Source: Luteitalea sp. TBR-22
GTDB lineage: Bacteria > Acidobacteriota > Vicinamibacteria > Vicinamibacterales > Vicinamibacteraceae
Assembly (NCBI RefSeq): GCF_016865485.1
Contig: NZ_AP024452.1
Span: 3,680,501 to 3,744,500 of the forward strand
Direction of reading: 5' to 3'
DNA: 64,000 nt
Below, piece by piece: positions 1 to 64,000 of the stretch; positions within the stretch are counted from its first letter, which is position 1; every line of letters starts with the position of its first letter. The notes under the pieces were generated by a model. It ran no database searches, was not told the DNA's origin, and saw only the letters and a list, made by a program, of their open reading frames with translations. The translations under genes and the position numbers were made by a program.

Positions 1-555
1 AACCAGCGGTGGCTCGGCGGCCTCCTCACCAACTTCTCCACCATCCAGCGCTCGCTGGCGCGCCTGCGCGACCTCGAGGCCATGGAGACCGACGGCCGCT
101 ACGACATGCTGTCGAAGAAGGAGATCGCGCGGCTCGAGAAGGAGAAGCGCAAGCTCCAGAAGAACCTCGACGGCATCCGTCACATGGATCGCCTGCCCGA
201 CGCGGTGTTCATCGTCGACACCAAGCACGAGCAGATCGCCGTGGACGAGGCCCGCAAGCTGAAGATCCCGGTCATCGGCATCGTCGACACCAACTGCGAT
301 CCGGATCAGGTGAACTTCGCGGTGCCGGGCAACGACGACGCGCTCCGCGCCATCCGCCTCTTCGCCTCGCGCATCGCCGACGCGGTGATCGCGGGCCGTG
401 GCGTCCGCGAGTCGGCGCAGGCCGAGGCGCCCGTGGTGGTCGGACCCGATGGCGAGGCCGTCGGCAAGTCCGGCGAGCCCCTGCGCGCCCAGCAGCGGCA
501 GGCGCCTCGCGTCGCCGCCCCCAAGTCCGAACCCGCCACGCCGGCCTCGGTGTAA
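1..555 (+). CDS. rpsB: 30S ribosomal protein S2, 5' end cut by the window
   Basis: Small-subunit ribosomal protein S2, which binds the head/body junction of the 30S subunit and helps dock S1. The reading frame is open from base 1 and begins inside the family signature NQRWLGGLLTNF; 184 residues are visible and roughly the first 90 are missing. Further S2 hallmarks follow: LPDAVFIVDTKHE, IPVIGIVDTNCDPD and VPGNDDALRAI. The tail after about visible residue 140 is an Ala/Pro/Glu-rich extension of low complexity, variable in the family. It is followed 126 bases later by tsf, the usual rpsB-tsf arrangement, and both are probably cotranscribed. Confidence 0.97.
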   Translation, partial: NQRWLGGLLTNFSTIQRSLARLRDLEAMETDGRYDMLSKKEIARLEKEKRKLQKNLDGIRHMDRLPDAVFIVDTKHEQIAVDEARKLKIPVIGIVDTNCDPDQVNFAVPGNDDALRAIRLFASRIADAVIAGRGVRESAQAEAPVVVGPDGEAVGKSGEPLRAQQRQAPRVAAPKSEPATPASV

Positions 556-681
556 TCGAGGCCGCCCGTCGCGGCGCTGTGTCCGAACGCCGGCCGACCG
601 CAGTCTCGGCCGGCGTTTCGTGTGTCTGCCGGGGCGCCTGCCGGCGCTCCACTCTTCGTCCTCTTCCTGGAATCCACACCG

Positions 682-1542
682 ATGGCAATCACCGCTGAGA
701 TGGTCAAGAACCTGCGCGAGCGTACCGGCGCGGGCATGATGGAGTGCAAGACGGCGCTCACCGAGAGCAACGGCGACGTCGAGGCCGCGATCGAGTACCT
801 CCGCAAGCGCGGACTCGCGCAGGCCGCCAAGCGCGCCGGCCGCGTCGCGTCGGAGGGCGTGGTCGGCATCCGCCTCAACGACGACCGCACGCTCGGCGTC
901 CTCGCCGAGGTGAACTGCGAGACCGACTTCGTGGCCCGCAACGACGGCTTCAAGGCCCTCGTCGAGGAGATCACGAACACGGTGTTCACGAGCGACCAGC
1001 CGCATGCCGCGCTGGTGGCCGCCGACGGCCCGATCGGGCAGCGCATCACGGCCGAGATCGCCAAGGTCGGCGAGAACATGGCCGTGCCGCGCACCGCGAA
1101 GCTGAGCGCCGACTACGTGGGCAGCTACAGCCACATGGGCGGCAAGATCGGCGTGCTGGTGCAGATCGACGGCGCGAAGGGCGAGGCGACGCAGCACGAA
1201 GCCTTCAAGGCGTTCGTGAACGAGCTCGCGATGCACATCGCCGCCGCCGCCCCGGCCTACACGACGCGCGCCGAGGTGCCGGCGGCCGACGTGGAGAAGG
1301 AGAAGGAGATCTACCGCGCGCAGATGGCCGAGTCCGGCAAGCCGGCCAACGTGATCGAGAAGATCATCGAGGGCAAGCTCGGCGCGTTCTACGAGCAGGT
1401 GTGCCTGGTGGACCAGCCCACGATCCGCGACCCGAAGGTGAAGGTGTCGCAGGCCGTCGAGGCCGTCTCGAAGGCCATCGGCGCGCCGGTGGCCATCAAG
1501 GGCTTCGCGCGCTTCAAGGTCGGCGAGGCGAGCCAGGCGTAA
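682..1542 (+). CDS. tsf: Translation elongation factor Ts
   Basis: EF-Ts, the nucleotide exchange factor that releases GDP from EF-Tu. The N-terminal UBA-like domain (ITAEMVKNLRERTGAGMMECK) and the motif RVASEGVVGI are diagnostic, followed by the ETDFVARN core. I place the start at ATG 682 (MAITAEMV), which gives 286 residues, normal for the family; the open frame extends 20 codons further upstream but those do not resemble EF-Ts. The gene follows rpsB and ends just before a heptamer-repeat/terminator cassette (1546-1706) that probably separates it from pyrH. Confidence 0.97.
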   Translation: MAITAEMVKNLRERTGAGMMECKTALTESNGDVEAAIEYLRKRGLAQAAKRAGRVASEGVVGIRLNDDRTLGVLAEVNCETDFVARNDGFKALVEEITNTVFTSDQPHAALVAADGPIGQRITAEIAKVGENMAVPRTAKLSADYVGSYSHMGGKIGVLVQIDGAKGEATQHEAFKAFVNELAMHIAAAAPAYTTRAEVPAADVEKEKEIYRAQMAESGKPANVIEKIIEGKLGAFYEQVCLVDQPTIRDPKVKVSQAVEAVSKAIGAPVAIKGFARFKVGEASQA

Positions 1543-1545
1543 GCA

Positions 1546-1706
1546 GGCTCAGGGCTCAAGGCTCAGGGCTCAGAAACACCACGGGCGCCTCCTCACCGGG
1601 GCGCCCGTTCTGCGTTTGGTGTCTCGCGGGTTGCGCTCCAAGCCTCGAGTGCTGAGCAGTCAGCGTGCTGGATGCTCTCTGAGCCTTGAGCCCTGAGCCG
1701 TGAGCC
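1546..1706. repeat. Heptamer-bracketed terminator cassette, copy 1
   Basis: Four 7-base units of the form GGCTCAG/A (1546-1573) are followed by a strong hairpin (1581-1608), about 70 bases of unique DNA, and then four units of the exact complement, NTGAGCC (1679-1706). The two arms can therefore pair with one another around the hairpin. The segment AAACACCACGGGCGCC plus the rest of the hairpin and the terminal ATGCTCTCTGAGCC reappear almost unchanged, in inverted orientation, at 4108-4243. The left-arm units carry GGG in phase (GGGCTCA). Confidence 0.85.
1581..1608 (+). terminator. Probable intrinsic terminator after tsf
   Basis: A perfect 9-base-pair stem ACGGGCGCC / GGCGCCCGT with a 10-base loop lies 39 bases after the tsf stop. 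It is followed by TCTGCGTTTGG, only a weak T-tract. It sits inside the inverted heptamer cassette. Without a strong T run termination efficiency is uncertain. Confidence 0.65.
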
Positions 1707-1756
1707 CGTCGTCACCACCGAGCGCTCCCCTGCCGCCCGTCGTGCGTCTGCGCGGT

Positions 1757-1762
1757 TATAAT
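1757..1762 (+). promoter_or_regulatory. -10 box of the pyrH promoter (leaderless candidate)
   Basis: A perfect TATAAT stands in otherwise very GC-rich DNA. Its last base is only 10 bases before the pyrH ATG, so initiation 6-7 bases downstream would leave a leader of about 3-5 bases. There is no purine-rich ribosome-binding site upstream of the ATG (the bases are CTCGCCCGGC). No convincing -35 box was found. Confidence 0.7.
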
Positions 1763-1772
1763 CTCGCCCGGC

Positions 1773-2492
1773 ATGTCGTCACGTCCCGCGTACTCCCGCG
1801 TCCTTCTCAAGCTGTCCGGCGAAGCACTCATGGGTGACCAGGGCTATGGTGTCGACCCCGCCGTGGTCACTCGCATCGCCGAGGACGTGGCCGAGATCCG
1901 CGCCATCGGCGTCCAGGTCGCGATCGTCATCGGTGGCGGCAACATCTTCCGCGGCATGGCCGGCAGCGCCCGCGGCATGGATCGCGCGACCGCCGACTAC
2001 ATGGGCATGCTCGCGACGGTGATGAACGGCCTCGCGCTGCAGGACGGCCTCGAGCACCACGGCGTGCCGACGCGGGTGCTGACCGCCATCGAGATGCGCG
2101 CGGTGGCCGAGCCCTTCATCCGACGCCGTGCCATCCGCCACCTCGAGAAGGGTCGCGTGGTGGTGTTTGCCGCCGGCACCGGCAACCCGTACTTCACGAC
2201 CGACACGGCTGCCGCGCTGCGCGCGATGGAGGTCAAGGCCGACGTCATCATGAAGGCGACCAAGGTCGACGGCATCTACACCGCCGACCCCAAGAAGGAC
2301 CCCACTGCCACCCGGTACGATCGCATCACCTACCTGCAGGTCCTCGAGCAGGGGCTGCAGGTGATGGACGCGACGGCGATCTCCCTCTGCATGGACAACA
2401 AGATGCCCATCGTGGTGCTCGACCTGAACGCACGCGGCAGCATGCGCCGCGCGATCATGGGCGAGCCGGTGGGCTCGCTGGTCACGGCCTGA
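1773..2492 (+). CDS. pyrH: UMP kinase
   Basis: Uridylate kinase of the amino-acid-kinase fold, converting UMP and ATP to UDP and ADP in pyrimidine nucleotide synthesis. It is 239 residues, the family length. Visible motifs are [12 protein letters not shown] at the N-terminus, the glycine-rich [10 protein letters not shown] near residue 56, the substrate loop [18 protein letters not shown] near residues 133-150, and [17 protein letters not shown]. The gene begins 11 bases after a perfect -10 box and probably makes a leaderless mRNA. It precedes frr by 22 bases, the common tsf-pyrH-frr order. Confidence 0.97.
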
Positions 2493-2514
2493 ACACGGAG
2501 CAGGACACACGACG

Positions 2515-3084
2515 ATGGACGTCTCGGATCTGAAGTCGCTGTACGACGAGTCGCGCAAGCGCATGGGCGCGGTGGTCGATCACCTCAAGCGCGAGATGAC
2601 GGGCGTGCGCACCGGTCGCGCCTCGACGGCGCTGCTCGACAACGTGCACGTCGAAGCCTACGGCACCTCGATGCCGCTCAACCAGGTGGCGCAGCTGTCG
2701 GTGCCAGAGTCGACGCTGATCGTCGCGCAGCCCTTCGATCAGAGCCTGATGGGCGCGATCGAGAAGGCGATCCGCGCCGCCAACCTCGGGCTCAACCCCG
2801 CCAACGACGGCAAGGTCGTGCGCATCCCCCTCCCCGCCCTGACCGAGGAGCGCCGCAAGGAACTCACCAAGGTGATCCACAAGCTGGCCGAGGAAGCCCG
2901 CAATGGGGTGCGCCAGGTGCGTCGCGACGCCAACGACCGCCTGAAGAAGCTGCTCAAGGACTCGGCCATCTCCGAGGACGACGAGCGCCGCGGGCTCGAC
3001 GAGGTGCAGAAGATGACCGACCAGCACGTGCACCTGATCGACGACCTGCAGAAGAAGAAGGACCAGGAACTCCTCACGGTGTGA
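2515..3084 (+). CDS. frr: Ribosome-recycling factor
   Basis: RRF splits post-termination ribosomes together with EF-G. The protein has 189 residues against about 185 for the family. The hallmark MTGVRTGRAS...LLD lies near residues 30-43, followed by VEAYGTSMPLNQVAQLSVPE and, in the three-helix bundle, RIPLPALTEERRKELTK and VRQVRRDANDRLKKL. It starts 22 bases after pyrH and its TGA overlaps the GTG start of the next gene (GTGA), so translation of the asparaginase is probably coupled to it. Confidence 0.97.
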   Translation: MDVSDLKSLYDESRKRMGAVVDHLKREMTGVRTGRASTALLDNVHVEAYGTSMPLNQVAQLSVPESTLIVAQPFDQSLMGAIEKAIRAANLGLNPANDGKVVRIPLPALTEERRKELTKVIHKLAEEARNGVRQVRRDANDRLKKLLKDSAISEDDERRGLDEVQKMTDQHVHLIDDLQKKKDQELLTV

Positions 3085-4097
3085 CCCGCCCCACCGTCGC
3101 CATCCTCTTCACCGGCGGCACGATCTCGATGCGCATCGACGCGCGATCGGGATCGGCCGTCCCGGCCATGCGCGGCGACGACATCCTCGCGCACGTCCCG
3201 CAGCTGGCCGACGTCGCCGACATCGAGCTCGAGGACGTCTCGCAGCTCCCCGGCCCGCACGTCACTCCCGAACACATGTGGCGACTGGCCCGCCGCGTCG
3301 CCGCCTGGCTCGAACGTCCCGACATCGACGGCGTCGTCGTCACGCACGGTACCGACACGCTCGAGGAGACCGCGTACTTCCTCGACATCGCGTTGCGCAC
3401 CGACAAGCCGGTGGTGCTGGTCGGGGCGATTCGCACGATGTCCGAGCCGAGCTGGGACGGGCCGGCCAACCTCGTGCACGCCGTCCAGGTCGCCGGCGCC
3501 GCCGACTCGCGTGGGCGCGGCGTGATGGTGGCCATGAACGAGCAGATCCTGTCGGCTCGGGAGGTCGAGAAGGTGCACACCGAGGCCGCGGCGTCGTTCC
3601 AGTCCCGCGAGTTCGGCCCGGTGGGCGTCGTCGATGCCGGCGTGGTGCGCTACCTGCGCGACACGCCACGTGAGCGGGCCTGGAGCGACCCGGAGGCCGA
3701 TGGGCTGCTGCGGGTGCGACGACTCGAGCCCGACGTGGACCTCATCAAGGTCGCGGCGGGCGCCGACGGGCGCTTCGTGCGCTGCTCTTTGGCCAGTGGC
3801 GCCAAGGGCCTGGTGATCGAGGCGCTGGGACGCGGCAACGTGCCGCCCGCGATGCTCGACGACCTGGCCGCGGCGGTGCGGGCCGGCCTGCCGGTGGTGC
3901 TGACCTCGCGCTGCGGCGCCGGGAGCGTGCGCGAGCGCTACGGTTACGAGGGCGGTGGCCGCGGCCTGCGCGACCTGGGACTCATCTTCGCCGGCCGCCT
4001 CAGTGGCGTGAAGGCGCGCATCAAGCTGATGCTGGCGCTGGGCCACACGCACGATCACGAGGCGCTGCGCGCGATTTTCGATGACCCGATGGCGTGA
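3081..4097 (+). CDS. L-asparaginase, type I-like
   Basis: Asparaginase/glutaminase-family amidohydrolase, releasing ammonia from asparagine. Both catalytic threonine motifs are present: ILFTGGTISM near residue 9 and VVTHGTDTLEETAYFLD near residue 86, the latter carrying the Thr-Asp-Lys relay start. No signal peptide is seen, so it is probably cytoplasmic; its 338 residues match this group. The GTG start overlaps the frr stop. It is convergent with pfkA, with a bidirectional hairpin between them. Substrate preference (asparagine, glutamine or other amide) cannot be read from the sequence. Confidence 0.88.
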   Translation: MTRPTVAILFTGGTISMRIDARSGSAVPAMRGDDILAHVPQLADVADIELEDVSQLPGPHVTPEHMWRLARRVAAWLERPDIDGVVVTHGTDTLEETAYFLDIALRTDKPVVLVGAIRTMSEPSWDGPANLVHAVQVAGAADSRGRGVMVAMNEQILSAREVEKVHTEAAASFQSREFGPVGVVDAGVVRYLRDTPRERAWSDPEADGLLRVRRLEPDVDLIKVAAGADGRFVRCSLASGAKGLVIEALGRGNVPPAMLDDLAAAVRAGLPVVLTSRCGAGSVRERYGYEGGGRGLRDLGLIFAGRLSGVKARIKLMLALGHTHDHEALRAIFDDPMA

Positions 4098-4107
4098 CGC
4101 GGGCCCA

Positions 4108-4243
4108 GGGCTCAGGGCTCAGGGCTCAGGGCTCAAGGCTCAAGGCTCAGAGAGCATTCTGCACGGCAAGGACGACGAAAACGGGCGCCCCGGTGAGGGG
4201 GCGCCCGTGGTGTTTCTGAGCCCTGAGGCGTGAGCCCTGAGCC
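4108..4243. repeat. Heptamer-bracketed terminator cassette, copy 2 (inverted)
   Basis: Six 7-base units GGGCTCA/AGGCTCA (4108-4149) face four complementary units NTGAGCC (4216-4243) across a strong hairpin at 4181-4208. Read on the minus strand the cassette matches the one at 1546-1706: AAACACCACGGGCGCC, the hairpin loop and the closing ATGCTCTCTGAGCC are all shared, with one mismatch in about 40 bases around the hairpin. The right arm runs directly into the pfkA stop codon. Unique spacer sequence beyond the hairpin differs between copies. Confidence 0.85.
4181..4208. terminator. Bidirectional hairpin between the asparaginase gene and pfkA
   Basis: An 11-base-pair perfect stem ACGGGCGCCCC / GGGGCGCCCGT with a 6-base loop. 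It is preceded by AAA and followed by GGTGTTT, giving modest T-tracts on both strands, as expected between two convergent genes. Confidence 0.75.
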
Positions 4244-5328
4244 TACTCGTCCCCGAAGCTGATCCCGAGCGACTTGGCGGTGCGGACGACGTCGCCGTCG
4301 GCCGGGACGAGGCGCATCTTGCCGCCGACGTCGGCCAGGGGCACCGACCCGATTTCGGGCGGGTGGAAGGCGACCATGCGGTCGCTCTCGCCCTTCATCA
4401 GCAGTTCGACGGCCATCGCGCCGAAGCGCGTGGCGAGCATGCGATCGAAGCTGGTGGGCGACCCGCCGCGCTGCAGGTGCCCGAGCACCACCGTGCGCGT
4501 CTCCTTGCCGGTGAGCTTCTCGAGTTCCGCCGCGATGCGGTGCCCGACGCCACCGAGCCGCTCCACGTAGCCGCCGTCGGCCGCCTTGACGAGCGACACC
4601 TTGCCGCCCTTGGGCACGGCGCCCTCGGCGACCACCACGATGCTGAACTTGGCGCCGAAGGAATCACGCTCCTTGATTCGCCGCGCGACGGTCTCGATGT
4701 CGTACGGAATCTCCGGGATCATGATCACGTCGGCACCGCCGGCCACGCCCGAGTAGAGCGCGATCCAGCCGGCGTACCGGCCCATCACCTCGACGACCAT
4801 GACGCGCTGGTGCGCCTGCGCGGTCGTGTGGAGGCGATCGATGGCGTCGGTGGCGAAGGTGACCGCCGTGTCGAAGCCGAAGCAGTTGGTCGTGCCGACG
4901 ATGTCGTTGTCGATCGTCTTGGGCACGCCGATGATCGGCATCCCCTTCTTGTTGAACTCGTGCGCGATGGAGAGCGTCCCATCGCCGCCGATGACGACCA
5001 CGCCGTCGATCTTCAGCTTGTGGAACATCTCCATGCAGCGCTCCGCGTAGTCGCGCGGGCCGTCGGAGGTCTCGATCGGCTTGAGGAACGGGTTGCCGCG
5101 GTTGACCGTGCCGAGGATCGTGCCGCCGAGGCGCAGGATGCCCGTCACGTTGCGCGGCGTGAGCACGGTGTGGCGGTTGGTCTCGAGCAGCCCATCGAAG
5201 CTGTTCTCGAGGCCGAGGCACTCGATGCCGTGGTTGTACGACGACTTGACCACGGCGCGGATGACCGCGTTCAGGCCGGGGGCATCCCCGCCACCGGTGA
5301 GTACACCAATCCGACGGACCTTGCTCAT
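4243..5328 (-). CDS. pfkA: 6-phosphofructokinase, group III-like
   Basis: Phosphofructokinase of the PfkA family, phosphorylating fructose 6-phosphate in glycolysis. I start it at ATG 5328 (MSKVRRIGVLTGGGDAPG), giving 361 residues; the open frame upstream does not look like PFK. The phosphoryl-donor loop reads GGDG (residues 114-117; the position-104 equivalent is Gly, as in ATP enzymes) but the catalytic loop reads PKTIDND (136-142), with Lys where classical ATP-PFKs have Gly. This Gly/Lys combination is typical of the mixed group III, so use of ATP is likely but PPi cannot be excluded. It is convergent with the asparaginase gene. A -10 box lies at 5394-5399. Confidence 0.93.
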   Translation of the reverse strand: MSKVRRIGVLTGGGDAPGLNAVIRAVVKSSYNHGIECLGLENSFDGLLETNRHTVLTPRNVTGILRLGGTILGTVNRGNPFLKPIETSDGPRDYAERCMEMFHKLKIDGVVVIGGDGTLSIAHEFNKKGMPIIGVPKTIDNDIVGTTNCFGFDTAVTFATDAIDRLHTTAQAHQRVMVVEVMGRYAGWIALYSGVAGGADVIMIPEIPYDIETVARRIKERDSFGAKFSIVVVAEGAVPKGGKVSLVKAADGGYVERLGGVGHRIAAELEKLTGKETRTVVLGHLQRGGSPTSFDRMLATRFGAMAVELLMKGESDRMVAFHPPEIGSVPLADVGGKMRLVPADGDVVRTAKSLGISFGDE

Positions 5329-5393
5329 ACGAAGACGTCTATCCTCTGGAGTGATCGGGAAATCCGGCGCTCGCGCACACGGAAGACTGCTGA

Positions 5394-5399
5394 AGTATA
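5394..5399 (-). promoter_or_regulatory. -10 box upstream of pfkA
   Basis: On the minus strand the hexamer TATACT occurs about 66 bases before the pfkA ATG. No clear -35 box is seen; a leader of about 60 bases would result. Confidence 0.5.
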
Positions 5400-5409
5400 A
5401 ACGCAAACC

Positions 5410-5435
5410 GGGCGCGCCCCGCCGGGAGCGCGCCC
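5410..5435 (-). terminator. Hairpin after the glycine-zipper gene
   Basis: Perfect 8-base-pair inverted repeat GGGCGCGC / GCGCGCCC lies 28 bases beyond the stop of the minus-strand gene at 5464 and just upstream of the pfkA promoter. In the minus direction it is followed by GGTTTGCGTTTA, which supplies some T residues. Confidence 0.55.
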
Positions 5436-5463
5436 CATGACAGAGCCGACCGTGCGTGCCGCC

Positions 5464-6081
5464 TCAACGCGGCTGGCGACGCGTCACCTGATCCCAGAGG
5501 GTCGCCGCGCCACCACCGACCGCCGCGCCGATGAGCGCGCCCTTCTTGCCGCCGGTGGCTGCGCCCACGCCGGCCCCGACACCTGCCGCCGAGCCGATGA
5601 TGAGCGCGCTCTTCTGCCACGAACGCCGCGACGGCCGCTGGATCTCCTCCACGTCGTCGTACACGACCCGGCGCGCTGCCGGACGGCGCACGACGGTCCG
5701 CACCGGGGCGGGACGCGGATCACTCGACCAGGCGACGGGGGCGGGTGCCACGGCCATCGGAGCCGCCGCAGGAACCACCATGGGCGCATAGGCGGGCGGC
5801 GCCGCCGCCCCGGGCGCCGGCGCGAGCGCCGCCTGCACCGCCGGGCCGGGGGCCGTCACGCACTCGACCTGCGGGACGAGGGTGTTGCCAACGACCACCT
5901 GTCGGAGGAGCGGCTGCTGCCCGGTCGGGCAGGACAGGAGCACCGGGGACGACGCCGCGGCCGTTGTCGGCGGCGGCATGGTCGTCGTGGCCGACGGTGC
6001 GGGGGCGCAGGCGCCTGCGACGAGCAGCATGGCCACAGCGGGCAGGGCACGGGGTGCGACGATGCGGGGAAGGAACGACAT
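5464..6081 (-). CDS. Glycine-zipper (YMGG-like) envelope lipoprotein
   Basis: Predicted envelope protein of 205 residues. The start is ATG 6081 because a good ribosome-binding site (GAGGAGG) lies just upstream and the N-terminus is then a signal peptide ending in VAGAC, an acceptable though not perfect lipobox. A Pro/Ala-rich linker follows (about residues 25-130), then a basic stretch, then a C-terminal glycine zipper beginning at SALIIGSAAGVGAGVGAATG, of the type common in acidobacterial YMGG/Gly-zipper proteins that may insert in membranes. The exact function is unknown. It stands alone, between pfkA and the PEP-CTERM gene. Confidence 0.75.
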   Translation of the reverse strand: MSFLPRIVAPRALPAVAMLLVAGACAPAPSATTTMPPPTTAAASSPVLLSCPTGQQPLLRQVVVGNTLVPQVECVTAPGPAVQAALAPAPGAAAPPAYAPMVVPAAAPMAVAPAPVAWSSDPRPAPVRTVVRRPAARRVVYDDVEEIQRPSRRSWQKSALIIGSAAGVGAGVGAATGGKKGALIGAAVGGGAATLWDQVTRRQPR

Positions 6082-6217
6082 CTGGCCTCCTCGGCGGCTC
6101 AAGGCTCGGGACACGTCATCCACGTCCCGAGAGGCTGCCTGCCCTCCTTGCACCAAGGCGCGTGCCAGCGCCGTTGGCCTCTCCGGGCGGCAGGCCGGGG
6201 CCTCGGGAGTGACGCAT

Positions 6218-6291
6218 GCCGGTCGAGGTGCGACCTGACGGCGACACCTCGACCGGCGATCGCGCCCCAGGGACCGGCCAGTTGGTCCCTG
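6218..6291 (-). terminator. Two strong hairpins after the PEP-CTERM gene
   Basis: Directly after the minus-strand stop at 6307 there is an 8-bp perfect stem CAGGGACC / GGTCCCTG (6268-6291) and then a 13-bp perfect stem GCCGGTCGAGGTG / CACCTCGACCGGC (6218-6257, 14-base loop). Neither has a T-tract. They fill most of the 225-base gap between the two genes and may stop transcription or protect the 3' end. Confidence 0.55.
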
Positions 6292-6306
6292 AGGCGCCAT
6301 GGCCGC

Positions 6307-6957
6307 CTACCCGCGACGCCTCGATGCCGTCATGGCGAGGAGCGCCCCGCCGACCAGCATGAGAGACGTGGGTTCCGGCACGTCGCCTCCCCCCGTGTCG
6401 CCACCGTCCCTGGGGCCGACGCCGCCGAGCCGGATTTGCCGAACGTCCTGCAGCGCCCCGTTGGTGAGGATCAGCACCGTGTCGATGGCATCGCCTTCGG
6501 TCGCCTTGATCCCGAAGAAGTTCTGTCCACCGGCGTTGACGCCGAACTGGAAGGTGTAGGTCTCCCCGAGCGCGCTGAGGGCCTTGATGGTGGCCACCCC
6601 ATCGGCGCCCGCGTTGAGGTTCGCCTCGAACTCGGTGAAGTACAGGGCCGGGTCGAGCGCATCGACAAGCAAGCGGTCGAATCCGGTGCCGGCTTCGTCC
6701 TCGACGCGCGCCTGCCCCGCGGCCGGCGTCACCAGGTCGACCGTGCCCGTCAGGTTGAAGATCGTTGCGGTCTGGTTGGTCGCCCCCTGCACCATCAGGC
6801 CGGGGCCACTCAACAGCCCGTCACCGTTGAAGAGCAGGTTCTCGTCGGGTTGGACGAAGTTGGGTGCCGCCAGGAACAGCAGCGCAGCGTCGGCCTGGGT
6901 TGCCATGCCGAACATCAGGGCGCCCGTGCACAGCGCGGGGGTGAGTAGACGAAGCAT
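6307..6957 (-). CDS. PEP-CTERM sorted exported protein
   Basis: Secreted protein of 216 residues with an N-terminal signal peptide (cleavage expected after ATQADA, about residue 24) and a classical C-terminal sorting signal: VPEPTSL, a hydrophobic stretch LMLVGGALLAM and the basic end SRRRG. Such tails are recognised by exosortase and anchor or release proteins linked to exopolysaccharide. The mature part is rich in Gly, Asn and Thr and probably beta-rich; no enzymatic motif was recognised. The start ATG 6957 follows AGGAGGTGG. A 7-bp hairpin (6977-6993) lies immediately 5' of the ribosome-binding site and could influence translation. No exosortase gene is in the window. Confidence 0.85.
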   Translation of the reverse strand: MLRLLTPALCTGALMFGMATQADAALLFLAAPNFVQPDENLLFNGDGLLSGPGLMVQGATNQTATIFNLTGTVDLVTPAAGQARVEDEAGTGFDRLLVDALDPALYFTEFEANLNAGADGVATIKALSALGETYTFQFGVNAGGQNFFGIKATEGDAIDTVLILTNGALQDVRQIRLGGVGPRDGGDTGGGDVPEPTSLMLVGGALLAMTASRRRG

Positions 6958-6976
6958 CGACGTGTGTCCACCTCCT

Positions 6977-6993
6977 GGGCCTGGAACAGGCCC
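6977..6993 (-). promoter_or_regulatory. Hairpin abutting the ribosome-binding site of the PEP-CTERM gene
   Basis: A perfect 7-bp stem GGGCCTG / CAGGCCC with a 3-base loop ends exactly where the AGGAGG ribosome-binding site (6971-6976, minus strand) begins. Stacking at this position could affect ribosome access; the sequence gives no further evidence. Confidence 0.4.
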
Positions 6994-7180
6994 GGTCCAG
7001 AAGGAGCAATGCACGTGCCGATGACCACTGCGCCCGCAGCCTGCACGCCGGCCTCCCGGTGTGATGCAGACGGCATCACCGCGCGAGCCGGCCATGCAGG
7101 TCAGGTAAGCGGAAGCGCACGCGGCAGCCCGACGGCGAGCCGGCCGGCGCCGCGAACCTACCGGCCCTGTCGACGGGCAG

Positions 7181-7219
7181 AAACGACGAACGCCGCACCG
7201 GCCAGTGGCTCGTGCGGCG
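7181..7219 (-). terminator. Terminator downstream of tRNA-Ala
   Basis: On the minus strand, 13 bases after the tRNA 3' end, an 8-bp perfect stem (CGCCGCAC / GTGCGGCG, 13-base loop) is followed by TTCGTCGTTT. This fits an intrinsic terminator for the single-tRNA transcript. Confidence 0.7.
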
Positions 7220-7232
7220 TCATGAGGAGATT

Positions 7233-7308
<76 letters not shown>

Positions 7309-7381
7309 ACTCCCTGTCGAGCGGCCCCGGGCGGGGCCGCGTCGGCCTCAGGCAGCGTCACCGCGCCTCGACCGAACGCAG

Positions 7382-7390
7382 AGTGTAGCA
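7382..7390 (-). promoter_or_regulatory. Extended -10 promoter of tRNA-Ala
   Basis: On the minus strand TGCTACACT gives an extended -10 (TGC plus TACACT) about 75 bases before the mature tRNA 5' end. The same TGCTACACTC occurs upstream of ffh (31515-31523) and ftsY (35536-35544). The transcribed leader contains an 8-bp GC hairpin (7321-7340) that RNase P processing would remove. No -35 box is evident. Confidence 0.6.
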
Positions 7391-7400
7391 CACTCGAGGG

Positions 7401-7530
7401 GGCCTTGGGCCTTGGGCCTTGGGCCTTGGGCCTTGGGCCTTGGGCCTTGGGCCTTGGGCCTTGGGCCTTGGGCCTTGGGCCTGCATTAGGCATTCGGCAT
7501 CCTGCATTAGGCATTCGGCATTCGGCATTT
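7401..7530. repeat. Two adjoining heptamer arrays, (GGCCTTG)11 and seven GGCATTC-type units
   Basis: Eleven perfect copies of GGCCTTG (7401-7477) plus a partial copy are followed without loss of the seven-base phase by seven units TGCATTA/GGCATTC/GGCATCC/GGCATTT (7482-7530). The first array places GGG every seven bases on the plus strand and fits a G3N4 quadruplex motif. The block occupies the space between the divergent tRNA-Ala and fmdB-like genes and ends one base before the latter's -10 box, so any -35 element would lie in repeat DNA. Confidence 0.9.
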
Positions 7531-7531
7531 C

Positions 7532-7537
7532 TATAAT
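7532..7537 (+). promoter_or_regulatory. -10 box of the zinc-ribbon gene (leaderless candidate)
   Basis: Perfect TATAAT ending 9 bases before the GTG start at 7547, so the transcript would have about 3 bases of leader. No ribosome-binding site is seen (CCCCTACC precedes GTG). The upstream region is a heptamer array. Confidence 0.65.
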
Positions 7538-7546
7538 GCCCCTACC

Positions 7547-7771
7547 GTGCCCATCTTCGAATACCGCTGCGACCACTGCGGCCACCGCTTCGAAGCCATC
7601 GTCCTGAACGGCAAGCAGCCCGAGCTGTGCCCGGCCTGTGAGCACCCCGAGCTCCGCAAGCAGATCTCGACCTTCGCAGCACATGCGGGCGGTTCGGCGG
7701 TCGCCGCCGCCCCGGGTGCCTGCGGCAGTTGCGGCGACCCGCGTGGTCCCGGCAGCTGCCGCATGCACTGA
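7547..7771 (+). CDS. FmdB/CxxC_CxxC_SSSS-family zinc-ribbon protein
   Basis: Small protein of 74 residues with the FmdB zinc-ribbon signature MPIFEYRCDHCGHRFE followed by CPAC near residue 30 (two CxxC pairs), and a Ser/Gly/Cys-rich tail CGSCGDPRGPGSC that adds further cysteines. The family is annotated as putative regulatory; its biochemical role is not established. The GTG start is fixed by the family start MPIFEY and the -10 box just upstream. The downstream PHP/PolX-like frame is the same frame, separated only by this gene's TGA. Confidence 0.85.
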   Translation: MPIFEYRCDHCGHRFEAIVLNGKQPELCPACEHPELRKQISTFAAHAGGSAVAAAPGACGSCGDPRGPGSCRMH

Positions 7772-7786
7772 GCCCGGAGCCGAGCC

Positions 7787-9484
7787 CTGTTCCACCTCCG
7801 CCGCCGCTCTGCCGTCGCCGTCGCCGATGCGCTCGACCACCTGGCCGGCCTGTCGCGCGCGCTCGGGCGCACCCACGACGCCGCTCACTGGGCCCGCGTC
7901 TCGACCGCGATCCGGCGCATCGCCGACCATCAGTCGCGCACGCCGTGGAGCCTCATCCGCCGCTCGCTCGACTCCCAGGGCCTGTTGACCGCCCGCGACG
8001 CGGAGTTGCTCGAGCGGCTGCGCCGCATCGACCACGACGAGATCGCGCTCCTGCACCGCCGGCTCCCGGCCGGCGCGCGCGCCTTGATCCGCCACGGGCA
8101 GCATCCCCTGCGCCACCGGGTCGCCGACGAGGATCTCCTCCTGGACGCCGACCTGGCCCGCCACCTGCCCGACGAGCTGGTCGACGCGCTCATCCCGCCC
8201 GACGCCGACGAGGGACACGTGCCGCTGGGACGCGCGTGGATGCAGGCCAAGCAGGCCCGCAAGGAGCTGGCGGCGGCCGCTGGCGCCCCGGAGGCATGGC
8301 ACCTGCTCGGCGGACTCAGGCGGACCGACCCGCTGAGCCCTGACGTGGCCGTCCTGGCCGTGACCGCCGACCCGGAGGGCTGGGTGCGACGCGTGGTGGA
8401 CACGTTGCCACGCGAGGTACTGGTCGTGGCCGGGTCGCGTGGGGTCGCCCTGGCCGCCGACCCGGAGCCGATCGTCGTGCACGCGACGACTCCCGATGCG
8501 GCGCCGACGAGCCTGCTCTGGTACACGGGGCCGCGCCTGCACGTCCGCGCCCTTGCCGCACGGGCCACCGCGCGCGGCTTCACGCTGTCGCGCGATGCGC
8601 TACTCGAGGGCGATGCCGCGGTGCCCGTCGTCGACGAGGCCGCCGTGTACGAGAGGCTGGGGTTGCCCCTGGTGCCCGTGGAGTTGCGCGGCCGCCCCGA
8701 CATCCTGGCCACCGCCGACGCCGGGAACCTGCCGACCCTGATCGAAGTGGCGGACATCCGCGGCGACCTGCACATGCACACGGTGTACAGCGACGGCCGC
8801 GACAGCGTGGCCGGCATGGTGCACGCCGCACGAGCGCTCGGCTATCGCTACATGGCGATCACCGATCATTCCCCGACGTCGCGCGCGTCGCGGGTGCTGA
8901 GCCTGGAACGGCTCGCCGAGCAAGCCGAAGAGATCGCCGCAGTGCGGGCGCTGGTCCCCGACATCACCATCCTGCAGGGCATCGAGTGCGACATCCAGGA
9001 GGACGGCAGCCTCGACGTCCCCGATTCCGTGCTCGAACGCCTCGACATCGTGCTGGCCTCGATGCACGAGAGCTTCGGCCACTCGCCGGCGCGCATCCTG
9101 CAACGCTACGAACGGGTCCTGGCCCATCCGCTCGTGAACGTGATCACCCATCCCGCCAACCGGTCGCCCGGGCGACAACCCGGCTACGCCCTGGCCTTCG
9201 CGCGTCTGTTCGAAGAGGCCGCGCGCACGGGGACGGCGGTCGAGATCGACGGCGCCCCGGGCCACCTCGACCTGGACGCGCCGCTGGCCGAGCTCGCCGC
9301 GTCGATCGGCGCGCCGATCCTCGTGGACAGCGACTGCCACATGGCCGAGCGGCTCGGGCGGCAGATGCGGTTCGGCGTCGGGTTGGCCCGGCGCGCCGGG
9401 CTGACCAGGGCGCAGGTGCTCAACACGGGCAACGTCGACGCCATCCGGGCGTTCGTGGCCGCCAAGCGAACGGGCCGCCGCTGA
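7787..9484 (+). CDS. PolX-like PHP-domain protein with degenerate polymerase core
   Basis: Paralogue of bacterial DNA polymerase X (compare 19346-21085). The C-terminal PHP phosphoesterase domain (about residues 325-565) keeps its metal ligands: GDLHMHTVYSDG, ITDHSP, GIECDIQ, ITHP and DSDCHM. The N-terminal polymerase part is decayed: where the intact copy has GSLRRGAETCGDLDVL this one has GGLRRTDPLSPDVAVL (near residue 175), losing the GDxD metal site, and the helix-hairpin-helix glycines are missing. Coding-like sequence starts right after the TGA at 7769, but no in-frame ATG or GTG occurs before 7985 (TTG), so I place the start provisionally at CTG 7787 (565 residues, PolX length). It probably acts as a phosphoesterase or nuclease rather than a polymerase. 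lolA follows 21 bases later. Confidence 0.75.
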   Translation: MFHLRRRSAVAVADALDHLAGLSRALGRTHDAAHWARVSTAIRRIADHQSRTPWSLIRRSLDSQGLLTARDAELLERLRRIDHDEIALLHRRLPAGARALIRHGQHPLRHRVADEDLLLDADLARHLPDELVDALIPPDADEGHVPLGRAWMQAKQARKELAAAAGAPEAWHLLGGLRRTDPLSPDVAVLAVTADPEGWVRRVVDTLPREVLVVAGSRGVALAADPEPIVVHATTPDAAPTSLLWYTGPRLHVRALAARATARGFTLSRDALLEGDAAVPVVDEAAVYERLGLPLVPVELRGRPDILATADAGNLPTLIEVADIRGDLHMHTVYSDGRDSVAGMVHAARALGYRYMAITDHSPTSRASRVLSLERLAEQAEEIAAVRALVPDITILQGIECDIQEDGSLDVPDSVLERLDIVLASMHESFGHSPARILQRYERVLAHPLVNVITHPANRSPGRQPGYALAFARLFEEAARTGTAVEIDGAPGHLDLDAPLAELAASIGAPILVDSDCHMAERLGRQMRFGVGLARRAGLTRAQVLNTGNVDAIRAFVAAKRTGRR

Positions 9485-9505
9485 GGCGGCGCACGGGACA
9501 CGACC

Positions 9506-10168
9506 ATGCACACGAGACGCTTCTTCCTGTCGGCCGCCTGCCTGGGCCTCGCGACGATCGCCGGTCCTGCCGAGGTACTGGCGCAGGGAACGGGTGACGC
9601 ACTCGCCCGCTCCATCCAGGCGCACTATCAGCAGGTGAAGGACTTCACGGCTGCCTTCGAGCAGTCGTACGTGGGCGGGGCCCTGAAACGGCGCACCGTC
9701 GAGCGGGGGACAGTGGCCATCCGGAAGCCGGGCCGGATGCGGTGGGACTACGAAGCGCCGGAGAAGAAGCTGTTCGTCGCCGACGGCATGCGGATGTACT
9801 TCTACGTGCCCGCCGATCGGCAGGTGCGCGTGAGCGCCATGCCCGAAGCCGGACGGGTGCCGACGCCGATCCTCTTTCTGGCGGGCCGCGGCGACCTCCT
9901 GCGCGACTTCACCGTCGAGGAAGTCCAGGCTCCGATGGTCGGCACCCGCGCCCTGAAGCTGCGGCCGGTGCGCAAGGAGCCCGAGTACGAGACCCTCACG
10001 CTGGTGGTCGACGCGACGACCTTCGTGATGCGCCAGTTGATCGTCGTCGACGGCCAGGGAGGCACTTCCACGTTCAGCTTCACCAATCTGCGCGAGAATG
10101 TCGGCGTGGCCGAGGGCAAGTTCCGCTTCTCCATGCCGAAGGGCGTCGATGTCGTCACGCAGGAGTGA
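9506..10168 (+). CDS. lolA: Outer-membrane lipoprotein carrier protein LolA
   Basis: Periplasmic chaperone that carries lipoproteins to the outer membrane. It has 220 residues, the usual length. The signal peptide MHTRRFFLSAACLGLATIAG contains a twin-arginine-like TRRFFLS motif and ends at VLAQ (about residue 27). Family motifs are VKDFTAAFEQ, RKPGRMRWDYEAPEKKLFVADG and the C-terminal region containing VTQE. It is followed by a secretin whose ATG lies 20 bases inside the lolA end, so the two are cotranslated. Confidence 0.92.
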   Translation: MHTRRFFLSAACLGLATIAGPAEVLAQGTGDALARSIQAHYQQVKDFTAAFEQSYVGGALKRRTVERGTVAIRKPGRMRWDYEAPEKKLFVADGMRMYFYVPADRQVRVSAMPEAGRVPTPILFLAGRGDLLRDFTVEEVQAPMVGTRALKLRPVRKEPEYETLTLVVDATTFVMRQLIVVDGQGGTSTFSFTNLRENVGVAEGKFRFSMPKGVDVVTQE

Positions 10169-12035
10169 GTCGCGGCGGCGCCTGCCCGGGGCGCGCCTGG
10201 TCGCGGTGGCCGTTCTCGTCCTGGCGACCGCCTGTGCCAGCGCGCCCAAGCCCTACAAGGTCGGGGAGTTGGCCGAGCAGCGCGAGGACTTCGATCAGGC
10301 AATCGTCGCCTACACGCAGGCGGCGGTGGCCGACCCCGACAACCGGGAAGTCACCACCGCATTGAAGCGAGCGAAGCTGCGCGCCTCGGCCGCGCACTAC
10401 GCGAAGGGCCGCCGACTCTCGGGCGCGGGCAAGTACGAGGAGGCGCTCGTCGAGTTCCAGCTGGCGCTCGAGCTCAATCCCGCCAACGGCGACGCCGAGG
10501 GCGCCGTCCGCGAGATGCGGACCGCGCTGCGGACCAAGATGGCGGTGCGCAAGGAAGGCACCACGCAACTGGAGTCGCTGATCAGTCGCGCGCGGGCCCT
10601 GCCGCCGCAGGGTCGCGACCTGCCCGACGTCACGGTGCCCGACTCGCTGGTCTTCCGCGACGCCGGCAGCCGCGACGTGCTGACGTCGCTGGCGCGATTT
10701 GCCGACATCAGCGTCGTGTTCGACCCCCAGTTCCGCAGCGTGCCGCTGTCGATCGACCTGCGCGGCGCGACGCTCCCGACGGCGCTCGACGCGATCGGCC
10801 GGGCCACCGGCACGTTCTGGCGCACGACCGCCCCGCGCACCGTCACCGTCGTGCCCGACACGGCAGCCAAGCGACGCGAATACGAGGAAGAGGTCATCCG
10901 CACGTTCTACCTGAGCAACGCGGACCTCAAGGAGACGCTCGACCTGCTGCGCATCGTCGTCGACGCGCGGCGCCTCTCCCCCATCACCGCGACCAACGCC
11001 ATCTCGATCAAGGACACGCCGGAGCGCATCGAGGCAGCCTCGCGGCTGATTGCGGCCATCGACAAGGCCCGCGCCGAGGTGGTCATCGACGTCGAACTGC
11101 TCGAGATCGACCGCACCCGCTTCAAGCAGTACGGCATCCAGATCCTCTCGCCGGGCACCGATGGCGTCGGTATCGGCGGCCAGGTGGACATCAACCAGGA
11201 GGGCGGCCTGACGCTCGAACAGCTGACCAACCTGGGCAAGGGCGACATCTTCTTCACGAACCTGCCGGGCCTCTACTACCGCCTGCTCAAGCAGGACAGC
11301 GACACGCGCACGCTGGCCAATCCACAGCTGCGTACGTCGGACGGCCTGCCGGCCCAGGCCAAGTTCGGCGAGGAAGTGCCGGTGCCGCAGGTCACCTTCG
11401 CGCCGATCGCGACCGGTGGCGTGAACCAGCAGCCCATCACGTCGTTCACCTACCGCAACGTCGGCGTGAACATCGACATCACGCCGCGCACCCATCACAA
11501 CGACGACGTGACGCTGGCGGTGAAGATCGAGGTGAGCAGCCTGTCAGGCACCGGCTACTCGGGACTGCCGACGTTCGGCACCCGGTCGATCACGACGACG
11601 ATTCGGCTGCGCGACGGCGAGACCAACCTGCTGGCCGGCTTGATCCGCGACAACGAACGCACGGTGCTCAAGGGCATCCCCGGCCTCAGCGACATCCCGG
11701 TGGTCGGCAAGATCTTCGCGAGCAACGAGCGCGAGACCCAGCAGACCGACGTGGTGCTGATGCTGACGCCGCGGATCATCCGCGTGCTCGACCTCGACGA
11801 GGACGACCTGCGTCCGTTCCTCGCCGGCCGCAGCGGCGGCCCGGCCTCGGGCGGCTTCGACGTGCCGCCGACCGTCACGCCCCTGCCCTTGCGCCCGTCG
11901 CAGCCCGCGGCGGCCCCGCCCGACGGCGACGGGCCCGGCGCGCAGTTCCCGCAACTACCGGCGATTCCCGAGCAGCGCACCTTGCCGGCGCCGCGCCCGA
12001 CGCCGGTCCCGCCGACGACGACGCCGCCACGCTGA
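10149..12035 (+). CDS. Secretin (GspD/PilQ family) lipoprotein with N-terminal TPR region
   Basis: Outer-membrane channel subunit of a type II secretion or type IV pilus-like system. The start ATG 10149 gives 628 residues and a lipoprotein signal ending LATAC. Residues about 35-130 form TPR-like helices (FDQAIVAYTQAAVADPDN; KYEEALVEFQLALELNPANG). About 160-310 resemble STN/N-domains. The secretin barrel region (about 313-540) shows VVIDVELLEIDR, the multimerisation stretch FTYRNVGVNIDITPR, then LLAGLIRDNERTVLKGIPGL and VVLMLTPRII. The Pro-rich tail after 545 is variable. No other secretion or pilus gene is nearby, so its partner system lies elsewhere. Confidence 0.9.
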   Translation: MSSRRSESRRRLPGARLVAVAVLVLATACASAPKPYKVGELAEQREDFDQAIVAYTQAAVADPDNREVTTALKRAKLRASAAHYAKGRRLSGAGKYEEALVEFQLALELNPANGDAEGAVREMRTALRTKMAVRKEGTTQLESLISRARALPPQGRDLPDVTVPDSLVFRDAGSRDVLTSLARFADISVVFDPQFRSVPLSIDLRGATLPTALDAIGRATGTFWRTTAPRTVTVVPDTAAKRREYEEEVIRTFYLSNADLKETLDLLRIVVDARRLSPITATNAISIKDTPERIEAASRLIAAIDKARAEVVIDVELLEIDRTRFKQYGIQILSPGTDGVGIGGQVDINQEGGLTLEQLTNLGKGDIFFTNLPGLYYRLLKQDSDTRTLANPQLRTSDGLPAQAKFGEEVPVPQVTFAPIATGGVNQQPITSFTYRNVGVNIDITPRTHHNDDVTLAVKIEVSSLSGTGYSGLPTFGTRSITTTIRLRDGETNLLAGLIRDNERTVLKGIPGLSDIPVVGKIFASNERETQQTDVVLMLTPRIIRVLDLDEDDLRPFLAGRSGGPASGGFDVPPTVTPLPLRPSQPAAAPPDGDGPGAQFPQLPAIPEQRTLPAPRPTPVPPTTTPPR

Positions 12036-12043
12036 CGACGTCT

Positions 12044-12084
12044 GACGCCGGACGCTTCAGGTTCGGCATTCGGCGTTCGGCGTC
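12044..12084. terminator. Hairpin with heptamers between the convergent secretin gene and murA
   Basis: An imperfect hairpin pairs GACGCCG (12044-12050) with CGGCGTC (12078-12084). Its right half consists of three 7-base units TTCGGCA/TTCGGCG/TTCGGCG (12062-12082) that end at the murA stop codon. It is a plausible bidirectional terminator in a 47-base gap. Confidence 0.5.
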
Positions 12085-13336
12085 ACTCACGCGCGACCTG
12101 CGCGCCGAGCGCGGCGAGTCGCTCGACGACCTGCGCGTAGCCGCGTTCGACGGTTTCGAGCGGGCCGACCACGCTCTCGCCTTCGGCCGCCAACCCGGCG
12201 GCAATCAGCGCCATCCCGGATCGCAGATCACGCGTGTCGAGTTGTCGTCCGCGCAAGGGTGTCGGTCCGGTCACCACCATCCGGTGCGAGTCGCACAGGA
12301 AGATGTCGGCTCGCATGCCGCTCAGTTGCTCGAGCGCGAACAGGCGCAGTTCGTACATCCAGTCGTGAATCAGTGTGCGGCCCTCGGCCTGCGTGGCCAG
12401 CACCGTGAACAGGCTGACCATGTCGCTCGGGAATGCAGGCCACAGGCCGGTGACCAGGCGGCCCATGCCCACGCACCGCCCCGGCCTGACCTGGACGCGA
12501 CCGCCGTCGACGGTGCAGGGCACCTGCATCCGCCTGAGCACGGACACGATCGGCTCCATGTCCTCGGCCTCGGCGCCGCGCACGTCGAGGCTGCCGCGCG
12601 TCACCGCGCCGACCACGGCCCATGTCCCGGCCTCGATGTAGTCGCCGCGCAGCGTGTGGACGGCGCCGTGCAACCTCGACACGCCATGGATCCTCAGCCG
12701 CGAGGTGCCTGCGCCCTCGATCTGCGCGCCCATGGCGATGAGCAACTGGCACAACTCGACCACGTGTGGCTCCGTCGCGACGTGGCGGATGTCGCTCGTG
12801 CCCGTGGCGGTCGCCGCCGCCAGCAGCGCCAGTTCGGTGGCCGTGACCGACGCCTCGTCCATGTAAAACGAGGCCCCGACCAGGCCGTCGGGCGCCTCGA
12901 AGGCGTGCGCCCCGCCGCCCACGCGACGGGCGCCCAGCGCGGCGAGCGCCTGCTCGTGCGTGGCAATCGTCCGGCGCGACGGGAAATCTCCGCCCGGGGG
13001 CGCCAGTTGTACGCGTCCCCGGCGCGCCAGCAGCGGGCCGAGCAGCAACACGGACGCACGGACGCGACCGACCAGGCGCGGGTCGGGCTCGGTGCCCGGC
13101 CGCTCGGGGCCGCGCAGCACCAGCGTGCCGGTGCCGCGGCCCTCGACCGTGCTGCCCAGTCCCTCGAGCAGGTCGAGAAGCACCTCGACGTCGCCGATGC
13201 GCGGCACGTTGTGCAGCGTGACCGGCTCGGTCGTCAGCAACGATGCGACGATCAGCGGCAGCGCCGCGTTCTTGTTGCCCTCCACCGTGACGATGCCCTC
13301 GAGCGGTCGTCCACCCTCTATGCGCAGCACGGACAT
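12083..13336 (-). CDS. murA: UDP-N-acetylglucosamine 1-carboxyvinyltransferase (MurA), Asp at the Cys115 position
   Basis: First committed enzyme of peptidoglycan synthesis, transferring enolpyruvate from PEP to UDP-GlcNAc. From ATG 13336 it has 417 residues. Family motifs: GNKNAALPLI near residue 20, AFPSDMVSLFTVLA (catalytic Asp, position-305 equivalent) and DLRSGMALIAAGLAAEGE near the C-terminus. The loop that usually reads PGGC (Cys115) reads PGGDFPSRR, with Asp117. A Cys-to-Asp change here is known from fosfomycin-insensitive MurA enzymes such as that of mycobacteria. It is the last gene of the recycling operon, one base after murB. Confidence 0.93.
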   Translation of the reverse strand: MSVLRIEGGRPLEGIVTVEGNKNAALPLIVASLLTTEPVTLHNVPRIGDVEVLLDLLEGLGSTVEGRGTGTLVLRGPERPGTEPDPRLVGRVRASVLLLGPLLARRGRVQLAPPGGDFPSRRTIATHEQALAALGARRVGGGAHAFEAPDGLVGASFYMDEASVTATELALLAAATATGTSDIRHVATEPHVVELCQLLIAMGAQIEGAGTSRLRIHGVSRLHGAVHTLRGDYIEAGTWAVVGAVTRGSLDVRGAEAEDMEPIVSVLRRMQVPCTVDGGRVQVRPGRCVGMGRLVTGLWPAFPSDMVSLFTVLATQAEGRTLIHDWMYELRLFALEQLSGMRADIFLCDSHRMVVTGPTPLRGRQLDTRDLRSGMALIAAGLAAEGESVVGPLETVERGYAQVVERLAALGAQVARE

Positions 13337-13337
13337 G

Positions 13338-14324
13338 TCAGCGATGCCTTTCCGATGAATCGGCCCAGTCGCCGAGGTACACGATCTCTTCCTCGAGCCT
13401 GACGCCGGTGCCGGCGTGCACGGCGTCGCGGCAGCGCTCCACGAGGCCGCGGATGTCGGCGGCCGTCGCGCCGGGCCGGGCGACGATGAAGTTGGCGTGA
13501 AGCGGCGAGACCTGCGCCCCACCGGCCTGCTCGCCCTTGAGGCCCGCCTTGTCGATCAACGCTCCCGCCGACCGGGGCACCCCGTCGGGCACCGGCGCCT
13601 CCGGCCCCGGGTTCTGGAAGATGCAGCCCGCGCTGGCCTGGTGCAGGGGCTGGGTGCGCTTCCTGAACGCCAGCGACTCGCGCGCCACGAGCCGCAACTG
13701 CTCCGGGGCGGCGCCGGGCGCGACGTCGAACACCACCGACAGCGCGACCTCGCCGGAATGCTGCAGTCGGCTGCGGTCGTACCCGAAGGCCATGTCGGCC
13801 GCCGGCACGTCGACGACCGCGCCCGACGGCTGCAGCAGGCGGACCTCCCGCACGTGCTCGCTGATCAGGCGGCCCTGGAAATGGGCGTTGCCGCAGATGG
13901 CGCCCCCGACCGTGCCGGGCGTGCCCGCCCACGACTCGAGGCCAGCGAGCCCGCGGCCGACCATCCACCGGACCAGGCCGTTGATCGTCACGCCCGCATC
14001 CGCGCGCACGCCATCGTCGCCCTCGGCCCGCACCTCCCCGCCGTGCATGCGCAACACGATGCCGCGCGCGCCGCGGTCGGCCACCAGCACGTTGGAGCCC
14101 CCACCCAGCACGGTGATCGGAAGATCGTGGGCGCGTGCAATCGCCGCCGTAGCCACCGCGTCGGCGGCGGTAGCCACCGTCACCAGTACCTCCGCCGGAC
14201 CACCCACCCGCATCGTCGTGAGACGCGCCAATGGTACGTCGACCTCTACCTGCCCGGCCGTCAGGGACTTCCGCAGGGCGGCCACCACCGCGGCCCGCTG
14301 CTCTCGCGTCACGTCCACCTCCAT
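13338..14324 (-). CDS. murB: UDP-N-acetylenolpyruvoylglucosamine reductase
   Basis: FAD enzyme reducing the enolpyruvyl group to give UDP-MurNAc, the step after MurA. Its 328 residues include the FAD-binding TTMRVGGPAE and VLGGGSNVLVADRG, the middle motif WAGTPGTVGGAICGNAHFQG, and SAGCIFQNPG near residue 232 followed by QVSPLHANFIV. The proton-donor position usually held by Ser is Cys234, a substitution seen in part of the family. The ATG 14324 overlaps pxpC by 16 bases, and murA begins one base after the murB stop. Confidence 0.95.
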   Translation of the reverse strand: MEVDVTREQRAAVVAALRKSLTAGQVEVDVPLARLTTMRVGGPAEVLVTVATAADAVATAAIARAHDLPITVLGGGSNVLVADRGARGIVLRMHGGEVRAEGDDGVRADAGVTINGLVRWMVGRGLAGLESWAGTPGTVGGAICGNAHFQGRLISEHVREVRLLQPSGAVVDVPAADMAFGYDRSRLQHSGEVALSVVFDVAPGAAPEQLRLVARESLAFRKRTQPLHQASAGCIFQNPGPEAPVPDGVPRSAGALIDKAGLKGEQAGGAQVSPLHANFIVARPGATAADIRGLVERCRDAVHAGTGVRLEEEIVYLGDWADSSERHR

Positions 14325-15205
14325 GGTTCCATGGCCAGAAGGGCCCGCATCGCCTCGGCACGCGTGGTCGGCGCGAAGCGGACCTCGTCGCCGGGAGCAC
14401 GCTGGGCGACATGCGGCAGGTCGGCGGTGATCACCACGGCGACGACCGGATACCCGCCCGTGGTCTGCCGCTCGGCCAGCAGGAGCACGGGCGCCCCCGA
14501 CGGCAGCACCTGCACGGCTCCGGTCACGGTGCCCGACGACGAACGCTGCGGCATCGCGAGCGCGACCGGCGGCCCTTCGAGCGGGCAGGCCATCCGTGTG
14601 GCCGACGAGGCGACGCGGTAGGTACCGGCGCAGAGGGCAGCGTAGGCGTGGGAGGCATGCTCGACGTCGGGTCCCGGGAGGACGCGGAGCACCGGAGACG
14701 GCGCCGGCGAAGGCGCCACGTCGGAACGCGGCGCGCCAATCATGCGCGACGCGACCGCGAGTCGCGAGCCATCGGCCAGCGCGCCCCGGCGTGGCAGCAG
14801 GGGCCAGGCGCTGCGACTCCCGAGCACGAGCGGCACGTCGAAGCCGCCGCGCACGGCCAGGTAGGCGCGCGCGCCGGCACGCCGCGCGCCGAACGCCAGC
14901 ACACCGCCATCGGCGATCCCGAACCGCGTCTCCATCGGCACGGCTCGCCCGTCGACGGTGAGGGCGAACGGCGCGCCGGTGACGGCCGCCTGCAGCGGAC
15001 CGACGGCGCGGTACGTGCCGCCGACCAGCGTGATCTCGAGCGCTGCCTCGCCGGCCGCGTTGCCGACCAGCGCATTGGCGCGATGCAGCGCCGGCAGGTC
15101 GAGTGCCCCTCCCACGGGCACCCCGAGGTGCTGCAGGCCCCAGCGCCCCTCGTCCTGCAGGGTGGTGTGCAGGCCGGCGCGCGTCAGTTGCAGCGCGTCA
15201 GGCAT
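14309..15205 (-). CDS. pxpC: 5-oxoprolinase subunit C-like / biotin-dependent carboxyltransferase family
   Basis: PxpC (KipA/YbgK) homologue of 298 residues. Diagnostic features are the start MPDALQLTRAGLHTTLQDEGRW, VPVGGALDLPALHRANALVGN, LEITLVGG and the C-terminal AERQTTGGYPVVAVV. With PxpA and PxpB this family hydrolyses 5-oxoproline (pyroglutamate) to glutamate at the expense of ATP. The ATG 15205 lies within the end of pxpB (8-base overlap), so the pair is translationally coupled. pxpA is not in the window. Its position between mpl and murB is unusual; the link to D-glutamate or pyroglutamate from recycled peptides is my inference. Confidence 0.88.
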   Translation of the reverse strand: MPDALQLTRAGLHTTLQDEGRWGLQHLGVPVGGALDLPALHRANALVGNAAGEAALEITLVGGTYRAVGPLQAAVTGAPFALTVDGRAVPMETRFGIADGGVLAFGARRAGARAYLAVRGGFDVPLVLGSRSAWPLLPRRGALADGSRLAVASRMIGAPRSDVAPSPAPSPVLRVLPGPDVEHASHAYAALCAGTYRVASSATRMACPLEGPPVALAMPQRSSSGTVTGAVQVLPSGAPVLLLAERQTTGGYPVVAVVITADLPHVAQRAPGDEVRFAPTTRAEAMRALLAMEPWRWT

Positions 15206-15854
15206 CGGCGTCGACGAGGCGCACGCGCATCCCGGGCGCAAGGACCGCCGGCGGGACGCGCGCCGGATCGAAGAGGGCACCGTCGGTCCGGCCGACCAGG
15301 TGCCATCCCCCCGGACTTTCCCACGGATAGATGCCGACGTACTCGCCCGCGATCGCCACCGAGCCAGCCGGCACGCACGCTCGCGGGGTCTGTCGACGCG
15401 GAAGACGCAGCCCGGCATCGAGCGGCCCGAGGTACGGGAACCCGGGCAGGAAGCCCACGAAGTGCACCACCAGATCCGCACGCGTGAGCCGGCGCACGAC
15501 ATCGGCCGCGGGCAGCCCGCATGCGCGGGCGACGTCGTCGAGGTCGGGCCCGGCCGCGCCGCCGAAGGTCACCACGAACTCACTGGTCGCCGACGGGGTC
15601 GAGGTCGGGATGGCCGACGTGGCAGCACGCGCCAGGGCGCGCTCGACCAGGCCGACGTCACATCGGCGGGGGTCGAGGTGCACCACGAGGTCGCGCATGC
15701 CGGGCACCACGTCCCGCACACCGACGATCGCGGCGGCCCGCACCGCGTCGGCCAGCACGTGCACGCGCGCGTTGGCGTCGAGGGGCGACTCGTCGAGCAC
15801 GCGCACCGCCAGCGCGCTGTCACCGACGAACGCCAGTTGCCAGTGCTCGCTCAC
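15198..15854 (-). CDS. pxpB: 5-oxoprolinase subunit B-like
   Basis: PxpB (KipI/YbgJ) homologue, 218 residues from GTG 15854 (start SEHWQLAFVGDSALAVRV). The family core is intact: VVHFVGFLPGFPYLGPLD, LRLPRRQTPR, VPAGSVAIAGEYVGIYPWESPGGWHLVGRT and PGMRVRLVD at the end. The GTG overlaps the mpl stop codon (GTGA), indicating coupled translation. In Bacillus KipI also binds a sensor kinase, but no sporulation kinase context is present here. Confidence 0.88.
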   Translation of the reverse strand: MSEHWQLAFVGDSALAVRVLDESPLDANARVHVLADAVRAAAIVGVRDVVPGMRDLVVHLDPRRCDVGLVERALARAATSAIPTSTPSATSEFVVTFGGAAGPDLDDVARACGLPAADVVRRLTRADLVVHFVGFLPGFPYLGPLDAGLRLPRRQTPRACVPAGSVAIAGEYVGIYPWESPGGWHLVGRTDGALFDPARVPPAVLAPGMRVRLVDADA

Positions 15855-17251
15855 CCCTGAGGCCCGGCGCCAAGCGCCTCGAGCAGCCGCGCGTGGATGT
15901 CGTCGAAGCCGCCGTTGGACATGACCACCACGAGGTCGCCCTCGCGGGCCTCCTGCGCGACGGTCGCGATGATGTGCGCGGTGCCGTCGATGTGGCGAGC
16001 CCGCCGGCCTGAGGCGAGCAGGGCGTCCACCAGTCCGGGCACCGACAGTCGTTCCTCGGGCGGCAGGTTCGTGCGGTAGGCCGAGGCAATCACCACCTCG
16101 TCGGCATCGCCGAAGGCCCCGGCGAAGGCGTCCTGGAACACACGTCGACAACTCGATGCCGACCGCGGCTCGAAGACGGCCCAGATGCGCGCGCCGGGAT
16201 GGGCGCGCCGCACGCCCCGCAGCGTCTCGGCAATCGCCGTCGGGTGGTGAGCGAAGTCGTCGTACACCGAGACACCGCGCGCCGTGCCCCGCAGTTCCAT
16301 CCGACGCTTGACGCCGGCGAACCGCGACATCCCCTCGGCAGCCAGCGCGAACGGCACGCCTCGCGTCGCGGCGACGGCGAGCGCCGCGAGCGCGTTGCGC
16401 ACGTTGTGCTCGCCGGTCATCGGCACGGTCGCATCGCCCAGCACCTCACCGCGCCTGACCACCTCGAAGGTGGTCGCCGTTGCCGACGGCCGCAGCGCGC
16501 GCGCCTGCCAGTCGGCGCCGGCCGTCAGCCCGAAGGTCTCCACCTGCCCGTATGCCGAGCGGCGCAGCGACGCGGCCACCGGGTCGTCGGCGCCGAGCAG
16601 GACGCGACCGTTCGACGGCACCAGGCGCAGCAACCGCGTGAACGCGGTGACGATGGCCTCGAGATCGGCGTAGATGTCGGCGTGATCGAACTCGACGTTG
16701 TTGACGATGACCGTGTGCGGCACGTACTTGAGGAACTTGGCGGTCTTGTCGAAGAACGCGCTGTCGTACTCGTCGCCCTCGATCACGAAGTCGCGGCCGT
16801 GCCCGAGCCTGTAGCTGGCCTCGAAGTTCGCGGCGATGCCGCCCACCAGCAGCGACGGATCGAGCCCGGCGTGGGTGAGGACCCAGGCTACCAGGCTCGT
16901 CGTGGTGGTCTTGCCGTGCGTGCCGCTGACGACGATGGGATGACGCTCCCAGAGGAACTCGTCGCGGATGCGCTCGGGCAGCGAGCAGTAGCGCTGCCGG
17001 CGCGCGAGCACCGCCTCGAGCTCGGGGTTGCCGCGCGAGATCGCGTTGCCCACCACCACGAGGTCGGCCGAGGGATCGACGTGCTCGGCGGCGTATCCCT
17101 CGTGGACCTCGATGGCCTCGGCGCGCAGGAAGTCGCTCATCGGCGGGTACACGCCGGCATCCGAGCCGGTCACGCGGTGGCCGCGCCGCTGCAGCATCGC
17201 CGCGAGCGTCGCCATCGCGGTGCCCGCCACGCCGATCAGGTGGATGTGCAC
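15851..17251 (-). CDS. mpl: UDP-N-acetylmuramate:murein-tripeptide ligase, Mpl type
   Basis: Mur-ligase-family enzyme that reattaches recovered peptide (L-Ala-gamma-D-Glu-mDAP) to UDP-MurNAc. The protein is 466 residues from GTG 17251, preceded by AAGGGGA. It resembles Mpl more than MurC: the N-terminus MHIHLIGVAGTAMATLA, GSDAGVYPPMS, VVGNAISRGNPELEAVL, and IEGDEYDSAFFDKTAKFLKY plus NNVEFDHADIYADL are Mpl features. The ATP loop is VVSGTHGKTTTT (108-119). Neighbours nagZ and ldcA are recycling enzymes, which supports Mpl. MurC cannot be fully excluded without an alignment. Confidence 0.88.
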   Translation of the reverse strand: MHIHLIGVAGTAMATLAAMLQRRGHRVTGSDAGVYPPMSDFLRAEAIEVHEGYAAEHVDPSADLVVVGNAISRGNPELEAVLARRQRYCSLPERIRDEFLWERHPIVVSGTHGKTTTTSLVAWVLTHAGLDPSLLVGGIAANFEASYRLGHGRDFVIEGDEYDSAFFDKTAKFLKYVPHTVIVNNVEFDHADIYADLEAIVTAFTRLLRLVPSNGRVLLGADDPVAASLRRSAYGQVETFGLTAGADWQARALRPSATATTFEVVRRGEVLGDATVPMTGEHNVRNALAALAVAATRGVPFALAAEGMSRFAGVKRRMELRGTARGVSVYDDFAHHPTAIAETLRGVRRAHPGARIWAVFEPRSASSCRRVFQDAFAGAFGDADEVVIASAYRTNLPPEERLSVPGLVDALLASGRRARHIDGTAHIIATVAQEAREGDLVVVMSNGGFDDIHARLLEALGAGPQG

Positions 17252-17262
17252 GTCAGTTCCCC

Positions 17263-18201
17263 TTACGTGACGGCCGGCTCGTCGATGACCAGCCGCGGCT
17301 CGTCCCGGGCCTCGAGTGTCGCTTGCACGCCGAACGGCAGCGTCAGCATGGCGCCGGCCGTGTGCCCGCTGCGGATGCCCGCAACGACCGGGCCGTCGAA
17401 GTCCGTGAGCGCCTCGCGCACGGCGTCCACCGCCGTGACCGTTCCGCCCGGCTCGTCGCAGCCGGGCAACTCGTTGACGATGACGCCCCGGACGTGATCG
17501 AGCACGCCCGCATGCCGAAGCTGCCAGAGCATCCGGTCCAGCCGATACGGACGCTCGTTGACGTCGTCGAGGAAGAGCAGCGTGTCCTCGGCGGCGGACC
17601 ACGCCCATGGTGTCCCGAGCAGCGCCGCGATCTGCGTCAGGGTTCCGCCTCGCAGGATGCCGCACGCCGCACCTGGTCGCACGACGTGGGCGCCGTCGGC
17701 CGCAACGGCGCCGAACGGCTCGGGCTGCGTGACGACGCGGAGGAAACCGTCGCGGTCGTACGCGGTGGGCCCGAGCGCAAGCCGCCCCTCGAGCATCGGC
17801 CCGTGGACGGTCACCAGTCCGGCGTGCCCCGTGAACGTGTCGAGCAAGGACGTGATGTCGCTGTAGCCGATGATCAGCTTGCGCGCGGCCCGGACGTCGG
17901 CCAGGTCGAGGTGAGGCAGCACCTGCGCGGATCCATAGCCGCCGCGCAGCGCCATCACCGCAGCGATCCGGGAGTCGTGCAGGTGCGCGCGCAACGCCGA
18001 CGCGCGCTCGACGGCCGATCCGGCCACGTAGGGCGCGCCCCCCTGCGGCAGACTGGAGAGCACCGGTTCGAAGCCCAGGCGGCGCAACTCTTCGGCTCCC
18101 GCCGCCACGTCTTGCGTGCGGGGCCGACTCGCCAGGGCCAGCAACGCGATCCGGTCGCCCCGACGCAGGGCCCGTGGCCGCAGGAAGGGCCGCGTCGGCA
18201 T
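17263..18201 (-). CDS. ldcA: LD-carboxypeptidase (peptidase S66)
   Basis: Cytoplasmic enzyme removing the terminal D-Ala from recovered tetrapeptides. It has 312 residues from ATG 18201. The nucleophile elbow IGYSDITSLL places the catalytic Ser at residue 114; ALRGGYGSAQVLPHL precedes it and the GIRSGHT region near the C-terminus supplies the His. The ATG shares its A with the nagZ TGA (TGATG), and mpl starts 11 bases after the stop, so the three recycling genes form one translational unit. Confidence 0.92.
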   Translation of the reverse strand: MPTRPFLRPRALRRGDRIALLALASRPRTQDVAAGAEELRRLGFEPVLSSLPQGGAPYVAGSAVERASALRAHLHDSRIAAVMALRGGYGSAQVLPHLDLADVRAARKLIIGYSDITSLLDTFTGHAGLVTVHGPMLEGRLALGPTAYDRDGFLRVVTQPEPFGAVAADGAHVVRPGAACGILRGGTLTQIAALLGTPWAWSAAEDTLLFLDDVNERPYRLDRMLWQLRHAGVLDHVRGVIVNELPGCDEPGGTVTAVDAVREALTDFDGPVVAGIRSGHTAGAMLTLPFGVQATLEARDEPRLVIDEPAVT

Positions 18202-19295
18202 CACGCGAAGTGCCGCATCTGCTCGGCCACCAGTGCGTGCTCGGCCGAGCCGATCACCTCGCGCAGGGTCGGCGCGGCGGGGGCACGGCGACGCGCCTCC
18301 TCCGAGAGGTACCGCGCCTTCAGGGCCTTGTGCCGCCCGAGTGCGTCGTCGAGGCGCGTGAAGGTGATGGACTCGTCCTCGACGGCGCGCACGAGGCCCT
18401 CGAGCGCAGCGGCCACGCGGTCGTGATCGCCACCGCACTGCAGGACGCCATCGCAACCGGCAACCACCGCGCGCGCGGCCGCCTCGCCCGGTTCCATGCG
18501 CAACGAGATCGCCTTCATGTCCATGTCGTCGGTCAGCACGAGGCCGCCGAACCCGAGTTGGCCACGCAGGCGCCCGGTGATCACCTCGCGCGACAACGTC
18601 GCCGGGTTCTGCTCGTCGAGGCTCGGCACCAACAGGTGGCACGACATGACCGCCGCGACGCCGGCCTCGAAGGCGGCGCGGAACGGCACCCACTCGACGT
18701 GCTCGAGGCGGTCGGGCGGCAGGTCGACGATCGGCAGGTCCTCGTGCGAGTCCACCGAGGCCTCACCGTGCCCCGGGAAGTGCTTGGCGCACGACGGCAG
18801 CCCTTCGCGCTGCAGGGCCTCGATGAACGCGACCCCGTGGCGCGCCACGCGCGCCGCGTCGTCGGAGATCGCGCGGTCACCGATCGCCGGGTTGTCCTTG
18901 CGCGTCAGTACGTCGAGCACCGGCGCGAAGTCGAACGTGATGCCCATCGCGCGCAGTTCCCGTGCGAGGGCGCGACCGAAGCGGCGCGTCAGATCGACGT
19001 CGTCGGCGCGGCCGAGCGTCGCGGGCGGCGGCCAGATCGTGAGTGGCGCCTTGACGCGCTGCACACGCCCGCCCTCCTGGTCGATGGCGACCCAGACCGG
19101 GCCCGAGGTGGACAGCTCCTGCGCCTCGCGCGCCAGCTCGGCGACCTGTGCCGGCTCGGCCACGTTGCGGGCGAAGAGGACGACGCCGCCGATGTCGAAC
19201 TCGCGGGCCAGCGATCGGAGTTCGACGGGGATCGAGTGCCCGCGGAACCCGGCGAACATCAGCTGGCCGACCTCGCGGCGTCGCTCGCGGCTCAT
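18201..19295 (-). CDS. nagZ: Beta-N-acetylhexosaminidase (GH3)
   Basis: Family-3 glycosidase that removes GlcNAc from anhydro-muropeptides during cell-wall recycling. It has 364 residues; NagZ of E. coli is about 340. Motifs are IDQEGGRVQR near residue 75, the His/Asp loop CAKHFPGHG near 167-175, and the nucleophile region GLVLTDDMDMKAI near 250. No signal peptide is seen, so it is cytoplasmic. It is the first gene of the recycling operon and starts only 9 bases after a palindromic -10 element shared with polX, so its message is probably leaderless. Confidence 0.94.
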   Translation of the reverse strand: MSRERRREVGQLMFAGFRGHSIPVELRSLAREFDIGGVVLFARNVAEPAQVAELAREAQELSTSGPVWVAIDQEGGRVQRVKAPLTIWPPPATLGRADDVDLTRRFGRALARELRAMGITFDFAPVLDVLTRKDNPAIGDRAISDDAARVARHGVAFIEALQREGLPSCAKHFPGHGEASVDSHEDLPIVDLPPDRLEHVEWVPFRAAFEAGVAAVMSCHLLVPSLDEQNPATLSREVITGRLRGQLGFGGLVLTDDMDMKAISLRMEPGEAAARAVVAGCDGVLQCGGDHDRVAAALEGLVRAVEDESITFTRLDDALGRHKALKARYLSEEARRRAPAAPTLREVIGSAEHALVAEQMRHFA

Positions 19296-19304
19296 GACGC
19301 CGTC

Positions 19305-19312
19305 ATTATAAT
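19305..19312. promoter_or_regulatory. Palindromic bidirectional -10 element between nagZ and polX
   Basis: ATTATAAT is its own reverse complement and therefore gives a perfect TATAAT on both strands (plus 19307-19312, minus 19310-19305). It lies in the 50-base gap between divergent nagZ and polX. Minus-strand initiation near 19298 would leave a leader of about 3 bases for nagZ; plus-strand initiation near 19319 leaves about 27 bases for polX. Confidence 0.7.
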
Positions 19313-19345
19313 GGCCGGGATCCTGCGTCCGGGACGCGCCCTCCC

Positions 19346-21085
19346 GTGCCTCGACCTGCCGTGGAAAACGTCGCCATCGCCCGCGTCCTCGCCGAGATCG
19401 GCGACCTGCTCGAGATCAAGGGCGAGAACCCCTTCAAGGTCCGCGCGTATCGCAACGCGTCGCAGGTCGTGCGCGACACCGGCGAGCGGGTCGCTGGTCT
19501 CGCACCGGCCGACCTGCGCGCCCTGCCCGGCATCGGCAAGGACATCGCGGCCCGCATCAGCGAACTGGTCGAGACGGGCGGCTCGACGTACCACCGGGAA
19601 CTCGCCGCCGAGTTTCCCGCCGGTCTCCTCGACGTGCTGCGCCTGCAGGGCGTCGGCCCGAAGACGGCTGCGCTGCTCTACAAGGAGATCGGCGTCGGGT
19701 CGGTGGACGACCTGAAGCAGGCCCTCGCCTCTGGCGCGGTGCGAGCCGTCAAGGGCATGGGGCCCGGCAAGGAAGCGGCGCTGCGCAAGGCCATCGAGGA
19801 TCACCAGGCCTTCGCCGGACGCTACCTGGCCTCCGAGGTCTGGCAACAGGCGGCGGCGCTGCTGGCGCACCTGCGTGCGGCCTGCCCCGGCGCGACGTTC
19901 GACCTCGTCGGCAGCCTTCGTCGGGGGGCCGAGACCTGTGGCGACCTCGACGTGCTCGCCACCGACGCACCGCCCGAGGTGATGGATCACTTCGTCGCGT
20001 TCGCGCGCGTCGAACGGGTGCTCGGGCAGGGGCCGACCAAGAGCAGTGTCCGCCTCGGCAAGGGCCTGCAAGCCGACCTGCGGGTGGTGCCTGCCGAGTC
20101 GCGCGGCGCCGCGCTGCAGTACTTCACGGGCAGCAAGGCCCACAACATCGAACTGCGCGATCGCGCCGTGCGCAGGGGCCTCAAGCTGAACGAGTACGGG
20201 CTCTTCCGCCTCGAGGACGACACGCGGGTCGCGGGCGACACCGAAGCCGGCATCTACGAGGCGCTCGGCCTGCCGTGGATCGCGCCGGAACTGCGCGAGC
20301 AGCGCGGCGAGTTCGACGCGGCGCGCGAGGGCCGCTTGCCGGGGCTCGTCGAGCGGGCCGACCTGCGGGGCGACCTGCACTGCCACACCACCGCCACCGA
20401 CGGCAAGGACACCATCCGCGCCATGGCGCTCGCGGCGCGGGACGCGGGCCTGTCCTACCTGGCCATCACCGATCACAGCCAGGCGCTGGCGATGGCCAAC
20501 GGCCTCGACGAGCGACGCGCCCTGGCGCACGCCGCCGAGATCCGCGCGCTGAACGACGAGCTCGACGGCATCACCCTGCTGGCCGGCATCGAGTGCGACA
20601 TCCGCCCGGACGGCACGATGGACCTCGCCGAGGACTGCCTCGCGCAGCTCGACGTCGTCGTGGCCTCGGTGCACTCGGCTCTCACGCAGGAACCTGCCCG
20701 CATGACCGAGCGCGTCCTGCGCGCGCTCGAGTGCCCGTGGGTGGACGTCCTCGGCCATCCGACCGGGCGCATGCTCCTGCGGCGCGAGGCGTCGGCCCTC
20801 GACGTGGAGGCGGTGATCGCGGCCGCCGCGCGGCTCGGCGTGGCGCTCGAGATCAACGGACAGCCCCACCGGCGCGACCTGCACGACGCGCACGCCCGGC
20901 TGGCGCGCGACCGGGGCGTCAGGATCGTGCTTTCGAGCGACGCGCACGGCGTGGGCGGGTTCGAGCACCTGCACTGGGCCACCTTCACCGCACGCCGGGC
21001 GTGGCTCACGCCCGAGGACGTGCTGACCTGCCTGCCGTTGGACGCCCTCCGCGCCTCGCTGCGCCGACACCGGAGCCAGCCATGA
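19346..21085 (+). CDS. polX: DNA polymerase/3'-5' exonuclease PolX
   Basis: Family X DNA polymerase with a C-terminal PHP domain, used in DNA repair gap filling. It has 579 residues from GTG 19346; an in-frame GTG at 19361 (VENVAIARVLAEIG) is an equally good start by family comparison. Domains: 8-kDa and helix-hairpin-helix region with ALPGIGKDIAARI and LQGVGPKTAALLY (to about 135), palm with VGSLRRGAETCGDLDVL (near 188, two catalytic Asp) and QADLRVV (third Asp), TGSKAHNIELR, and PHP from about 342 with GDLHCHTTATDG, ITDHS, GIECDI and SSDAHG. It overlaps the next small gene by ATGA. Confidence 0.95.
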   Translation: MPRPAVENVAIARVLAEIGDLLEIKGENPFKVRAYRNASQVVRDTGERVAGLAPADLRALPGIGKDIAARISELVETGGSTYHRELAAEFPAGLLDVLRLQGVGPKTAALLYKEIGVGSVDDLKQALASGAVRAVKGMGPGKEAALRKAIEDHQAFAGRYLASEVWQQAAALLAHLRAACPGATFDLVGSLRRGAETCGDLDVLATDAPPEVMDHFVAFARVERVLGQGPTKSSVRLGKGLQADLRVVPAESRGAALQYFTGSKAHNIELRDRAVRRGLKLNEYGLFRLEDDTRVAGDTEAGIYEALGLPWIAPELREQRGEFDAAREGRLPGLVERADLRGDLHCHTTATDGKDTIRAMALAARDAGLSYLAITDHSQALAMANGLDERRALAHAAEIRALNDELDGITLLAGIECDIRPDGTMDLAEDCLAQLDVVVASVHSALTQEPARMTERVLRALECPWVDVLGHPTGRMLLRREASALDVEAVIAAAARLGVALEINGQPHRRDLHDAHARLARDRGVRIVLSSDAHGVGGFEHLHWATFTARRAWLTPEDVLTCLPLDALRASLRRHRSQP

Positions 21086-21300
21086 CCGCCCTCGAGCAAC
21101 TGCGCGCGCTCTATTTCAACGCGACGCAGGCCACGATCCAGGACGACTTCGTCGCGGCGATCGACCTCTTCAAGCAGTTGACGGCCGAGGAAGACCGCGA
21201 GAAGGCCGCCGTGTTCATGGAGGGCATCGCCGAGATGCGCCGCGAATGGAGTCCCGGCCGCCCGGCCGGCGGCGGCAAGAAGAAGAACGTCAAACGTTAG
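21082..21300 (+). CDS. Small conserved-looking protein coupled to polX
   Basis: A 72-residue protein I do not recognise. The ATG overlaps the polX stop (ATGA). Its first 55 residues look like two amphipathic helices (TALEQLRALYFNATQATIQ; AAIDLFKQLTAEEDREK) and the end is a basic Gly/Lys tail KKKNVKR. The last codons and the TAG stop are supplied by the ACGTCAA-type heptamer array (21287-21321), so the C-terminus may be repeat-derived. Codon use and coupling suggest it is real. Confidence 0.6.
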   Translation: MTALEQLRALYFNATQATIQDDFVAAIDLFKQLTAEEDREKAAVFMEGIAEMRREWSPGRPAGGGKKKNVKR

Positions 21301-21321
21301 ACGTCACACGTCAAACGTCAG
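21287..21321. repeat. Five ACGTCAA-type heptamers at convergent gene ends
   Basis: Five consecutive 7-base units, ACGTCAA, ACGTTAG, ACGTCAC, ACGTCAA and ACGTCAG. The first two lie in the coding sequence of the 72-residue protein and the second supplies its TAG stop. The array then fills the 21-base gap to the convergent gene ending at 21322. Confidence 0.85.
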
Positions 21322-22170
21322 TCACTCCTTCCGCGACTGCATCACCGCCAGTTGCTTGCGTGCCGCGATGCGCACGCTCTCGGGCACGTTGCGGTCGACC
21401 GAAAGGCCCTTGATGTCGCGTTCGACCAGCCGCATCAGCAGCGGCAGCGACACGGCGGTCGGCGTGCGCGGGTTCTTCACGAGCGCCGCCACGACGGTGT
21501 AGTTCTTCGTCCAGTTCCGGCTCGTGCCGATGATGCGGAGCACCTCGTCGGACACGTTCTGCATGCGCGCGAAGTTCTCCACTTCCGTGTCGGTGAGCTT
21601 CGGGCTCGCGAGCACCGCCGACGCGACGATCCGGTTCGGATCCCGGACGAGAATCGCCCGCTGCTCGCGCCGTCCCAGCGTTGCCAGCTTGATCTTCTCC
21701 GGCACCGGCAGCGAGGTCAGCAACTGGTGGACTTCCTCCTCGTCGTCGGGGAACTCGCCCTCCAGGATCGCGTCGTCGGCCTCGACTCCGGCGTCGGCCT
21801 CGCTGGACGCCGACAGGTGGATTCCCTCTGACGCCGCCGCGTCGGGCACGGGCGGCGGGGCCTCGTACCCGGGCGTGGGCGGCGGCGCCGGCGCGGGACC
21901 GCGCCGGGCGAGGAACCACGCACGCAGCGGCGCCGGCGGGTCGGCGCGCGTGAAGAAGTCGTCGACGGCGTGGGCGGGTAGCGCGTCGATGGTGGCCGAG
22001 GCCAGCGCCGCGACGTCGGGGTCGGGATCGCTCGTGAGCAGGGCGAGCAGGGCCAGTCGGTCGAGCGCGTCGGTGGTCGCGAGGCCGCGGGCGGCCAGCG
22101 TCCGCACGTCGCGCGGCACGCCATCCTTGAGGAAGACCTCGACGAGGGGTGAGGCGACCCCGAGGAACAC
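21322..22170 (-). CDS. Conserved hypothetical protein, HEAT-like helical repeats
   Basis: A 282-residue protein starting at GTG 22170, eight bases after the rodZ-like stop, with AGGG upstream. The N-terminal 90 residues look like HEAT-type helices (VRTLAARGLATTDALDRLAL; LLTSDPDPDVAALASATIDA). An acidic/proline linker follows (about 100-165). The C-terminal third is well structured: IKLATLGRREQRAILVRDPN, SPKLTDTEVENFARMQNVSD and ALVKNPRTPTAVSL, a pattern I associate with uncharacterised proteins of acidobacteria and deltaproteobacteria. There is no signal peptide. Linkage to the RodZ-like gene may mean a role in cell shape or envelope control, but this is only inference. Confidence 0.75.
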   Translation of the reverse strand: MFLGVASPLVEVFLKDGVPRDVRTLAARGLATTDALDRLALLALLTSDPDPDVAALASATIDALPAHAVDDFFTRADPPAPLRAWFLARRGPAPAPPPTPGYEAPPPVPDAAASEGIHLSASSEADAGVEADDAILEGEFPDDEEEVHQLLTSLPVPEKIKLATLGRREQRAILVRDPNRIVASAVLASPKLTDTEVENFARMQNVSDEVLRIIGTSRNWTKNYTVVAALVKNPRTPTAVSLPLLMRLVERDIKGLSVDRNVPESVRIAARKQLAVMQSRKE

Positions 22171-22178
22171 GCGCCGCC

Positions 22179-22997
22179 CTAGGGTTCCTGGAACTGCGTG
22201 GCCGTCGACGGCAGGATCGTGGCGCGCGCCACCCGACCGGCGGCGCCGAGCGCCTTGCCCGGTCGGCCGTTCAGTTCGTAGGCGAAGCTGCCGGCGTCGC
22301 CGACGACGATCTGCAGGCGCTCGCTCGCGTCGACGGTCACCGACTCGCCGCTGGCGATCTCGCGCGCCACCCGCACGGTGCCGTCGGCCGACACCTGCAC
22401 CCAGCAGCGCCCCTTCGGGGTGACCACGAGGCGCAGGGGCGCCTTGGGCGCTTCCGGCGCCGGTGTGGCTTCCGGCGCCACGGCCAGCGTCGTCGTGGCG
22501 GCGGGCGCCGGCGCGGCCGGCTCGGTGGCGATCGGCGCCGGCCCGGACGTCAGCGGCTCCGGCGCGGCGGCGGCCGGCGTGACGGCGGGGGCCGCGGCGT
22601 CCTGCGGCGACGCGCCCGCCGCACGCAGACCGAGCCACTCGGGCTTGAACAGGTAGGCCAGGACGAGCGCGAGCGCGATGGCGGCCAGGCCGCCGAGCAG
22701 GATCCTGCCGACGCCGACGCCGTCGGACTCGACCGACACGACCTCGTCGATCGGCTCGTCGCGTTGGCCCGGTTCGTCGGCCAGGAACTGCGCGACGGCC
22801 GCATCCGGGTCCAGGCCCACCAGCGACGCGTACGAGCGGATGAAGCCGCGCGTGAAGATGCCGCCGGGCAGCTTGTCGTACTGGTTCTTCTCGATGGCAT
22901 CGAGGAAGCGCACCGAGATGTTGGTCTTCTCTGCAATCGCGTGCAGCGTGACCTTCTGGCGCTCCCGCGCCTCCCGCAACCGCTCGCCGACCGTCAC
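22179..22997 (-). CDS. RodZ-like helix-turn-helix membrane protein
   Basis: A 272-residue protein of the RodZ/YfgA type. It has an N-terminal HTH_25 domain (VGERLREARERQKVTLHAIA...ISVRFLDAIEKNQYDKLPGG, residues 3-46), FTRGFIRSYASLVGLDPD, one transmembrane helix (about 97-117), an Ala/Pro linker and a C-terminal DUF4115-like beta domain (about 195-260: WVQVSADGTVRVAREIASGE). RodZ links MreB to the elongation machinery; MreB genes are not in the window. The GTG 22997 overlaps the thiE-like stop (GTGA). Confidence 0.85.
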   Translation of the reverse strand: MTVGERLREARERQKVTLHAIAEKTNISVRFLDAIEKNQYDKLPGGIFTRGFIRSYASLVGLDPDAAVAQFLADEPGQRDEPIDEVVSVESDGVGVGRILLGGLAAIALALVLAYLFKPEWLGLRAAGASPQDAAAPAVTPAAAAPEPLTSGPAPIATEPAAPAPAATTTLAVAPEATPAPEAPKAPLRLVVTPKGRCWVQVSADGTVRVAREIASGESVTVDASERLQIVVGDAGSFAYELNGRPGKALGAAGRVARATILPSTATQFQEP

Positions 22998-23659
22998 TGT
23001 GCGCGCTCCCCGTCTTGAAACACCGCGTGAACCTCCCGGACCAGCGCCGCCAGCGCGTCCCCGCCCCGCTCCCAGGCGTCGGCGAACACCTCGATGCCTG
23101 CCACTCCCCTCGCCCCGGCGGCTCGCGCCGTCGGGCAACGCGCGAGGCTGACGCCGCCGACGGCCACGACGGGCACGCGAGTCCGCGCGGCCCAGGCGGC
23201 CAGCGCATCGACGCCCGCCACCGGCGCGCCCGACGGTTTCGACCCCGACGGGAACACCGTGCCGAACAGGGCGTAGTCCGCCTCGTCGACCTCGGTGGCC
23301 GCATCACTGGCGTGCACCGACCGCCCGATGATCCAGCCTCGCGGCACCACGCACCGCAAGCGACGCGCGGCGACGCCCGTGCTGCGCAGGTGGACGCCGT
23401 GCGCGCCGGCCGCGAGGGCCACGTGCGCCCGCTCGTTCACGAGCAGGCGACAGGCCGAGCCCTGCAGCGCCGCAACCGCCTGACGCGCGCCCGACAACAG
23501 TCGCGCGTCCTGCCAGTCATGCGCGCGCACCTGCACCGCGTCGACACCCGCTGCAGCCATCGCCGCCGCGAACCGGACGAGGCGACGCTGCTCGTCGTCG
23601 GGACCACGGCCCCCGAGGCGCGGCCGATGCGTAATCGCCAGCGTACGCGGCGCCCACAT
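22994..23659 (-). CDS. Thiamine-phosphate synthase-like protein (ThiE/TenI)
   Basis: TIM-barrel protein of 221 residues in the ThiE/TenI family. Recognisable pieces are AITHRP at the N-terminus, VDAVQVRAHD, LLVNERAHVALAAGAHGVHL, IIGRSVHASDAA, ADYALFGTVFPSGSKP and PVVAVGGVS. In ThiE the enzyme joins the pyrimidine and thiazole halves of thiamine; TenI relatives are aromatising isomerases. The second-strand motif reads QVRAHD instead of QLREKD, so assignment between the two subfamilies is uncertain. It is coupled to the RodZ-like gene. Confidence 0.8.
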   Translation of the reverse strand: MWAPRTLAITHRPRLGGRGPDDEQRRLVRFAAAMAAAGVDAVQVRAHDWQDARLLSGARQAVAALQGSACRLLVNERAHVALAAGAHGVHLRSTGVAARRLRCVVPRGWIIGRSVHASDAATEVDEADYALFGTVFPSGSKPSGAPVAGVDALAAWAARTRVPVVAVGGVSLARCPTARAAGARGVAGIEVFADAWERGGDALAALVREVHAVFQDGERAQ

Positions 23660-23662
23660 GGC

Positions 23663-23893
23663 TCACGCGCGCGGCGTCGCCGCGCCGCGCGACAGCATCA
23701 TGCCGATCTCGATCAGCGCGCCCGCCACGCTGACGATGCCGACGCCAGACACCGCCCCGCGCACGTACGGATGCGTCAGCCACGACGCCACCGACGGCGC
23801 CAGGGCCGCGAAGTAATTGCGGTCCCAGAACTGCGTCCACGGCGCCAGGATCAGCAGCAGACCCGCCTCGAGGAGGTACAGGGCCAGCAGCAC
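23663..23893 (-). CDS. Small two-helix membrane protein
   Basis: A 76-residue protein with two predicted membrane helices (LLALYLLEAGLLLILAPW and GAVSGVGIVSVAGALIEIG) joined by a loop with aromatic residues (TQFWDRNYFAAL). I do not recognise a function. The start GTG 23893 is the first available; the open frame continues upstream to the stop region of the TPR gene, 20 bases away, without ATG. It lies between the TPR gene and thiE in the same direction. Confidence 0.65.
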   Translation of the reverse strand: MLLALYLLEAGLLLILAPWTQFWDRNYFAALAPSVASWLTHPYVRGAVSGVGIVSVAGALIEIGMMLSRGAATPRA

Positions 23894-23913
23894 GCGACTG
23901 AACAGGGAAACGA

Positions 23914-26900
23914 CTAGCCTCCGGCATCGACGCGCAGCAGCCGATCGAGCCGCGCGCGCGCATCACGATAGTCCTCGACCTGGGACAGCAGGTCCAGCAA
24001 CACGCCCACGGCGCGGTCGGTCTCACCGATCGCCTCGAGCGACTCGGCCAGATCGTACAGCACCGGGCGCTTGACCGCAGCATCGGGCACCGGCGCCATG
24101 GCGGCCTGCTCGTACCACGAGACGGCCTCCTGCAACTGGCCGCGCGACCGGTGCAGCTCGGCCAGCGCCAGGGAGGCCGCAAAGCGCGACCTCGGCTCGA
24201 GCGAGGCCCGCTCGAACGCCCGCGCTGCCTCGGAGGCGAGGCCCGCCGCGAGGAAGACCCGTCCGGCCGCGACCTGCTGCTCGGCAACGCTGCGATCGTC
24301 GGCATGGCGCTGCAGATCGTCGAAGACGGCGTCGAGTTCCGTCATCCCCTCGTGGGGCGAGGGGGGCGACGGTTCCGGCAGCAACGGCTCGTCGTGATGC
24401 GCCTCCTCGGCCAGCGGGGACACGCGCTCCGGGGCTGGCACGGGCAGCGCCCCCTGCGTGACCACGGCATCGGGGCTCGGCCGCGGTGCCGGGTCGGGCA
24501 GCACGGTGTCGAACTGGCGCAGTTCCTCGAGGAGTTGCGTGAGGTCCACCTCCTCCTCGACCACCGGCGTCGCGTCAGCAGCGGGCTCGTCGGACGGCTC
24601 GTCGGTCGGCCCAGGGCGGCCTGACGTCTCGGACATCACCTCGTCGCCCGCGGCACCACCCGCGCCGGTCGAACCCATGGGGTCCACGACGACCGGTACC
24701 ACGCCACCGGATGGCTCGTCCGGTCCACCCGGCCGATCGCTGGCCGCATCGCGCTGTGCCTCGGGCTGCGAGTCCTTGGCGAGAGCCGGCGAGGGAATCC
24801 CGAGCCGCGAGCGCTCCCATCGGGCCGGGAGTTCCTCGGCGAACAGGTAGTCGTCCTCGGGGTTGCGTTCGCGCGGCCGCGCCTGCGGGCCGGTCGAATC
24901 GGACAGCCACGTCGAGGGCATCGCAAACGACGGTTGCAGCGGAGCATCGTCGTCGAGAGCCGGCTGCAGTTCGCTCAGCCGGGCAAATGGCGACGTGTCC
25001 ACAGCCCGTGGCGCAGGCGGCTCGAGTGGGGCCGGCGGCGCGACAGGCGCCCGCAGTTCGGCCGGCGCGGGCGGCGCCACGACCGGAGGCACCTCGTCCT
25101 CGACCGGCGGCGCGGGAGCGGCGACAAGGGGCATGGGGGGTGGCGCGGCCGCCGGAGGCGGCGCGATTGCAGCACTGTCGACGTCGCGCCCGAGAATCGA
25201 GGCCCAGTCGAACATGGCACCGGCAGCAGCGGCAGTGCCGGGAACCTGGGCCGGGCCTACCTGATCCTGCAGCTCGACGCTCTCGATCGGGCTCGGCTCG
25301 CCGGCCGACGGCTGCGGCGGCTCGTCGCTGGCCGACTCCAGCGCGCCCCCGAGCGCCGAATCCGCCTCGATGCTCGCGTCGTCGCTCGGCAGCCCGCCGT
25401 CATCTCCGAACCCATCTGTCTCGATCGACGGGGCAGGCACCTCTGGCGCGTCGCTCCAGGACGCGGGCGTGGCGCCGGCAGTCGCGGCAGCGTCTGCCGC
25501 CAGCAGCGCATCGACGTCGAGCATGGCGATCGACGAGTCCCCGGTGTCGATAAAGGCCGCCTCCTGTGCAGAGGGCTGCTCGGGTTCCGGGATGCGCAGT
25601 GGCGGCAGGTAGCCGTAATCGTCGGGATGAGACGACGTCGGGAAGGCAGGCGCGACCGGCTCGACTGGCGCTGCAGGAGCGAACATCGCATCGGTGTCGT
25701 CAAGCGAGTCGCTCGGCGGCGTGAGCAGGTCCACCAGCACGCGATGCGGTTCGGGGTGGCCCTGGCGGTCGAGGATGTCGAGCAGCAGCGCGCGGTGCGG
25801 CTCCTCTCCGGCCTCGCGGACGAACAGGTCCTCGGCGACGGCGCGTGCCTCGGCGAACCGCTGTTCGGCCACGTAGGCGAGCGCCAGGCCGCGCTGGGCG
25901 CGCGACAGGCCCGGCAACCCGGCATCGACGCAGATCTCGACCCGCTGCAGGTGCATCGCAGTCGTCAGCAGCCCGAGCGACTCGCCATGCTCCAGGGCGA
26001 GCACCGCGTGCCCGGGCTGCCCTGCTGCGGTCCAGGCCGTGACCGCCGCCGCCAGGACGGCGCGCGCCGCGCCGGGCTGGCGACCCGCCAGTGACATACA
26101 AGGCGCCAGGACGTGCTCGGGCGGCGCCCCCGCCTGCACGCGCCCCGCGACGAGTCGCTGGAGGGCATCAGGCCGGGCCCGGCGGTACGCCAGTTCCACC
26201 AGCGCGGTGAGCGCCGGATCCTCGGCCGCGTCGAGCGACTCGCCGAGCCGCTCGGCCGTCGGCAGGTCGCCGCGATCCATCGCGGCCTGCACGAGGCGCA
26301 GGCGAACCGCCACGTCCTGGGGGTCGGCGTCGAGCACCGCCTGCCAGCGCTGGTCGGCGTCGGGGGCATGCGAGGCGTCGGCGGCCTCGGCGTCGCGGCG
26401 CAGGCGAGCGAGCCGGGCCTCCTGGGTCTCGGGCGGCGGTGCGATGGATTCGCTGTCGTCCGGGGCGCCCGGGCTGCCTGCCCACAGGCCGGGACGGGCA
26501 GGACGGACGAACGCCTGAGGTCCGGTCGGCAGAGGTGGCGCACCTGGTGACGACGGCGGGGCTCCGGGCGGCGCGGCGTAGGCGGGCGGGCGGACCGGCG
26601 CGGCCGACGGGCCCACCGGGGCGGCCTCGATCGCCGACAGCCGCTCGCGGGCGGCAAGGGCGCCGGCGGCGTCACCGCGGCGCTGCCGCAGGTCGGCGAC
26701 GCGCTGGAACGCGACGCGTGCATCGGCCTTCAGCTTGAGCTCGAGGGACACCTCGGCCAGTTGCCAGAGGGCGTGCTCGTCGGCCGGTTCGAGCTTGAGC
26801 ACCTTCTTGTAGAGGGCAGCGGCCTTCGAGTGGAACCCCTCGACGAAGAGGTGATCGCCCCAGCGGGCGAACTGCCGCGCGGCCGCCTCGCGCTGGCCGG

Positions 26901-27051
26901 CCCGCTCGAACAGGTCGGCCAACTGCTTGACGAGCCCCCAGTCCACCGGCTCGAGGTAGGCCAGTTCCTGGTAGTGGGCGATGGCCTCGTCGACCCGGCC
27001 CTGGCGCAGCGCCTTCTCGGCCTGACGGGTCAGTTCCTCGCGCGTGCTCAT
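23914..27051 (-). CDS. Large tetratricopeptide-repeat protein with long disordered middle
   Basis: A 1045-residue protein. Residues 1-140 are TPR-like (REELTRQAEKALRQGRVDEA, LFERAGQREAAARQFARWGD, AAALYKKVLKLEPADEHALW). From about 200 to 430 are further helical repeats with little sequence signature. About 430-880 is Pro/Ala/Asp/Glu-rich and probably disordered. The C-terminal 150 residues return to TPR (AAGLASEAARAFERASLEP, LHRSRGQLQEAVSWYEQAA). There is no signal peptide or membrane helix. It begins on the rnhB stop codon (TGATG), so it is cotranslated with rnhB. It is likely a scaffold or adaptor; no partner can be named. Confidence 0.85.
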   Translation of the reverse strand: MSTREELTRQAEKALRQGRVDEAIAHYQELAYLEPVDWGLVKQLADLFERAGQREAAARQFARWGDHLFVEGFHSKAAALYKKVLKLEPADEHALWQLAEVSLELKLKADARVAFQRVADLRQRRGDAAGALAARERLSAIEAAPVGPSAAPVRPPAYAAPPGAPPSSPGAPPLPTGPQAFVRPARPGLWAGSPGAPDDSESIAPPPETQEARLARLRRDAEAADASHAPDADQRWQAVLDADPQDVAVRLRLVQAAMDRGDLPTAERLGESLDAAEDPALTALVELAYRRARPDALQRLVAGRVQAGAPPEHVLAPCMSLAGRQPGAARAVLAAAVTAWTAAGQPGHAVLALEHGESLGLLTTAMHLQRVEICVDAGLPGLSRAQRGLALAYVAEQRFAEARAVAEDLFVREAGEEPHRALLLDILDRQGHPEPHRVLVDLLTPPSDSLDDTDAMFAPAAPVEPVAPAFPTSSHPDDYGYLPPLRIPEPEQPSAQEAAFIDTGDSSIAMLDVDALLAADAAATAGATPASWSDAPEVPAPSIETDGFGDDGGLPSDDASIEADSALGGALESASDEPPQPSAGEPSPIESVELQDQVGPAQVPGTAAAAGAMFDWASILGRDVDSAAIAPPPAAAPPPMPLVAAPAPPVEDEVPPVVAPPAPAELRAPVAPPAPLEPPAPRAVDTSPFARLSELQPALDDDAPLQPSFAMPSTWLSDSTGPQARPRERNPEDDYLFAEELPARWERSRLGIPSPALAKDSQPEAQRDAASDRPGGPDEPSGGVVPVVVDPMGSTGAGGAAGDEVMSETSGRPGPTDEPSDEPAADATPVVEEEVDLTQLLEELRQFDTVLPDPAPRPSPDAVVTQGALPVPAPERVSPLAEEAHHDEPLLPEPSPPSPHEGMTELDAVFDDLQRHADDRSVAEQQVAAGRVFLAAGLASEAARAFERASLEPRSRFAASLALAELHRSRGQLQEAVSWYEQAAMAPVPDAAVKRPVLYDLAESLEAIGETDRAVGVLLDLLSQVEDYRDARARLDRLLRVDAGG

Positions 27052-27719
27052 CAGCCGTCGGTCTCGTCGAACTCGTCGTCCATCAACAGGTCGAACAGGG
27101 TCGCGGGGCGAAAGCTCCGCCGGTGCGCGTCGCTCAGCCCGTGCACGCGGATCGCCGCCAGGTGCTCCGCCGTGGCGTAGCCCTTGTGCCTGACGTACCC
27201 GTAGCGCGGGTCCTCACGGTCGAGGGCCACCATCAGGCGGTCGCGCGTCACCTTGGCGACGATCGAGGCCGCCGCGATGCAGGCGCACCGCTGGTCGCCC
27301 TTGACCAGCCCCTGGTGAGGCACGTCGAGCCCGGGGATGGCAAAGCCGTCCGCGAGCACGTAATCGGCCGCAGGAGCCAAACCCAATACTGCCTCCCGCA
27401 TGGCGGCCAGCGACGCCTTGTGGATGTTGAGTCGGTCGATGTCGGCCGGCGACCGCGAGACGACCCGCCACGCGATGGCCCGGGCCAGAATCTGGTCGTG
27501 CAAGCGCTCCCGCGCCTCGGGACTGAGGAGCTTGGAGTCACGCAGGCCCGCGATGGGCCGATCGGGGTCGAGGATGACGGCGGCCGCCGTCACCGGCCCG
27601 GCCAGGCAGCCCCGGCCGACCTCGTCGACGCCGGCCACGCACAGGTGCCCGGCGCGCCGGAGCGCGTTCTCGAGGTTGCGGCGGGCGGTCGGACGCCCGA
27701 GGGCACGGCGCGCAGCCAT
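27051..27719 (-). CDS. rnhB: Ribonuclease HII
   Basis: Cleaves the RNA strand of RNA-DNA hybrids, including single ribonucleotides. It has 222 residues. The active-site motifs are GVDEVGRGCLAGPV (residues 29-42, Asp-Glu), LRDSKLLSPEAR, ADYVLADGF, and AAASIVAKVTRDRLM with the catalytic Asp. It follows rplS after 121 bases in the standard rpsP-rimM-trmD-rplS-rnhB order. Confidence 0.97.
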   Translation of the reverse strand: MAARRALGRPTARRNLENALRRAGHLCVAGVDEVGRGCLAGPVTAAAVILDPDRPIAGLRDSKLLSPEARERLHDQILARAIAWRVVSRSPADIDRLNIHKASLAAMREAVLGLAPAADYVLADGFAIPGLDVPHQGLVKGDQRCACIAAASIVAKVTRDRLMVALDREDPRYGYVRHKGYATAEHLAAIRVHGLSDAHRRSFRPATLFDLLMDDEFDETDG

Positions 27720-27747
27720 GGCGGGGAGCCGCGAAGGGCGGAGGGCC

Positions 27748-27773
27748 GGCCCTGCCTCACGGACGGCAGGGCC
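27748..27773 (-). terminator. Hairpin between rplS and rnhB
   Basis: A perfect 9-bp stem GGCCCTGCC / GGCAGGGCC with an 8-base loop lies about 70 bases after the rplS stop. It has no T-tract, so it may attenuate rather than end transcription into rnhB. Confidence 0.45.
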
Positions 27774-27840
27774 CGTTGCCCCACCCGCCGCCGGGTCCGG
27801 CCCTGTTGCGGTGGGTCGTGAACGCGGCCCGAGGGCGCGA

Positions 27841-28200
27841 CTAGGCCTGCGGGGTGACCTTGCGGGTCGCTTCCTTCATGCGGGCGGCCTTGCCGCGCAG
27901 GCTGCGCAGGAAGTACAGCTTGGCGCGACGGACCTTGGCGGTGCGCACGACCTCGATCTTGTCGATCACCGGCGAGTGCAGCGGGAAGATGCGCTCGACG
28001 CCCTGGCCGAACGAGACCTTGCGCACCGTGATCGACGCGCGCGTGCTGCCGCGGTGCATCCCGATGATGAGGCCCTCGAAGACCTGGATGCGCTCCTTGT
28101 CGCCCTCGCGCACCTTCACGTGCACGCGGACGGTGTCGCCGGACTTGACCGCGGGGCGCTCGGTGAGCTGGGCGGCTTCGATGGTCTCGATGGGGGTCAT
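27841..28200 (-). CDS. rplS: 50S ribosomal protein L19
   Basis: L19 lies at the 30S-50S interface. It is 119 residues from ATG 28200, which overlaps the trmD stop (TGATG). Family motifs are [50 protein letters not shown] and [18 protein letters not shown]. The ORF extends 15 codons upstream but [12 protein letters not shown] is the natural start. Confidence 0.97.
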
Positions 28201-28949
28201 CAGTCTGCTCCGTTCCTCTCGCTGGCCGTCCAGGCGGCCAGCCATGTTCGCTCTTCGTCGGTCAGCGCCTCGTCAACCAGCAGGTCCGGTCGCCGTTCGT
28301 ACGTGCGTCGCAGCGCCTGCTGGCGTCGCCAGCGGTCGATCTCGCCGTGGTGCCCCGACAGCAGCACCGCGGGTACGTCCAGGCCGCGGAAACTCGCCGG
28401 CCGCGTGTAGTGCGGGTAGTCAAGCAACCCGCGCGTGAAGGAGTCGCGCACCACCGACTCCGCATCCCCGACGACCCCGGGCACCAACCGCGCCACGGCA
28501 TCGACGATGACGAGCGCGGCCAGTTCGCCGCCGGAGAGCACGTAGTCGCCGATGGAGACCTCCTCGGTCACCAGGCTCGCGCTCACCCGCTCGTCCACTC
28601 CCTCGTACCGCCCGCACAGCAACACCAGGTGCGTGCGACGGCTGTACTCCTCGGCCACCGCCTGCGTGAAGCGGCGCCCCTGCGGCGAGGGCAGCAGCAC
28701 CGCATCCGGCGCGCCGCGGGTCTCCCGCAGGTGCTCCACCGCCCGGAAGATCGGCTCGGGCTTGAGCACCATGCCCGGGCCGCCGCCGAACGGCGTGTCG
28801 TCGACCACCTTGTGGCGGTCGGTCGTGAACTCCCGCAGGTCGTGGACCTGCAGGTCAATCAGGCCGCTGGCCACCCCCCGCCCCAGGACGCCGTCCTGCA
28901 GGCCGGCCCGCACCATGGCGGGAAAGATGGTCACGATGTCGATGCGCAC
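28200..28949 (-). CDS. trmD: tRNA (guanine37-N1)-methyltransferase
   Basis: SPOUT-class enzyme methylating G37 of tRNA to prevent +1 frameshifts. It has 249 residues. Key motifs are [40 protein letters not shown] and the trefoil-knot loop [14 protein letters not shown], followed by [10 protein letters not shown]. Its start lies 95 bases inside the open rimM frame, an unusually long overlap. Confidence 0.97.
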
Positions 28950-29520
28950 GCCGCTTCGGCCCCGGGGTGTTGAGGTCCAGCAGCCCCTCGGGCGGCCGCA
29001 CCACGATCAGGTCCGGACGCAGCACCGGGCACATCGCCGGGGTGAGCGGGACCTGCACTTCCTCTGCGCCGCGCTGCACCACGAGCATCCCGGACCCGCC
29101 GGTCGGCTCGACGCGAATCACCTGGCCCACCTCGTCGCCCGCCTCGGTCCTGACCGGCGCGCCGACGTACTGATACCAGTAGTACTCGCCCTCCGGCAGC
29201 GGCGCCAGCGCCGCCTCCGGAATCCGCAGCTCGCTGCGCCCCAGCGCCTCGACGGCCTCGATCGTGTCGTACCCGCGGAACCCCACGAGCGGCCGGCCGG
29301 CATGCGACCGGGATCGATCGATCTCGACCGTCACCACCTCGCTGCCACGCCGCGCATGCAGCGTGGCGCCCTCGGCAAAGCGCAGCTCCGGGAAGTCCGT
29401 CTCCGACTGCAGCAGCACTTCGCCGCGCAGCCCGTGCGGCCGGGTGATGCGCCCGACGAGGATCATGTCCTCCCAGGCGCTGCCCTGCGCCACGCCCGGT
29501 GCCTCGCCGTGATCACCCAC
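28855..29520 (-). CDS. rimM: Ribosome maturation factor RimM, with C-terminal read-on into trmD
   Basis: RimM assists maturation of the 30S head and binds S19. The core is clear: [50 protein letters not shown] and the usual end [12 protein letters not shown]. Normal RimM stops there (about 190 residues in this numbering), but the frame stays open for 32 more residues, overlapping trmD by 95 bases out of frame. The tail ([13 protein letters not shown] onward) looks like shadow of trmD. The start may be GTG 29520, two bases after khpA, or ATG 29466 (MILVGR), which has GGGAGG directly upstream. Confidence 0.9.
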
Positions 29521-29522
29521 GG

Positions 29523-29777
29523 TCAGCGGTTCGGGGCGCCGTCGCGGAACTCGACCTGCACCTTGCGGCCGGCCCGGTCGGCGGTGGCCTGCGCCAGCGT
29601 CCGCAGGGCCTGCGCGGTGCGGCCCTGCCGCCCGATCAGGCGCCCGAGTTCGCCCGGCGCCATGAACACCTCGACCACCGACACGCCACGATGCTCGGCC
29701 TCGGTGACCGTCACCTGCGAAGGGTCGTCGGCCAGCGCACGGGCGACGACCTCCACGAGCGCGCGTACGTCGCCCAT
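29523..29777 (-). CDS. khpA: KH-domain RNA-binding protein KhpA
   Basis: An 84-residue single KH-domain protein (YlqC/KhpA). The RNA-binding loop is GRLIGRQGRT (residues 45-54) within the fold VTVTEAEHRGVSVVEVFMAP...LRTLAQATADRAGRKVQVEF. It stands between rpsP and rimM as in many bacteria; its ATG follows the rpsP TAG with no gap. KhpA pairs with KhpB in Gram-positive bacteria; no khpB is in the window. Confidence 0.93.
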   Translation of the reverse strand: MGDVRALVEVVARALADDPSQVTVTEAEHRGVSVVEVFMAPGELGRLIGRQGRTAQALRTLAQATADRAGRKVQVEFRDGAPNR

Positions 29778-30047
29778 CTACGCCGTCGCTTCGACGGCGG
29801 CCGGGGCCTCGACGGCCGGGTGCCGCTTCACCAGCGTGCGCACCGAGTCGGACGCCTGCGCGCCGACACCGAGCCAGTAGTTCAGGCGCTCGCGGTCGAT
29901 CACGAACGTCTCCGGCGCCTGGCGCGGGTTGTAGTGACCGAGGATCTCGACGAACGCGCCCTCGCGCGCATTGCGCGCGTCGGTGACGACGATCCGGTAG
30001 TACGGGGACTTCTTGGCGCCCTGGCGGCGCAGCCGAATGGTGACCAT
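29778..30047 (-). CDS. rpsP: 30S ribosomal protein S16
   Basis: S16, an early assembly protein of the 30S body. It is 89 residues from ATG 30047 (MVTIRLRRQGAKKSPYYRIVV); a second ATG four codons upstream (30059) is possible. The family segment GAFVEILGHYNPRQAPETFVIDRERL is present, with a short Ala-rich tail. It heads the rpsP-khpA-rimM-trmD-rplS group; a REP-like palindrome separates it from ffh. Confidence 0.96.
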   Translation of the reverse strand: MVTIRLRRQGAKKSPYYRIVVTDARNAREGAFVEILGHYNPRQAPETFVIDRERLNYWLGVGAQASDSVRTLVKRHPAVEAPAAVEATA

Positions 30048-30062
30048 GTGCTCTCTCATTAC

Positions 30063-30083
30063 GGCGCGGTCGGAGACCGCGCC
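30063..30083. repeat. REP-like palindrome, sequence class b
   Basis: A perfect 9-bp stem GGCGCGGTC / GACCGCGCC with loop GGA lies in the short ffh-rpsP gap and is followed by CGACCTACCT. The identical palindrome, followed directly by CTACCT, occurs at 63425-63445, more than 33 kb away. Confidence 0.75.
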
Positions 30084-30091
30084 CGACCTAC

Positions 30092-31468
30092 CTATCGCAG
30101 CCCGCGCTGCGCCTGCATGGCGGCCTTCATCATGCCGAACTGCTTGCGCAGCTTGCCGCCACCCTTCCCGCCCGCCAGCCCACCCATCATCTTCATCATC
30201 TTCTTCATCTCGAGGAACTGCTTGATGAGACGATTGACCTCCTCGACCGACCGGCCGCTGCCGCGCGCGATGCGCTTGCGACGGCTGCCGTTGAGGAGCT
30301 GATGGTTCCGGCGCTCCCGGGGCGTCATCGACAGGATGATGGCCTCCACGTGCGCCATCTGCTTGCCGTCGACCTTCCCCGCCAACTGCTGCTTCACCTG
30401 CCCCATGCCCGGCAACATGCCGAGCAGGTTCTCGAGCGGCCCCATCTTCTTGATGGTCTGGAGCTGCTCCCGGAAATCCTCGAGCGTGAAGTCGTTCTCG
30501 AGGATCTTCTGTTCGAGCTTCGCGGCGTCTTCCTGCGTGACGACCGACTCGGCCTTCTCGATGAGCGACAGCACGTCGCCCATGCCCAGCACCCGCGACA
30601 CGACGCGATCGGGATGGAACGGCTCGAGATCCTCCAGCCGCTCGCCACTGCCCGTGAACGCGATCGGCACGCCGACCACCGACACCACCGACAGCGCCGC
30701 GCCGCCGCGCGCGTCGCCGTCCATCTTCGACAGCACGACACCGGTCACGCCGACGCGGCGGTTGAACTCGCCCGCGCTCTTGATGGCGTCCTGCCCGGTC
30801 ATCGCATCGGCGACGTACAACTGGTCGGTCGGGACCACCGCCGCCTTGATCGCCTCGAGCTCCACCATCAGCTCGTCGTCGATGTGCAGCCGGCCCGCCG
30901 TGTCGACGATGACCGTGTCGAACCCGAGCGTCCGCGCCTCCTGCATCGCGCCAGCCGCACGCGAGACCGGGTCGAGGTTGCCCGCCGGATCGTGCACCCG
31001 CACGCCGGCCTGTTTCGCCACCAGGTTCAACTGCTCGATCGCGGCCGGACGACGGACGTCCGTGGACACGACGATCGGGTGCTTGCCCTGCTTCACCAGC
31101 CACCTGGCCAACTTGCCGGTGGTGGTGGTCTTGCCCGAGCCCTGCAGCCCGAGCATCAGAATCACGCGCGGCGTGGCGCCCGCCGGCGGCAAGCCGCCCT
31201 GCGTGTCGCCGAACAACGCCAGCATCTCGTCGCGCACGATGCGCACGACCTGCTGCCCGGGGCTGAGGCTCTTGAGGACCTCGGCATCCACCGCGCGGTC
31301 GCGCACCTTGTCGACAAACGCCTTGACGACCTTGAAGTTGACGTCGGCCTCGAGCAGCGCCATGCGGATCTCCCGCAGGGCCACTTCCACCGTCTCCGGC
31401 GTCAGGCGCACCTCTCTCCCGAGGTTGGCAAAGACGTCCTGGAGGCGGTTGCTGAGCGAGTCGAACAT
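30092..31468 (-). CDS. ffh: Signal recognition particle protein
   Basis: SRP54 GTPase that binds signal sequences of membrane proteins. It is 458 residues from ATG 31468 (MFDSLSNRLQDVF); the open frame upstream translates the heptamer array and is not coding. The N domain is followed by the G domain: GLQGSGKTTTTGKLA near residue 105, DVRRPAAIEQLN, DTAGRLHID and LSKMDGDARGG. The methionine-rich M domain lies after about 300 (MGPLENLLGMLPGMG; LNGSRRKRIARGSG; MKKMMKMMGG). The promoter TGCTACACTC is 45-55 bases upstream. Confidence 0.97.
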   Translation of the reverse strand: MFDSLSNRLQDVFANLGREVRLTPETVEVALREIRMALLEADVNFKVVKAFVDKVRDRAVDAEVLKSLSPGQQVVRIVRDEMLALFGDTQGGLPPAGATPRVILMLGLQGSGKTTTTGKLARWLVKQGKHPIVVSTDVRRPAAIEQLNLVAKQAGVRVHDPAGNLDPVSRAAGAMQEARTLGFDTVIVDTAGRLHIDDELMVELEAIKAAVVPTDQLYVADAMTGQDAIKSAGEFNRRVGVTGVVLSKMDGDARGGAALSVVSVVGVPIAFTGSGERLEDLEPFHPDRVVSRVLGMGDVLSLIEKAESVVTQEDAAKLEQKILENDFTLEDFREQLQTIKKMGPLENLLGMLPGMGQVKQQLAGKVDGKQMAHVEAIILSMTPRERRNHQLLNGSRRKRIARGSGRSVEEVNRLIKQFLEMKKMMKMMGGLAGGKGGGKLRKQFGMMKAAMQAQRGLR

Positions 31469-31514
31469 CACACACGTCCACCCGGACCGCGCAGCGGCCC
31501 TGTGGCAAACGCCG

Positions 31515-31523
31515 AGTGTAGCA
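31515..31523 (-). promoter_or_regulatory. Extended -10 promoter of ffh
   Basis: Minus-strand TGCTACACT matches the tRNA-Ala and ftsY promoters. The -35 region falls in the GGGCACC array. Initiation near 31508 gives a leader of about 40 bases. Confidence 0.55.
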
Positions 31524-31533
31524 CGATTTACAC

Positions 31534-31603
31534 GGGCACCGGGCACCGGGCACCGGGCACCGGGCACCGGGCACCGGGCACCGGGCACCGGGTACCGGGT
31601 ACC
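31534..31603. repeat. Heptamer array, (GGGCACC)7 plus three variants
   Basis: Ten 7-base units, seven GGGCACC, two GGGTACC and one GGGTCCT, with no interruption. GGG recurs every seven bases on the plus strand. The array lies between the ffh promoter and the ribBA end, covering the ffh -35 position. A looser block of CATTCC/GGCATT units follows at 31633-31666. Confidence 0.9.
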
Positions 31604-31684
31604 GGGTCCTGGGAAGGCCGACCACGCCGCGACATTCCGGCATTCCCGGCATCGCGGCATTCTCAAGGGCGAGTAGACCTGCGG

Positions 31685-32925
<1,241 letters not shown>

Positions 32926-32929
<4 letters not shown>

Positions 32930-33525
32930 GCGCGGGAGGTTCCCAACGACAGGCTGCGCAGGACGTACTTGCCCACCATGTCGCATTCGAGGTTCACGAT
33001 CGTGCCGGGCACGGCGTGACGCAGGGTCGTGGCCGTCCAGGTGTGGGGGATGATCTGCACGTCGAAGGTGCGGTCGGCCAGCGCCGCGACGGTGAGGCTG
33101 ATCCCGTCGACGGCCACCGAGCCCTTCTCGATGAAGTATGCGGCCAGCGCCGCCGGGTACGAAACCGTGACCCGGTAGAAGTCGCCCTCGGGCCTGACGG
33201 CCTCGACGCGGCCGGTGCCGTCCACGTGCCCCTGCACGAAGTGGCCCCCCAGGCGGCTGCCGACCGCGAGCGGGCGCTCGAGGTTGACGAAGGATCCGGG
33301 CGCCAGGCTGCCCAGGGCCGTCACCCGCAGCGTCTCGGGCGAGACGTCCGCGCTCCACGCGCCGGGCTCGAGGGCCACCACGGTCAGGCACACGCCGCTG
33401 GTGGCGACACTGTCGCCGAGGGCCAGGCTCGACGCGAGATCGGTCTCGATCGTCAGGCGCTGACCGCCCGGGACCGGCGCCAGGCCGCGCACCTTGCCGG
33501 TGGCTTCAATCAATCCGGTGAACAT
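32926..33525 (-). CDS. ribE: Riboflavin synthase, alpha subunit
   Basis: Converts two lumazine molecules to riboflavin. It is 199 residues from ATG 33525 (MFTGLIEATG, the family start); an in-frame ATG lies six codons upstream. The internal two-fold lumazine-binding repeat is visible: SVATSGVCLTVV with ETLRVTALG, and VAVDGISLTVA with IIPHTWTATTL; GGHFVQGHVDG links them. It overlaps ribD by 20 bases and ribBA by four. Confidence 0.96.
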
Positions 33526-34609
33526 CCGCTTCCCGTAGGACATCGTGCCCGAGCGGCACGGTGCGAGGCGACGACCCGTTCAGCCAGGCCGGCACCTTCC
33601 AGCGTACGGCATCGGGGCCGAGGACGCGATCGCCGACCAGTTCGCTCACCCGGTCGACGACCCCAGCCGCCCAGAAGGCGGCGTGCAGGGTCGGCCCCCC
33701 CTCGACGAGCAGCGCGTGGACGCCCCGCGCGGCCAGCACCCGCAGGGCGCCGGGAACCGTGCCGTCGGTGGCCAGGACCTCGACCCCGCGGGCGCGGAGC
33801 CGATCGACCCGATCGCCGCCGGCCTCTCCCTCGCTGGCCAGCACCAGCACCGGCCCCTGGTCGACCGAGCAGGCCAGGGCCGATGCCGGCGACAGCCCGG
33901 CGCGGCGATCGAACACGATGCGCGTGAGGGGCCGGGGCCGGAAGACGTCGCGGCACGTGAGCACCGGGTCGTCGATGGCCGCCGTCCGCGCGCCGACGGC
34001 AATCGCGTCGACCTGTGCACGCAGACGCTGCGTCCACCGTGCTGCCTCGGCCCCGGTGATCGTCGTCCGTTGGCCGTCGCGCGCCGCCACGGCGCCGTCC
34101 AGGCTCATCGCCACCTTGAGGTGCACGAACGGCCGGCCCTGCTCGACCGCGGTGAAGAACGGCGCGTTCTGCCGGCGCGCCTCGGCCTGCCCCACGCCGA
34201 CCGTGACGGCGATGCCCCGCGCACGCAGGTAGGCCAAACCCCGCCCCGACACCTGCGGGAACGGATCCCCGGTGGCCACCACCACGCGCCGGATGCCGGC
34301 CTCGGCGACGGCGACGCAGCACGGACCGGTCCGGCCGACGTGGCTGCAGGGCTCGAGGGTGCAGTACAGGGTCGTGCCGGCGGCGCGCGCACCGGCCTGC
34401 TGCAGGGCGACGATCTCGGCGTGCGGCCCGCCGGCCCGCTGGTGATGCCCGACCGCCACGACGACACCCTCGTCATCCACGAGGACGGCGCCGACGAGCG
34501 GATTCGGGGTCGTCGTCGCCCGGCCCCGCTCGGCATGCCAGAGCGCGCGGGCCATCAGGCGGGCGTCCTCCGGCCGGAGCACGCCCTCGACGTGCTGCAG
34601 GTCTACCAC
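33506..34609 (-). CDS. ribD: Bifunctional riboflavin deaminase/reductase
   Basis: Deaminates and then reduces the pyrimidine intermediate of riboflavin synthesis. It has 367 residues. The deaminase domain shows PNPLVGAVLV, the zinc ligands in HAEIVAL (near 63) and LYCTLEPCSHVGRTGPC (near 81-97). The reductase domain shows VHLKVAMSLDGAVAARDG, AIAVGARTAAIDDPVLTCR and ALLVEGGPTLHAAFW. The GTG start lies in the last codons of ftsY, a coupling between SRP-receptor and riboflavin genes. Confidence 0.95.
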   Translation of the reverse strand: MVDLQHVEGVLRPEDARLMARALWHAERGRATTTPNPLVGAVLVDDEGVVVAVGHHQRAGGPHAEIVALQQAGARAAGTTLYCTLEPCSHVGRTGPCCVAVAEAGIRRVVVATGDPFPQVSGRGLAYLRARGIAVTVGVGQAEARRQNAPFFTAVEQGRPFVHLKVAMSLDGAVAARDGQRTTITGAEAARWTQRLRAQVDAIAVGARTAAIDDPVLTCRDVFRPRPLTRIVFDRRAGLSPASALACSVDQGPVLVLASEGEAGGDRVDRLRARGVEVLATDGTVPGALRVLAARGVHALLVEGGPTLHAAFWAAGVVDRVSELVGDRVLGPDAVRWKVPAWLNGSSPRTVPLGHDVLREADVHRID

Positions 34610-35529
34610 GCCTGTTCGAACAGCGCGTCGACGTACTCGCGCGGCTCGAACGGCACGAGGTCGTCGATCTGCTCGCCGGTGCCCACGTATCGAATCGGCA
34701 GCCGCAGATCCTGCGCGATCGCGACCGCGACCCCGCCCTTGGCGGTGCCATCGAGCTTGGTGAGGATGATGCCGTTGACGCCCGACACCTTCATGAACTC
34801 GCGCGCCTGCTGCACGCCGTTCTGCCCGACCGTCGCATCGAGCACGAGGAGCACCTCGTGCGGCGCGCCCTCGACCTCCCGGGCCGCGACGCGCTTGATC
34901 TTGTCGAGCTCGTTCATCAGGTTGACGCGCGTGTGAAGGCGCCCCGCCGTGTCCACGAGCACGGGGTCGAGCCCACGGGCCCGCGCCGCGGCAATCGCGT
35001 CGAAGACCACCGCCGCCGGATCGGAGTTGGGCTGCGCGCGCACGAAACCGACGTCCGCGCGCCTGGTCCAGATCTCCAGTTGTTCGACGGCAGCGGCGCG
35101 GAAGGTGTCGGCCGCGCAGACCAGCGGCTTCTGCCCCTGCTGCTTCAGCAGGTTGGCCAGCTTGCCAATCGACGTCGTCTTGCCGGTGCCGTTCACGCCG
35201 ACGATGAGCACCACCTTCGGGTGCGCGCCGGACACCGGCGGCGGCGCCGCGCCCTCGAGGATCGTCAGGATCTCCTGCCGCACGATCGGCAGCAGGTCGT
35301 CGCCACGCCTGGCCTTCCGGCGCACGCTCTCGACGATGCGATCGGTGGCCGCCACGCCGACGTCACACGTGATCAGCGCCTCCTCGAGCGCCTCGATCGA
35401 CTCGATGCGACGGCTCCGCGCCTCGGCGGTCGCCGTGGTGGTGGAGGGCGCCGGGGCGCTCTCGAAGGCCCCGAACAGCTGGTCCTTGGTCTTCTGGAGG
35501 CTGGACTTCAGCCGGTCGAAAAAGCTCAC
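34603..35529 (-). CDS. ftsY: Signal recognition particle receptor FtsY
   Basis: SRP-receptor GTPase at the membrane. It is 308 residues from GTG 35529 (SFFDRLKSSLQKTK). The short N-terminal region lacks the long acidic A domain of E. coli. G-domain motifs are VGVNGTGKTTSIGKLANLL, DTFRAAAVEQLEIW, DTAGRLHTRVNLM and LTKLDGTAKGGVAVAI. A -10 box TACACT ends only six bases before GTG, so the message is probably leaderless. Confidence 0.96.
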   Translation of the reverse strand: MSFFDRLKSSLQKTKDQLFGAFESAPAPSTTTATAEARSRRIESIEALEEALITCDVGVAATDRIVESVRRKARRGDDLLPIVRQEILTILEGAAPPPVSGAHPKVVLIVGVNGTGKTTSIGKLANLLKQQGQKPLVCAADTFRAAAVEQLEIWTRRADVGFVRAQPNSDPAAVVFDAIAAARARGLDPVLVDTAGRLHTRVNLMNELDKIKRVAAREVEGAPHEVLLVLDATVGQNGVQQAREFMKVSGVNGIILTKLDGTAKGGVAVAIAQDLRLPIRYVGTGEQIDDLVPFEPREYVDALFEQAW

Positions 35530-35535
35530 ACGGCG

Positions 35536-35544
35536 AGTGTAGCA
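35536..35544 (-). promoter_or_regulatory. Extended -10 promoter of ftsY (leaderless candidate)
   Basis: Minus-strand TGCTACACT, then CGCCGT and the GTG start. The expected initiation point coincides with the start codon. The motif matches the ffh and tRNA-Ala promoters. Confidence 0.6.
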
Positions 35545-35545
35545 A

Positions 35546-35686
35546 TTTCAAAATTCCAGGAATTTCAGAATTTCATCGGCATCGCCACAGATCGCGGCGC
35601 CGCGCCGGGCGCCACGTCGCGCAACCCTGCAATCCTGCGATTCTGAAATTCCGAGATTCTGAAATTCTGAGATTCTGAAATTCTCC
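35546..35686. repeat. AT-rich inverted repeat block bracketing a GC hairpin
   Basis: The left part (35546-35575) reads AATTTC-type units, and the right part (35639-35686) is six 8-base units alternating GATTCTGA and AATTCTGA. The two arms are complementary (GAATTTCAGAATTTC against GAAATTCTGAGATTC). Between them lies a GC-rich segment that can fold (GGCGCC repeats near 35597-35612). It follows the gpsA stop and precedes the ftsY promoter. This A/T-rich DNA contrasts sharply with its surroundings. Confidence 0.75.
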
Positions 35687-36681
35687 TACGCCCGCTCCTG
35701 CTTCTGCGGGCGCAGCATCAGCGCCTCGGTGGCGGCCATCGGGTGGGTGCGGCCCGCCAGGACGTGCGCCATCTGCTCGGCGATGGGCAGTTCCACGCCC
35801 GCCATGGCGCCGAGCGCCAGGATGCCTTCCGCAGTGTTGACGCCCTCGGCCACCATCCGCATCCCGGAGAGGATGTCGGCCAGGTGCCGGCCGCGGCCGA
35901 GCTCGACGCCGAGGTGATGGTTCCGGCTTGCGGCGCCCGTGCACGTGAGCACCAGGTCGCCGAGTCCGCTCAGCCCGGCGAGCGTCTCCTGGCGGCCGCC
36001 GAGGGCCACGGCCAGGCGGGTCATCTCGGCGAGCCCGCGCGTCACCAGGCCGGCCATCGCGTTGTGCCCGAGGCCCAGCCCCTCCACCACGCCTGCCGCG
36101 ATCGCGATCACGTTCTTGTACGCCCCGCCGATCTCCACGCCCACGACATCGTCGGTCGCGTACAGGCGGAAGAAGCGCCCGCGGAACTCCTCCTGCACGT
36201 GGAGACTGGCCTCGGCGTCGGTGGCAGCGGCGACCACGGCCGTCGGCAGCTCGCGCGCGACCTCTTCGGCGAAGCTCGGTCCGGAGAGCACCACGACCGG
36301 ACACTCCGTCGGCAGTTCCTGCGCGATCACCTGCGACATGCGGAGCCAGTCGCCGCGCTCGAGCCCCTTGGTGGCACTGACGATGATCGTGCCAGGACGG
36401 ATGTGCGGCGCGAGCGTGCGCAACATGGCACGCGTGCCGTGCGACGGCACGGCCCAGACGATCATCGCGGCCCCGGCCACCGCCGATCTCGCGTCGTGCG
36501 TCGGCGCCACGCCATCGGGCAGCACGAGTCCCGGCAGGTACTCGGCGTTCTCGCGCGTGGCCGCCATCCGGGCCGCCATGGCGGCATCGCGAGCGCACAG
36601 CGGCACGACGTGCCCGACGCGCGCCAGGTGCATCGCGAGCGCCGTCCCCCACGAACCGGCGCCGACCACGGTCGTCGTCAC
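35686..36681 (-). CDS. gpsA: Glycerol-3-phosphate dehydrogenase (NAD(P)+)
   Basis: Makes sn-glycerol 3-phosphate for phospholipids. It is 331 residues from GTG 36681, which overlaps the plsY stop (GTGA). Motifs are the dinucleotide fold VVGAGSWGTALAMHLA, VSATKGLE, VLSGPSFAEEVAR, the catalytic-lysine region IGGAYKNVIAIAAG, and LSGLGDLVLTCTG. PlsY uses its product, so the two form a metabolic pair. Confidence 0.96.
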   Translation of the reverse strand: MTTTVVGAGSWGTALAMHLARVGHVVPLCARDAAMAARMAATRENAEYLPGLVLPDGVAPTHDARSAVAGAAMIVWAVPSHGTRAMLRTLAPHIRPGTIIVSATKGLERGDWLRMSQVIAQELPTECPVVVLSGPSFAEEVARELPTAVVAAATDAEASLHVQEEFRGRFFRLYATDDVVGVEIGGAYKNVIAIAAGVVEGLGLGHNAMAGLVTRGLAEMTRLAVALGGRQETLAGLSGLGDLVLTCTGAASRNHHLGVELGRGRHLADILSGMRMVAEGVNTAEGILALGAMAGVELPIAEQMAHVLAGRTHPMAATEALMLRPQKQERA

Positions 36682-37274
36682 AGTCGTTGCCCCAATCGTC
36701 GCTCGGTCCCGAGCCACAGCCGGCGCACGTTGCTGCGGTGCCGGAACGCCACGAACGCCGACGCCGCACAGGCGCCCCAGATCACCGGCGTCGAGGCGCC
36801 GAACCACGCGGCCAGTGGCGGCAGCGCCACCACGGCGCTCACCGAGCCGAGCGACACCAGCCGCGTGAACGCCACAACCAGCACGAAGAGCGCCGCCGCG
36901 ACGCCGGTGGCCGCCGGCGTCAGCACGGCGAAGGCGCCTGCGGTCGTGGCGAGGCCCTTGCCGCCGCGGAACCCGAGCCACGGCGGATAGACGTGCCCGA
37001 GCATCGCCGCGAGGCCTGCGCACACCATCAGCGGCGGCTGGCGGGTCAGCGCGGCCGCCACCCACACCGCCAGGCCGCCCTTGCCGGCGTCGAGCGCCAG
37101 CGCCGTCACGGCCGTCGCTGGCGAGGACACGCGCAGCACGTTGGTCGCGCCGACGTTGCCCGACCCGACGGTGCGCAGGTCGACGCCGCGCCGGCGCGTC
37201 AACAGGTAAGGGAACGGTATCGACCCGAGCAGGAAGCCGATCGCCACGACGAGTGCGAAGTCCGCGGGACGCAT
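36678..37274 (-). CDS. plsY: Acyl-phosphate:glycerol-3-phosphate acyltransferase
   Basis: Integral membrane enzyme for the first acylation in phospholipid synthesis. It is 198 residues with about five hydrophobic segments. The three conserved motifs are visible: GSIPFPYLL with the following RTVGSGNVGATNVLR, GHVYPPWLGFRGGKGLAT, and RHRSNVRRL near the end. It is coupled to gpsA and starts 22 bases after cinA. Confidence 0.95.
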   Translation of the reverse strand: MRPADFALVVAIGFLLGSIPFPYLLTRRRGVDLRTVGSGNVGATNVLRVSSPATAVTALALDAGKGGLAVWVAAALTRQPPLMVCAGLAAMLGHVYPPWLGFRGGKGLATTAGAFAVLTPAATGVAAALFVLVVAFTRLVSLGSVSAVVALPPLAAWFGASTPVIWGACAASAFVAFRHRSNVRRLWLGTERRLGQRL

Positions 37275-37296
37275 CAGCCCAGCAGGTCGGGGCGCG

Positions 37297-38586
37297 TCAG
37301 CGCACCGCTCCGACCGGATCGTGGCCCGTCAGCGCGAGCCGCAGCATGTCGAGGGCCGCCGACACCGACTGCTGGCGTACCACCGCCCGGTCACCGACGA
37401 AGCGGGCCTGCCGGCAGGCGGCGATGGTCGGCGTCTCGATGGCGATGAACACGGTGCCCACGGGCTTGGCCTCGGTGCCACCGTCGGGGCCGGCGATGCC
37501 GGTGATGCCGATGCCGACCTCGCTGCGGCAGCGCGTGCGCGCGCCGGCGGCCATGGCGCGGGCGACCGGTTCGCTCACCGCGCCGTGCTCGGCGATCAGC
37601 GGGGCGGGGACGCCGGCCAGCTCCGTCTTCAGTGCGTTGCTGTAGGTGATCACCCCGCCCTCGAGCCAGGCCGAACTGCCGGGCACGTCGGTCATCCGGG
37701 CCCCGAGCATGCCACCGGTGCACGACTCCACCACCGCCACCCGCCACCCGGCCTCGCGCAGCAGTCGACCGGCCAGTTCCTCGAGCGACTCGTCGCGCGT
37801 CGTGTAGACGGCCGGCCCGAGCGCCTCGGCGGCCTGTGCGATGGCGGCCTCGAGGGCGGCAACCGCCGGCGCTTCCTCCTCGCCGCGCACGAAGAGGTGC
37901 AGTTCGATGCGCCCGAGCGCCGCGAGGATCGTCGCCTCGATGGCCGGCGTGTGCGTGCGCCACTCGGCATAAAGCGGCAGCAGCGTGGCCTCGACCGCCG
38001 ACTCGCTGCGTCCGGCCACCTTCAGCCCGCGCGTGTAAGTCCGGGCCCGGCCGGCCCGCGCCGCCAGCGGCCCGTCGACGACCAGTTCGAGCATCGGCGC
38101 CATCTCGCGGGGCGGCCCCGGCAGCAGCACGACCGCCTGGGCGCCGACGTCGATCCACTGCCCCGGCGCGGTGCCATTCGGGTTGTCGAGGCGCAGCGCG
38201 CCCTCGATGAGCAGCGCCTGCCGGCGGTTGAGCGCCGGCATCGGGATCGCCCGCGCCGCGAACCGCGCCGCGATGCGGGCCAACTGCTCGGCGTCCTCGT
38301 GCATCGGCCGCCCGAGCGCCGCCGACACGGCTTGCCGCGTCAGGTCGTCGTCTGTCGGGCCCAGGCCGCCGGTGAGGACCACGAGATCGGCGCGCTGCAA
38401 CGCCGTGCGGACCGCGAGCTCGAGGTGGCCGGCGTGATCGCCCACCACGCTGCGCGCCACGACGTCGATGCCGAGCGCGGCCAGCCTGGCGGCGATGTGG
38501 CCGGAGTTGGTGTCGACGCGCCCGAGGGCCAGCAACTCGCTGCCGACGGCGATCGTCTCGGCGCGCGCGAACGCCGCGGGGCTCAT
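37297..38586 (-). CDS. cinA: CinA-family nicotinamide-nucleotide amidohydrolase / ADP-ribose pyrophosphatase-like
   Basis: Two-domain CinA of 429 residues from ATG 38586 (overlapping the pgpA stop, ATGA). The N-terminal MoaB/MogA-like domain has AVGSELLALGRVDTNSGHIA, VVLTGGLGPTDDDLTRQAV and LLPGPPREM. The C-terminal PncC domain has VVESCTGGMLGARMTDVPGS, EGGVITYSNALKT and GITGIAGPDGG. The family deamidates nicotinamide mononucleotide in pyridine-nucleotide salvage. Confidence 0.94.
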   Translation of the reverse strand: MSPAAFARAETIAVGSELLALGRVDTNSGHIAARLAALGIDVVARSVVGDHAGHLELAVRTALQRADLVVLTGGLGPTDDDLTRQAVSAALGRPMHEDAEQLARIAARFAARAIPMPALNRRQALLIEGALRLDNPNGTAPGQWIDVGAQAVVLLPGPPREMAPMLELVVDGPLAARAGRARTYTRGLKVAGRSESAVEATLLPLYAEWRTHTPAIEATILAALGRIELHLFVRGEEEAPAVAALEAAIAQAAEALGPAVYTTRDESLEELAGRLLREAGWRVAVVESCTGGMLGARMTDVPGSSAWLEGGVITYSNALKTELAGVPAPLIAEHGAVSEPVARAMAAGARTRCRSEVGIGITGIAGPDGGTEAKPVGTVFIAIETPTIAACRQARFVGDRAVVRQQSVSAALDMLRLALTGHDPVGAVR

Positions 38587-39065
38587 GCGAGCATCCATGC
38601 CGGCGCGACCCACGCCAGGCCCTGGACACACGCGTACGCATAGATCGCGGCCATCAGGTCGTCGCTCATCACGCCCCAGCCGCCCGGCAGGGCCTCGAGC
38701 CGGTTGCACGGCGGCGGCTTGATGACGTCGAAGATGCGGAACAGCACGAAGCCGACGAGGGCACCGGTCACCGACACCGGCACGCACGCCAGCGTCACCA
38801 GCATCCCCAGGACCTCGTCGATGACCACCGGGCCCGGATCGATGTGGCCGAAATGCGACTCGGCCGCGGTCGCCGCCCACACGCCGAGCAGGTAGACCAC
38901 GACGATCGCCACCAGGTCGAGCCAGGGCATGCCGAGCCGCCCGGCGACCGCTCGCACCGCGACGAACACGGCCAGGCCGGCCAGCGAACCGAAGGTACCG
39001 GGGGCGAACGGCACGTAGCCGACGCCGAGGGCCGTCGCCACGGCCAGGGACACGCGAGAAGACAC
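38583..39065 (-). CDS. pgpA: Phosphatidylglycerophosphatase A
   Basis: Membrane phosphatase of phosphatidylglycerol synthesis, 160 residues from GTG 39065. Motifs are FAPGTFGSLAG, GPVVIDEVLGM, FRIFDVIKPPPCNRLEALPG and GWGVMSDDLMA, with hydrophobic segments between. pgpA-cinA adjacency with a four-base overlap is common. It starts 11 bases after the RDD gene. Confidence 0.94.
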   Translation of the reverse strand: MSSRVSLAVATALGVGYVPFAPGTFGSLAGLAVFVAVRAVAGRLGMPWLDLVAIVVVYLLGVWAATAAESHFGHIDPGPVVIDEVLGMLVTLACVPVSVTGALVGFVLFRIFDVIKPPPCNRLEALPGGWGVMSDDLMAAIYAYACVQGLAWVAPAWMLA

Positions 39066-39076
39066 CAGGGGACTCC

Positions 39077-39952
39077 TCAGGCCGCCGGCCCCACACGGGT
39101 ACCGGCCAGGCGGTCATGGGCGCCGCGTCGCTCGGGGTCGAGGAACAGCGGCAACAGGCCCAGGCCGACGGGGGCGGCGCAGAGCACGAGGGCCACGCCG
39201 CGCACCACGGCATGGCCGAACGGCACGCGCGCGTCGTCGTGGTAGGTGACGCGCAGGTGCGTGAGCATCTTGCCGATCGTCTGTCCCGAGGCCGCGACGA
39301 ACGTCACCTGGTAGGCCACGTCGAGCAGGAACAGGAAGCCGACCAGCGGCACGAGCGGGATCAGGCGCCACTCGTCGACGCCCACTCCTGCGACCCGGAG
39401 CGTGAGCCACACGACGAGGACGTCGATGGCGACCAGGATCGCCGCGTCGATGGCCCCGGCGCGCATCCGCGGACCGAGCCCGTCGCCCTGAACGACGGGC
39501 GCGATGCGGGGGGCCGGCGCCTCGTCGGCCACGACCGGTCCGGCGTCGATCGTCGGCTCGTCGGGCCAGGCGAAGGCGGGAGGCGCCGCGACGTCCGCGT
39601 CATCGTCGTCGAGCGGCGGGGTCTCGACGCGCGGCGGCGTGCGCGGCGGCTCCAGCTTGCGCCGCACCGCCAGAGGTGGACCCGCCGGCGGGATGCCGAC
39701 CGGCGGCGGCTCGGGCATGGTCGGCTCCTCGAACAACGGCAGGTCGAGGGCGCCGTCCGCGGCGGCCGACGGATCGAGGGCGAGCGGCCGACGACGACGC
39801 GACGGCTCCCACGCGCGGGTCGCCCGCGGCGGCCCTTCGGGCGTGACCGGGTCGGCCTCGCGCGGGGCGGTGGCGAGCGAGAAGTCGTAGCCGCAATTGC
39901 GGCACCGCTCCACGTCGTCGTAACTCAGGTAACTGCACTTCGGACAGCGCAT
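39077..39952 (-). CDS. Zinc-ribbon RDD-family membrane protein
   Basis: A 291-residue protein. It starts with a four-cysteine zinc ribbon (MRCPKCSYLSYDDVERCRNCG, Cys 3, 6, 17, 20), followed by a Pro/Asp-rich cytoplasmic linker to about residue 160, and then an RDD domain with membrane helices: RMRAGAIDAAILVAIDVLVV, LIPLVPLVGFLFLLDVAYQ, SGQTIGKMLTHLRV, and RGAHDRLAGTRV at the end. RDD proteins are thought to transport ions or small solutes, but their role is mostly unknown. It lies between ntrX-like and pgpA. Confidence 0.85.
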   Translation of the reverse strand: MRCPKCSYLSYDDVERCRNCGYDFSLATAPREADPVTPEGPPRATRAWEPSRRRRPLALDPSAAADGALDLPLFEEPTMPEPPPVGIPPAGPPLAVRRKLEPPRTPPRVETPPLDDDDADVAAPPAFAWPDEPTIDAGPVVADEAPAPRIAPVVQGDGLGPRMRAGAIDAAILVAIDVLVVWLTLRVAGVGVDEWRLIPLVPLVGFLFLLDVAYQVTFVAASGQTIGKMLTHLRVTYHDDARVPFGHAVVRGVALVLCAAPVGLGLLPLFLDPERRGAHDRLAGTRVGPAA

Positions 39953-39975
39953 CGATCAATCCGTCGGTCGCGTGG

Positions 39976-41388
39976 TCATACCACGTTGGGCGTCTCGAGC
40001 GCCACGGGTCCCTCGCGGTTCTCGCGTCGCGCCGGCACGATCCCGAAGGCCTTCATCTTGCGGTACAGGTTGCTGCGCTCGACGCCGAGGATCTCGGCGG
40101 TGCGCGAGATGTTGCCCTGCTGTGCCGCCAGCGTCCGCACGATGTAGTCGCGTTCGAAGCGCTCGCGCGCCTCGTGCAACGGCAGGGACGGCCCGGTGGC
40201 CAGCTCCGGCAACCCGTCGGCGACCTGCACGCCCTGGAGGAAGGTCAGGTGCACGGGCTCGACGATCTCGCCCGGGACCATGATGAGCAGGCGTTCCACC
40301 ACGTTGCGCAGTTCGCGCACGTTGCCCGGCCACGGGTAGCGCCGGAGCACGTCCATCGCCTCGGGGGCAATCTGCCGCGGCCGCCGGCCGTGCTCGCGCG
40401 AGAGTTCCTGCATGAAGTGCGCGATGAGGCGAGGGATGTCCTCCTCGCGCTCGCGCAGCGGCGGCACGAAGATCGGGATCACGTTGAGGCGGAAGAACAG
40501 GTCCTCGCGGAAGCGCCCCGCGCGGATCTCGGCGGTAAGGTCCTTGTTGGTCGCGGCGAGCACCCGCACGTCGACCTTCACGCTGTCGTGGCCGCCGACC
40601 GGATCGACCACCTGCTCCTGCAGCACGCGCAGCACCTTGGCCTGCGTCTTCAGGGTCATGTCGGCGACCTCGTCGAGGAAGATCGTGCCTTCGTCGGCGA
40701 GCTCGAAGCGCCCGCGCCGGTCCGACACCGCGCCGGTGAACGCCCCGCGCACGTGGCCGAACAGCTCGCTCTCGATCAGCTCCTCGGGGATCGCGGCGCA
40801 GTTGACCTCGACGAACGGGCCGCTCCGGCGTCGGCTCAGGGCGTGGATGCTGCGCGCGACCAGTTCCTTGCCGGTGCCGTTCTCGCCGAAGATCAGCACC
40901 CGGCCGTTGGTGGGCGCGGCCATCGCGATCTGCTCGCGCAGCGACCGCATGACGTAGCTCTCCCCCACCATCACGAACCGCTTGTCGACGTGCTCGCGCA
41001 GCGCCCGGTTCTCTTCCTCGAGCTGGCGCTGCCGGAGGGCGTTGCGCACCACGTGCAGCGTCTTGTCGATCGAGAGCGGCTTCTCCACGAAGTCGAAGGC
41101 GCCCATCTTCACGGCGCGCACCGCCGACTCGATGTTGCCGTGTCCCGAGATGACCACCACCGCCGCGTCGACGTGCCGATCGCGCAGGCGTGAGAGGGTG
41201 ACCAGCCCGTCGATGCCGGGCAGCCACACGTCGAGCAGGATGATGTCGAAGTGGCGCCCCGGGGCGATCTCCAGGCAGGCCTCGCCGCTCGGGACGGCCT
41301 CGACCTCGAAGCCCTCGTCGCGCAGCACGCCCGACAGGGCCGACCGCACGCCGGCTTCGTCGTCGACGATGAGGACGCTCGGGCGCAT
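39976..41388 (-). CDS. Sigma-54-dependent response regulator, NtrX/NtrC type
   Basis: Transcription activator of 470 residues from ATG 41388, two bases after its kinase. The receiver domain has VDDEAGVRSALSG and the phosphorylation site Asp53 in ILLDVWLPG. The AAA+ domain has Walker A GENGTGKE, the sigma-54 contact loop GAFTGA (in FGHVRGAFTGAVSD), Walker B GTIFLDEVADM and the arginine-finger region FREDLFFRLNVIPI. The Fis-type helix-turn-helix at the end is GNISRTAEILGVERSNLYRK. The pair resembles NtrY/NtrX; its targets are unknown. Confidence 0.93.
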   Translation of the reverse strand: MRPSVLIVDDEAGVRSALSGVLRDEGFEVEAVPSGEACLEIAPGRHFDIILLDVWLPGIDGLVTLSRLRDRHVDAAVVVISGHGNIESAVRAVKMGAFDFVEKPLSIDKTLHVVRNALRQRQLEEENRALREHVDKRFVMVGESYVMRSLREQIAMAAPTNGRVLIFGENGTGKELVARSIHALSRRRSGPFVEVNCAAIPEELIESELFGHVRGAFTGAVSDRRGRFELADEGTIFLDEVADMTLKTQAKVLRVLQEQVVDPVGGHDSVKVDVRVLAATNKDLTAEIRAGRFREDLFFRLNVIPIFVPPLREREEDIPRLIAHFMQELSREHGRRPRQIAPEAMDVLRRYPWPGNVRELRNVVERLLIMVPGEIVEPVHLTFLQGVQVADGLPELATGPSLPLHEARERFERDYIVRTLAAQQGNISRTAEILGVERSNLYRKMKAFGIVPARRENREGPVALETPNVV

Positions 41389-41390
41389 GG

Positions 41391-43703
41391 CTAGGCCGGC
41401 AGTTCCATGGTGAAGGCGGCGCCGTGCGGGGCACGATCCGACGCCTCGATGGTCCCGCCGTGCTCGACGATGATGCGGCGCACGATCGCGAGCCCGAGGC
41501 CGCTGTCGCGGCCCTTGGTCGAGTAGTACGGCAGGAACAGCTTGCTGCGGTCGGCCTCGCCGAGCCCGGGCCCGTCGTCGGCGACGACGAGGCGCGCGAG
41601 GCGGTGCGACTCGTCCCACGTGGTCTGCACGGTGATGGTGCCCGAGGCGGTGGCCGGCACGCCGCCGCCAGCCGAGGCCAGGGCCTCGACCGCGTTGTCC
41701 ACCAGGTTGATCACCACGCGCTTGAACTGCTCGGGGTCGACCCGGATGACCGGCATGGCGGGATCGTACTCCCGCTCGACGGTGAGGTGCGGAAGGCCGG
41801 TGTACAGCGCCAGCGCCTCGTCGAGCAGCCCGTGCAGGTCGGAGGGCACCGCCTTGGGCGCCGGCATGCGCGCAAACTGCGAGAACTCGTCGACCAGGCC
41901 CTTGAGCGACTCGACGGCGCCGATGATGTTGGTCGAGCACTCGTCGACCAGCTCGCGGGTCTGCGGCGGCGAGGCCGTGAAGTGGCGGCGGATGCGCTCG
42001 GCACTGAGCTGGATCGGCGTCAGCGGGTTCTTGATCTCGTGCGCCAGGCGACGCGCCACGTCGCGCCACGCCGAGACCCGCTGGGCGCGGATGAGCGGCG
42101 TCACGTCGTCGAGCACCAGCACGGTGCCTTCGGAGCTGCCCTCGTCGCGCAGGGGCGTCGCCGCCACGGCCAGGTGGAGGTCCCGGCCGTCGCGGACCAG
42201 CGCGATCTCGTGGCCGGCCGTGCCGCCGCGCGTGCGGGCCGCGGCCTGCGGGATGGTCAGCAGCGGCCGCAGGTCGGGGCGCGAGAAGACGTCCTCGAAC
42301 ATCTGGCCGACGGCGGTCTGGTCGAGGCCGAGCAGCCGCGCCGCGGCGCTGTTCATCGTGTTGATGCGACCGCGCGCGTCGAGCGAGATGACGCCGGTCG
42401 CGATGCGCTTGAGGATGGTCTCGATGTAGCGACTGCGCCCCTCGACCTCGCGGCTCTTGCGCTGCACCTCGGCGCGCGACTGTTCGAGCTCGCCGGCCAT
42501 CGTGTTGAAGGCCTCGACCAGCTGGCCGAACTCGTCGACCGTCTCCGGCTCGATGCGGTAGTCGAAGTTGCCCTGCCCGATCTCGCGCGCCCCGGCGGCC
42601 AGCAGGCCGATCGGTCGCGTGATGCGCTTGGCCGTGTACAGCCCCAGCCACGTCGCGCTCACCAGGATGAACAGCGTCATCATCAGGAAGAACGACAGGT
42701 ACACGCCCTCGATCGGTCGCCGCAGCACGCGCAGCTGCTGGTAGCCCTCGTAGGCCTCGACGATGCGGCGGCTGTGTTGCGCGAGACTGCCCGAGAGGTG
42801 CTCGCTGACGATGACCACGCCGACCGGCGCCATCGCGTCGGGTGGCCGGACGAGCGCTGCCGAGCGCACGAGTTCTCCGCCGCTGCCGAGCGGCTCGATG
42901 ACGCGCGTGTCGGGACTGCCGGCGGCGACCCGCGCCGCCAGGCGATCGGCCGAGGCGCGCGGCACGTCGCGCGGCACGGTCGGCGCCGAGACGTCGAAGA
43001 GCGGCGTCACCTCCAGGGGGTCGGTCTCGGGGACGATCCGGTAGACCTCGACGAGGGTGGACCGTCCCGAGGCGACTTCCGGCGAGACGCGGGCGCGGAT
43101 GGTGGCCACGTCGCCGCGCTCGATGCCGGCCGACGACAGCAGGCGGGCCAGGCGCACGGCCTGCCGGCTGGTCTGCACCTGCGTGTCCTGGTAGTAGTCG
43201 CTGGCGATCTCGCGCGCCGCCGCCAGCACGTCGTCGATGGGCGGGGCGAACCAGCGGCTGGCGCTGTTGCGAATCAGCTCGCTGCCGACGATGAGCACCA
43301 GCACGGCGGGCACGAGGGCCAACCCCAGCATCGCGGCCACCAGCTTGGCGCGGAACCGCGCGAACGGCAGGGCCCGGCGACGCTCGACGAGCAGCTTGAT
43401 GACGTTGCGCGCCAGCACGAAGGCCAGCGCGCCGAGCATCGTCAGGTCCACCGCGACCAGCGCGTAGAGCACGACCTCGCTGAGCAGCGCCGGCGACAGC
43501 CCCGTCGACCGGTCGGCGAGGGTGACCAGCGCCACCAGCGCCGCCACCAGCAGGCCGATGGCCAGCAGGACGAAGATCGGGTTGTCGCGGAGCGGCCGCT
43601 GCGGCGGCGACGGCGGGGTGGGCGTGCGGGCGACGGGCGGCGCCTGCGGCGCCGGCAGCGCCTTGGGCGCGACGGACGTCTCGGTCAGGTTGAAGATGGC
43701 CAC
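41391..43703 (-). CDS. NtrY-like membrane sensor histidine kinase
   Basis: A 770-residue kinase. It has a Pro-rich cytoplasmic start, three N-terminal membrane helices (about 43-160), a periplasmic sensor (about 160-330), a further helix, HAMP (TAKRITRPIGLLAAG), PAS (ILKRIATGVISLDARGRINT), and the kinase core: H-box LAHEIKNPLTPIQLS near residue 553, N-box INLVDNAVEAL, G1 VADDGPGL, and F/G2 LPYYSTKGRDSGLGLAIV. This is the NtrY architecture. It lies between the DUF4390 gene and its response regulator. Confidence 0.93.
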   Translation of the reverse strand: MAIFNLTETSVAPKALPAPQAPPVARTPTPPSPPQRPLRDNPIFVLLAIGLLVAALVALVTLADRSTGLSPALLSEVVLYALVAVDLTMLGALAFVLARNVIKLLVERRRALPFARFRAKLVAAMLGLALVPAVLVLIVGSELIRNSASRWFAPPIDDVLAAAREIASDYYQDTQVQTSRQAVRLARLLSSAGIERGDVATIRARVSPEVASGRSTLVEVYRIVPETDPLEVTPLFDVSAPTVPRDVPRASADRLAARVAAGSPDTRVIEPLGSGGELVRSAALVRPPDAMAPVGVVIVSEHLSGSLAQHSRRIVEAYEGYQQLRVLRRPIEGVYLSFFLMMTLFILVSATWLGLYTAKRITRPIGLLAAGAREIGQGNFDYRIEPETVDEFGQLVEAFNTMAGELEQSRAEVQRKSREVEGRSRYIETILKRIATGVISLDARGRINTMNSAAARLLGLDQTAVGQMFEDVFSRPDLRPLLTIPQAAARTRGGTAGHEIALVRDGRDLHLAVAATPLRDEGSSEGTVLVLDDVTPLIRAQRVSAWRDVARRLAHEIKNPLTPIQLSAERIRRHFTASPPQTRELVDECSTNIIGAVESLKGLVDEFSQFARMPAPKAVPSDLHGLLDEALALYTGLPHLTVEREYDPAMPVIRVDPEQFKRVVINLVDNAVEALASAGGGVPATASGTITVQTTWDESHRLARLVVADDGPGLGEADRSKLFLPYYSTKGRDSGLGLAIVRRIIVEHGGTIEASDRAPHGAAFTMELPA

Positions 43704-43704
43704 G

Positions 43705-44238
43705 TCACGGGCGGAAGCGGAAGCTCGCGCTGCCGAGCACGGCGCCAGGCGTCCACGGCCACGCCCAGCCGAGCAGGCGCGGACGCGTCTGCGCCTTCAC
43801 GCTCACGTGATACTCGCCGCCCTGCTCGAGGCGGTGCGAGGACAGGCGCCGCCCGTGGAAGTGCGTGAGCCACTCGACGGCCCTGGCCTCGTCGTCGGTC
43901 GTGCGGACCTCCTCGACGCGGCCGTCCTCGATGAACGTGATCTGGTAGCGACGCGTCAGGTTGTCGAAGCGGACGACGGCCGACAGGCGCATGTACGCCA
44001 GGGTGCGGTCGAACCACCAGCGCGAGGGCTGCTGCAGCACCACGTCGTAGGCGAAGGTGGTGGGCAGCCCGCTCTGGATGGCCGCCCGCACCGCGTCCGA
44101 CACCGCGTCGGTCACCTGGAAGCTGACCCGCACTTCCCCGTCCTGCAGGGCCGTCTGCACGCGCACGGCCGTGTCGGCCCTGGCCGTGGAGGCCAGGCCC
44201 AGCACACAGGCCAGCAGCAGCATCAGTCGCAGCCGCAT
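43705..44238 (-). CDS. DUF4390 exported protein
   Basis: A 177-residue exported protein of the DUF4390 type. The signal peptide is MRLRLMLLLACVLGLASTARA. The mature part contains VSFQVTDAVSDAVRAAIQSG, TFAYDVVLQQPSRWWFDRTL, and RYQITFIEDGRVEEV, with a conserved tail ending SASFRFRP. DUF4390 genes next to ntrY-ntrX are known to me from betaproteobacteria, so it may be a periplasmic partner of the sensor. The start ATG 44238 follows AAGGATTGAC. Confidence 0.85.
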   Translation of the reverse strand: MRLRLMLLLACVLGLASTARADTAVRVQTALQDGEVRVSFQVTDAVSDAVRAAIQSGLPTTFAYDVVLQQPSRWWFDRTLAYMRLSAVVRFDNLTRRYQITFIEDGRVEEVRTTDDEARAVEWLTHFHGRRLSSHRLEQGGEYHVSVKAQTRPRLLGWAWPWTPGAVLGSASFRFRP

Positions 44239-44240
44239 CG

Positions 44241-44699
44241 TCAATCCTTCGACTTGATCAGGTCCTCGAGCTCGGTCATGAACTCGCCGATGTCGCGGAA
44301 GTGCCGGTAGACGGACGCGAAGCGGACGTAGGCCACCTTGTCCAGCTGCCGGAGTTCCTGCATGACGTGCTGACCGATCTCGGTGGTGCTGATCTCCTTG
44401 TCCGGGCGCTCCTGCAGCGTCGCCTCCACGCGGTCGGCGACGGCCTCGAGCGCATTGACACGGACCGGCCGCTTCTCGCAGGCCTTGAGCAGCCCGGCGA
44501 TCAGCTTCTGCCGATCGAATCGTTCCCGCCGGCCGTCCTTCTTGACGACCATGTACGGGATCTCGTCCACCCGTTCGTACGACGTGAACCGCCGGCCGCA
44601 CTCCAGGCATTCCCGCCGGCGGCGGATGACCTCGCCCTCACGGCTCTCGCGCGAATCTACCACCTTGTCGTGCAGGTGGCCGCAATACGGACATTTCAT
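44241..44699 (-). CDS. nrdR: Transcriptional repressor NrdR
   Basis: Zinc- and nucleotide-binding repressor of ribonucleotide reductase genes. The 152-residue length is exact for the family. The zinc ribbon uses Cys 3, 6, 31 and 34 ([38 protein letters not shown]). The ATP cone (about 49-139) includes [20 protein letters not shown] and [12 protein letters not shown]. It overlaps the upstream flippase-like gene (ATGA). No nrd gene is in the window. Confidence 0.96.
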
Positions 44700-45751
44700 C
44701 CGGCCTGGCTCCCCTCGGCGAGCGGCGCCGCCCCTGGGGGCAGGCCGGTGCGGGTGATGTCCTCGATCCGCCGCAGCGTCAGGCCCTCGCGGGCCACGAA
44801 GTAGAGCGTCAGCAGCGAGACCGGGATGAACGACAGCGCGTGCAGGGCGACGGCGTAGGCGACGGCGCGGTCGTTGTCGGCCGCGTAGAGCGAGGTCAGG
44901 GCGAGCCGCACCGATTCGTGGAAGGCGCCCACCCCGCCCGGCGTGGGCACGGAGACGCCGACCGCCATGAACATCAGCACGGTGAAGGTGCCGGGAAAGG
45001 GGAAGTCGAGCTCGAAGGCGCCGGCCATGGCCCAGGTGGTCAGGGCGATGGACAGCCAGACCCCCAGCGAATGGACCAGCGCGAGCGCAAGGGCCTGCGG
45101 GGAGCGCAGCACGCTGAAACCGCGACCGAAGGCACTCACCCCCTTGACCGCCAGCTGACTGGCGCGGGCCGGCAGTCGCCGGGTGAGGCGCTCGGTGATC
45201 AGGCCGACCCGCTCGGCATGGCCGGCGAACACGAACGCCACACCCAGGCCGCCGAGCGCCGCGAGGGCGGCCATCAGGCCGCCGAACTGAACTGCATGGA
45301 GCATTTTGCCGTCATTGACAGCAAAGGCCGGGTCCAGCAGCGCCACCGACAGGGCGAACAGCACCAGCAGCGTGATCATGTCGAGCGCACGCTCGAGCAC
45401 GATGGTGGCAAAGGTCGCCGTCGGGTCCAGGTCGACCTTCCGGGCGAGCAGGTACGGACGGATGACCTCGCCGACTCGCCCGGGCAACATCGCGTTGGCG
45501 CCGAACCCGATGATGGTGGCGCGCAGGGCGGGAGCGAAGGGCACGTGACCGGTCGGCTGCAACAGGTACTGCCAGCGGATCGTGCGGAAGACGAAGGTGG
45601 CCACCGAGGCCAGCATCGCGAGCACCACCCCACCGGGATGGGCACGCGTCAACTCCCGCCCGACGGCCGTCAGGTCGGCCTGCCGCAGGAAGAGCGCGAG
45701 GAGCGCCACGGTGACGAGCAGGATGAGTACGTGCTTGAGGTAGCCCGTCAT
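44696..45751 (-). CDS. Lysylphosphatidylglycerol synthase TM-like (AglD/UPF0104) membrane protein
   Basis: A 351-residue integral membrane protein with about eight helices. The family signature lies in [37 protein letters not shown], and the C-terminal [16 protein letters not shown]. Members include flippase domains of MprF and proteins involved in lipid-linked glycan metabolism. No aminoacyl-transfer domain is fused. It diverges from the DUF4097-like gene and ends within nrdR. Confidence 0.85.
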
Positions 45752-45779
45752 GCGCCGTTGGGCTGTTCGGGCGGGACTG

Positions 45780-45786
45780 TACTATA
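45780..45786. promoter_or_regulatory. Overlapping divergent -10 elements
   Basis: TACTATA reads as TACTAT on the plus strand (45780-45785) and TATAGT on the minus strand (45786-45781). It lies in the 53-base gap between two divergent genes and would give leaders of about 13 bases (plus) and 23 bases (minus). Confidence 0.5.
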
Positions 45787-45804
45787 GGTTGGGTTTCCGA
45801 GGCT

Positions 45805-46911
45805 ATGGGAAAGCGCGAACTGCTACTGGTGGTGGTCTTTGTCCTCCTGGGTGTGGGCGTGTACCAGGTCACGGCTCCGGCCGCCCCGGCCGATGCGCCC
45901 GGCTTCTCACTCGGGCGGCTGATGGACATGGCGAAGGCCCAGTTCCACGGCCCGCAGGCCAGGCGGACGGTGGCCCGGACGGCGACCCTCGTGCCGGGCG
46001 CCGAGGTCGCCGTTCTCGACCTGACCGGCGTGCCGGGCCCCGTGGTGGTCGAGGGCACCGACCGTCCCGACATCCTGGTGCGCCTCGACGCGACCCTGGG
46101 GGGCCTGGACGCCGAGGACCTCGACAAGCAGGAGAAGGCCCTCACCATCGCCCTCGAGAGCGCGGGCCCCGAGGCGCGGGTGCGGTTCGGGCACGACGTG
46201 CGGGGCCGCCGCCTGCGGCTCGAACTGCGGATCGACGTGCCGAGGCGCCTGAAGGTGCGCCTCGGCGACACCCGGATGTCGGCCGAAGTGCGGGGGGTGG
46301 CCGGCCTCGATCTCAAGGACTACGCCGGCGATCTCCGGGTGGAGGGCCTCACCGGGCCGGTCACCGGCCGGTACGAGAGCGGGCGAGCCGAATTCGGCGA
46401 TGGGACGGTCCTGCAGTTGAAGACCGAGAGCGGCCGCGTTCGCCTCGAGCGGCCCGCGTCGGTGACGCTGGACTCCGAGCGCACGGGCATCGACATCATC
46501 GATGCGGCCGGGCCGATCACCATCAAGGAAGACTACGCGCGGATGGACATCCGCGGCACGGGCGGCCCGGTGCGCATCACCGGCGACGGCGGCACCATCG
46601 CGCTGCGTCAGCTGGCGCACGCCCTGGCGATCGACGCGACGCGGCTGACCGTGGACGCCGAGATCGACACTCCTGTCCCGGTCACGATCGCCGTCAAGGA
46701 CGACGACGTGGACGTGACGCTGCCGCGGACGGGCGGGGTGAACCTGGAGGTCGCGGTCACCGACGGCGACCTGCGGGTGCCCGACGGCCTGACGCCGACG
46801 GTTGCCGGGACGAAGCAGTCGGTGACGACCGCCGTCAATGGCGGCGGGCCGCTGGTGAAGCTCACCCTCGAGCGCGGCACGATGCGGGTGCGCGGCCGCT
46901 CGGGCACGTAG
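45805..46911 (+). CDS. DUF4097-like beta-repeat protein with N-terminal membrane anchor
   Basis: A 368-residue protein with an N-terminal hydrophobic segment (ELLLVVVFVLLGVGVYQVTA) that anchors or exports it. From about residue 55 it consists of repeated beta-strand units of the type seen in DUF4097 putative adhesin/beta-solenoid proteins (VEGTDRPDILVRLDATLG; DLRVEGLTGPVTGRYESGRA; VTLDSERTGIDIIDAAGPIT). It is probably exported to the envelope; the function is unknown. It converges on the TonB receptor gene. Confidence 0.7.
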   Translation: MGKRELLLVVVFVLLGVGVYQVTAPAAPADAPGFSLGRLMDMAKAQFHGPQARRTVARTATLVPGAEVAVLDLTGVPGPVVVEGTDRPDILVRLDATLGGLDAEDLDKQEKALTIALESAGPEARVRFGHDVRGRRLRLELRIDVPRRLKVRLGDTRMSAEVRGVAGLDLKDYAGDLRVEGLTGPVTGRYESGRAEFGDGTVLQLKTESGRVRLERPASVTLDSERTGIDIIDAAGPITIKEDYARMDIRGTGGPVRITGDGGTIALRQLAHALAIDATRLTVDAEIDTPVPVTIAVKDDDVDVTLPRTGGVNLEVAVTDGDLRVPDGLTPTVAGTKQSVTTAVNGGGPLVKLTLERGTMRVRGRSGT

Positions 46912-46912
46912 C

Positions 46913-47046
46913 GGCAATTTGAGACTCGAAATTTGAAATGGCAGGCGGCGCGGCCTTCGGCCTGCGCACGCTTGGGGCATCCCGGGGGGCGACGCGGCGA
47001 GAGCCGCGCGCCCCCTTGAATTTCACATGTCCAATTTCAAATTGCC
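46913..47046. terminator. Bidirectional terminator bracketed by inverted AATTTGA repeats
   Basis: GGCAATTTGA (46913-46922) and its exact complement TCAAATTGCC (47037-47046) bracket two GC hairpins. The stronger one, 46985-47015, pairs GGGGGCG-AC-GCGGC with GCCGC-G-CGCCCCC and is followed by TTGAATTT. Additional AATTTGAAAT units flank both. The block separates the convergent DUF4097-like gene and TonB receptor. Confidence 0.7.
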
Positions 47047-47055
47047 CGAGTCACC

Positions 47056-50000
47056 TCAGAAGCTGTAGCGCGCGCTCATGAGGGCCGAGCGGTTGCCCCA
47101 GTTGTTCGTGTTGGTGCCGAACGCCGGGTTGCTCATGCTGTTGACCGGGACGCCGTAGTTGTCCTGGTTGAACGCGTTGTAGAGGTCGAGGCGCACGAAG
47201 ACGCTGTGCGACGACCACAGCCGGAACCGACGGCCGACGCTCACGTCCCAGTTGAACCAGGCCGGCGCACGCAGGGTGTTGCGACCGAGGTTGCCGTTGC
47301 CGAGGCTGTTGGCCAGCGGCAGGCCATTGGTGCCGTTGGGCACCAGGAACATGCCCGACGTCGTGAAGGTGCGGAGGTTGCCCGTGTCCGGGTCGGGCGT
47401 CAGCGTGCCCGACGGATCGAAGTTGGGACGGTCGCCGCCCGCGCCGTTGCCGTTGGTATCCACGCCCGTGAGGATCGTGAACGGCTGGCCGGACTGCCCG
47501 ACGTAGGCGCCGGCCAACTGCCAGCCACCGGTCAACTGGCGGACGAACGCGTTGCCGACGGCCGGCGTCTCGTAGAGCCAGGTGGCCACGATGCGGTGCG
47601 TGCGGTCGAAGGCCGACAGGCTCCATTCGGCATCGATGTCGTTGAAGTCCTGCGGGATCTGCGGCGAACCGGCGGTGATCGCGGCGACGCCGAGCGACTC
47701 GTCGTTGTTGCTCATGTTCCGGCTGAACGTGTAGTTGGCGCGGAACTGCAGGCCACGGGTCAGCCGACGGTTGAAGCTCACGTAGGCCGAGTGGTAGTTG
47801 CCCTCCGCCGTCGTCGCGATGAGCACGCGGGGGCCGTACTGCGGGAACACGCGGCGCGCCTGCGTGCTCGGGATGGCAGCCGCGTTGAGCGTCTGCCGCA
47901 CGAGCGCCGCCTGGGCATCGGTGAGCACGCCGGGGTTGGCCTGCAGCTGGTTGATGCCGTTGCGGCTCAGGCTGCCGTTGTAGCCGAACTCCAGGCTCGT
48001 GGATCCGTTGAACTCGCGCGCGAACGACAGCGACCAGTAGTTGCTGCGCGGGTACTGCGCATCCACCGGCGTGTTCACGTAGGTGGCCAGCGGGTTGAAC
48101 ACCGCGCTGCCGCCCACCGGCAGCAGGTTCGGGTAGGCGTCGAACACCTGGTCGACGCGCGGCACCACGACGCGCGGGTAGTTGGACGCGTTGACCGTCA
48201 GGATGTTGTAGAACAGCACGTCGTAGCCGATGCCGTAGCCGCCGCGCACGACGCTCTGGCCCTCACCCCCGACCAGCGACTTCAGGAAGCCGCCCTGCGG
48301 CGTCGGCGACCAGGCGAACCCGACGCGGGGCGCCCAGTTGTTGTTGTCGCGCTGCACCGGCCCCGGCACCAGCGCGTTGAGCGACTCCTGGTCCTCGGCG
48401 CCGAAGAAGCCGAGCGGCACCGAGCTGTTCTCGTAGCGCAGGCCGAGATTGAGCGTGAGGTTCGGGGTGATCCTGAAGTCGTCCTGCGCGAAGAAGAACA
48501 ACTGCGTCTGGCGGGCGTCGAAGCTCGCCGTCTGCTGCGCCTGCTGGAAGAAGAACGCGAAGTTGTTCACGTAGTCCTGCAGGTTGTTGAACGAGTAGGT
48601 GCCCTTGGAGTCGAAGGCCGCCTGGTTGTCCAGCTGCAGGTAGCGGATGTCGGCGCCGAACTTCAGCGAGTGCCGGCCGCGCTGGGCCGAGAACACGTCC
48701 TGGAACTGGAACGAGTTCTGGATGCGGCCCTGCGGGAAGTTGGCCAGCCCGCCGATCGTGAAGAAGCCGGTGATCGTCGTGGTCGGCGTGACCGGGTCGG
48801 CCTCGGGGAACGACAGGTCGCGGCGGATGTAGGAGAACCGCGCCTCGTTCAGCGTCGTCGGGTTGATCACCCGCGTGTGGCTCAGCGCCAGGTTGCTGTC
48901 CTTGGTGACCGACTCGGCGGCGAAGCGGCTGCCGAACTGCAGGTTGCTCGTCGAGTTCTGCGTCGTCGGACGGTCAGAGATGAAGCGCCCCGTCAGCGTG
49001 TCGTTCTGCGTCATCGTCCAGTCCACGCGACCGATGGTGTTGTACGCGTCGCGATTCTGCTGGATGGGCAGGTTCACCTGACCGATCTCCACCGGCACGC
49101 CATTGACCGACGTCGTGCGGACGTTGGTGAAGACCGGGTTCCCCGCATAGACCTCCTGCAGGAAGCTCATGCCGTTGAGCGCGGCCGCGCGGCTCGCGGC
49201 GCTCTGGCCGGCGCGCAGCGGCACGCCCTGCAGCGTGGCGTAGCCGGCCGGCGTCGGGATGTTGGCCGTGGTGCCCGGACCGCCGTCCTCGCGCCGGATG
49301 TCGGCCTGGAACAGGCCGAAGAAGAACAACTTGTTGCGCGCGATGGGGCCGCCGATGCCGCCGCCCACCTGGTGGCGGGTGAAGCCCGCGGGGTCCTCGA
49401 ACCCGGTGCGCTTCTCGACGTTGCTGCGCGCGTTGTACTTGCTGTTGGCGTAGTAGTCGAACACGTCGCCGCGGAAGGCGTTGGTGCCCGAGCGGGTGAT
49501 CGCGTTGAACTGCGCCCCCGAGCTCCGTCCGTACTCGACGTTGTAGGGGTTGGTCTGGACCGCGATCTCCTGCACCGCCTCGGGCGGGACCGGCGTGGTG
49601 GCGATCGTCACGCTCGCGTCGTTGTTGTCCGACCCGTCGATCATGAAGTTGTTGTTGCGGGTGCGCTGCCCGTTGGCCGAGATCCCCTCGGCGCCGGGGC
49701 CCGACACGACATTGGGCGACAGGAGCGCGACTCGCGTGATGTCGCGGGTCGGCGAGATCGGCAACTCGACCACCTGCCGCGACGTCATGGTCATGCCGAC
49801 GGTCGCGTTGGTCCGGTTGAGGGTCACACCGGCCGTGTCCGAGGTGACCTGGACGGCCTCCTGGAGCCCGCCGACGGCGAGCGACGGGTTGAGGGTGACC
49901 TCCTGGCCGGAAGCGACCTGGATGCCGTCGACCTGGTAGGTCTTGAAGCCCTGGAGTTCCGCCCGGACCTGGTAGACGCCAGGCTCGAGCGCCGGCGCCC

Positions 50001-50211
50001 GGTAGACACCCGAATCGGACGTGACCGCCGTACGGACCGCCCCCGTCGCCTGGTTGGTGACCGTCACCACCACACCGGGGAGCACCCCGCCGCTGCTGTC
50101 GGTGGCCGTCCCCGAAATGATTCCGCGTGTCAATTGCGCCCATGCGGGCAAGGCACACGCGAGCATCGCCAGGCACACCAGTGCCAGGCGTCCAGCACGC
50201 ATTCTCGACAT
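47056..50211 (-). CDS. TonB-dependent receptor with carboxypeptidase-regulatory-like domain (Oar-like)
   Basis: Outer-membrane receptor of 1051 residues from ATG 50211, which has AGGAGG five bases upstream. It has a signal peptide (ending AWAQ, about residue 26), then a CarboxypepD_reg domain (ISGTATDSSGGVLPGVVVTV...GVYQVRAELQGFKTY, about 30-105), a plug region (SPNVVSGPGAEGISANGQRT, FMIDGSDNNDASV), and a long beta-barrel rich in alternating strands, ending in ARYSF with the terminal aromatic. This architecture is expanded in acidobacteria and is presumed to import carbohydrate or peptide ligands; the substrate cannot be read. The upstream leader is strongly structured. Confidence 0.93.
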   Translation of the reverse strand: MSRMRAGRLALVCLAMLACALPAWAQLTRGIISGTATDSSGGVLPGVVVTVTNQATGAVRTAVTSDSGVYRAPALEPGVYQVRAELQGFKTYQVDGIQVASGQEVTLNPSLAVGGLQEAVQVTSDTAGVTLNRTNATVGMTMTSRQVVELPISPTRDITRVALLSPNVVSGPGAEGISANGQRTRNNNFMIDGSDNNDASVTIATTPVPPEAVQEIAVQTNPYNVEYGRSSGAQFNAITRSGTNAFRGDVFDYYANSKYNARSNVEKRTGFEDPAGFTRHQVGGGIGGPIARNKLFFFGLFQADIRREDGGPGTTANIPTPAGYATLQGVPLRAGQSAASRAAALNGMSFLQEVYAGNPVFTNVRTTSVNGVPVEIGQVNLPIQQNRDAYNTIGRVDWTMTQNDTLTGRFISDRPTTQNSTSNLQFGSRFAAESVTKDSNLALSHTRVINPTTLNEARFSYIRRDLSFPEADPVTPTTTITGFFTIGGLANFPQGRIQNSFQFQDVFSAQRGRHSLKFGADIRYLQLDNQAAFDSKGTYSFNNLQDYVNNFAFFFQQAQQTASFDARQTQLFFFAQDDFRITPNLTLNLGLRYENSSVPLGFFGAEDQESLNALVPGPVQRDNNNWAPRVGFAWSPTPQGGFLKSLVGGEGQSVVRGGYGIGYDVLFYNILTVNASNYPRVVVPRVDQVFDAYPNLLPVGGSAVFNPLATYVNTPVDAQYPRSNYWSLSFAREFNGSTSLEFGYNGSLSRNGINQLQANPGVLTDAQAALVRQTLNAAAIPSTQARRVFPQYGPRVLIATTAEGNYHSAYVSFNRRLTRGLQFRANYTFSRNMSNNDESLGVAAITAGSPQIPQDFNDIDAEWSLSAFDRTHRIVATWLYETPAVGNAFVRQLTGGWQLAGAYVGQSGQPFTILTGVDTNGNGAGGDRPNFDPSGTLTPDPDTGNLRTFTTSGMFLVPNGTNGLPLANSLGNGNLGRNTLRAPAWFNWDVSVGRRFRLWSSHSVFVRLDLYNAFNQDNYGVPVNSMSNPAFGTNTNNWGNRSALMSARYSF

Positions 50212-50270
50212 CGAGCCTCCTGAAAAGCGGGGCGCCGCCCCGCAAATGCACGCCGCCGGGAGGCGGCACA

Positions 50271-50298
50271 GAGATGTCGGCATCCACCCCGACATCTC
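50271..50298 (-). promoter_or_regulatory. 10-bp perfect inverted repeat upstream of the TonB receptor
   Basis: GAGATGTCGG (50271-50280) and CCGACATCTC (50289-50298) form a perfect palindrome with an 8-base spacer, 60-88 bases upstream of the receptor ATG. Minus-strand CATAAAT just upstream of it (near 50300) could be a -10. It may be an operator or a leader hairpin; two further GC-rich hairpins lie between it and the start codon. Confidence 0.55.
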
Positions 50299-50417
50299 AT
50301 TTATGACTCCACTGGCGATGCCCGGGATCTGATGATTTCGTGATGATTGGGGGGACCGACGCCCGGCGGGCGCACGCGGGGGCGGCGGGACCGCCGATCG
50401 CTGCCCCGGAATCGCGC

Positions 50418-50423
50418 TATCCT
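50418..50423 (+). promoter_or_regulatory. Possible -10 box of purC
   Basis: TATCCT occurs 42 bases before the purC GTG in a GC-rich gap. The match is only moderate and no -35 box was recognised. Confidence 0.35.
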
Positions 50424-50465
50424 AGGTCCGCCTCTGCCGCTCCCCGGCGCTTTCCCCCTGCTCGC

Positions 50466-51374
50466 GTGTCGCACACTCCCCTGCTCGAGACCACCGATGT
50501 CGACCTGCCGCTGCTGCGCCGCGGCAAGGTGCGCGACGTCTTCGAGGCCGACGCCGATCACCTGTTGATCGTCGCGACCGACCGCATCTCGGCCTTCGAT
50601 CACGTGCTGGGGTCGGGCATCCCGGACAAGGGACGCATCCTCACGCAGTTGTCGGCCTTCTGGTTCCGCCACCTGGCGCACGTCACGCCCCACCACGTGG
50701 TATCGACCGACGTTGCCGATTTTCCGGCAGGCGCGCGGCGCGCCGCCGCCGTCCTGGCCGGTCGGTCGATGCTGGTGCGGCGCACCAGGCCCCTGCCGGT
50801 CGAGTGCGTGGCCCGCGGCTACCTCGAGGGGTCGGGGTGGAAGGACTACCAGGCCACCGGCGCGATCTGCGGACACCCGCTCCCGGCTGGCCTCCGGCAG
50901 TGCGACCGTCTGCCGACCCCCATCTTCACGCCGGCGACCAAGGCCGAGTCCGGCCACGACGAGAACATCTCGGAGGCGCAGGCCGCGGCCATCCTCGGCG
51001 ACGAGGTGTTCGGCCGGGTGAAGGCGCTGACCCTCGCCCTCTACACGGCGGGAGCCGCGCACGCCGCCTCGCGCGGCATCCTCGTGGCCGACACCAAGTT
51101 CGAGTTCGGACTCGTCGAGGAGGGCGGCCAGGACCGCGTGATCCTCATCGACGAGGTGCTGACGCCGGACTCGTCGCGCTTCTGGCCGGCCGACCAGTAC
51201 GCCCCGGGGGGGCCGCAGCCCAGTTTCGACAAGCAGTTCGTGCGCGAGTACCTCGAGCGCATCGCCTGGAACAAGCAGCCCCCGGTGCCGTCCCTGCCGA
51301 CGGACGTGGTGGAACGCACCCGGGAGAAGTACCTCGACGCCTTCCGCCGGCTCACCGGCGCCGACCTGGCCTGA
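50466..51374 (+). CDS. purC: Phosphoribosylaminoimidazole-succinocarboxamide synthase
   Basis: SAICAR synthetase of purine synthesis, 302 residues from GTG 50466. It is the longer PurC type. Motifs are RRGKVRDVFEADADHLLIVATDRISAFD split over residues 20-45, PLPVECVARGYLEGSGWKDY, TPIFTPATKAESGHDENIS, VADTKFEFGL and IDEVLTPDSSRFWP. The 42-codon upstream extension of the frame is not PurC-like. It is followed 15 bases later by a Fis-like gene. Confidence 0.96.
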   Translation: MSHTPLLETTDVDLPLLRRGKVRDVFEADADHLLIVATDRISAFDHVLGSGIPDKGRILTQLSAFWFRHLAHVTPHHVVSTDVADFPAGARRAAAVLAGRSMLVRRTRPLPVECVARGYLEGSGWKDYQATGAICGHPLPAGLRQCDRLPTPIFTPATKAESGHDENISEAQAAAILGDEVFGRVKALTLALYTAGAAHAASRGILVADTKFEFGLVEEGGQDRVILIDEVLTPDSSRFWPADQYAPGGPQPSFDKQFVREYLERIAWNKQPPVPSLPTDVVERTREKYLDAFRRLTGADLA

Positions 51375-51389
51375 GGCTCTGGAGCCGGC

Positions 51390-51596
51390 ATGGTGATGCA
51401 CCGGGAGATCGATCGCCTCGTCGCCGAAATGGTCGACAAGGGCATCCACTACGCCGACGCCGCCCGCGAGTTCGAGCGCCGCTTCCTCGAGCACGCGCTC
51501 AAGGCCACCGACGGCAGCCTCACCCGCTGCGCCGCCCTCACCGGCCTGCACCGCAACACCCTCGCCCGCAAGGTCGCTGAGTACAAGCTGAAATAG
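51390..51596 (+). CDS. Fis-type helix-turn-helix small protein
   Basis: A 68-residue protein whose C-terminal half is a Fis-family DNA-binding helix-turn-helix (FLEHALKATDGSLTRCAAL followed by TGLHRNTLARKVAEYKL), as in the C-terminus of NtrC-like regulators. The N-terminal half is one amphipathic helix. It has no receiver or AAA+ domain. It is close behind purC and its stop TAG forms part of the heptamer array at 51595-51622. Confidence 0.85.
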   Translation: MVMHREIDRLVAEMVDKGIHYADAAREFERRFLEHALKATDGSLTRCAALTGLHRNTLARKVAEYKLK

Positions 51597-51706
51597 GCTC
51601 GAGGCTCAGGGCTCACGGCTCAGGCCACCCCGAGCGGAGTCGAGGGGCGGACAGCGGGCCTACCCACCGACCGTCCCTGCATTCCCGGCATTCCCGGCAT
51701 TCCCGG
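51595..51706. repeat. GGCTCA heptamers and CATTCCCGG nonamers before groS
   Basis: Four 7-base units AGGCTCG/AGGCTCA/GGGCTCA/CGGCTCA (51595-51622) overlap the stop codon of the Fis-like gene. Three 9-base units CATTCCCGG follow at 51680-51706. Together with the promoter and operators they fill the 304-base gap before groS; nothing else coding is visible. Confidence 0.8.
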
Positions 51707-51751
51707 CATCGCGGCCTTGTGAGTGCCGAAGGCCCAGGGCCGAATGCCGAA

Positions 51752-51778
51752 TTAGCACTCCCCCCTCTTGACTGCCAA
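51752..51778 (+). promoter_or_regulatory. CIRCE-like HrcA operator 1 (groSL)
   Basis: TTAGCACTC, nine bases, then GACTGCCAA. The left half is the exact CIRCE half-site; the right half matches GAGTGCTAA at seven of nine positions. It overlaps the -35 box. HrcA is the expected repressor; its gene is not in the window. Confidence 0.8.
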
Positions 51779-51795
51779 CACCGGCGAGCTATACT
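51768..51795 (+). promoter_or_regulatory. groSL promoter
   Basis: TTGACT (51768-51773), a 16-base spacer and TATACT (51790-51795) form the best -35/-10 pair in the window. Transcription is expected to start near 51802, about 100 bases before groS. Both boxes are embedded in CIRCE-like operators. Confidence 0.85.
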
Positions 51796-51821
51796 TGGCA
51801 GTCGTCCACCACGACTGCTAA
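51795..51821 (+). promoter_or_regulatory. CIRCE-like HrcA operator 2 (groSL)
   Basis: TTGGCAGTC, nine bases, then GACTGCTAA: an inverted repeat with one mismatch and the exact CIRCE spacing. It covers the end of the -10 box and the transcription start. Compared with CIRCE (TTAGCACTC-N9-GAGTGCTAA) it has GTC/GAC in place of CTC/GAG at the inner edge. Confidence 0.75.
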
Positions 51822-51900
51822 GTCGCAGTGGACCAGTCGACAGTCTTCAGGGGGGCCTGCGGGCCCGCCGTCACATCTCTTCAGGAGTGGAGTGCACACC

Positions 51901-52188
51901 ATGAACCTCCGACCGCTACACGATCGCCTGATCGTCGAACGCATCGAGGAAGGCGAGCAGCAGGTCAACGGCATCATCATCCCCGACTCGGCCAAGGAGA
52001 AGCCGCAGCAAGGGAAGGTGGTCGCCGTGGGCAAGGGCAAGGTCAAGGACGACGGCAAGGTGTCGCCCCTCGACGTGAAGCAGGGCGACACGATTCTCTT
52101 CGGCAAGTACTCGGGCCAGGAGATCAAGGTCGACGGCAAGGAATACCTGATCATGCGTGAGGACGAAGTCCTCGCGGTGATGGCGTAA
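51901..52188 (+). CDS. groS: Co-chaperonin GroES
   Basis: Lid of the GroEL chamber, 95 residues from ATG 51901 ([17 protein letters not shown]), with GGAG at eight bases. The mobile loop is [20 protein letters not shown]-like and the family motifs [10 protein letters not shown] and [20 protein letters not shown] follow. A GTG three codons upstream is in frame but less likely. It is cotranscribed with groL 18 bases later. Confidence 0.97.
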
Positions 52189-53829
<1,641 letters not shown>

Positions 53830-53834
53830 GCGCC

Positions 53835-53866
53835 GGGCTCCGGGCTCCGGGCGACCGGGCACCGGG
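53835..53866. repeat. Short GGG-phased array after groL
   Basis: Units GGGCTCC, GGGCTCC, GGGCGACC and GGGCACC start five bases after the groL stop. GGG occurs five times at spacings of seven or eight bases on the mRNA-sense strand, fitting a quadruplex motif in the 3' untranslated RNA. Confidence 0.75.
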
Positions 53867-53907
53867 TCAGGCAGGTCGGGCCGGGTCTCAGGAACCGGCC
53901 CGAACCA

Positions 53908-53936
53908 GGGCGCCTCTCGAAGGCGCCCAGCTTTTC
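53908..53936 (+). terminator. Intrinsic terminator 1 of groSL
   Basis: Perfect 8-bp stem GGGCGCCT / AGGCGCCC with loop CTCGA, then AGCTTTTCGT. It lies 78 bases after the groL stop. Confidence 0.85.
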
Positions 53937-53950
53937 GTGTGGTGCGAAAC

Positions 53951-53995
53951 GGGCCCGTCGGAGCGATCCGGCGGGCCCTTGTTCGTTCTGCGGCG
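53951..53995 (+). terminator. Intrinsic terminator 2 of groSL
   Basis: GGGCCCGTCGG pairs with CCGGCGGGCCC across a short loop and is followed by TTGTTCGTTCT. It is a second, backup terminator 15 bases after the first. Confidence 0.75.
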
Positions 53996-54008
53996 AGGGT
54001 CGACAACT

Positions 54009-54063
54009 CCCGACTCCCGACTCCCGATTCCCGACTCCCGATTCCCGATTCCCGACTCCCGCC
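54009..54063. repeat. Heptamer array CCCGACT/CCCGATT at the TonB-like gene end
   Basis: Seven uninterrupted 7-base units (four CCCGACT, three CCCGATT) plus a partial copy run up to the stop codon of the minus-strand gene. On that gene's sense strand the unit is GGGAGTC/GGGAATC, with GGG every seven bases. With the G-rich array after groL it brackets the groSL terminators. Confidence 0.9.
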
Positions 54064-55017
54064 CTAGCGCAGGTTGAAATCCATCTCCACGGTCACCAGC
54101 ACCGGGACGGCGACGCCCTGGCGGGTGCCGGGGCGGAAGCGCCACAGGCGCATCGCCTTGATGGCTTCCTCGTCGAGACCGAAGGTGCGATCGAGCGAGC
54201 GGATGACGCGGATGTCGCCGGCGCGGCCGTCGGGCATCACCACCACCTCGAGCAGCACGCGGCCCTGAATCTTGGCGCGCATCGCCTCGGTGGTGTACTG
54301 CGGCTTCACCTGCGAGATGAGCGTCGGCGAGGTGACGCCGGAGCCGGGGCGATACGCGCCGCCTCCAGTGCCCCCGCCGTAGCCGGGACCGAGCCCGCTG
54401 CCCTGCCCTGACCCGACGCCCGTGCCGGTCCCCGTCCCGGCACCACCGCCCGTGCCCGATCCCTGGGACGTGCCACCGGGGACCGCCGTGCGGTCGATGA
54501 CACCGGCGATGGCGTTCTGCCCCGAGGCCAGGCTCTGCACCGGGATGTTCATCTGCGGCACGGGAGGCGGCGGATCGGGGTCCTTCGGCGGGTCGACCTT
54601 CGGCGGTTCGATGTTCACCTTCGGGGCCACCGGGACCGACATCTTGTCGCGGCCCGGCAACTCCATCCGCCGCGGCGGTTCGGGGCTCCGGTTGCCACCA
54701 CCGCCACCGCCGCCACCCGGGCCCGGTTCGGCAAGGAACACGAGCTTGATCTCGCTGTCGTCCGGCTTCTGCTCGACGACGGCCTGGCCGGCCGGCACCG
54801 CACGGATGCCGAGGAACAGCAGGAGGGCGAAGCCGACGTGTGCAATGGCCGACGCCACCGCCGCGCCGCTGATCCGCTGCCGTCCCTGACCGAACTCGAG
54901 GTCGATCGTCGGATGGCCGCCGGTCGGCAGCATGAGCGACCCGTGATGCTCGTGGTCGGGGGGTGGGACGGCGGACGCGTCAGACATATCCGGGCGATTG
55001 CGAGAGAACGCGTTCAT
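54064..55017 (-). CDS. TonB-like energy transducer
   Basis: A 317-residue inner-membrane protein of the TonB family. From ATG 55017 (a second ATG is at 54987) it has a cytoplasmic start, one membrane helix (ISGAAVASAIAHVGFALLLF, about 50-72), a periplasmic Pro-rich segment (EPPKVDPPKDPDPPPPVP) and an unusually long Gly/Ser/Thr-rich stretch (GGTSQGSGTGGGAGTGTG onward). The C-terminal TonB domain has SQVKPQYTTEAMRAKIQGRV and LWRFRPGTRQGVAVPVLVTV. It would energise receptors such as 47056-50211. ExbB/ExbD are not in the window. Confidence 0.9.
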   Translation of the reverse strand: MNAFSRNRPDMSDASAVPPPDHEHHGSLMLPTGGHPTIDLEFGQGRQRISGAAVASAIAHVGFALLLFLGIRAVPAGQAVVEQKPDDSEIKLVFLAEPGPGGGGGGGGNRSPEPPRRMELPGRDKMSVPVAPKVNIEPPKVDPPKDPDPPPPVPQMNIPVQSLASGQNAIAGVIDRTAVPGGTSQGSGTGGGAGTGTGTGVGSGQGSGLGPGYGGGTGGGAYRPGSGVTSPTLISQVKPQYTTEAMRAKIQGRVLLEVVVMPDGRAGDIRVIRSLDRTFGLDEEAIKAMRLWRFRPGTRQGVAVPVLVTVEMDFNLR

Positions 55018-55136
55018 TCTGTCAGCACTCTTGCGATGGCCGCAACTCGTGCGCAGGAGTTGCGAGGGTCGTCGCTCCTGTGTCCGCGTCGGCGCACCTC
55101 CAGACTTAGACGCTTGAAACTGCGGCTTCGGCCGCC

Positions 55137-56012
55137 TCAGCGGGCAATGTAGCCCGCCCGGGCGCGGACACGGTGGTCGCGACGACCGACCCGTACCTCG
55201 ATGGCCCGATACTCGCCGGCCACCTGCGGCCTCGCCGGCTGGTAGCCGAGCAGGTACTGATGGCGCAACTCGGTGGCGATCCGACGCAGCACCGCCGGCA
55301 GTTCGCGCGGTCGCGCGACGCGCAGGGCCTGACCGCCCGTCATCGCCGCCACCTGCGCGAACAGGGTCGTCTTCTCGCGCTCGAGCACCACGGGATAGGC
55401 CAGCACATCGCTCGCCCTGACGCGCGCCAGGACGTCGTCGGCCGACCGCCGGCTGTGCCGCTCGCGGCCGTCGGACACCAGCACGAGCGCGCGCCGCCCG
55501 GGCGCACGCTCGATGGCGTCGAAGGCCGTGACGATGGCGTCGTGCAGCGCCGTGGAGCCCCACGGGTCGAGGGCCTGCAGCGCCGCGTCCACCGCGCGCC
55601 GGTCGTCGGTGAGCGGCACGGACACTTCGACCTCCGAGCCGATCGCCACCAGCATGGCCTTGTCCTGCGCACCCAGTTCCAGCAGCATCTCCCGCCCGGC
55701 CCGCTGTGCAGCCTCGAGCCGCCCGCCGTCCATGCTCGCGCTGCGATCGATCGCCAGCGCGATCGACACGGGCTGGTCGCCGTCGGCAAACGTCGAGATG
55801 GCCTGGGGCACACCGTCCTCGAGGACCGTGAACTCCTCGCGGCGCAGGTCCGTGACGAAACGTCCCTCCTCGTCGGTGACGGTGGCGTAGACCTCCACCA
55901 GGTCGGTGCGCGCGGAGAACTGGCGGGCCGAACCTGTCAGAACTGTAACGCTGGCCAGCAGGGAGATCAGCGCGATCGGACGGAATGCGCGTTGGGCGAA
56001 TGGTAGAATCAC
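55137..56012 (-). CDS. Exported VWFA-domain protein (acidobacterial VWFA-related type)
   Basis: A 291-residue exported protein with signal-like N-terminus ([18 protein letters not shown]). A beta segment [21 protein letters not shown] precedes a von Willebrand A domain whose metal site reads DRSASM (near residue 90), with [14 protein letters not shown] and VLVSDGRE. The C-terminus ends [20 protein letters not shown] then VRARAGY, the pattern of acidobacterial VWFA-related proteins. The ligand is unknown. The GTG start at 56012 lies beside the tatA promoter. Confidence 0.85.
56004..56009 (+). promoter_or_regulatory. Extended -10 box of tatA
   Basis: TGG TAGAAT gives an extended -10 about 34 bases before the tatA ATG. 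It overlaps the first codons of the divergent VWFA gene. Confidence 0.5.
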
Positions 56013-56042
56013 GGAGATTCGCTGTTCTTCAAGGAGATCGTC

Positions 56043-56216
56043 ATGATCGCGCTGGGCCTCGGACCTATCGGCATCCCCGAACTGATCATCATCCTCTTCA
56101 TCATCGTGCTGATCTTCGGGGCCACGCGCCTGCCGGAGATCGGTCGCGGCATCGGCAAGGGCATCCGCAACTTCAAGGAAGCCACCAAGGAAGGCGCGTC
56201 GGGCAAGGACGAGTAG
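56043..56216 (+). CDS. tatA: Twin-arginine translocase subunit TatA
   Basis: A 57-residue protein, too short for many gene callers. It has the TatA/E layout: one membrane helix ([20 protein letters not shown]), the hinge [19 protein letters not shown]-type amphipathic helix, and a short charged end. AAGGAG lies six bases before the ATG. tatB and tatC are not adjacent. It is convergent with selB, two bases apart. It would export folded proteins, possibly including lolA whose signal has twin arginines. Confidence 0.93.
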
Positions 56217-56217
56217 C

Positions 56218-58107
56218 CTAGCCGGCGATCAGCACGCGCGCCTCGCCCGTCCGCCGGGTCACGCGCGTGCGATCGAGCCACTCCAGCAGGGGGATCGCCG
56301 TGCGGCGCGTCAGGCCGTAGCGGTCCTTGAACCAGCCCACCTCCACCACTGACGGCGCCGCCCCGGCGTCGCGCAGGGCCCGCAGGTCTGCCACCAGCGC
56401 CGCCAGGTGCCTCGACGCGATGTACTGGTCGGCCACCCGTTCCACGTCGCGCGCCTTGACCAGCCGCGCCAGCACCGCCGCCAGCACCTTCCGGTCGAGC
56501 CCCTCGGCCGTCTCCAGTTCGGCCAGCGACGCGCCGACGGTGCCCGCGCCGTCGAGGCGAGCGAGCACCCGCACGTCCACCGCCTCGCGCGCCGCGCCAC
56601 CGCTGGTGCGCCGCACGCGCTCGTCGCCGGTCACCAGGCCCTCGCGCGCCAGCGCGTCGAGCACCAGGTCCACCACCTCTGGCCGGGTCCGCCGTCCGAA
56701 CGCCTGACGCAGCGCCGCGCGCGGGACACCGCCGGCCATCGGGTCGGCCGCCGCGTCGGCGTCGAGGCGCGCCAGCACGGCATCGCGCACCTCGCGGACC
56801 ACGCCCGTGGACACCCACCGGTCACCGGCGCGCACCACCCGACCGGCGCCCTCGAGCTCCGACAGCGCCTTCGCGGTCGCCGCAACGGTCGCCGCGCAGC
56901 GGGCCGGCAGGTCTGCCGCCACGCATCCCGATGCGCCAGCCTCCGCGACGCGCGCCGCCACCATGGCCGACAGGTCGAGGTCGTCGGTCGCCGGCGAGGT
57001 CCCCACCAGCCGAGCACGAAGCGGCGGTGCCGGGTCGACGACCACCGCCCCGGCGATCGTCGAGACGGGCGAATACGAGCGCAGCACGAGCCGGTCGCCT
57101 CGCCGCGCCGCGAGCGTCCCCTCCAGCCGGAGCATCGCTGCCGCGGACGCGCCCGGTGCGATGACGCGCCCGGCCTGGCCGTCGGCCGGCGCCGGCAACA
57201 GCACGCGCGCCAGCACCGCGGCCGTGCTGAGGTGCACATGGACTCGCGTGCCGTGCCGCAGGGGTGGGACGTCGGGGAGCACCCGCAGGTCGACCGACAG
57301 GCGCCGCGTCGGCACGACCACGCCCTCGCCGACGAGCACGTCGCCACGGGAGACCTCGTCGACCGACACGCCGGCCAGGTTGACCGCGACGCGCTGCCCC
57401 GCCTCGGCCAGCGGCGCCGCGGCGCCGTGCACCTGCAGTCCGCGTACGCGCAGCGATCGCCCCGACGGCCACGCGCGCAGCGACGCGTCGATCGCCATCG
57501 AGCCCGTCCAGAGCGTGCCCGTGACCACCGTGCCGAAGCCCTTCACGCTGAAGACGCGATCCACCGGCAGGCGCGGCGGCACGTCCCGCTCGCGCGTCCT
57601 CCGCGAGGCGGCGGCCGCCAGCAGCGCCGTGCGCAACGCGGCGATGCCCTGCCCGGTGCGGGCCGACACGCGGACGATCGGCGCGCGCGACAGCGCCGTG
57701 CCCTCGACGAGTTCCCGCACGTCGTCTTCGGCAACCGCCTGCATCGTGTCGTCGGCGACGTCGCACTTGGTCAGCGCGATGACGCCACCGGGCACGTCGA
57801 GCAGCCCGCAGATGGCGAGGTGCTCGCGCGTCTGGGGCATCACGGACTCGTCGGCGGCCACCACCAGCAACACGGCGTCGATGCCGCCGATGCCGCCGAG
57901 CATCGTCCGCACGAACCGCTCGTGTCCGGGCACGTCGACAAACGACAGCACCACGTCGTCGACCGTAGCGTGGGCGAAGCCGAGCTCGATGCTGATGCCG
58001 CGCGCCTTCTCCTCCGGCAGCCGATCCGGGTGCGTGCCCGTGAGCGCCTCGACGAGCGCGCTCTTGCCGTGGTCGATGTGTCCCGCGGTGGCGATCGTGA
58101 GGTGCAT
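56218..58107 (-). CDS. selB: Selenocysteine-specific elongation factor SelB
   Basis: GTPase delivering Sec-tRNA to UGA codons. It is 629 residues from ATG 58107 (MHLTIATAGHIDHGKSAL); a GTG one codon earlier is possible. G motifs are GHIDHGKS, DVPGHERFVRTMLGGIGG and TKCD. EF-Tu-like domains 2-3 follow (VFSVKGFGTVVTGTLWTG), then the C-terminal winged-helix domains (about 390-629) that bind the mRNA SECIS hairpin (VEVGWFKDRYGLTRRTAIPL). The start overlaps the rnr stop (TGATG). It implies selenoproteins elsewhere; selA, selC and selD are not in the window. Confidence 0.95.
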   Translation of the reverse strand: MHLTIATAGHIDHGKSALVEALTGTHPDRLPEEKARGISIELGFAHATVDDVVLSFVDVPGHERFVRTMLGGIGGIDAVLLVVAADESVMPQTREHLAICGLLDVPGGVIALTKCDVADDTMQAVAEDDVRELVEGTALSRAPIVRVSARTGQGIAALRTALLAAAASRRTRERDVPPRLPVDRVFSVKGFGTVVTGTLWTGSMAIDASLRAWPSGRSLRVRGLQVHGAAAPLAEAGQRVAVNLAGVSVDEVSRGDVLVGEGVVVPTRRLSVDLRVLPDVPPLRHGTRVHVHLSTAAVLARVLLPAPADGQAGRVIAPGASAAAMLRLEGTLAARRGDRLVLRSYSPVSTIAGAVVVDPAPPLRARLVGTSPATDDLDLSAMVAARVAEAGASGCVAADLPARCAATVAATAKALSELEGAGRVVRAGDRWVSTGVVREVRDAVLARLDADAAADPMAGGVPRAALRQAFGRRTRPEVVDLVLDALAREGLVTGDERVRRTSGGAAREAVDVRVLARLDGAGTVGASLAELETAEGLDRKVLAAVLARLVKARDVERVADQYIASRHLAALVADLRALRDAGAAPSVVEVGWFKDRYGLTRRTAIPLLEWLDRTRVTRRTGEARVLIAG

Positions 58108-60371
58108 CACTTGCGGCCGCGGGCGGCCTTCTTGATCGCGCGCTCGCGCTTGCCGGGGCGGCCCTTGGCGACGCGCGCCCCGCTCTTGGGCGTGGCCCGG
58201 CTGGTCCGCGCGCCGCGATGGCGCTCGGAGGCGCGCACCCTGTCGAGCACCTCGACGACGCCGAGATCGACCTGGCGACGCTCCTGGTCCACCCGCAGCA
58301 CCTGCACGCGGACCGGATCGCCGAGCCGGAACACGCGGTGGGTGTGCTCGCCGCGCAGCTGGTGCACGCGCTCGAGGTAGCGATAGTAGTCGTCGGCGAG
58401 CGTCGAGATGTGCACCAGGCCCTCGACGTAGTGCTCCACCAGCTGGACGAACATGCCGAACGGGGCGACGCCGGTGATGAACCCGTCGTACTCCTCGCCG
58501 ACCTTGTCGGCCATGAAGCGCACCTTCTTCCAGGCGACGAGCTCGTTCTCGGCCTCGTCGGCGCGGCGCTCCATCTCCGAGGTGTGCCGGGCCAGCTCGG
58601 GCAGTTCCTCGACGCGCTCCTCGTGGAGCTGGTCGGTGAGCTTGCCGTGCCGGTACTCGCGCAGGGTGCGGTGGACGATCAGATCGGGGTACCGCCGGAT
58701 CGGCGAGGTGAAGTGCGCGTAGGCGTCGGCGGCCAGCCCGAAGTGCCCGAGGCAGGACGTGTCGTAGCGCGCCTTCTGCATCGTGCGCAGCATCAGCGTC
58801 GCGATGGGCCGCTCCTCGGGCTTGCCGCGCAGCTGCTCGACCAGCTTCTGGAAGTGCCGTGGCTTGACGTGGTTCATCGGCGCGGCCAGCGAGTAGCCGA
58901 GCGTCGAGACGAACTCCTCGAACTGCTCCACCTTGAGCAGGTCGGGTGCCTCGTGGATGCGGTACAGCGTCGGCACGTCGTGGGCCTCGAGGAAGGCAGC
59001 CACCGTCTCGTTGGCCACCAGCATGAACTCCTCGATGATCCGGTGGGCGACGTTGCGCTCGGCGACCAGGATGTTCTCGATCTGCCCTTCCTCGTCGAGC
59101 ACGATCTTGGCCTCGGGCAGGTCGAAGTCGATCGACCCGCGCCGGTAGCGTCGCTGGTTGAGGATCGCGAACAGCTCGCGCATCCGCTCGAAGTGCGGCA
59201 CCAGCTCGCGGTACTTCTCGCGCTGCTCCTGGTCGCCCTCGAGGACCGCGTGCACCTCGTTGTAGGTCATGCGCGCGCGGCTGACGATCACTCCGTCGTG
59301 CAGCGTCGCGTCGACCACCCGCCCGCGCGCGTCGATCTCCATCACCGCCGATTGCACGAGACGGTCGACGTGCGGACGCAGGCTGCAGAGCCCCGTGGCC
59401 AGCTCCTCCGGGAACATGTGGACGGCCCGTTCCGGGAAGTACACCGAGGTCGCGCGCTCGGCGGCCTCGCGATCCAGCGCGCTGCCCTCGTGAACGTAGT
59501 GCGCGACGTCGGCGATGTGCACCTTGAGCAGGTAGTTGCCGTTCGCCAGCCGCTCCACCGACACCGCGTCGTCGAAGTCGCGGGCCGTCTCGCCGTCGAT
59601 CGTGACGACGACGTCGCCCCGGAAGTCGGTGCGCCCCTCGATGTCCTTCGGGTCGATCTCGACGCCGAGCCGGCTGGCCTCCGCGATGCTCTCCTCGGAG
59701 TGGCGGTCGGGGATGCCGTGCTTGCGGATGATGATCTGCGTGTCGACGCCCGGCGTGTCGAGCGAGCCGATGATCTCGACGACCCGCCCGAGTGCCGGCC
59801 GGCCGTGGATCGGCCAGCGCAGGATCTCGACGACCACCATCTGCCCCGGCTGCGCGGCCAGTTCGTCGCCGGCCGGGATCTGCACGTCCATCAGCAGCCG
59901 CTTGTCGAAGGGCGTCACGAACAGCAGCCCGTGCTCGTCCTTGTCGAAGCGGCCCACCGTGGTCGACGCGCCGCGCTCGAGGATGCGGACGATGCGGCCC
60001 TCGGCACGGCCGTCGCGCCCGTGGTGCTCCACCCGCACCAGGACGCGGTCGCCGTGCATGGCGTCGTGGAGGTTGTGGCCGGCCACGTAGATGTCGCCGG
60101 TGACCTCGTCGATCGGCCGGTCGAGCTTCACGAAGGCGAAGCCGTTCGGGTGGACCGTGATGCGCCCCGGGGCGAGGTCCATCAACTCGGGCACGCCGAA
60201 GTGGCGTCCGCGTGTTTCAATCAGCGCGCCGCGATCGACCAGCGTCTTGAGGGCCCGCCGCACGCCCGGGGCCTCGGACTTGGGCAGCTTGAGCACCCGC
60301 ATCAGGTCCTTGACGGTGGAGGGGTGCGTCACGCGCTCGCGGATTCGCTGCAGCAACTCGTCTGGTGTCAT
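58107..60371 (-). CDS. rnr: Ribonuclease R
   Basis: 3'-5' exoribonuclease of the RNB family, 754 residues. It has an N-terminal winged helix (STVKDLMRVLKLPKSEAPGV), cold-shock domains (RITVHPNGFAFVKLDRP), the RNB catalytic centre (TIDGETARDFDDAVSVERL with the Asp cluster, near 255-275), RYRRGSIDFDLPE and HFTSPIRRYPDLIVHR, an S1 domain (FITGVAPFGMFVQLVEHYVE) and a basic Lys/Arg tail typical of RNase R. It diverges from the ECF sigma gene. Confidence 0.96.
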   Translation of the reverse strand: MTPDELLQRIRERVTHPSTVKDLMRVLKLPKSEAPGVRRALKTLVDRGALIETRGRHFGVPELMDLAPGRITVHPNGFAFVKLDRPIDEVTGDIYVAGHNLHDAMHGDRVLVRVEHHGRDGRAEGRIVRILERGASTTVGRFDKDEHGLLFVTPFDKRLLMDVQIPAGDELAAQPGQMVVVEILRWPIHGRPALGRVVEIIGSLDTPGVDTQIIIRKHGIPDRHSEESIAEASRLGVEIDPKDIEGRTDFRGDVVVTIDGETARDFDDAVSVERLANGNYLLKVHIADVAHYVHEGSALDREAAERATSVYFPERAVHMFPEELATGLCSLRPHVDRLVQSAVMEIDARGRVVDATLHDGVIVSRARMTYNEVHAVLEGDQEQREKYRELVPHFERMRELFAILNQRRYRRGSIDFDLPEAKIVLDEEGQIENILVAERNVAHRIIEEFMLVANETVAAFLEAHDVPTLYRIHEAPDLLKVEQFEEFVSTLGYSLAAPMNHVKPRHFQKLVEQLRGKPEERPIATLMLRTMQKARYDTSCLGHFGLAADAYAHFTSPIRRYPDLIVHRTLREYRHGKLTDQLHEERVEELPELARHTSEMERRADEAENELVAWKKVRFMADKVGEEYDGFITGVAPFGMFVQLVEHYVEGLVHISTLADDYYRYLERVHQLRGEHTHRVFRLGDPVRVQVLRVDQERRQVDLGVVEVLDRVRASERHRGARTSRATPKSGARVAKGRPGKRERAIKKAARGRK

Positions 60372-60423
60372 GGCCTCGCCAACTTTTCCAACCGGGACCT
60401 CACGGGGTCAGTCTACAGGCTCG

Positions 60424-60981
60424 GTGACCGACGAGGACCTCGTGGCCCGCGCGCAGGGCGGAAGCCAGGACGCCTGGGCCGCGCTCGTGCAGCGGCACCA
60501 CGGGGCCGTGTTCCGGGCGGCCCACGCGGCGCTGCTCTCGCACGAGGAGGCCGACGACGCGGCGCAGGAGGCGTGGATCTCGGCGTGGAAGGCGCTCGGG
60601 GACTTCCGGGGGCAGGCGGCGTTCCGGACGTGGGTCGTCGCCATCGCCTGGCGCAAGGCCCTCGATCGTCGTCGCGGGATGGTCGGCTGGATGCGGATGC
60701 TGCGGATCGGCGTGGCCCGGGACGAGGAGGAAGGTCCGGAGCTGGATCTGGAAGGCGACCAACCCGATGCCGAGCGGGCGCTGCTGGACGACGAGGCGCG
60801 CGGGCGCCTCAAGCGGCTGGTGAAGGGGCTGCCCCGGGCCCACCGCGACGCGCTGCTGCTGGTGGCGACGCAGGACGTGCCTTACGCGGAGGCCGCGGCG
60901 CTGCTGGGGATTCCGGTGGGCACGCTGAAGTGGCGCGTGAGCGACGCGCGGCGCATGCTGCGCGAGCGAATGGGACGGTAG
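60424..60981 (+). CDS. ECF-family RNA polymerase sigma factor
   Basis: A 185-residue sigma factor from GTG 60424. Region 2 includes EEADDAAQEAWISAWKALGD and FRTWVVAIAWRKALDRRR; region 4 includes RLVKGLPRAHRDALLLVATQ and YAEAAALLGIPVGTLKWRVS. It is followed by a membrane anti-sigma-like protein and an exported protein, so the three probably form a regulatory operon. TCTACA (60412-60417) lies just before the start and could be a -10 element, though weak. Confidence 0.92.
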   Translation: MTDEDLVARAQGGSQDAWAALVQRHHGAVFRAAHAALLSHEEADDAAQEAWISAWKALGDFRGQAAFRTWVVAIAWRKALDRRRGMVGWMRMLRIGVARDEEEGPELDLEGDQPDAERALLDDEARGRLKRLVKGLPRAHRDALLLVATQDVPYAEAAALLGIPVGTLKWRVSDARRMLRERMGR

Positions 60982-61067
60982 GAAGACGGCCTTCGTGATT
61001 CCGCCTCCGCCGAGGCTACGGCGGACAAGTCGGCCGTCGGCCTTCGGAAGGACACGTCGGTTCGTAG

Positions 61068-61089
61068 CCGTCGACCTTCAGGTCGACGG
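61068..61089. repeat. REP-like palindrome, sequence class a, in the sigma-operon gap
   Basis: GTAG directly precedes a 10-bp perfect stem CCGTCGACCT / AGGTCGACGG with loop TC. The surrounding 130-base gap (60982-61111) between the sigma and anti-sigma genes holds further short inverted repeats, including GCCTC/GAGGC followed by TACGG near 61005-61020. Similar GTAG-headed palindromes lie at 62626-62689 and 63370-63389. Confidence 0.7.
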
Positions 61090-61111
61090 ACAGCTCGGCG
61101 CACAGGACACG

Positions 61112-61816
61112 ATGAACGCACACGACGACGAACGCATCGACGCCGCCCTCGAGGCGCTGGCCCGGCCGGAACCGCCGGCCGACCACGTGGCGCGCGTGCT
61201 GGCGCGAACGGGTTCCGCGGCAGGCGACGGGCTGCAGCCTGCGGGCTACCTGAAGCCCCGGTGGGTGCTACCGGTCGCGGCCACGGTACTCGTGGCGCTG
61301 GGTGCGACGTGGCAGGTCGGCAGGCTGTCGGTCGCCATGCCGGGCGTCGAGGTGGCCAGCGCGCCGGCGTGGGGCACGCCGCAGGAGGTCGATCGCCCCG
61401 TGCTGCCGCCGCAGGCCTATTGGGGGATGGACGCGTTCGAGGAGTGGGCCAGCCTGAGGCCGGGAGTCGGGAGTCGGGAGTCGGGAGTCGGGCGCAGCAC
61501 GCCGGGCTCCGGGCTTCGGGCAGCGGGCACCGGGGCAACGGCGGGCACCGGGCACCGGGCAGCGGGCACCGGGGCATCACCGGGCACCGGGCGGCGGGCA
61601 CCGGGCACCGGGAGGACGGCGGGCGCCGGAAGCGTGGCGGCGCCGCAGATGGCGTGGGTGCCGGTGCCATCGGGGCTGCCGCCGATCGAGCTCGAGCCGA
61701 TCGCGCCGGCCCCCATCGAGATCGCGCCGGTCGCGGCGCTGGAAGACATCACCGTTACGGACATCACCCTGGCGCCGATCGTCGTCGCGCCGGTGGACGA
61801 ACAGGAGAAGCCATGA
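61112..61816 (+). CDS. Probable membrane anti-sigma factor, interrupted by heptamer repeats
   Basis: A 234-residue protein from ATG 61112. The short N-terminal part (DDERIDAALEALARPEPPAD) resembles the cytoplasmic segment of an anti-sigma factor, and one membrane helix follows (WVLPVAATVLVALGATWQVG, 51-70). Residues about 117-172 are translated heptamer repeats (Gly/Ser/Arg/Thr-rich, 61462-61626). The C-terminus VAALEDITVTDITLAPIVVA is regular again. No zinc HxxxCxxC motif is seen. The position after the sigma gene supports the role; the family is not recognised. Confidence 0.7.
   Translation: MNAHDDERIDAALEALARPEPPADHVARVLARTGSAAGDGLQPAGYLKPRWVLPVAATVLVALGATWQVGRLSVAMPGVEVASAPAWGTPQEVDRPVLPPQAYWGMDAFEEWASLRPGVGSRESGVGRSTPGSGLRAAGTGATAGTGHRAAGTGASPGTGRRAPGTGRTAGAGSVAAPQMAWVPVPSGLPPIELEPIAPAPIEIAPVAALEDITVTDITLAPIVVAPVDEQEKP
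61462..61626. repeat. Heptamer array inside the anti-sigma coding sequence
   Basis: Four perfect GGGAGTC units (61462-61489) are followed by GGG-phased units GGGCTCC, GGGCTTC, GGGCAGC, GGGCACC and GGGCGGC, interrupted by three 11-base units beginning GGGGCA or GGGAGG. The same unit sequences occur in intergenic arrays at 54009-54063, 53835-53866 and 31534-31603. The whole block stays in frame within the gene. Confidence 0.85.
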
Positions 61817-62502
61817 AGACGCTGTCACTCGTTCTGCTGATCACCGCCCTCGGCACGCCCGTCCTCGCGCAGGACGCTCCGCATTTGGCCCCCCCGGCCA
61901 TGATGTACGTGAACGTGCCCGACACACCGCAGGCGGCACAGCCCGCGCCGCCGCGCGCGCCGCAGCCGGCCCAGCCACCGCAGGGAGGGGAGAAGTTCGA
62001 TATGCCGGTTCCGCCTCCGGCGCCGCCCCCGTCCGCGGAGAGGCGCCCGCTGCCGACGCGCAACGTGAAGGTGGACGTGACGATCACCGAGCAGAGCGGC
62101 ACGTCGGCGCCGGTCAAGAAGGTCGTGGCGATGGTTGTCGCCGACGGCCGATCGGGAGGAGTGCGGGCGATCACGACCGTGCCCGTCTACACGGGCAACA
62201 CGCGCGACCTTCCGCTGAACGTGGACGCCACCGTGACGGTGACACCCGAGCAGCGCGTGTTGCTGGAACTCCGATTCAACTACTCGAGCATGGCGATCAT
62301 GGCGCCGGAGCTTCCGAAGGGGTTCGCCGCGACCAACGAGGCCGAGCGCCTTCAGAGCGCACCTCGCCCCTCTCAGGTGAACATCGTGGAAACCGTGACG
62401 GCGCTGTTGACCCCAGGCACACCCACGGTGGTCGCCCGCTCTGCGGATGCCGCCACCGACCGCACCGTGACCGTCGAGGTGAAGGCGGAGATTCTGAAGT
62501 AA
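61813..62502 (+). CDS. Exported protein of the ECF sigma operon
   Basis: A 229-residue protein whose ATG overlaps the preceding stop (ATGA). The signal peptide is MKTLSLVLLITALGTPVLAQ. A Pro/Ala-rich segment runs to about residue 75. The C-terminal part (RNVKVDVTITEQSGTSAPVK; VDATVTVTPEQRVLLELRFN; NIVETVTALLTPGTPTVVAR) looks like a beta-sandwich domain. I do not recognise a family. By position it may be an output or sensor of the sigma/anti-sigma pair. Confidence 0.75.
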   Translation: MKTLSLVLLITALGTPVLAQDAPHLAPPAMMYVNVPDTPQAAQPAPPRAPQPAQPPQGGEKFDMPVPPPAPPPSAERRPLPTRNVKVDVTITEQSGTSAPVKKVVAMVVADGRSGGVRAITTVPVYTGNTRDLPLNVDATVTVTPEQRVLLELRFNYSSMAIMAPELPKGFAATNEAERLQSAPRPSQVNIVETVTALLTPGTPTVVARSADAATDRTVTVEVKAEILK

Positions 62503-62818
62503 CCGGGCAGCGGGCACCGGCCACCGGGCACCGCCCGCTGTCGCCCGACGACCATCCGTAGCCGCCGGCCATGGCCGGCGGTCCCCCGCCTCATCGACAA
62601 CTGCATCTCGCGGGAGGATGACTGCCCGTCGCGCGAGCGCGACGGCTACGAACGGGCTGCCGCTGGCGCGTCGACATGAATGTCGACGCCTACGCCTGCA
62701 ATGCCGTCAGTCGGAAGCCGCGAGCCGTGAGCCATGGGCAAGCTCTCTGAGCCTTGAGCCCTGAGCCCTGAGCCTTGAGCCGTCCTTCCGAGCCTTGAGC
62801 CGTATTACCCTGTCGCCC
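62503..62818. repeat. Repeat-only intergenic region
   Basis: This 316-base gap has no gene. It holds four GGGCAGC/GGGCACC-type heptamers (62505-62532), a GTAG-headed palindrome CCGCCGGCC / GGCCGGCGG (62562-62581), two palindromes followed by CTACG (CCGTCGCGC / GCGCGACGG at 62626-62645 and GCGTCGACAT / ATGTCGACGC at 62668-62689), and five NTGAGCC heptamers (62747-62781) with another at 62792-62798. TACCCT (62806-62811) may be the -10 of the next gene, seven bases from its ATG. Confidence 0.8.
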
Positions 62819-63277
62819 ATGACCAAGGGACGTCTGGCGGCGTACTTCGCGGGCACGGCCGTGGTGGCCGCGCTCATCGGGTTCCTGTTCGGGTACTACC
62901 AGGCGTATCCGGCGCAGCACCAGGCCAACCGCGCGATGTTGCGCCTGCGGCTGTCCGAGGCCCGCGCGCGCACGCAGGACGCGCGCATCGCGCTCGCCCG
63001 CAGCAATTACGGCAACGCCCGCACGCACGTCGAGGAAGCCATGCGGTTGCTCGACGCCTTCAAGGCCAACAGCCAGCGCGACCTGCCGCCCACCGAGAGC
63101 GGCAAGGTGGACCAGGCGCGGGCCCTGCTGCAGGAGGCGTTGTCGCTCGCCCCGAGCATGCCCACGGCGCCCACCGCTGATCCGGCCACGCCTCGCCCTG
63201 AAGCCCAGGCCGACGACAAGGCCGCGCAGGCCGCGAACCTGTTGGGTGAGGTGTATCGGGCGACGCCGGAACCGTAA
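62819..63277 (+). CDS. Small membrane-anchored coiled-coil protein
   Basis: A 152-residue protein from ATG 62819. It has one N-terminal membrane helix ([20 protein letters not shown], about 5-25) and then long charged helices ([40 protein letters not shown]) likely to form a coiled coil or TPR-like bundle, and a Pro/Ala-rich tail. It is not recognised; it is probably an inner-membrane protein facing the periplasm. It is flanked on both sides by repeat blocks. Confidence 0.7.
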
Positions 63278-63283
63278 TCCGAC

Positions 63284-63367
63284 GGCCTTGGGCCTTGGGC
63301 CTTGGGCCTTGGGCCTTGGGAATTGGGCCTTGGGAATTGGGCCTTGGGCCTTGGGAACTGAGCCTTG
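63284..63367. repeat. Twelve-unit GGCCTTG heptamer array
   Basis: Twelve consecutive 7-base units: eight GGCCTTG, two GGAATTG, one GGAACTG and one AGCCTTG, with phase kept exactly through the variants. GGG recurs every seven bases on the sense strand of the upstream gene, starting seven bases after its stop. The core unit is the same as in the array at 7401-7477, 56 kb away. Confidence 0.9.
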
Positions 63368-63369
63368 GA

Positions 63370-63389
63370 GCGTCGACCGAGGTCGACGC
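63370..63389. repeat. REP-like palindrome, sequence class a
   Basis: Nine-bp perfect stem GCGTCGACC / GGTCGACGC with loop GA, followed by CTACGG (GTAG on the other strand). It lies directly after the GGCCTTG array. Confidence 0.7.
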
Positions 63390-63424
63390 CTACGGCACCT
63401 ACGGCACGAGACCAGAGAACCAAC

Positions 63425-63445
63425 GGCGCGGTCGGAGACCGCGCC
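63425..63445. repeat. REP-like palindrome, sequence class b
   Basis: Nine-bp perfect stem GGCGCGGTC / GACCGCGCC with loop GGA, followed by CTACCT. It is identical in its 21 bases to the copy at 30063-30083. Confidence 0.75.
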
Positions 63446-63501
63446 CTACCTCGGCGCACGAAGGCCGAAGGCCCAATGCCGAAGGCCGACCAGAGGTCGC
63501 G

Positions 63502-64000
63502 TCAGTACACGAGCGCGACCTGGAGATCTCCCACGTTGGTGTCGGTCGGCCCCGTGCGTGTGAGAGTGCCGAGCCGACGATGCAACTCGTACGCATCGTT
63601 GTCGGCGAGGTACCGGTCGACACGCACGCCGAGCGCGTCGGCCGTCGACTGCGTGTGCGGGTCGGCCCAGGCGCCGGCCGCATCGGTGGGGCCGTCGATG
63701 CCGTCGGTGCCGACACTGGCGAGCAGCATCGGACGGGGGGCCCGTGACAGCGCGTCGAACGCCCCCGCCACGAACTCCTGGTTGCGGCCGCCGCGCCCCT
63801 TCCCCGTCACCGTCACCGTCGTCTCGCCGCTGCTGATCACGCACACGGGTGCCGTTCGACCATCCGCGGCCCCGAGCACCGCGGCAACGTGCGAGGCCCC
63901 CGCGTGGCGCGCCTCGCCGAGCACCGGCGGCGCCAGCACCACGACGTCGTAGCCGCGGCGTCGCGCATCCTCGGCAGCACCGGCCATCGCCATGTGGCGC
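63502..64000 (-). CDS. Glycerate 2-kinase (MOFRL family), 5' end beyond the window
   Basis: C-terminal part (about 165 residues) of a GckA-type glycerate kinase, which phosphorylates glycerate to 2-phosphoglycerate. The MOFRL domain is clear: [53 protein letters not shown] and the end [14 protein letters not shown]. The frame stays open to the window edge, so the start is missing; an internal ATG at 63993 is not the true start. It is convergent with the membrane protein gene. Confidence 0.92.

Follow-up and report, generated by a model that had tools for sequence, protein, structure and literature searches.

In Luteitalea sp. TBR-22, an array of G-rich heptamers lies inside the gene for an anti-sigma-like membrane protein, directly downstream of an ECF-type sigma factor gene. 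We consider it probable that this array (the focal array) belongs to a population of heptamer arrays dispersed through the genome, that it occupies a tolerant linker of the protein, and that it was filtered for reading frame and grew by blocks of 13 codons. An array would have entered, or grown in, the probably disordered stretch that connects the membrane anchor to the conserved C-terminal part, and only those forms whose total length kept the frame would have survived. Duplication of a 39-bp block, made up of four heptamers and an 11-mer (13 codons), would then have given a longer linker while leaving the gene intact. Instead of repeated filtering, one founding in-frame unit could stand behind all of the blocks.

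The sigma factor locus and its neighbors

The TBR-22 genome is a single contig of 6,468,984 bp, the size given for the published chromosome of this member of the Acidobacteriota (PMC8852301), and public reads of the strain are deposited under DRA011791 and DRA013041. The window, that is, the whole stretch of 64,000 nucleotides analyzed here, covers positions 3680501 to 3744500 of the genome. Features of the locus are collected in Table 1. The order of an ECF sigma gene followed by a membrane-protein gene is conserved: we searched 162 genomes of the order, 47 of which held a sigma match at an E value of 1e-28 or better, and an ORF with a hydrophobic segment was present at 45 of these 47 loci. 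The remaining two were cut by contig ends and were left out of the count of 45 orthologs. Within the genus, the gene has orthologs in four other genomes (G001 to G004, the first of 7,480,314 bp), of which G002 is strongly diverged.

The protein matched no Pfam family at E values up to 1. Because no recognized anti-sigma domain came out of that search, we use the name anti-sigma-like only; position, one hydrophobic helix, and conservation are what suggest the label, and a function as an anti-sigma factor is putative for the 234-residue product. In the spacer between the sigma and anti-sigma-like genes (61064 to 61089 of the window) lies a palindromic element with a GTAG start, which we take to resemble REP elements. 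Similar elements were seen in G001, where they lie in the counterpart spacer, and elsewhere in intergenic DNA.

Table 1. Features of the locus and comparison arrays (window positions)
Feature	Position	Strand	Basis or remark
ECF-type sigma factor gene	60424..60981	+	Pfam Sigma70 r2 (E 1.4e-15) and r4_2 (E 3.1e-9); start uncertain
Anti-sigma-like membrane protein gene, 234 aa	61112..61816	+	ORF, position, sister orthologs
Predicted helix, residues 49-70, taken as membrane segment	61256..61321	+	Low-confidence structure model and hydrophobic sequence
Heptamer (G3N4) array, 21 G-tracts, within coding sequence	61462..61627	+	Direct reading, TRF, G-tract spacing
Block 1: GGGAGTC x4 + 14-base interval = 42 bp	61462..61503	+	
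Block 2: four heptamers + GGGGCAACGGC = 39 bp	61504..61542	+	
Block 3: four heptamers + GGGGCATCACC = 39 bp	61543..61581	+	
Block 4: four heptamers + GGGAGGACGGC = 39 bp	61582..61620	+	
Conserved C-terminal part 3' of array, including stop codon	61649..61816	+	Purifying selection, frame 0
Downstream gene, ATGA overlap with anti-sigma-like gene	61813..62502	+	Gain of one heptamer would enter its frame
Intergenic GGGCACC array, for comparison	31533..31606	+	TRF
Intergenic GGGAGTC/GGGAATC array, for comparison	54006..54061	- (G-rich strand)	TRF

The array is built of in-frame blocks

An earlier note on this DNA had described a heptamer array within the coding sequence, with units like those of intergenic arrays, and direct reading, TRF, and the open ORF all bear this out. 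The ORF is open throughout the array, which is itself open in all three forward frames, and its units GGGAGTC and GGGCACC also build intergenic arrays of the window. From 61462 onward, the spacing of the G-tracts is 7,7,7,7,14,7,7,7,7,11,7,7,7,7,11,7,7,7,7,11. The four blocks (42 + 39 + 39 + 39 = 159 bp, or 53 codons) are each a multiple of three and are followed by one further heptamer. The proposal that three 11-base units keep the phase thus held, with the addition that the 14-base interval restores it as well and that the last unit ends at 61627.

TRF reported period 7 at 61461 to 61492 (100% matches), period 7 at 61502 to 61612, and period 39 at 61499 to 61612, so the 39-bp period is given independently of our reading. 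The three 39-mers share 30 to 33 of 39 positions in pairwise comparison. The perfect stretch of the array measures 32 bp, or about 4.6 units, and most of the array is imperfect. Both this block structure and the conservation of the frame favor growth in whole codons, with block duplication as the presumed step.

The array occupies a linker that varies among sister species

The linker, bounded by conserved LR and AW motifs, has 64 residues in the TBR-22 protein, compared with 26, 28, and 27 in G001, G004, and G003, a lengthening of 36 to 38 residues relative to these three sisters. At the same position, G001 carries an 8-bp array (AGGAACAC) and G004 a short GGGCACC-like piece with a 7-lag score of 19/28. 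No array was seen at the aligned position of G003, and the divergence of G002 prevented an alignment there. The sequence before and after the array is conserved in frame in the three sisters. For the part after the array, dN/dS was 0.38, 0.42, and 0.35 against G001, G004, and G003 (53 to 55 codons, diverged species); judged from these comparisons, it is under purifying selection in an unchanged frame. A single-protein search of genome contigs for further close relatives returned none, and an alignment search returned two contigs, which matched G003:C54 and G004:C110 in length, so that they probably represent no new species.

In the structure model, pLDDT fell below 50 at residues 119 to 184, and the array encodes residues 117 to 172; since the whole model is poor (mean 49.9, four sequences), we say only that this segment is probably a disordered linker. 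Its location would be periplasmic. The idea of a tolerated insertion in a linker, which the earlier note had offered as one of two readings, fits a low-confidence segment that varies among sisters between conserved flanks, and tolerance may be why the array has persisted.

Two other readings can be weighed against the same comparisons. The frame across the array might be unreal, the gene having decayed or been mis-called, so that the array is effectively non-coding. The missing Pfam match and the low coding score of the ORF (27.2) point that way, but the in-frame conservation on both sides of the array, the dN/dS values after it, and the ATGA overlap with the next gene speak against it. We regard this reading as highly improbable, and a decayed gene was rejected on the dN/dS values. 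The array could also act at the level of DNA or RNA, with G-quadruplexes of the coding strand slowing transcription or translation and thereby setting the ratio of sigma factor to anti-sigma-like protein. All 21 G-tracts do sit on the coding strand, and G-quadruplex folding in vitro has been seen with oligonucleotides of the related GGGNATC repeats (PMC4692102). The array is absent from G003, however, and different in G001 and G004, and the study of the GGGNATC repeats identified no role in gene regulation (PMC4692102); we find such an action doubtful.

Slippage of single heptamers as a possible switch

The other reading put forward in the earlier note was a contingency (phase-variable) switch, in which slippage by a single heptamer turns the anti-sigma-like protein off and hence the sigma regulon on. 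Seven is not divisible by three, and the claim that gain or loss of one unit shifts the frame was confirmed by frame arithmetic: with one extra heptamer, reading would continue in the frame of the downstream gene as far as 62502, and with one fewer it would continue in a frame that is open to 62561. Both frames lose the conserved C-terminus, and a switch is therefore mechanically possible. A heptanucleotide repeat governs phase variation of pglE in Neisseria (PMC7157529), and the recurrence of arrays in orthologs described below would also agree with a switch. The perfect tract of the focal array is longer than the median for intergenic arrays (27 bp), but these range up to 83 bp and 18 of 48 reach at least 31 bp, so tract length alone is not decisive. 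A perfect intergenic array lies at 7400 to 7482 of the window. Against a switch stand the small number of perfect units in a mostly imperfect array, its structure of in-frame 39- and 42-bp blocks, the purifying selection on the frame that follows, the want of a conserved array in the orthologous linker of the sisters, and orthologs in which units, period, and position vary and which mostly have no array at our threshold. On these grounds the contingency switch was not supported, and we hold it to be unlikely.

Heptamer arrays across the genome

To return to the reading that we favor, a dispersed population of heptamer arrays is evident in TBR-22. Our sample of 1.264 Mb was composed of 60 spread 20-kb stretches and the window. 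Arrays with at least five GGG tracts numbered 40 at period 7 and 18 at its multiple 14, compared with none or one at the other periods from 4 to 15, and this period spectrum rules out a chance origin of the arrays in the sample. Over the whole genome, five spaced GGG tracts gave 399 forward and 292 reverse overlapping matches. When arrays with at least four tracts were taken (n = 52), 46 were intergenic, 2 partial, and 4 coding, with coding status from a home-made gene caller by which 89% of the sample is coding. Heptamer arrays are thus strongly depleted from genes. The period-7 pattern was found in 48 of the 60 genomes searched, TBR-22 included; the pattern is its own mirror, so a mirrored control is uninformative.

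The commonest array words are few, namely GGGAGTC/GGGAATC, GGGCACC with its variants, GGGCTCA, and GGGCCTT, and GGGAATC mainly accompanies GGGAGTC. In at least 7 of 10 places fetched for their likeness to the focal array, GGGCxxC units come after a GGGAGTC block, and an array at 4606.7 kb matches the focal array at 85% over 114 bases. Among 43 array chains examined, 11-base intervals occurred only in the focal array and in one at 2020103 to 2020211. The latter shares the four-plus-11 layout and is situated ahead of a PQQ-dehydrogenase domain, within an open frame. The home-made gene caller placed this second array outside the gene, and when the PQQ-dehydrogenase gene was compared with G004, G002, and G001, the best matches began only at query residues 41, 69, and 159, so that most or all of the array precedes them. 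A whole-genome search for the spacing 7,7,11,7 returned nine matches, two of them focal, one at 2020117, and six elsewhere. Among these six, a GGGAGTC array at 5595667 falls where no gene was called, which shows that single 11-base intervals also occur outside genes. We saw the 39-bp block in repeated form at two loci only, the focal array and 2020103 to 2020211, and as a gene-confined structure it rests firmly on one gene.

Syntenic intergenic sites in the sister genomes were tested for at least three G-tracts at period 7. Positive sisters were found at site 3 (1/1), site 4 (2/3), and site 6 (2/3), and none at site 1 (0/1), site 2 (0/1), or site 7 (0/3). In an autocorrelation scan of site 1, G001 proved to hold a period-7 array of another word. 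Thus an array is frequently, though not invariably, present at the corresponding place in a sister genome, and its word is usually another one.

By eye, inverted heptamer arrays flank a terminator-like hairpin between genes at 4098 to 4242 and 53830 to 54063 of the window, and a similar layout built of other repeat words is present at both sites in G001 and at the second site in G004. On the C-rich strand, GGGCACC arrays (e.g., L002, L005, L007, and L203) often end directly before a -10-like box. TANNNT was found within 16 nt of 11 of 43 GGGCACC-type arrays, compared with 4 of 40 GGGAGTC-type arrays and 578 of 18300 random intergenic 16-mers (binomial P = 7e-8 for 11/43, with some arrays being sub-arrays of one site). 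The G-rich strand of GGGCACC arrays follows the replichore at 35 of 41 merged places (P = 1e-5; best 40 of 130 candidates), with 14 minus and 4 plus below 3.15 Mb and 2 minus and 21 plus above it among these best-scoring places. A DnaA-like ORF, recognized by eye, starts at position 1, and the GC skew changes sign near 3.1 Mb. This strand bias may be a by-product of a position antisense to genes. GGGAGTC arrays had no clear replichore bias (26/42, P = 0.21; best 40 of 152 candidates).

Arrays inside other genes

An M17 aminopeptidase gene (Peptidase_M17; L099:3837-5384) contains GGGAGTC x4 in the part that codes for a loop preceding the GGISIKP motif. This loop has 21 residues in TBR-22, compared with 7, 14, 6, and 6 in G001, G004, G002, and G003, and GGGAGTC was absent from it in all four sister genomes. 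On this alignment, the aminopeptidase loop is separate evidence that heptamer arrays enter genes. A GMC oxidoreductase has GGGAGTC x4 right after its predicted start, which is possibly a wrong start, and the fourth coding array of the 52 matches over 24 bp, with three units that are unlike one another. At L004:2465-2495 (genome positions 4607700 to 4607730), a period-7 array called coding lies in an ORF with a repeat-derived peptide of AQGSES-type motifs.

Recurrence of arrays in orthologous genes

Arrays of 7 or 8 bp, defined by a threshold of 24/28 lag matches or more that was set post hoc, were found in 6 of the 45 orthologous ORFs (G000, G001, G029, G045, G020, and G035, from families f1, f15, f11, f2, and f10), and the other 39 had none at this threshold. 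The ORFs were chosen by hydrophobicity, a procedure that took the wrong frame at the focal locus and may be imprecise at others. In G029 and G045 the array is close to the N terminus, and the other four have it beyond the hydrophobic segment; that of G020 reaches the contig end. The ortholog in G030 has a 9-bp array. Units, period, and position of the array differ among orthologs. As a control, 3 of 999 TBR-22 genes, the focal gene included, reached the array score at non-triplet lags, this one genome being the whole of the control. The difference between 6/45 and 3/999 is significant (Fisher P = 3.5e-7) and holds when the focal gene is left out (5/44 versus 2/998, P = 2e-6). The contrast with the neighboring sigma genes, none of which has an array (0/45), is weaker (P = 0.026). 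Separately, two genomes of family f2, G133 and G135, have 8-bp words of the GGGTTCTG type ahead of the sigma gene (L160 and L168).

This recurrence could be a sign of selection for the array itself, which we count against a merely tolerated linker. On a bolder reading, 7- and 8-bp arrays would have landed again and again in the anti-sigma-like gene of this sigma group, in several families of the order, because selection favors such non-triplet arrays, either as evolvable switches or as length tuners, in a regulator of the envelope-stress type; each species would re-invent the array from a repeat word local to it. We think it improbable that this is so. The recurrence in orthologous regulators is nevertheless a point worth following.

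Significance and comparison with known systems

The focal array indicates that non-triplet repeats can enter and persist in genes by way of whole-codon blocks, in loops and linkers that tolerate changes in length. The focal gene, the aminopeptidase loop, perhaps the N terminus of the oxidoreductase, and the orthologs in other families form a natural series on the origin of repeat-derived protein segments, and the same series is suited to asking whether regulators are hit above expectation. In the open-licence literature, we found no anti-sigma factor with phase variation by simple sequence repeats. Searches there for tandem repeats in periplasmic anti-sigma linkers gave titles on other subjects only, those for Luteitalea repeats gave the genus only in the title of a genome announcement, and those for G-quadruplex tandem repeats in Acidobacteriota gave a general survey only, which is weak evidence of absence. 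The main text of Rehm et al. on GGGNATC repeats has no mention of "acidobacteri" (PMC4692102).

Those GGGNATC quadruplex repeats of Xanthomonas and Nostoc (Rehm et al. 2015, PMC4692102) are similar to the TBR-22 arrays in their 7-bp G3N4 tandem units and genome-wide dispersal. The intergenic share is also comparable, at 89% and 93% in two Xanthomonas genomes (PMC4692102) and 46/52 here. Both kinds form nearby inverted pairs, and in both the gene context is often kept while length and sequence vary between relatives (PMC4692102). They differ in their main units, which in TBR-22 are GGGAGTC, GGGCACC, GGGCTCA, and GGGCCTT, and in their host, an acidobacterium. What also sets TBR-22 apart from the repeats described there (PMC4692102) is a long intragenic array in which 11- and 14-base intervals restore the frame. 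As the GGGNATC consensus does not cover them, we place the TBR-22 arrays with repeats of the same kind and not as members of that family.

The TAACTGA heptamers of Beggiatoaceae (MacGregor 2015, PMC4679880) are likewise mostly intergenic direct repeats, and their copies in genes are found primarily at the protein periphery (PMC4679880). TAACTGA is not G-rich, however, and in one orientation gives stops in all frames (PMC4679880), whereas the focal array has three open forward frames. A 7-bp unit is shared with pglE of Neisseria (PMC7157529) and with the hmw1a and hmw2a promoters of Haemophilus (PMC2651432), where copy number can alter expression; the Haemophilus promoter tracts have 13 to 38 units and vary among strains (PMC2651432), while the focal array, with its few perfect units, is known from the assembly of one strain. 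In the coding tandem repeats of Borgs (PMC9879509, PMC12660748), disordered segments are made longer by repeats that keep the frame, in many cases within extracellular or membrane proteins, and the focal array may have a like effect here. Of the Borg repeats that lie in genes, 99% have a unit length that is a multiple of three (PMC9879509, PMC12660748). The focal unit is 7 bp and only its 39- or 42-bp block is such a multiple, and the focal blocks, unlike the Borg repeats, are imperfect.
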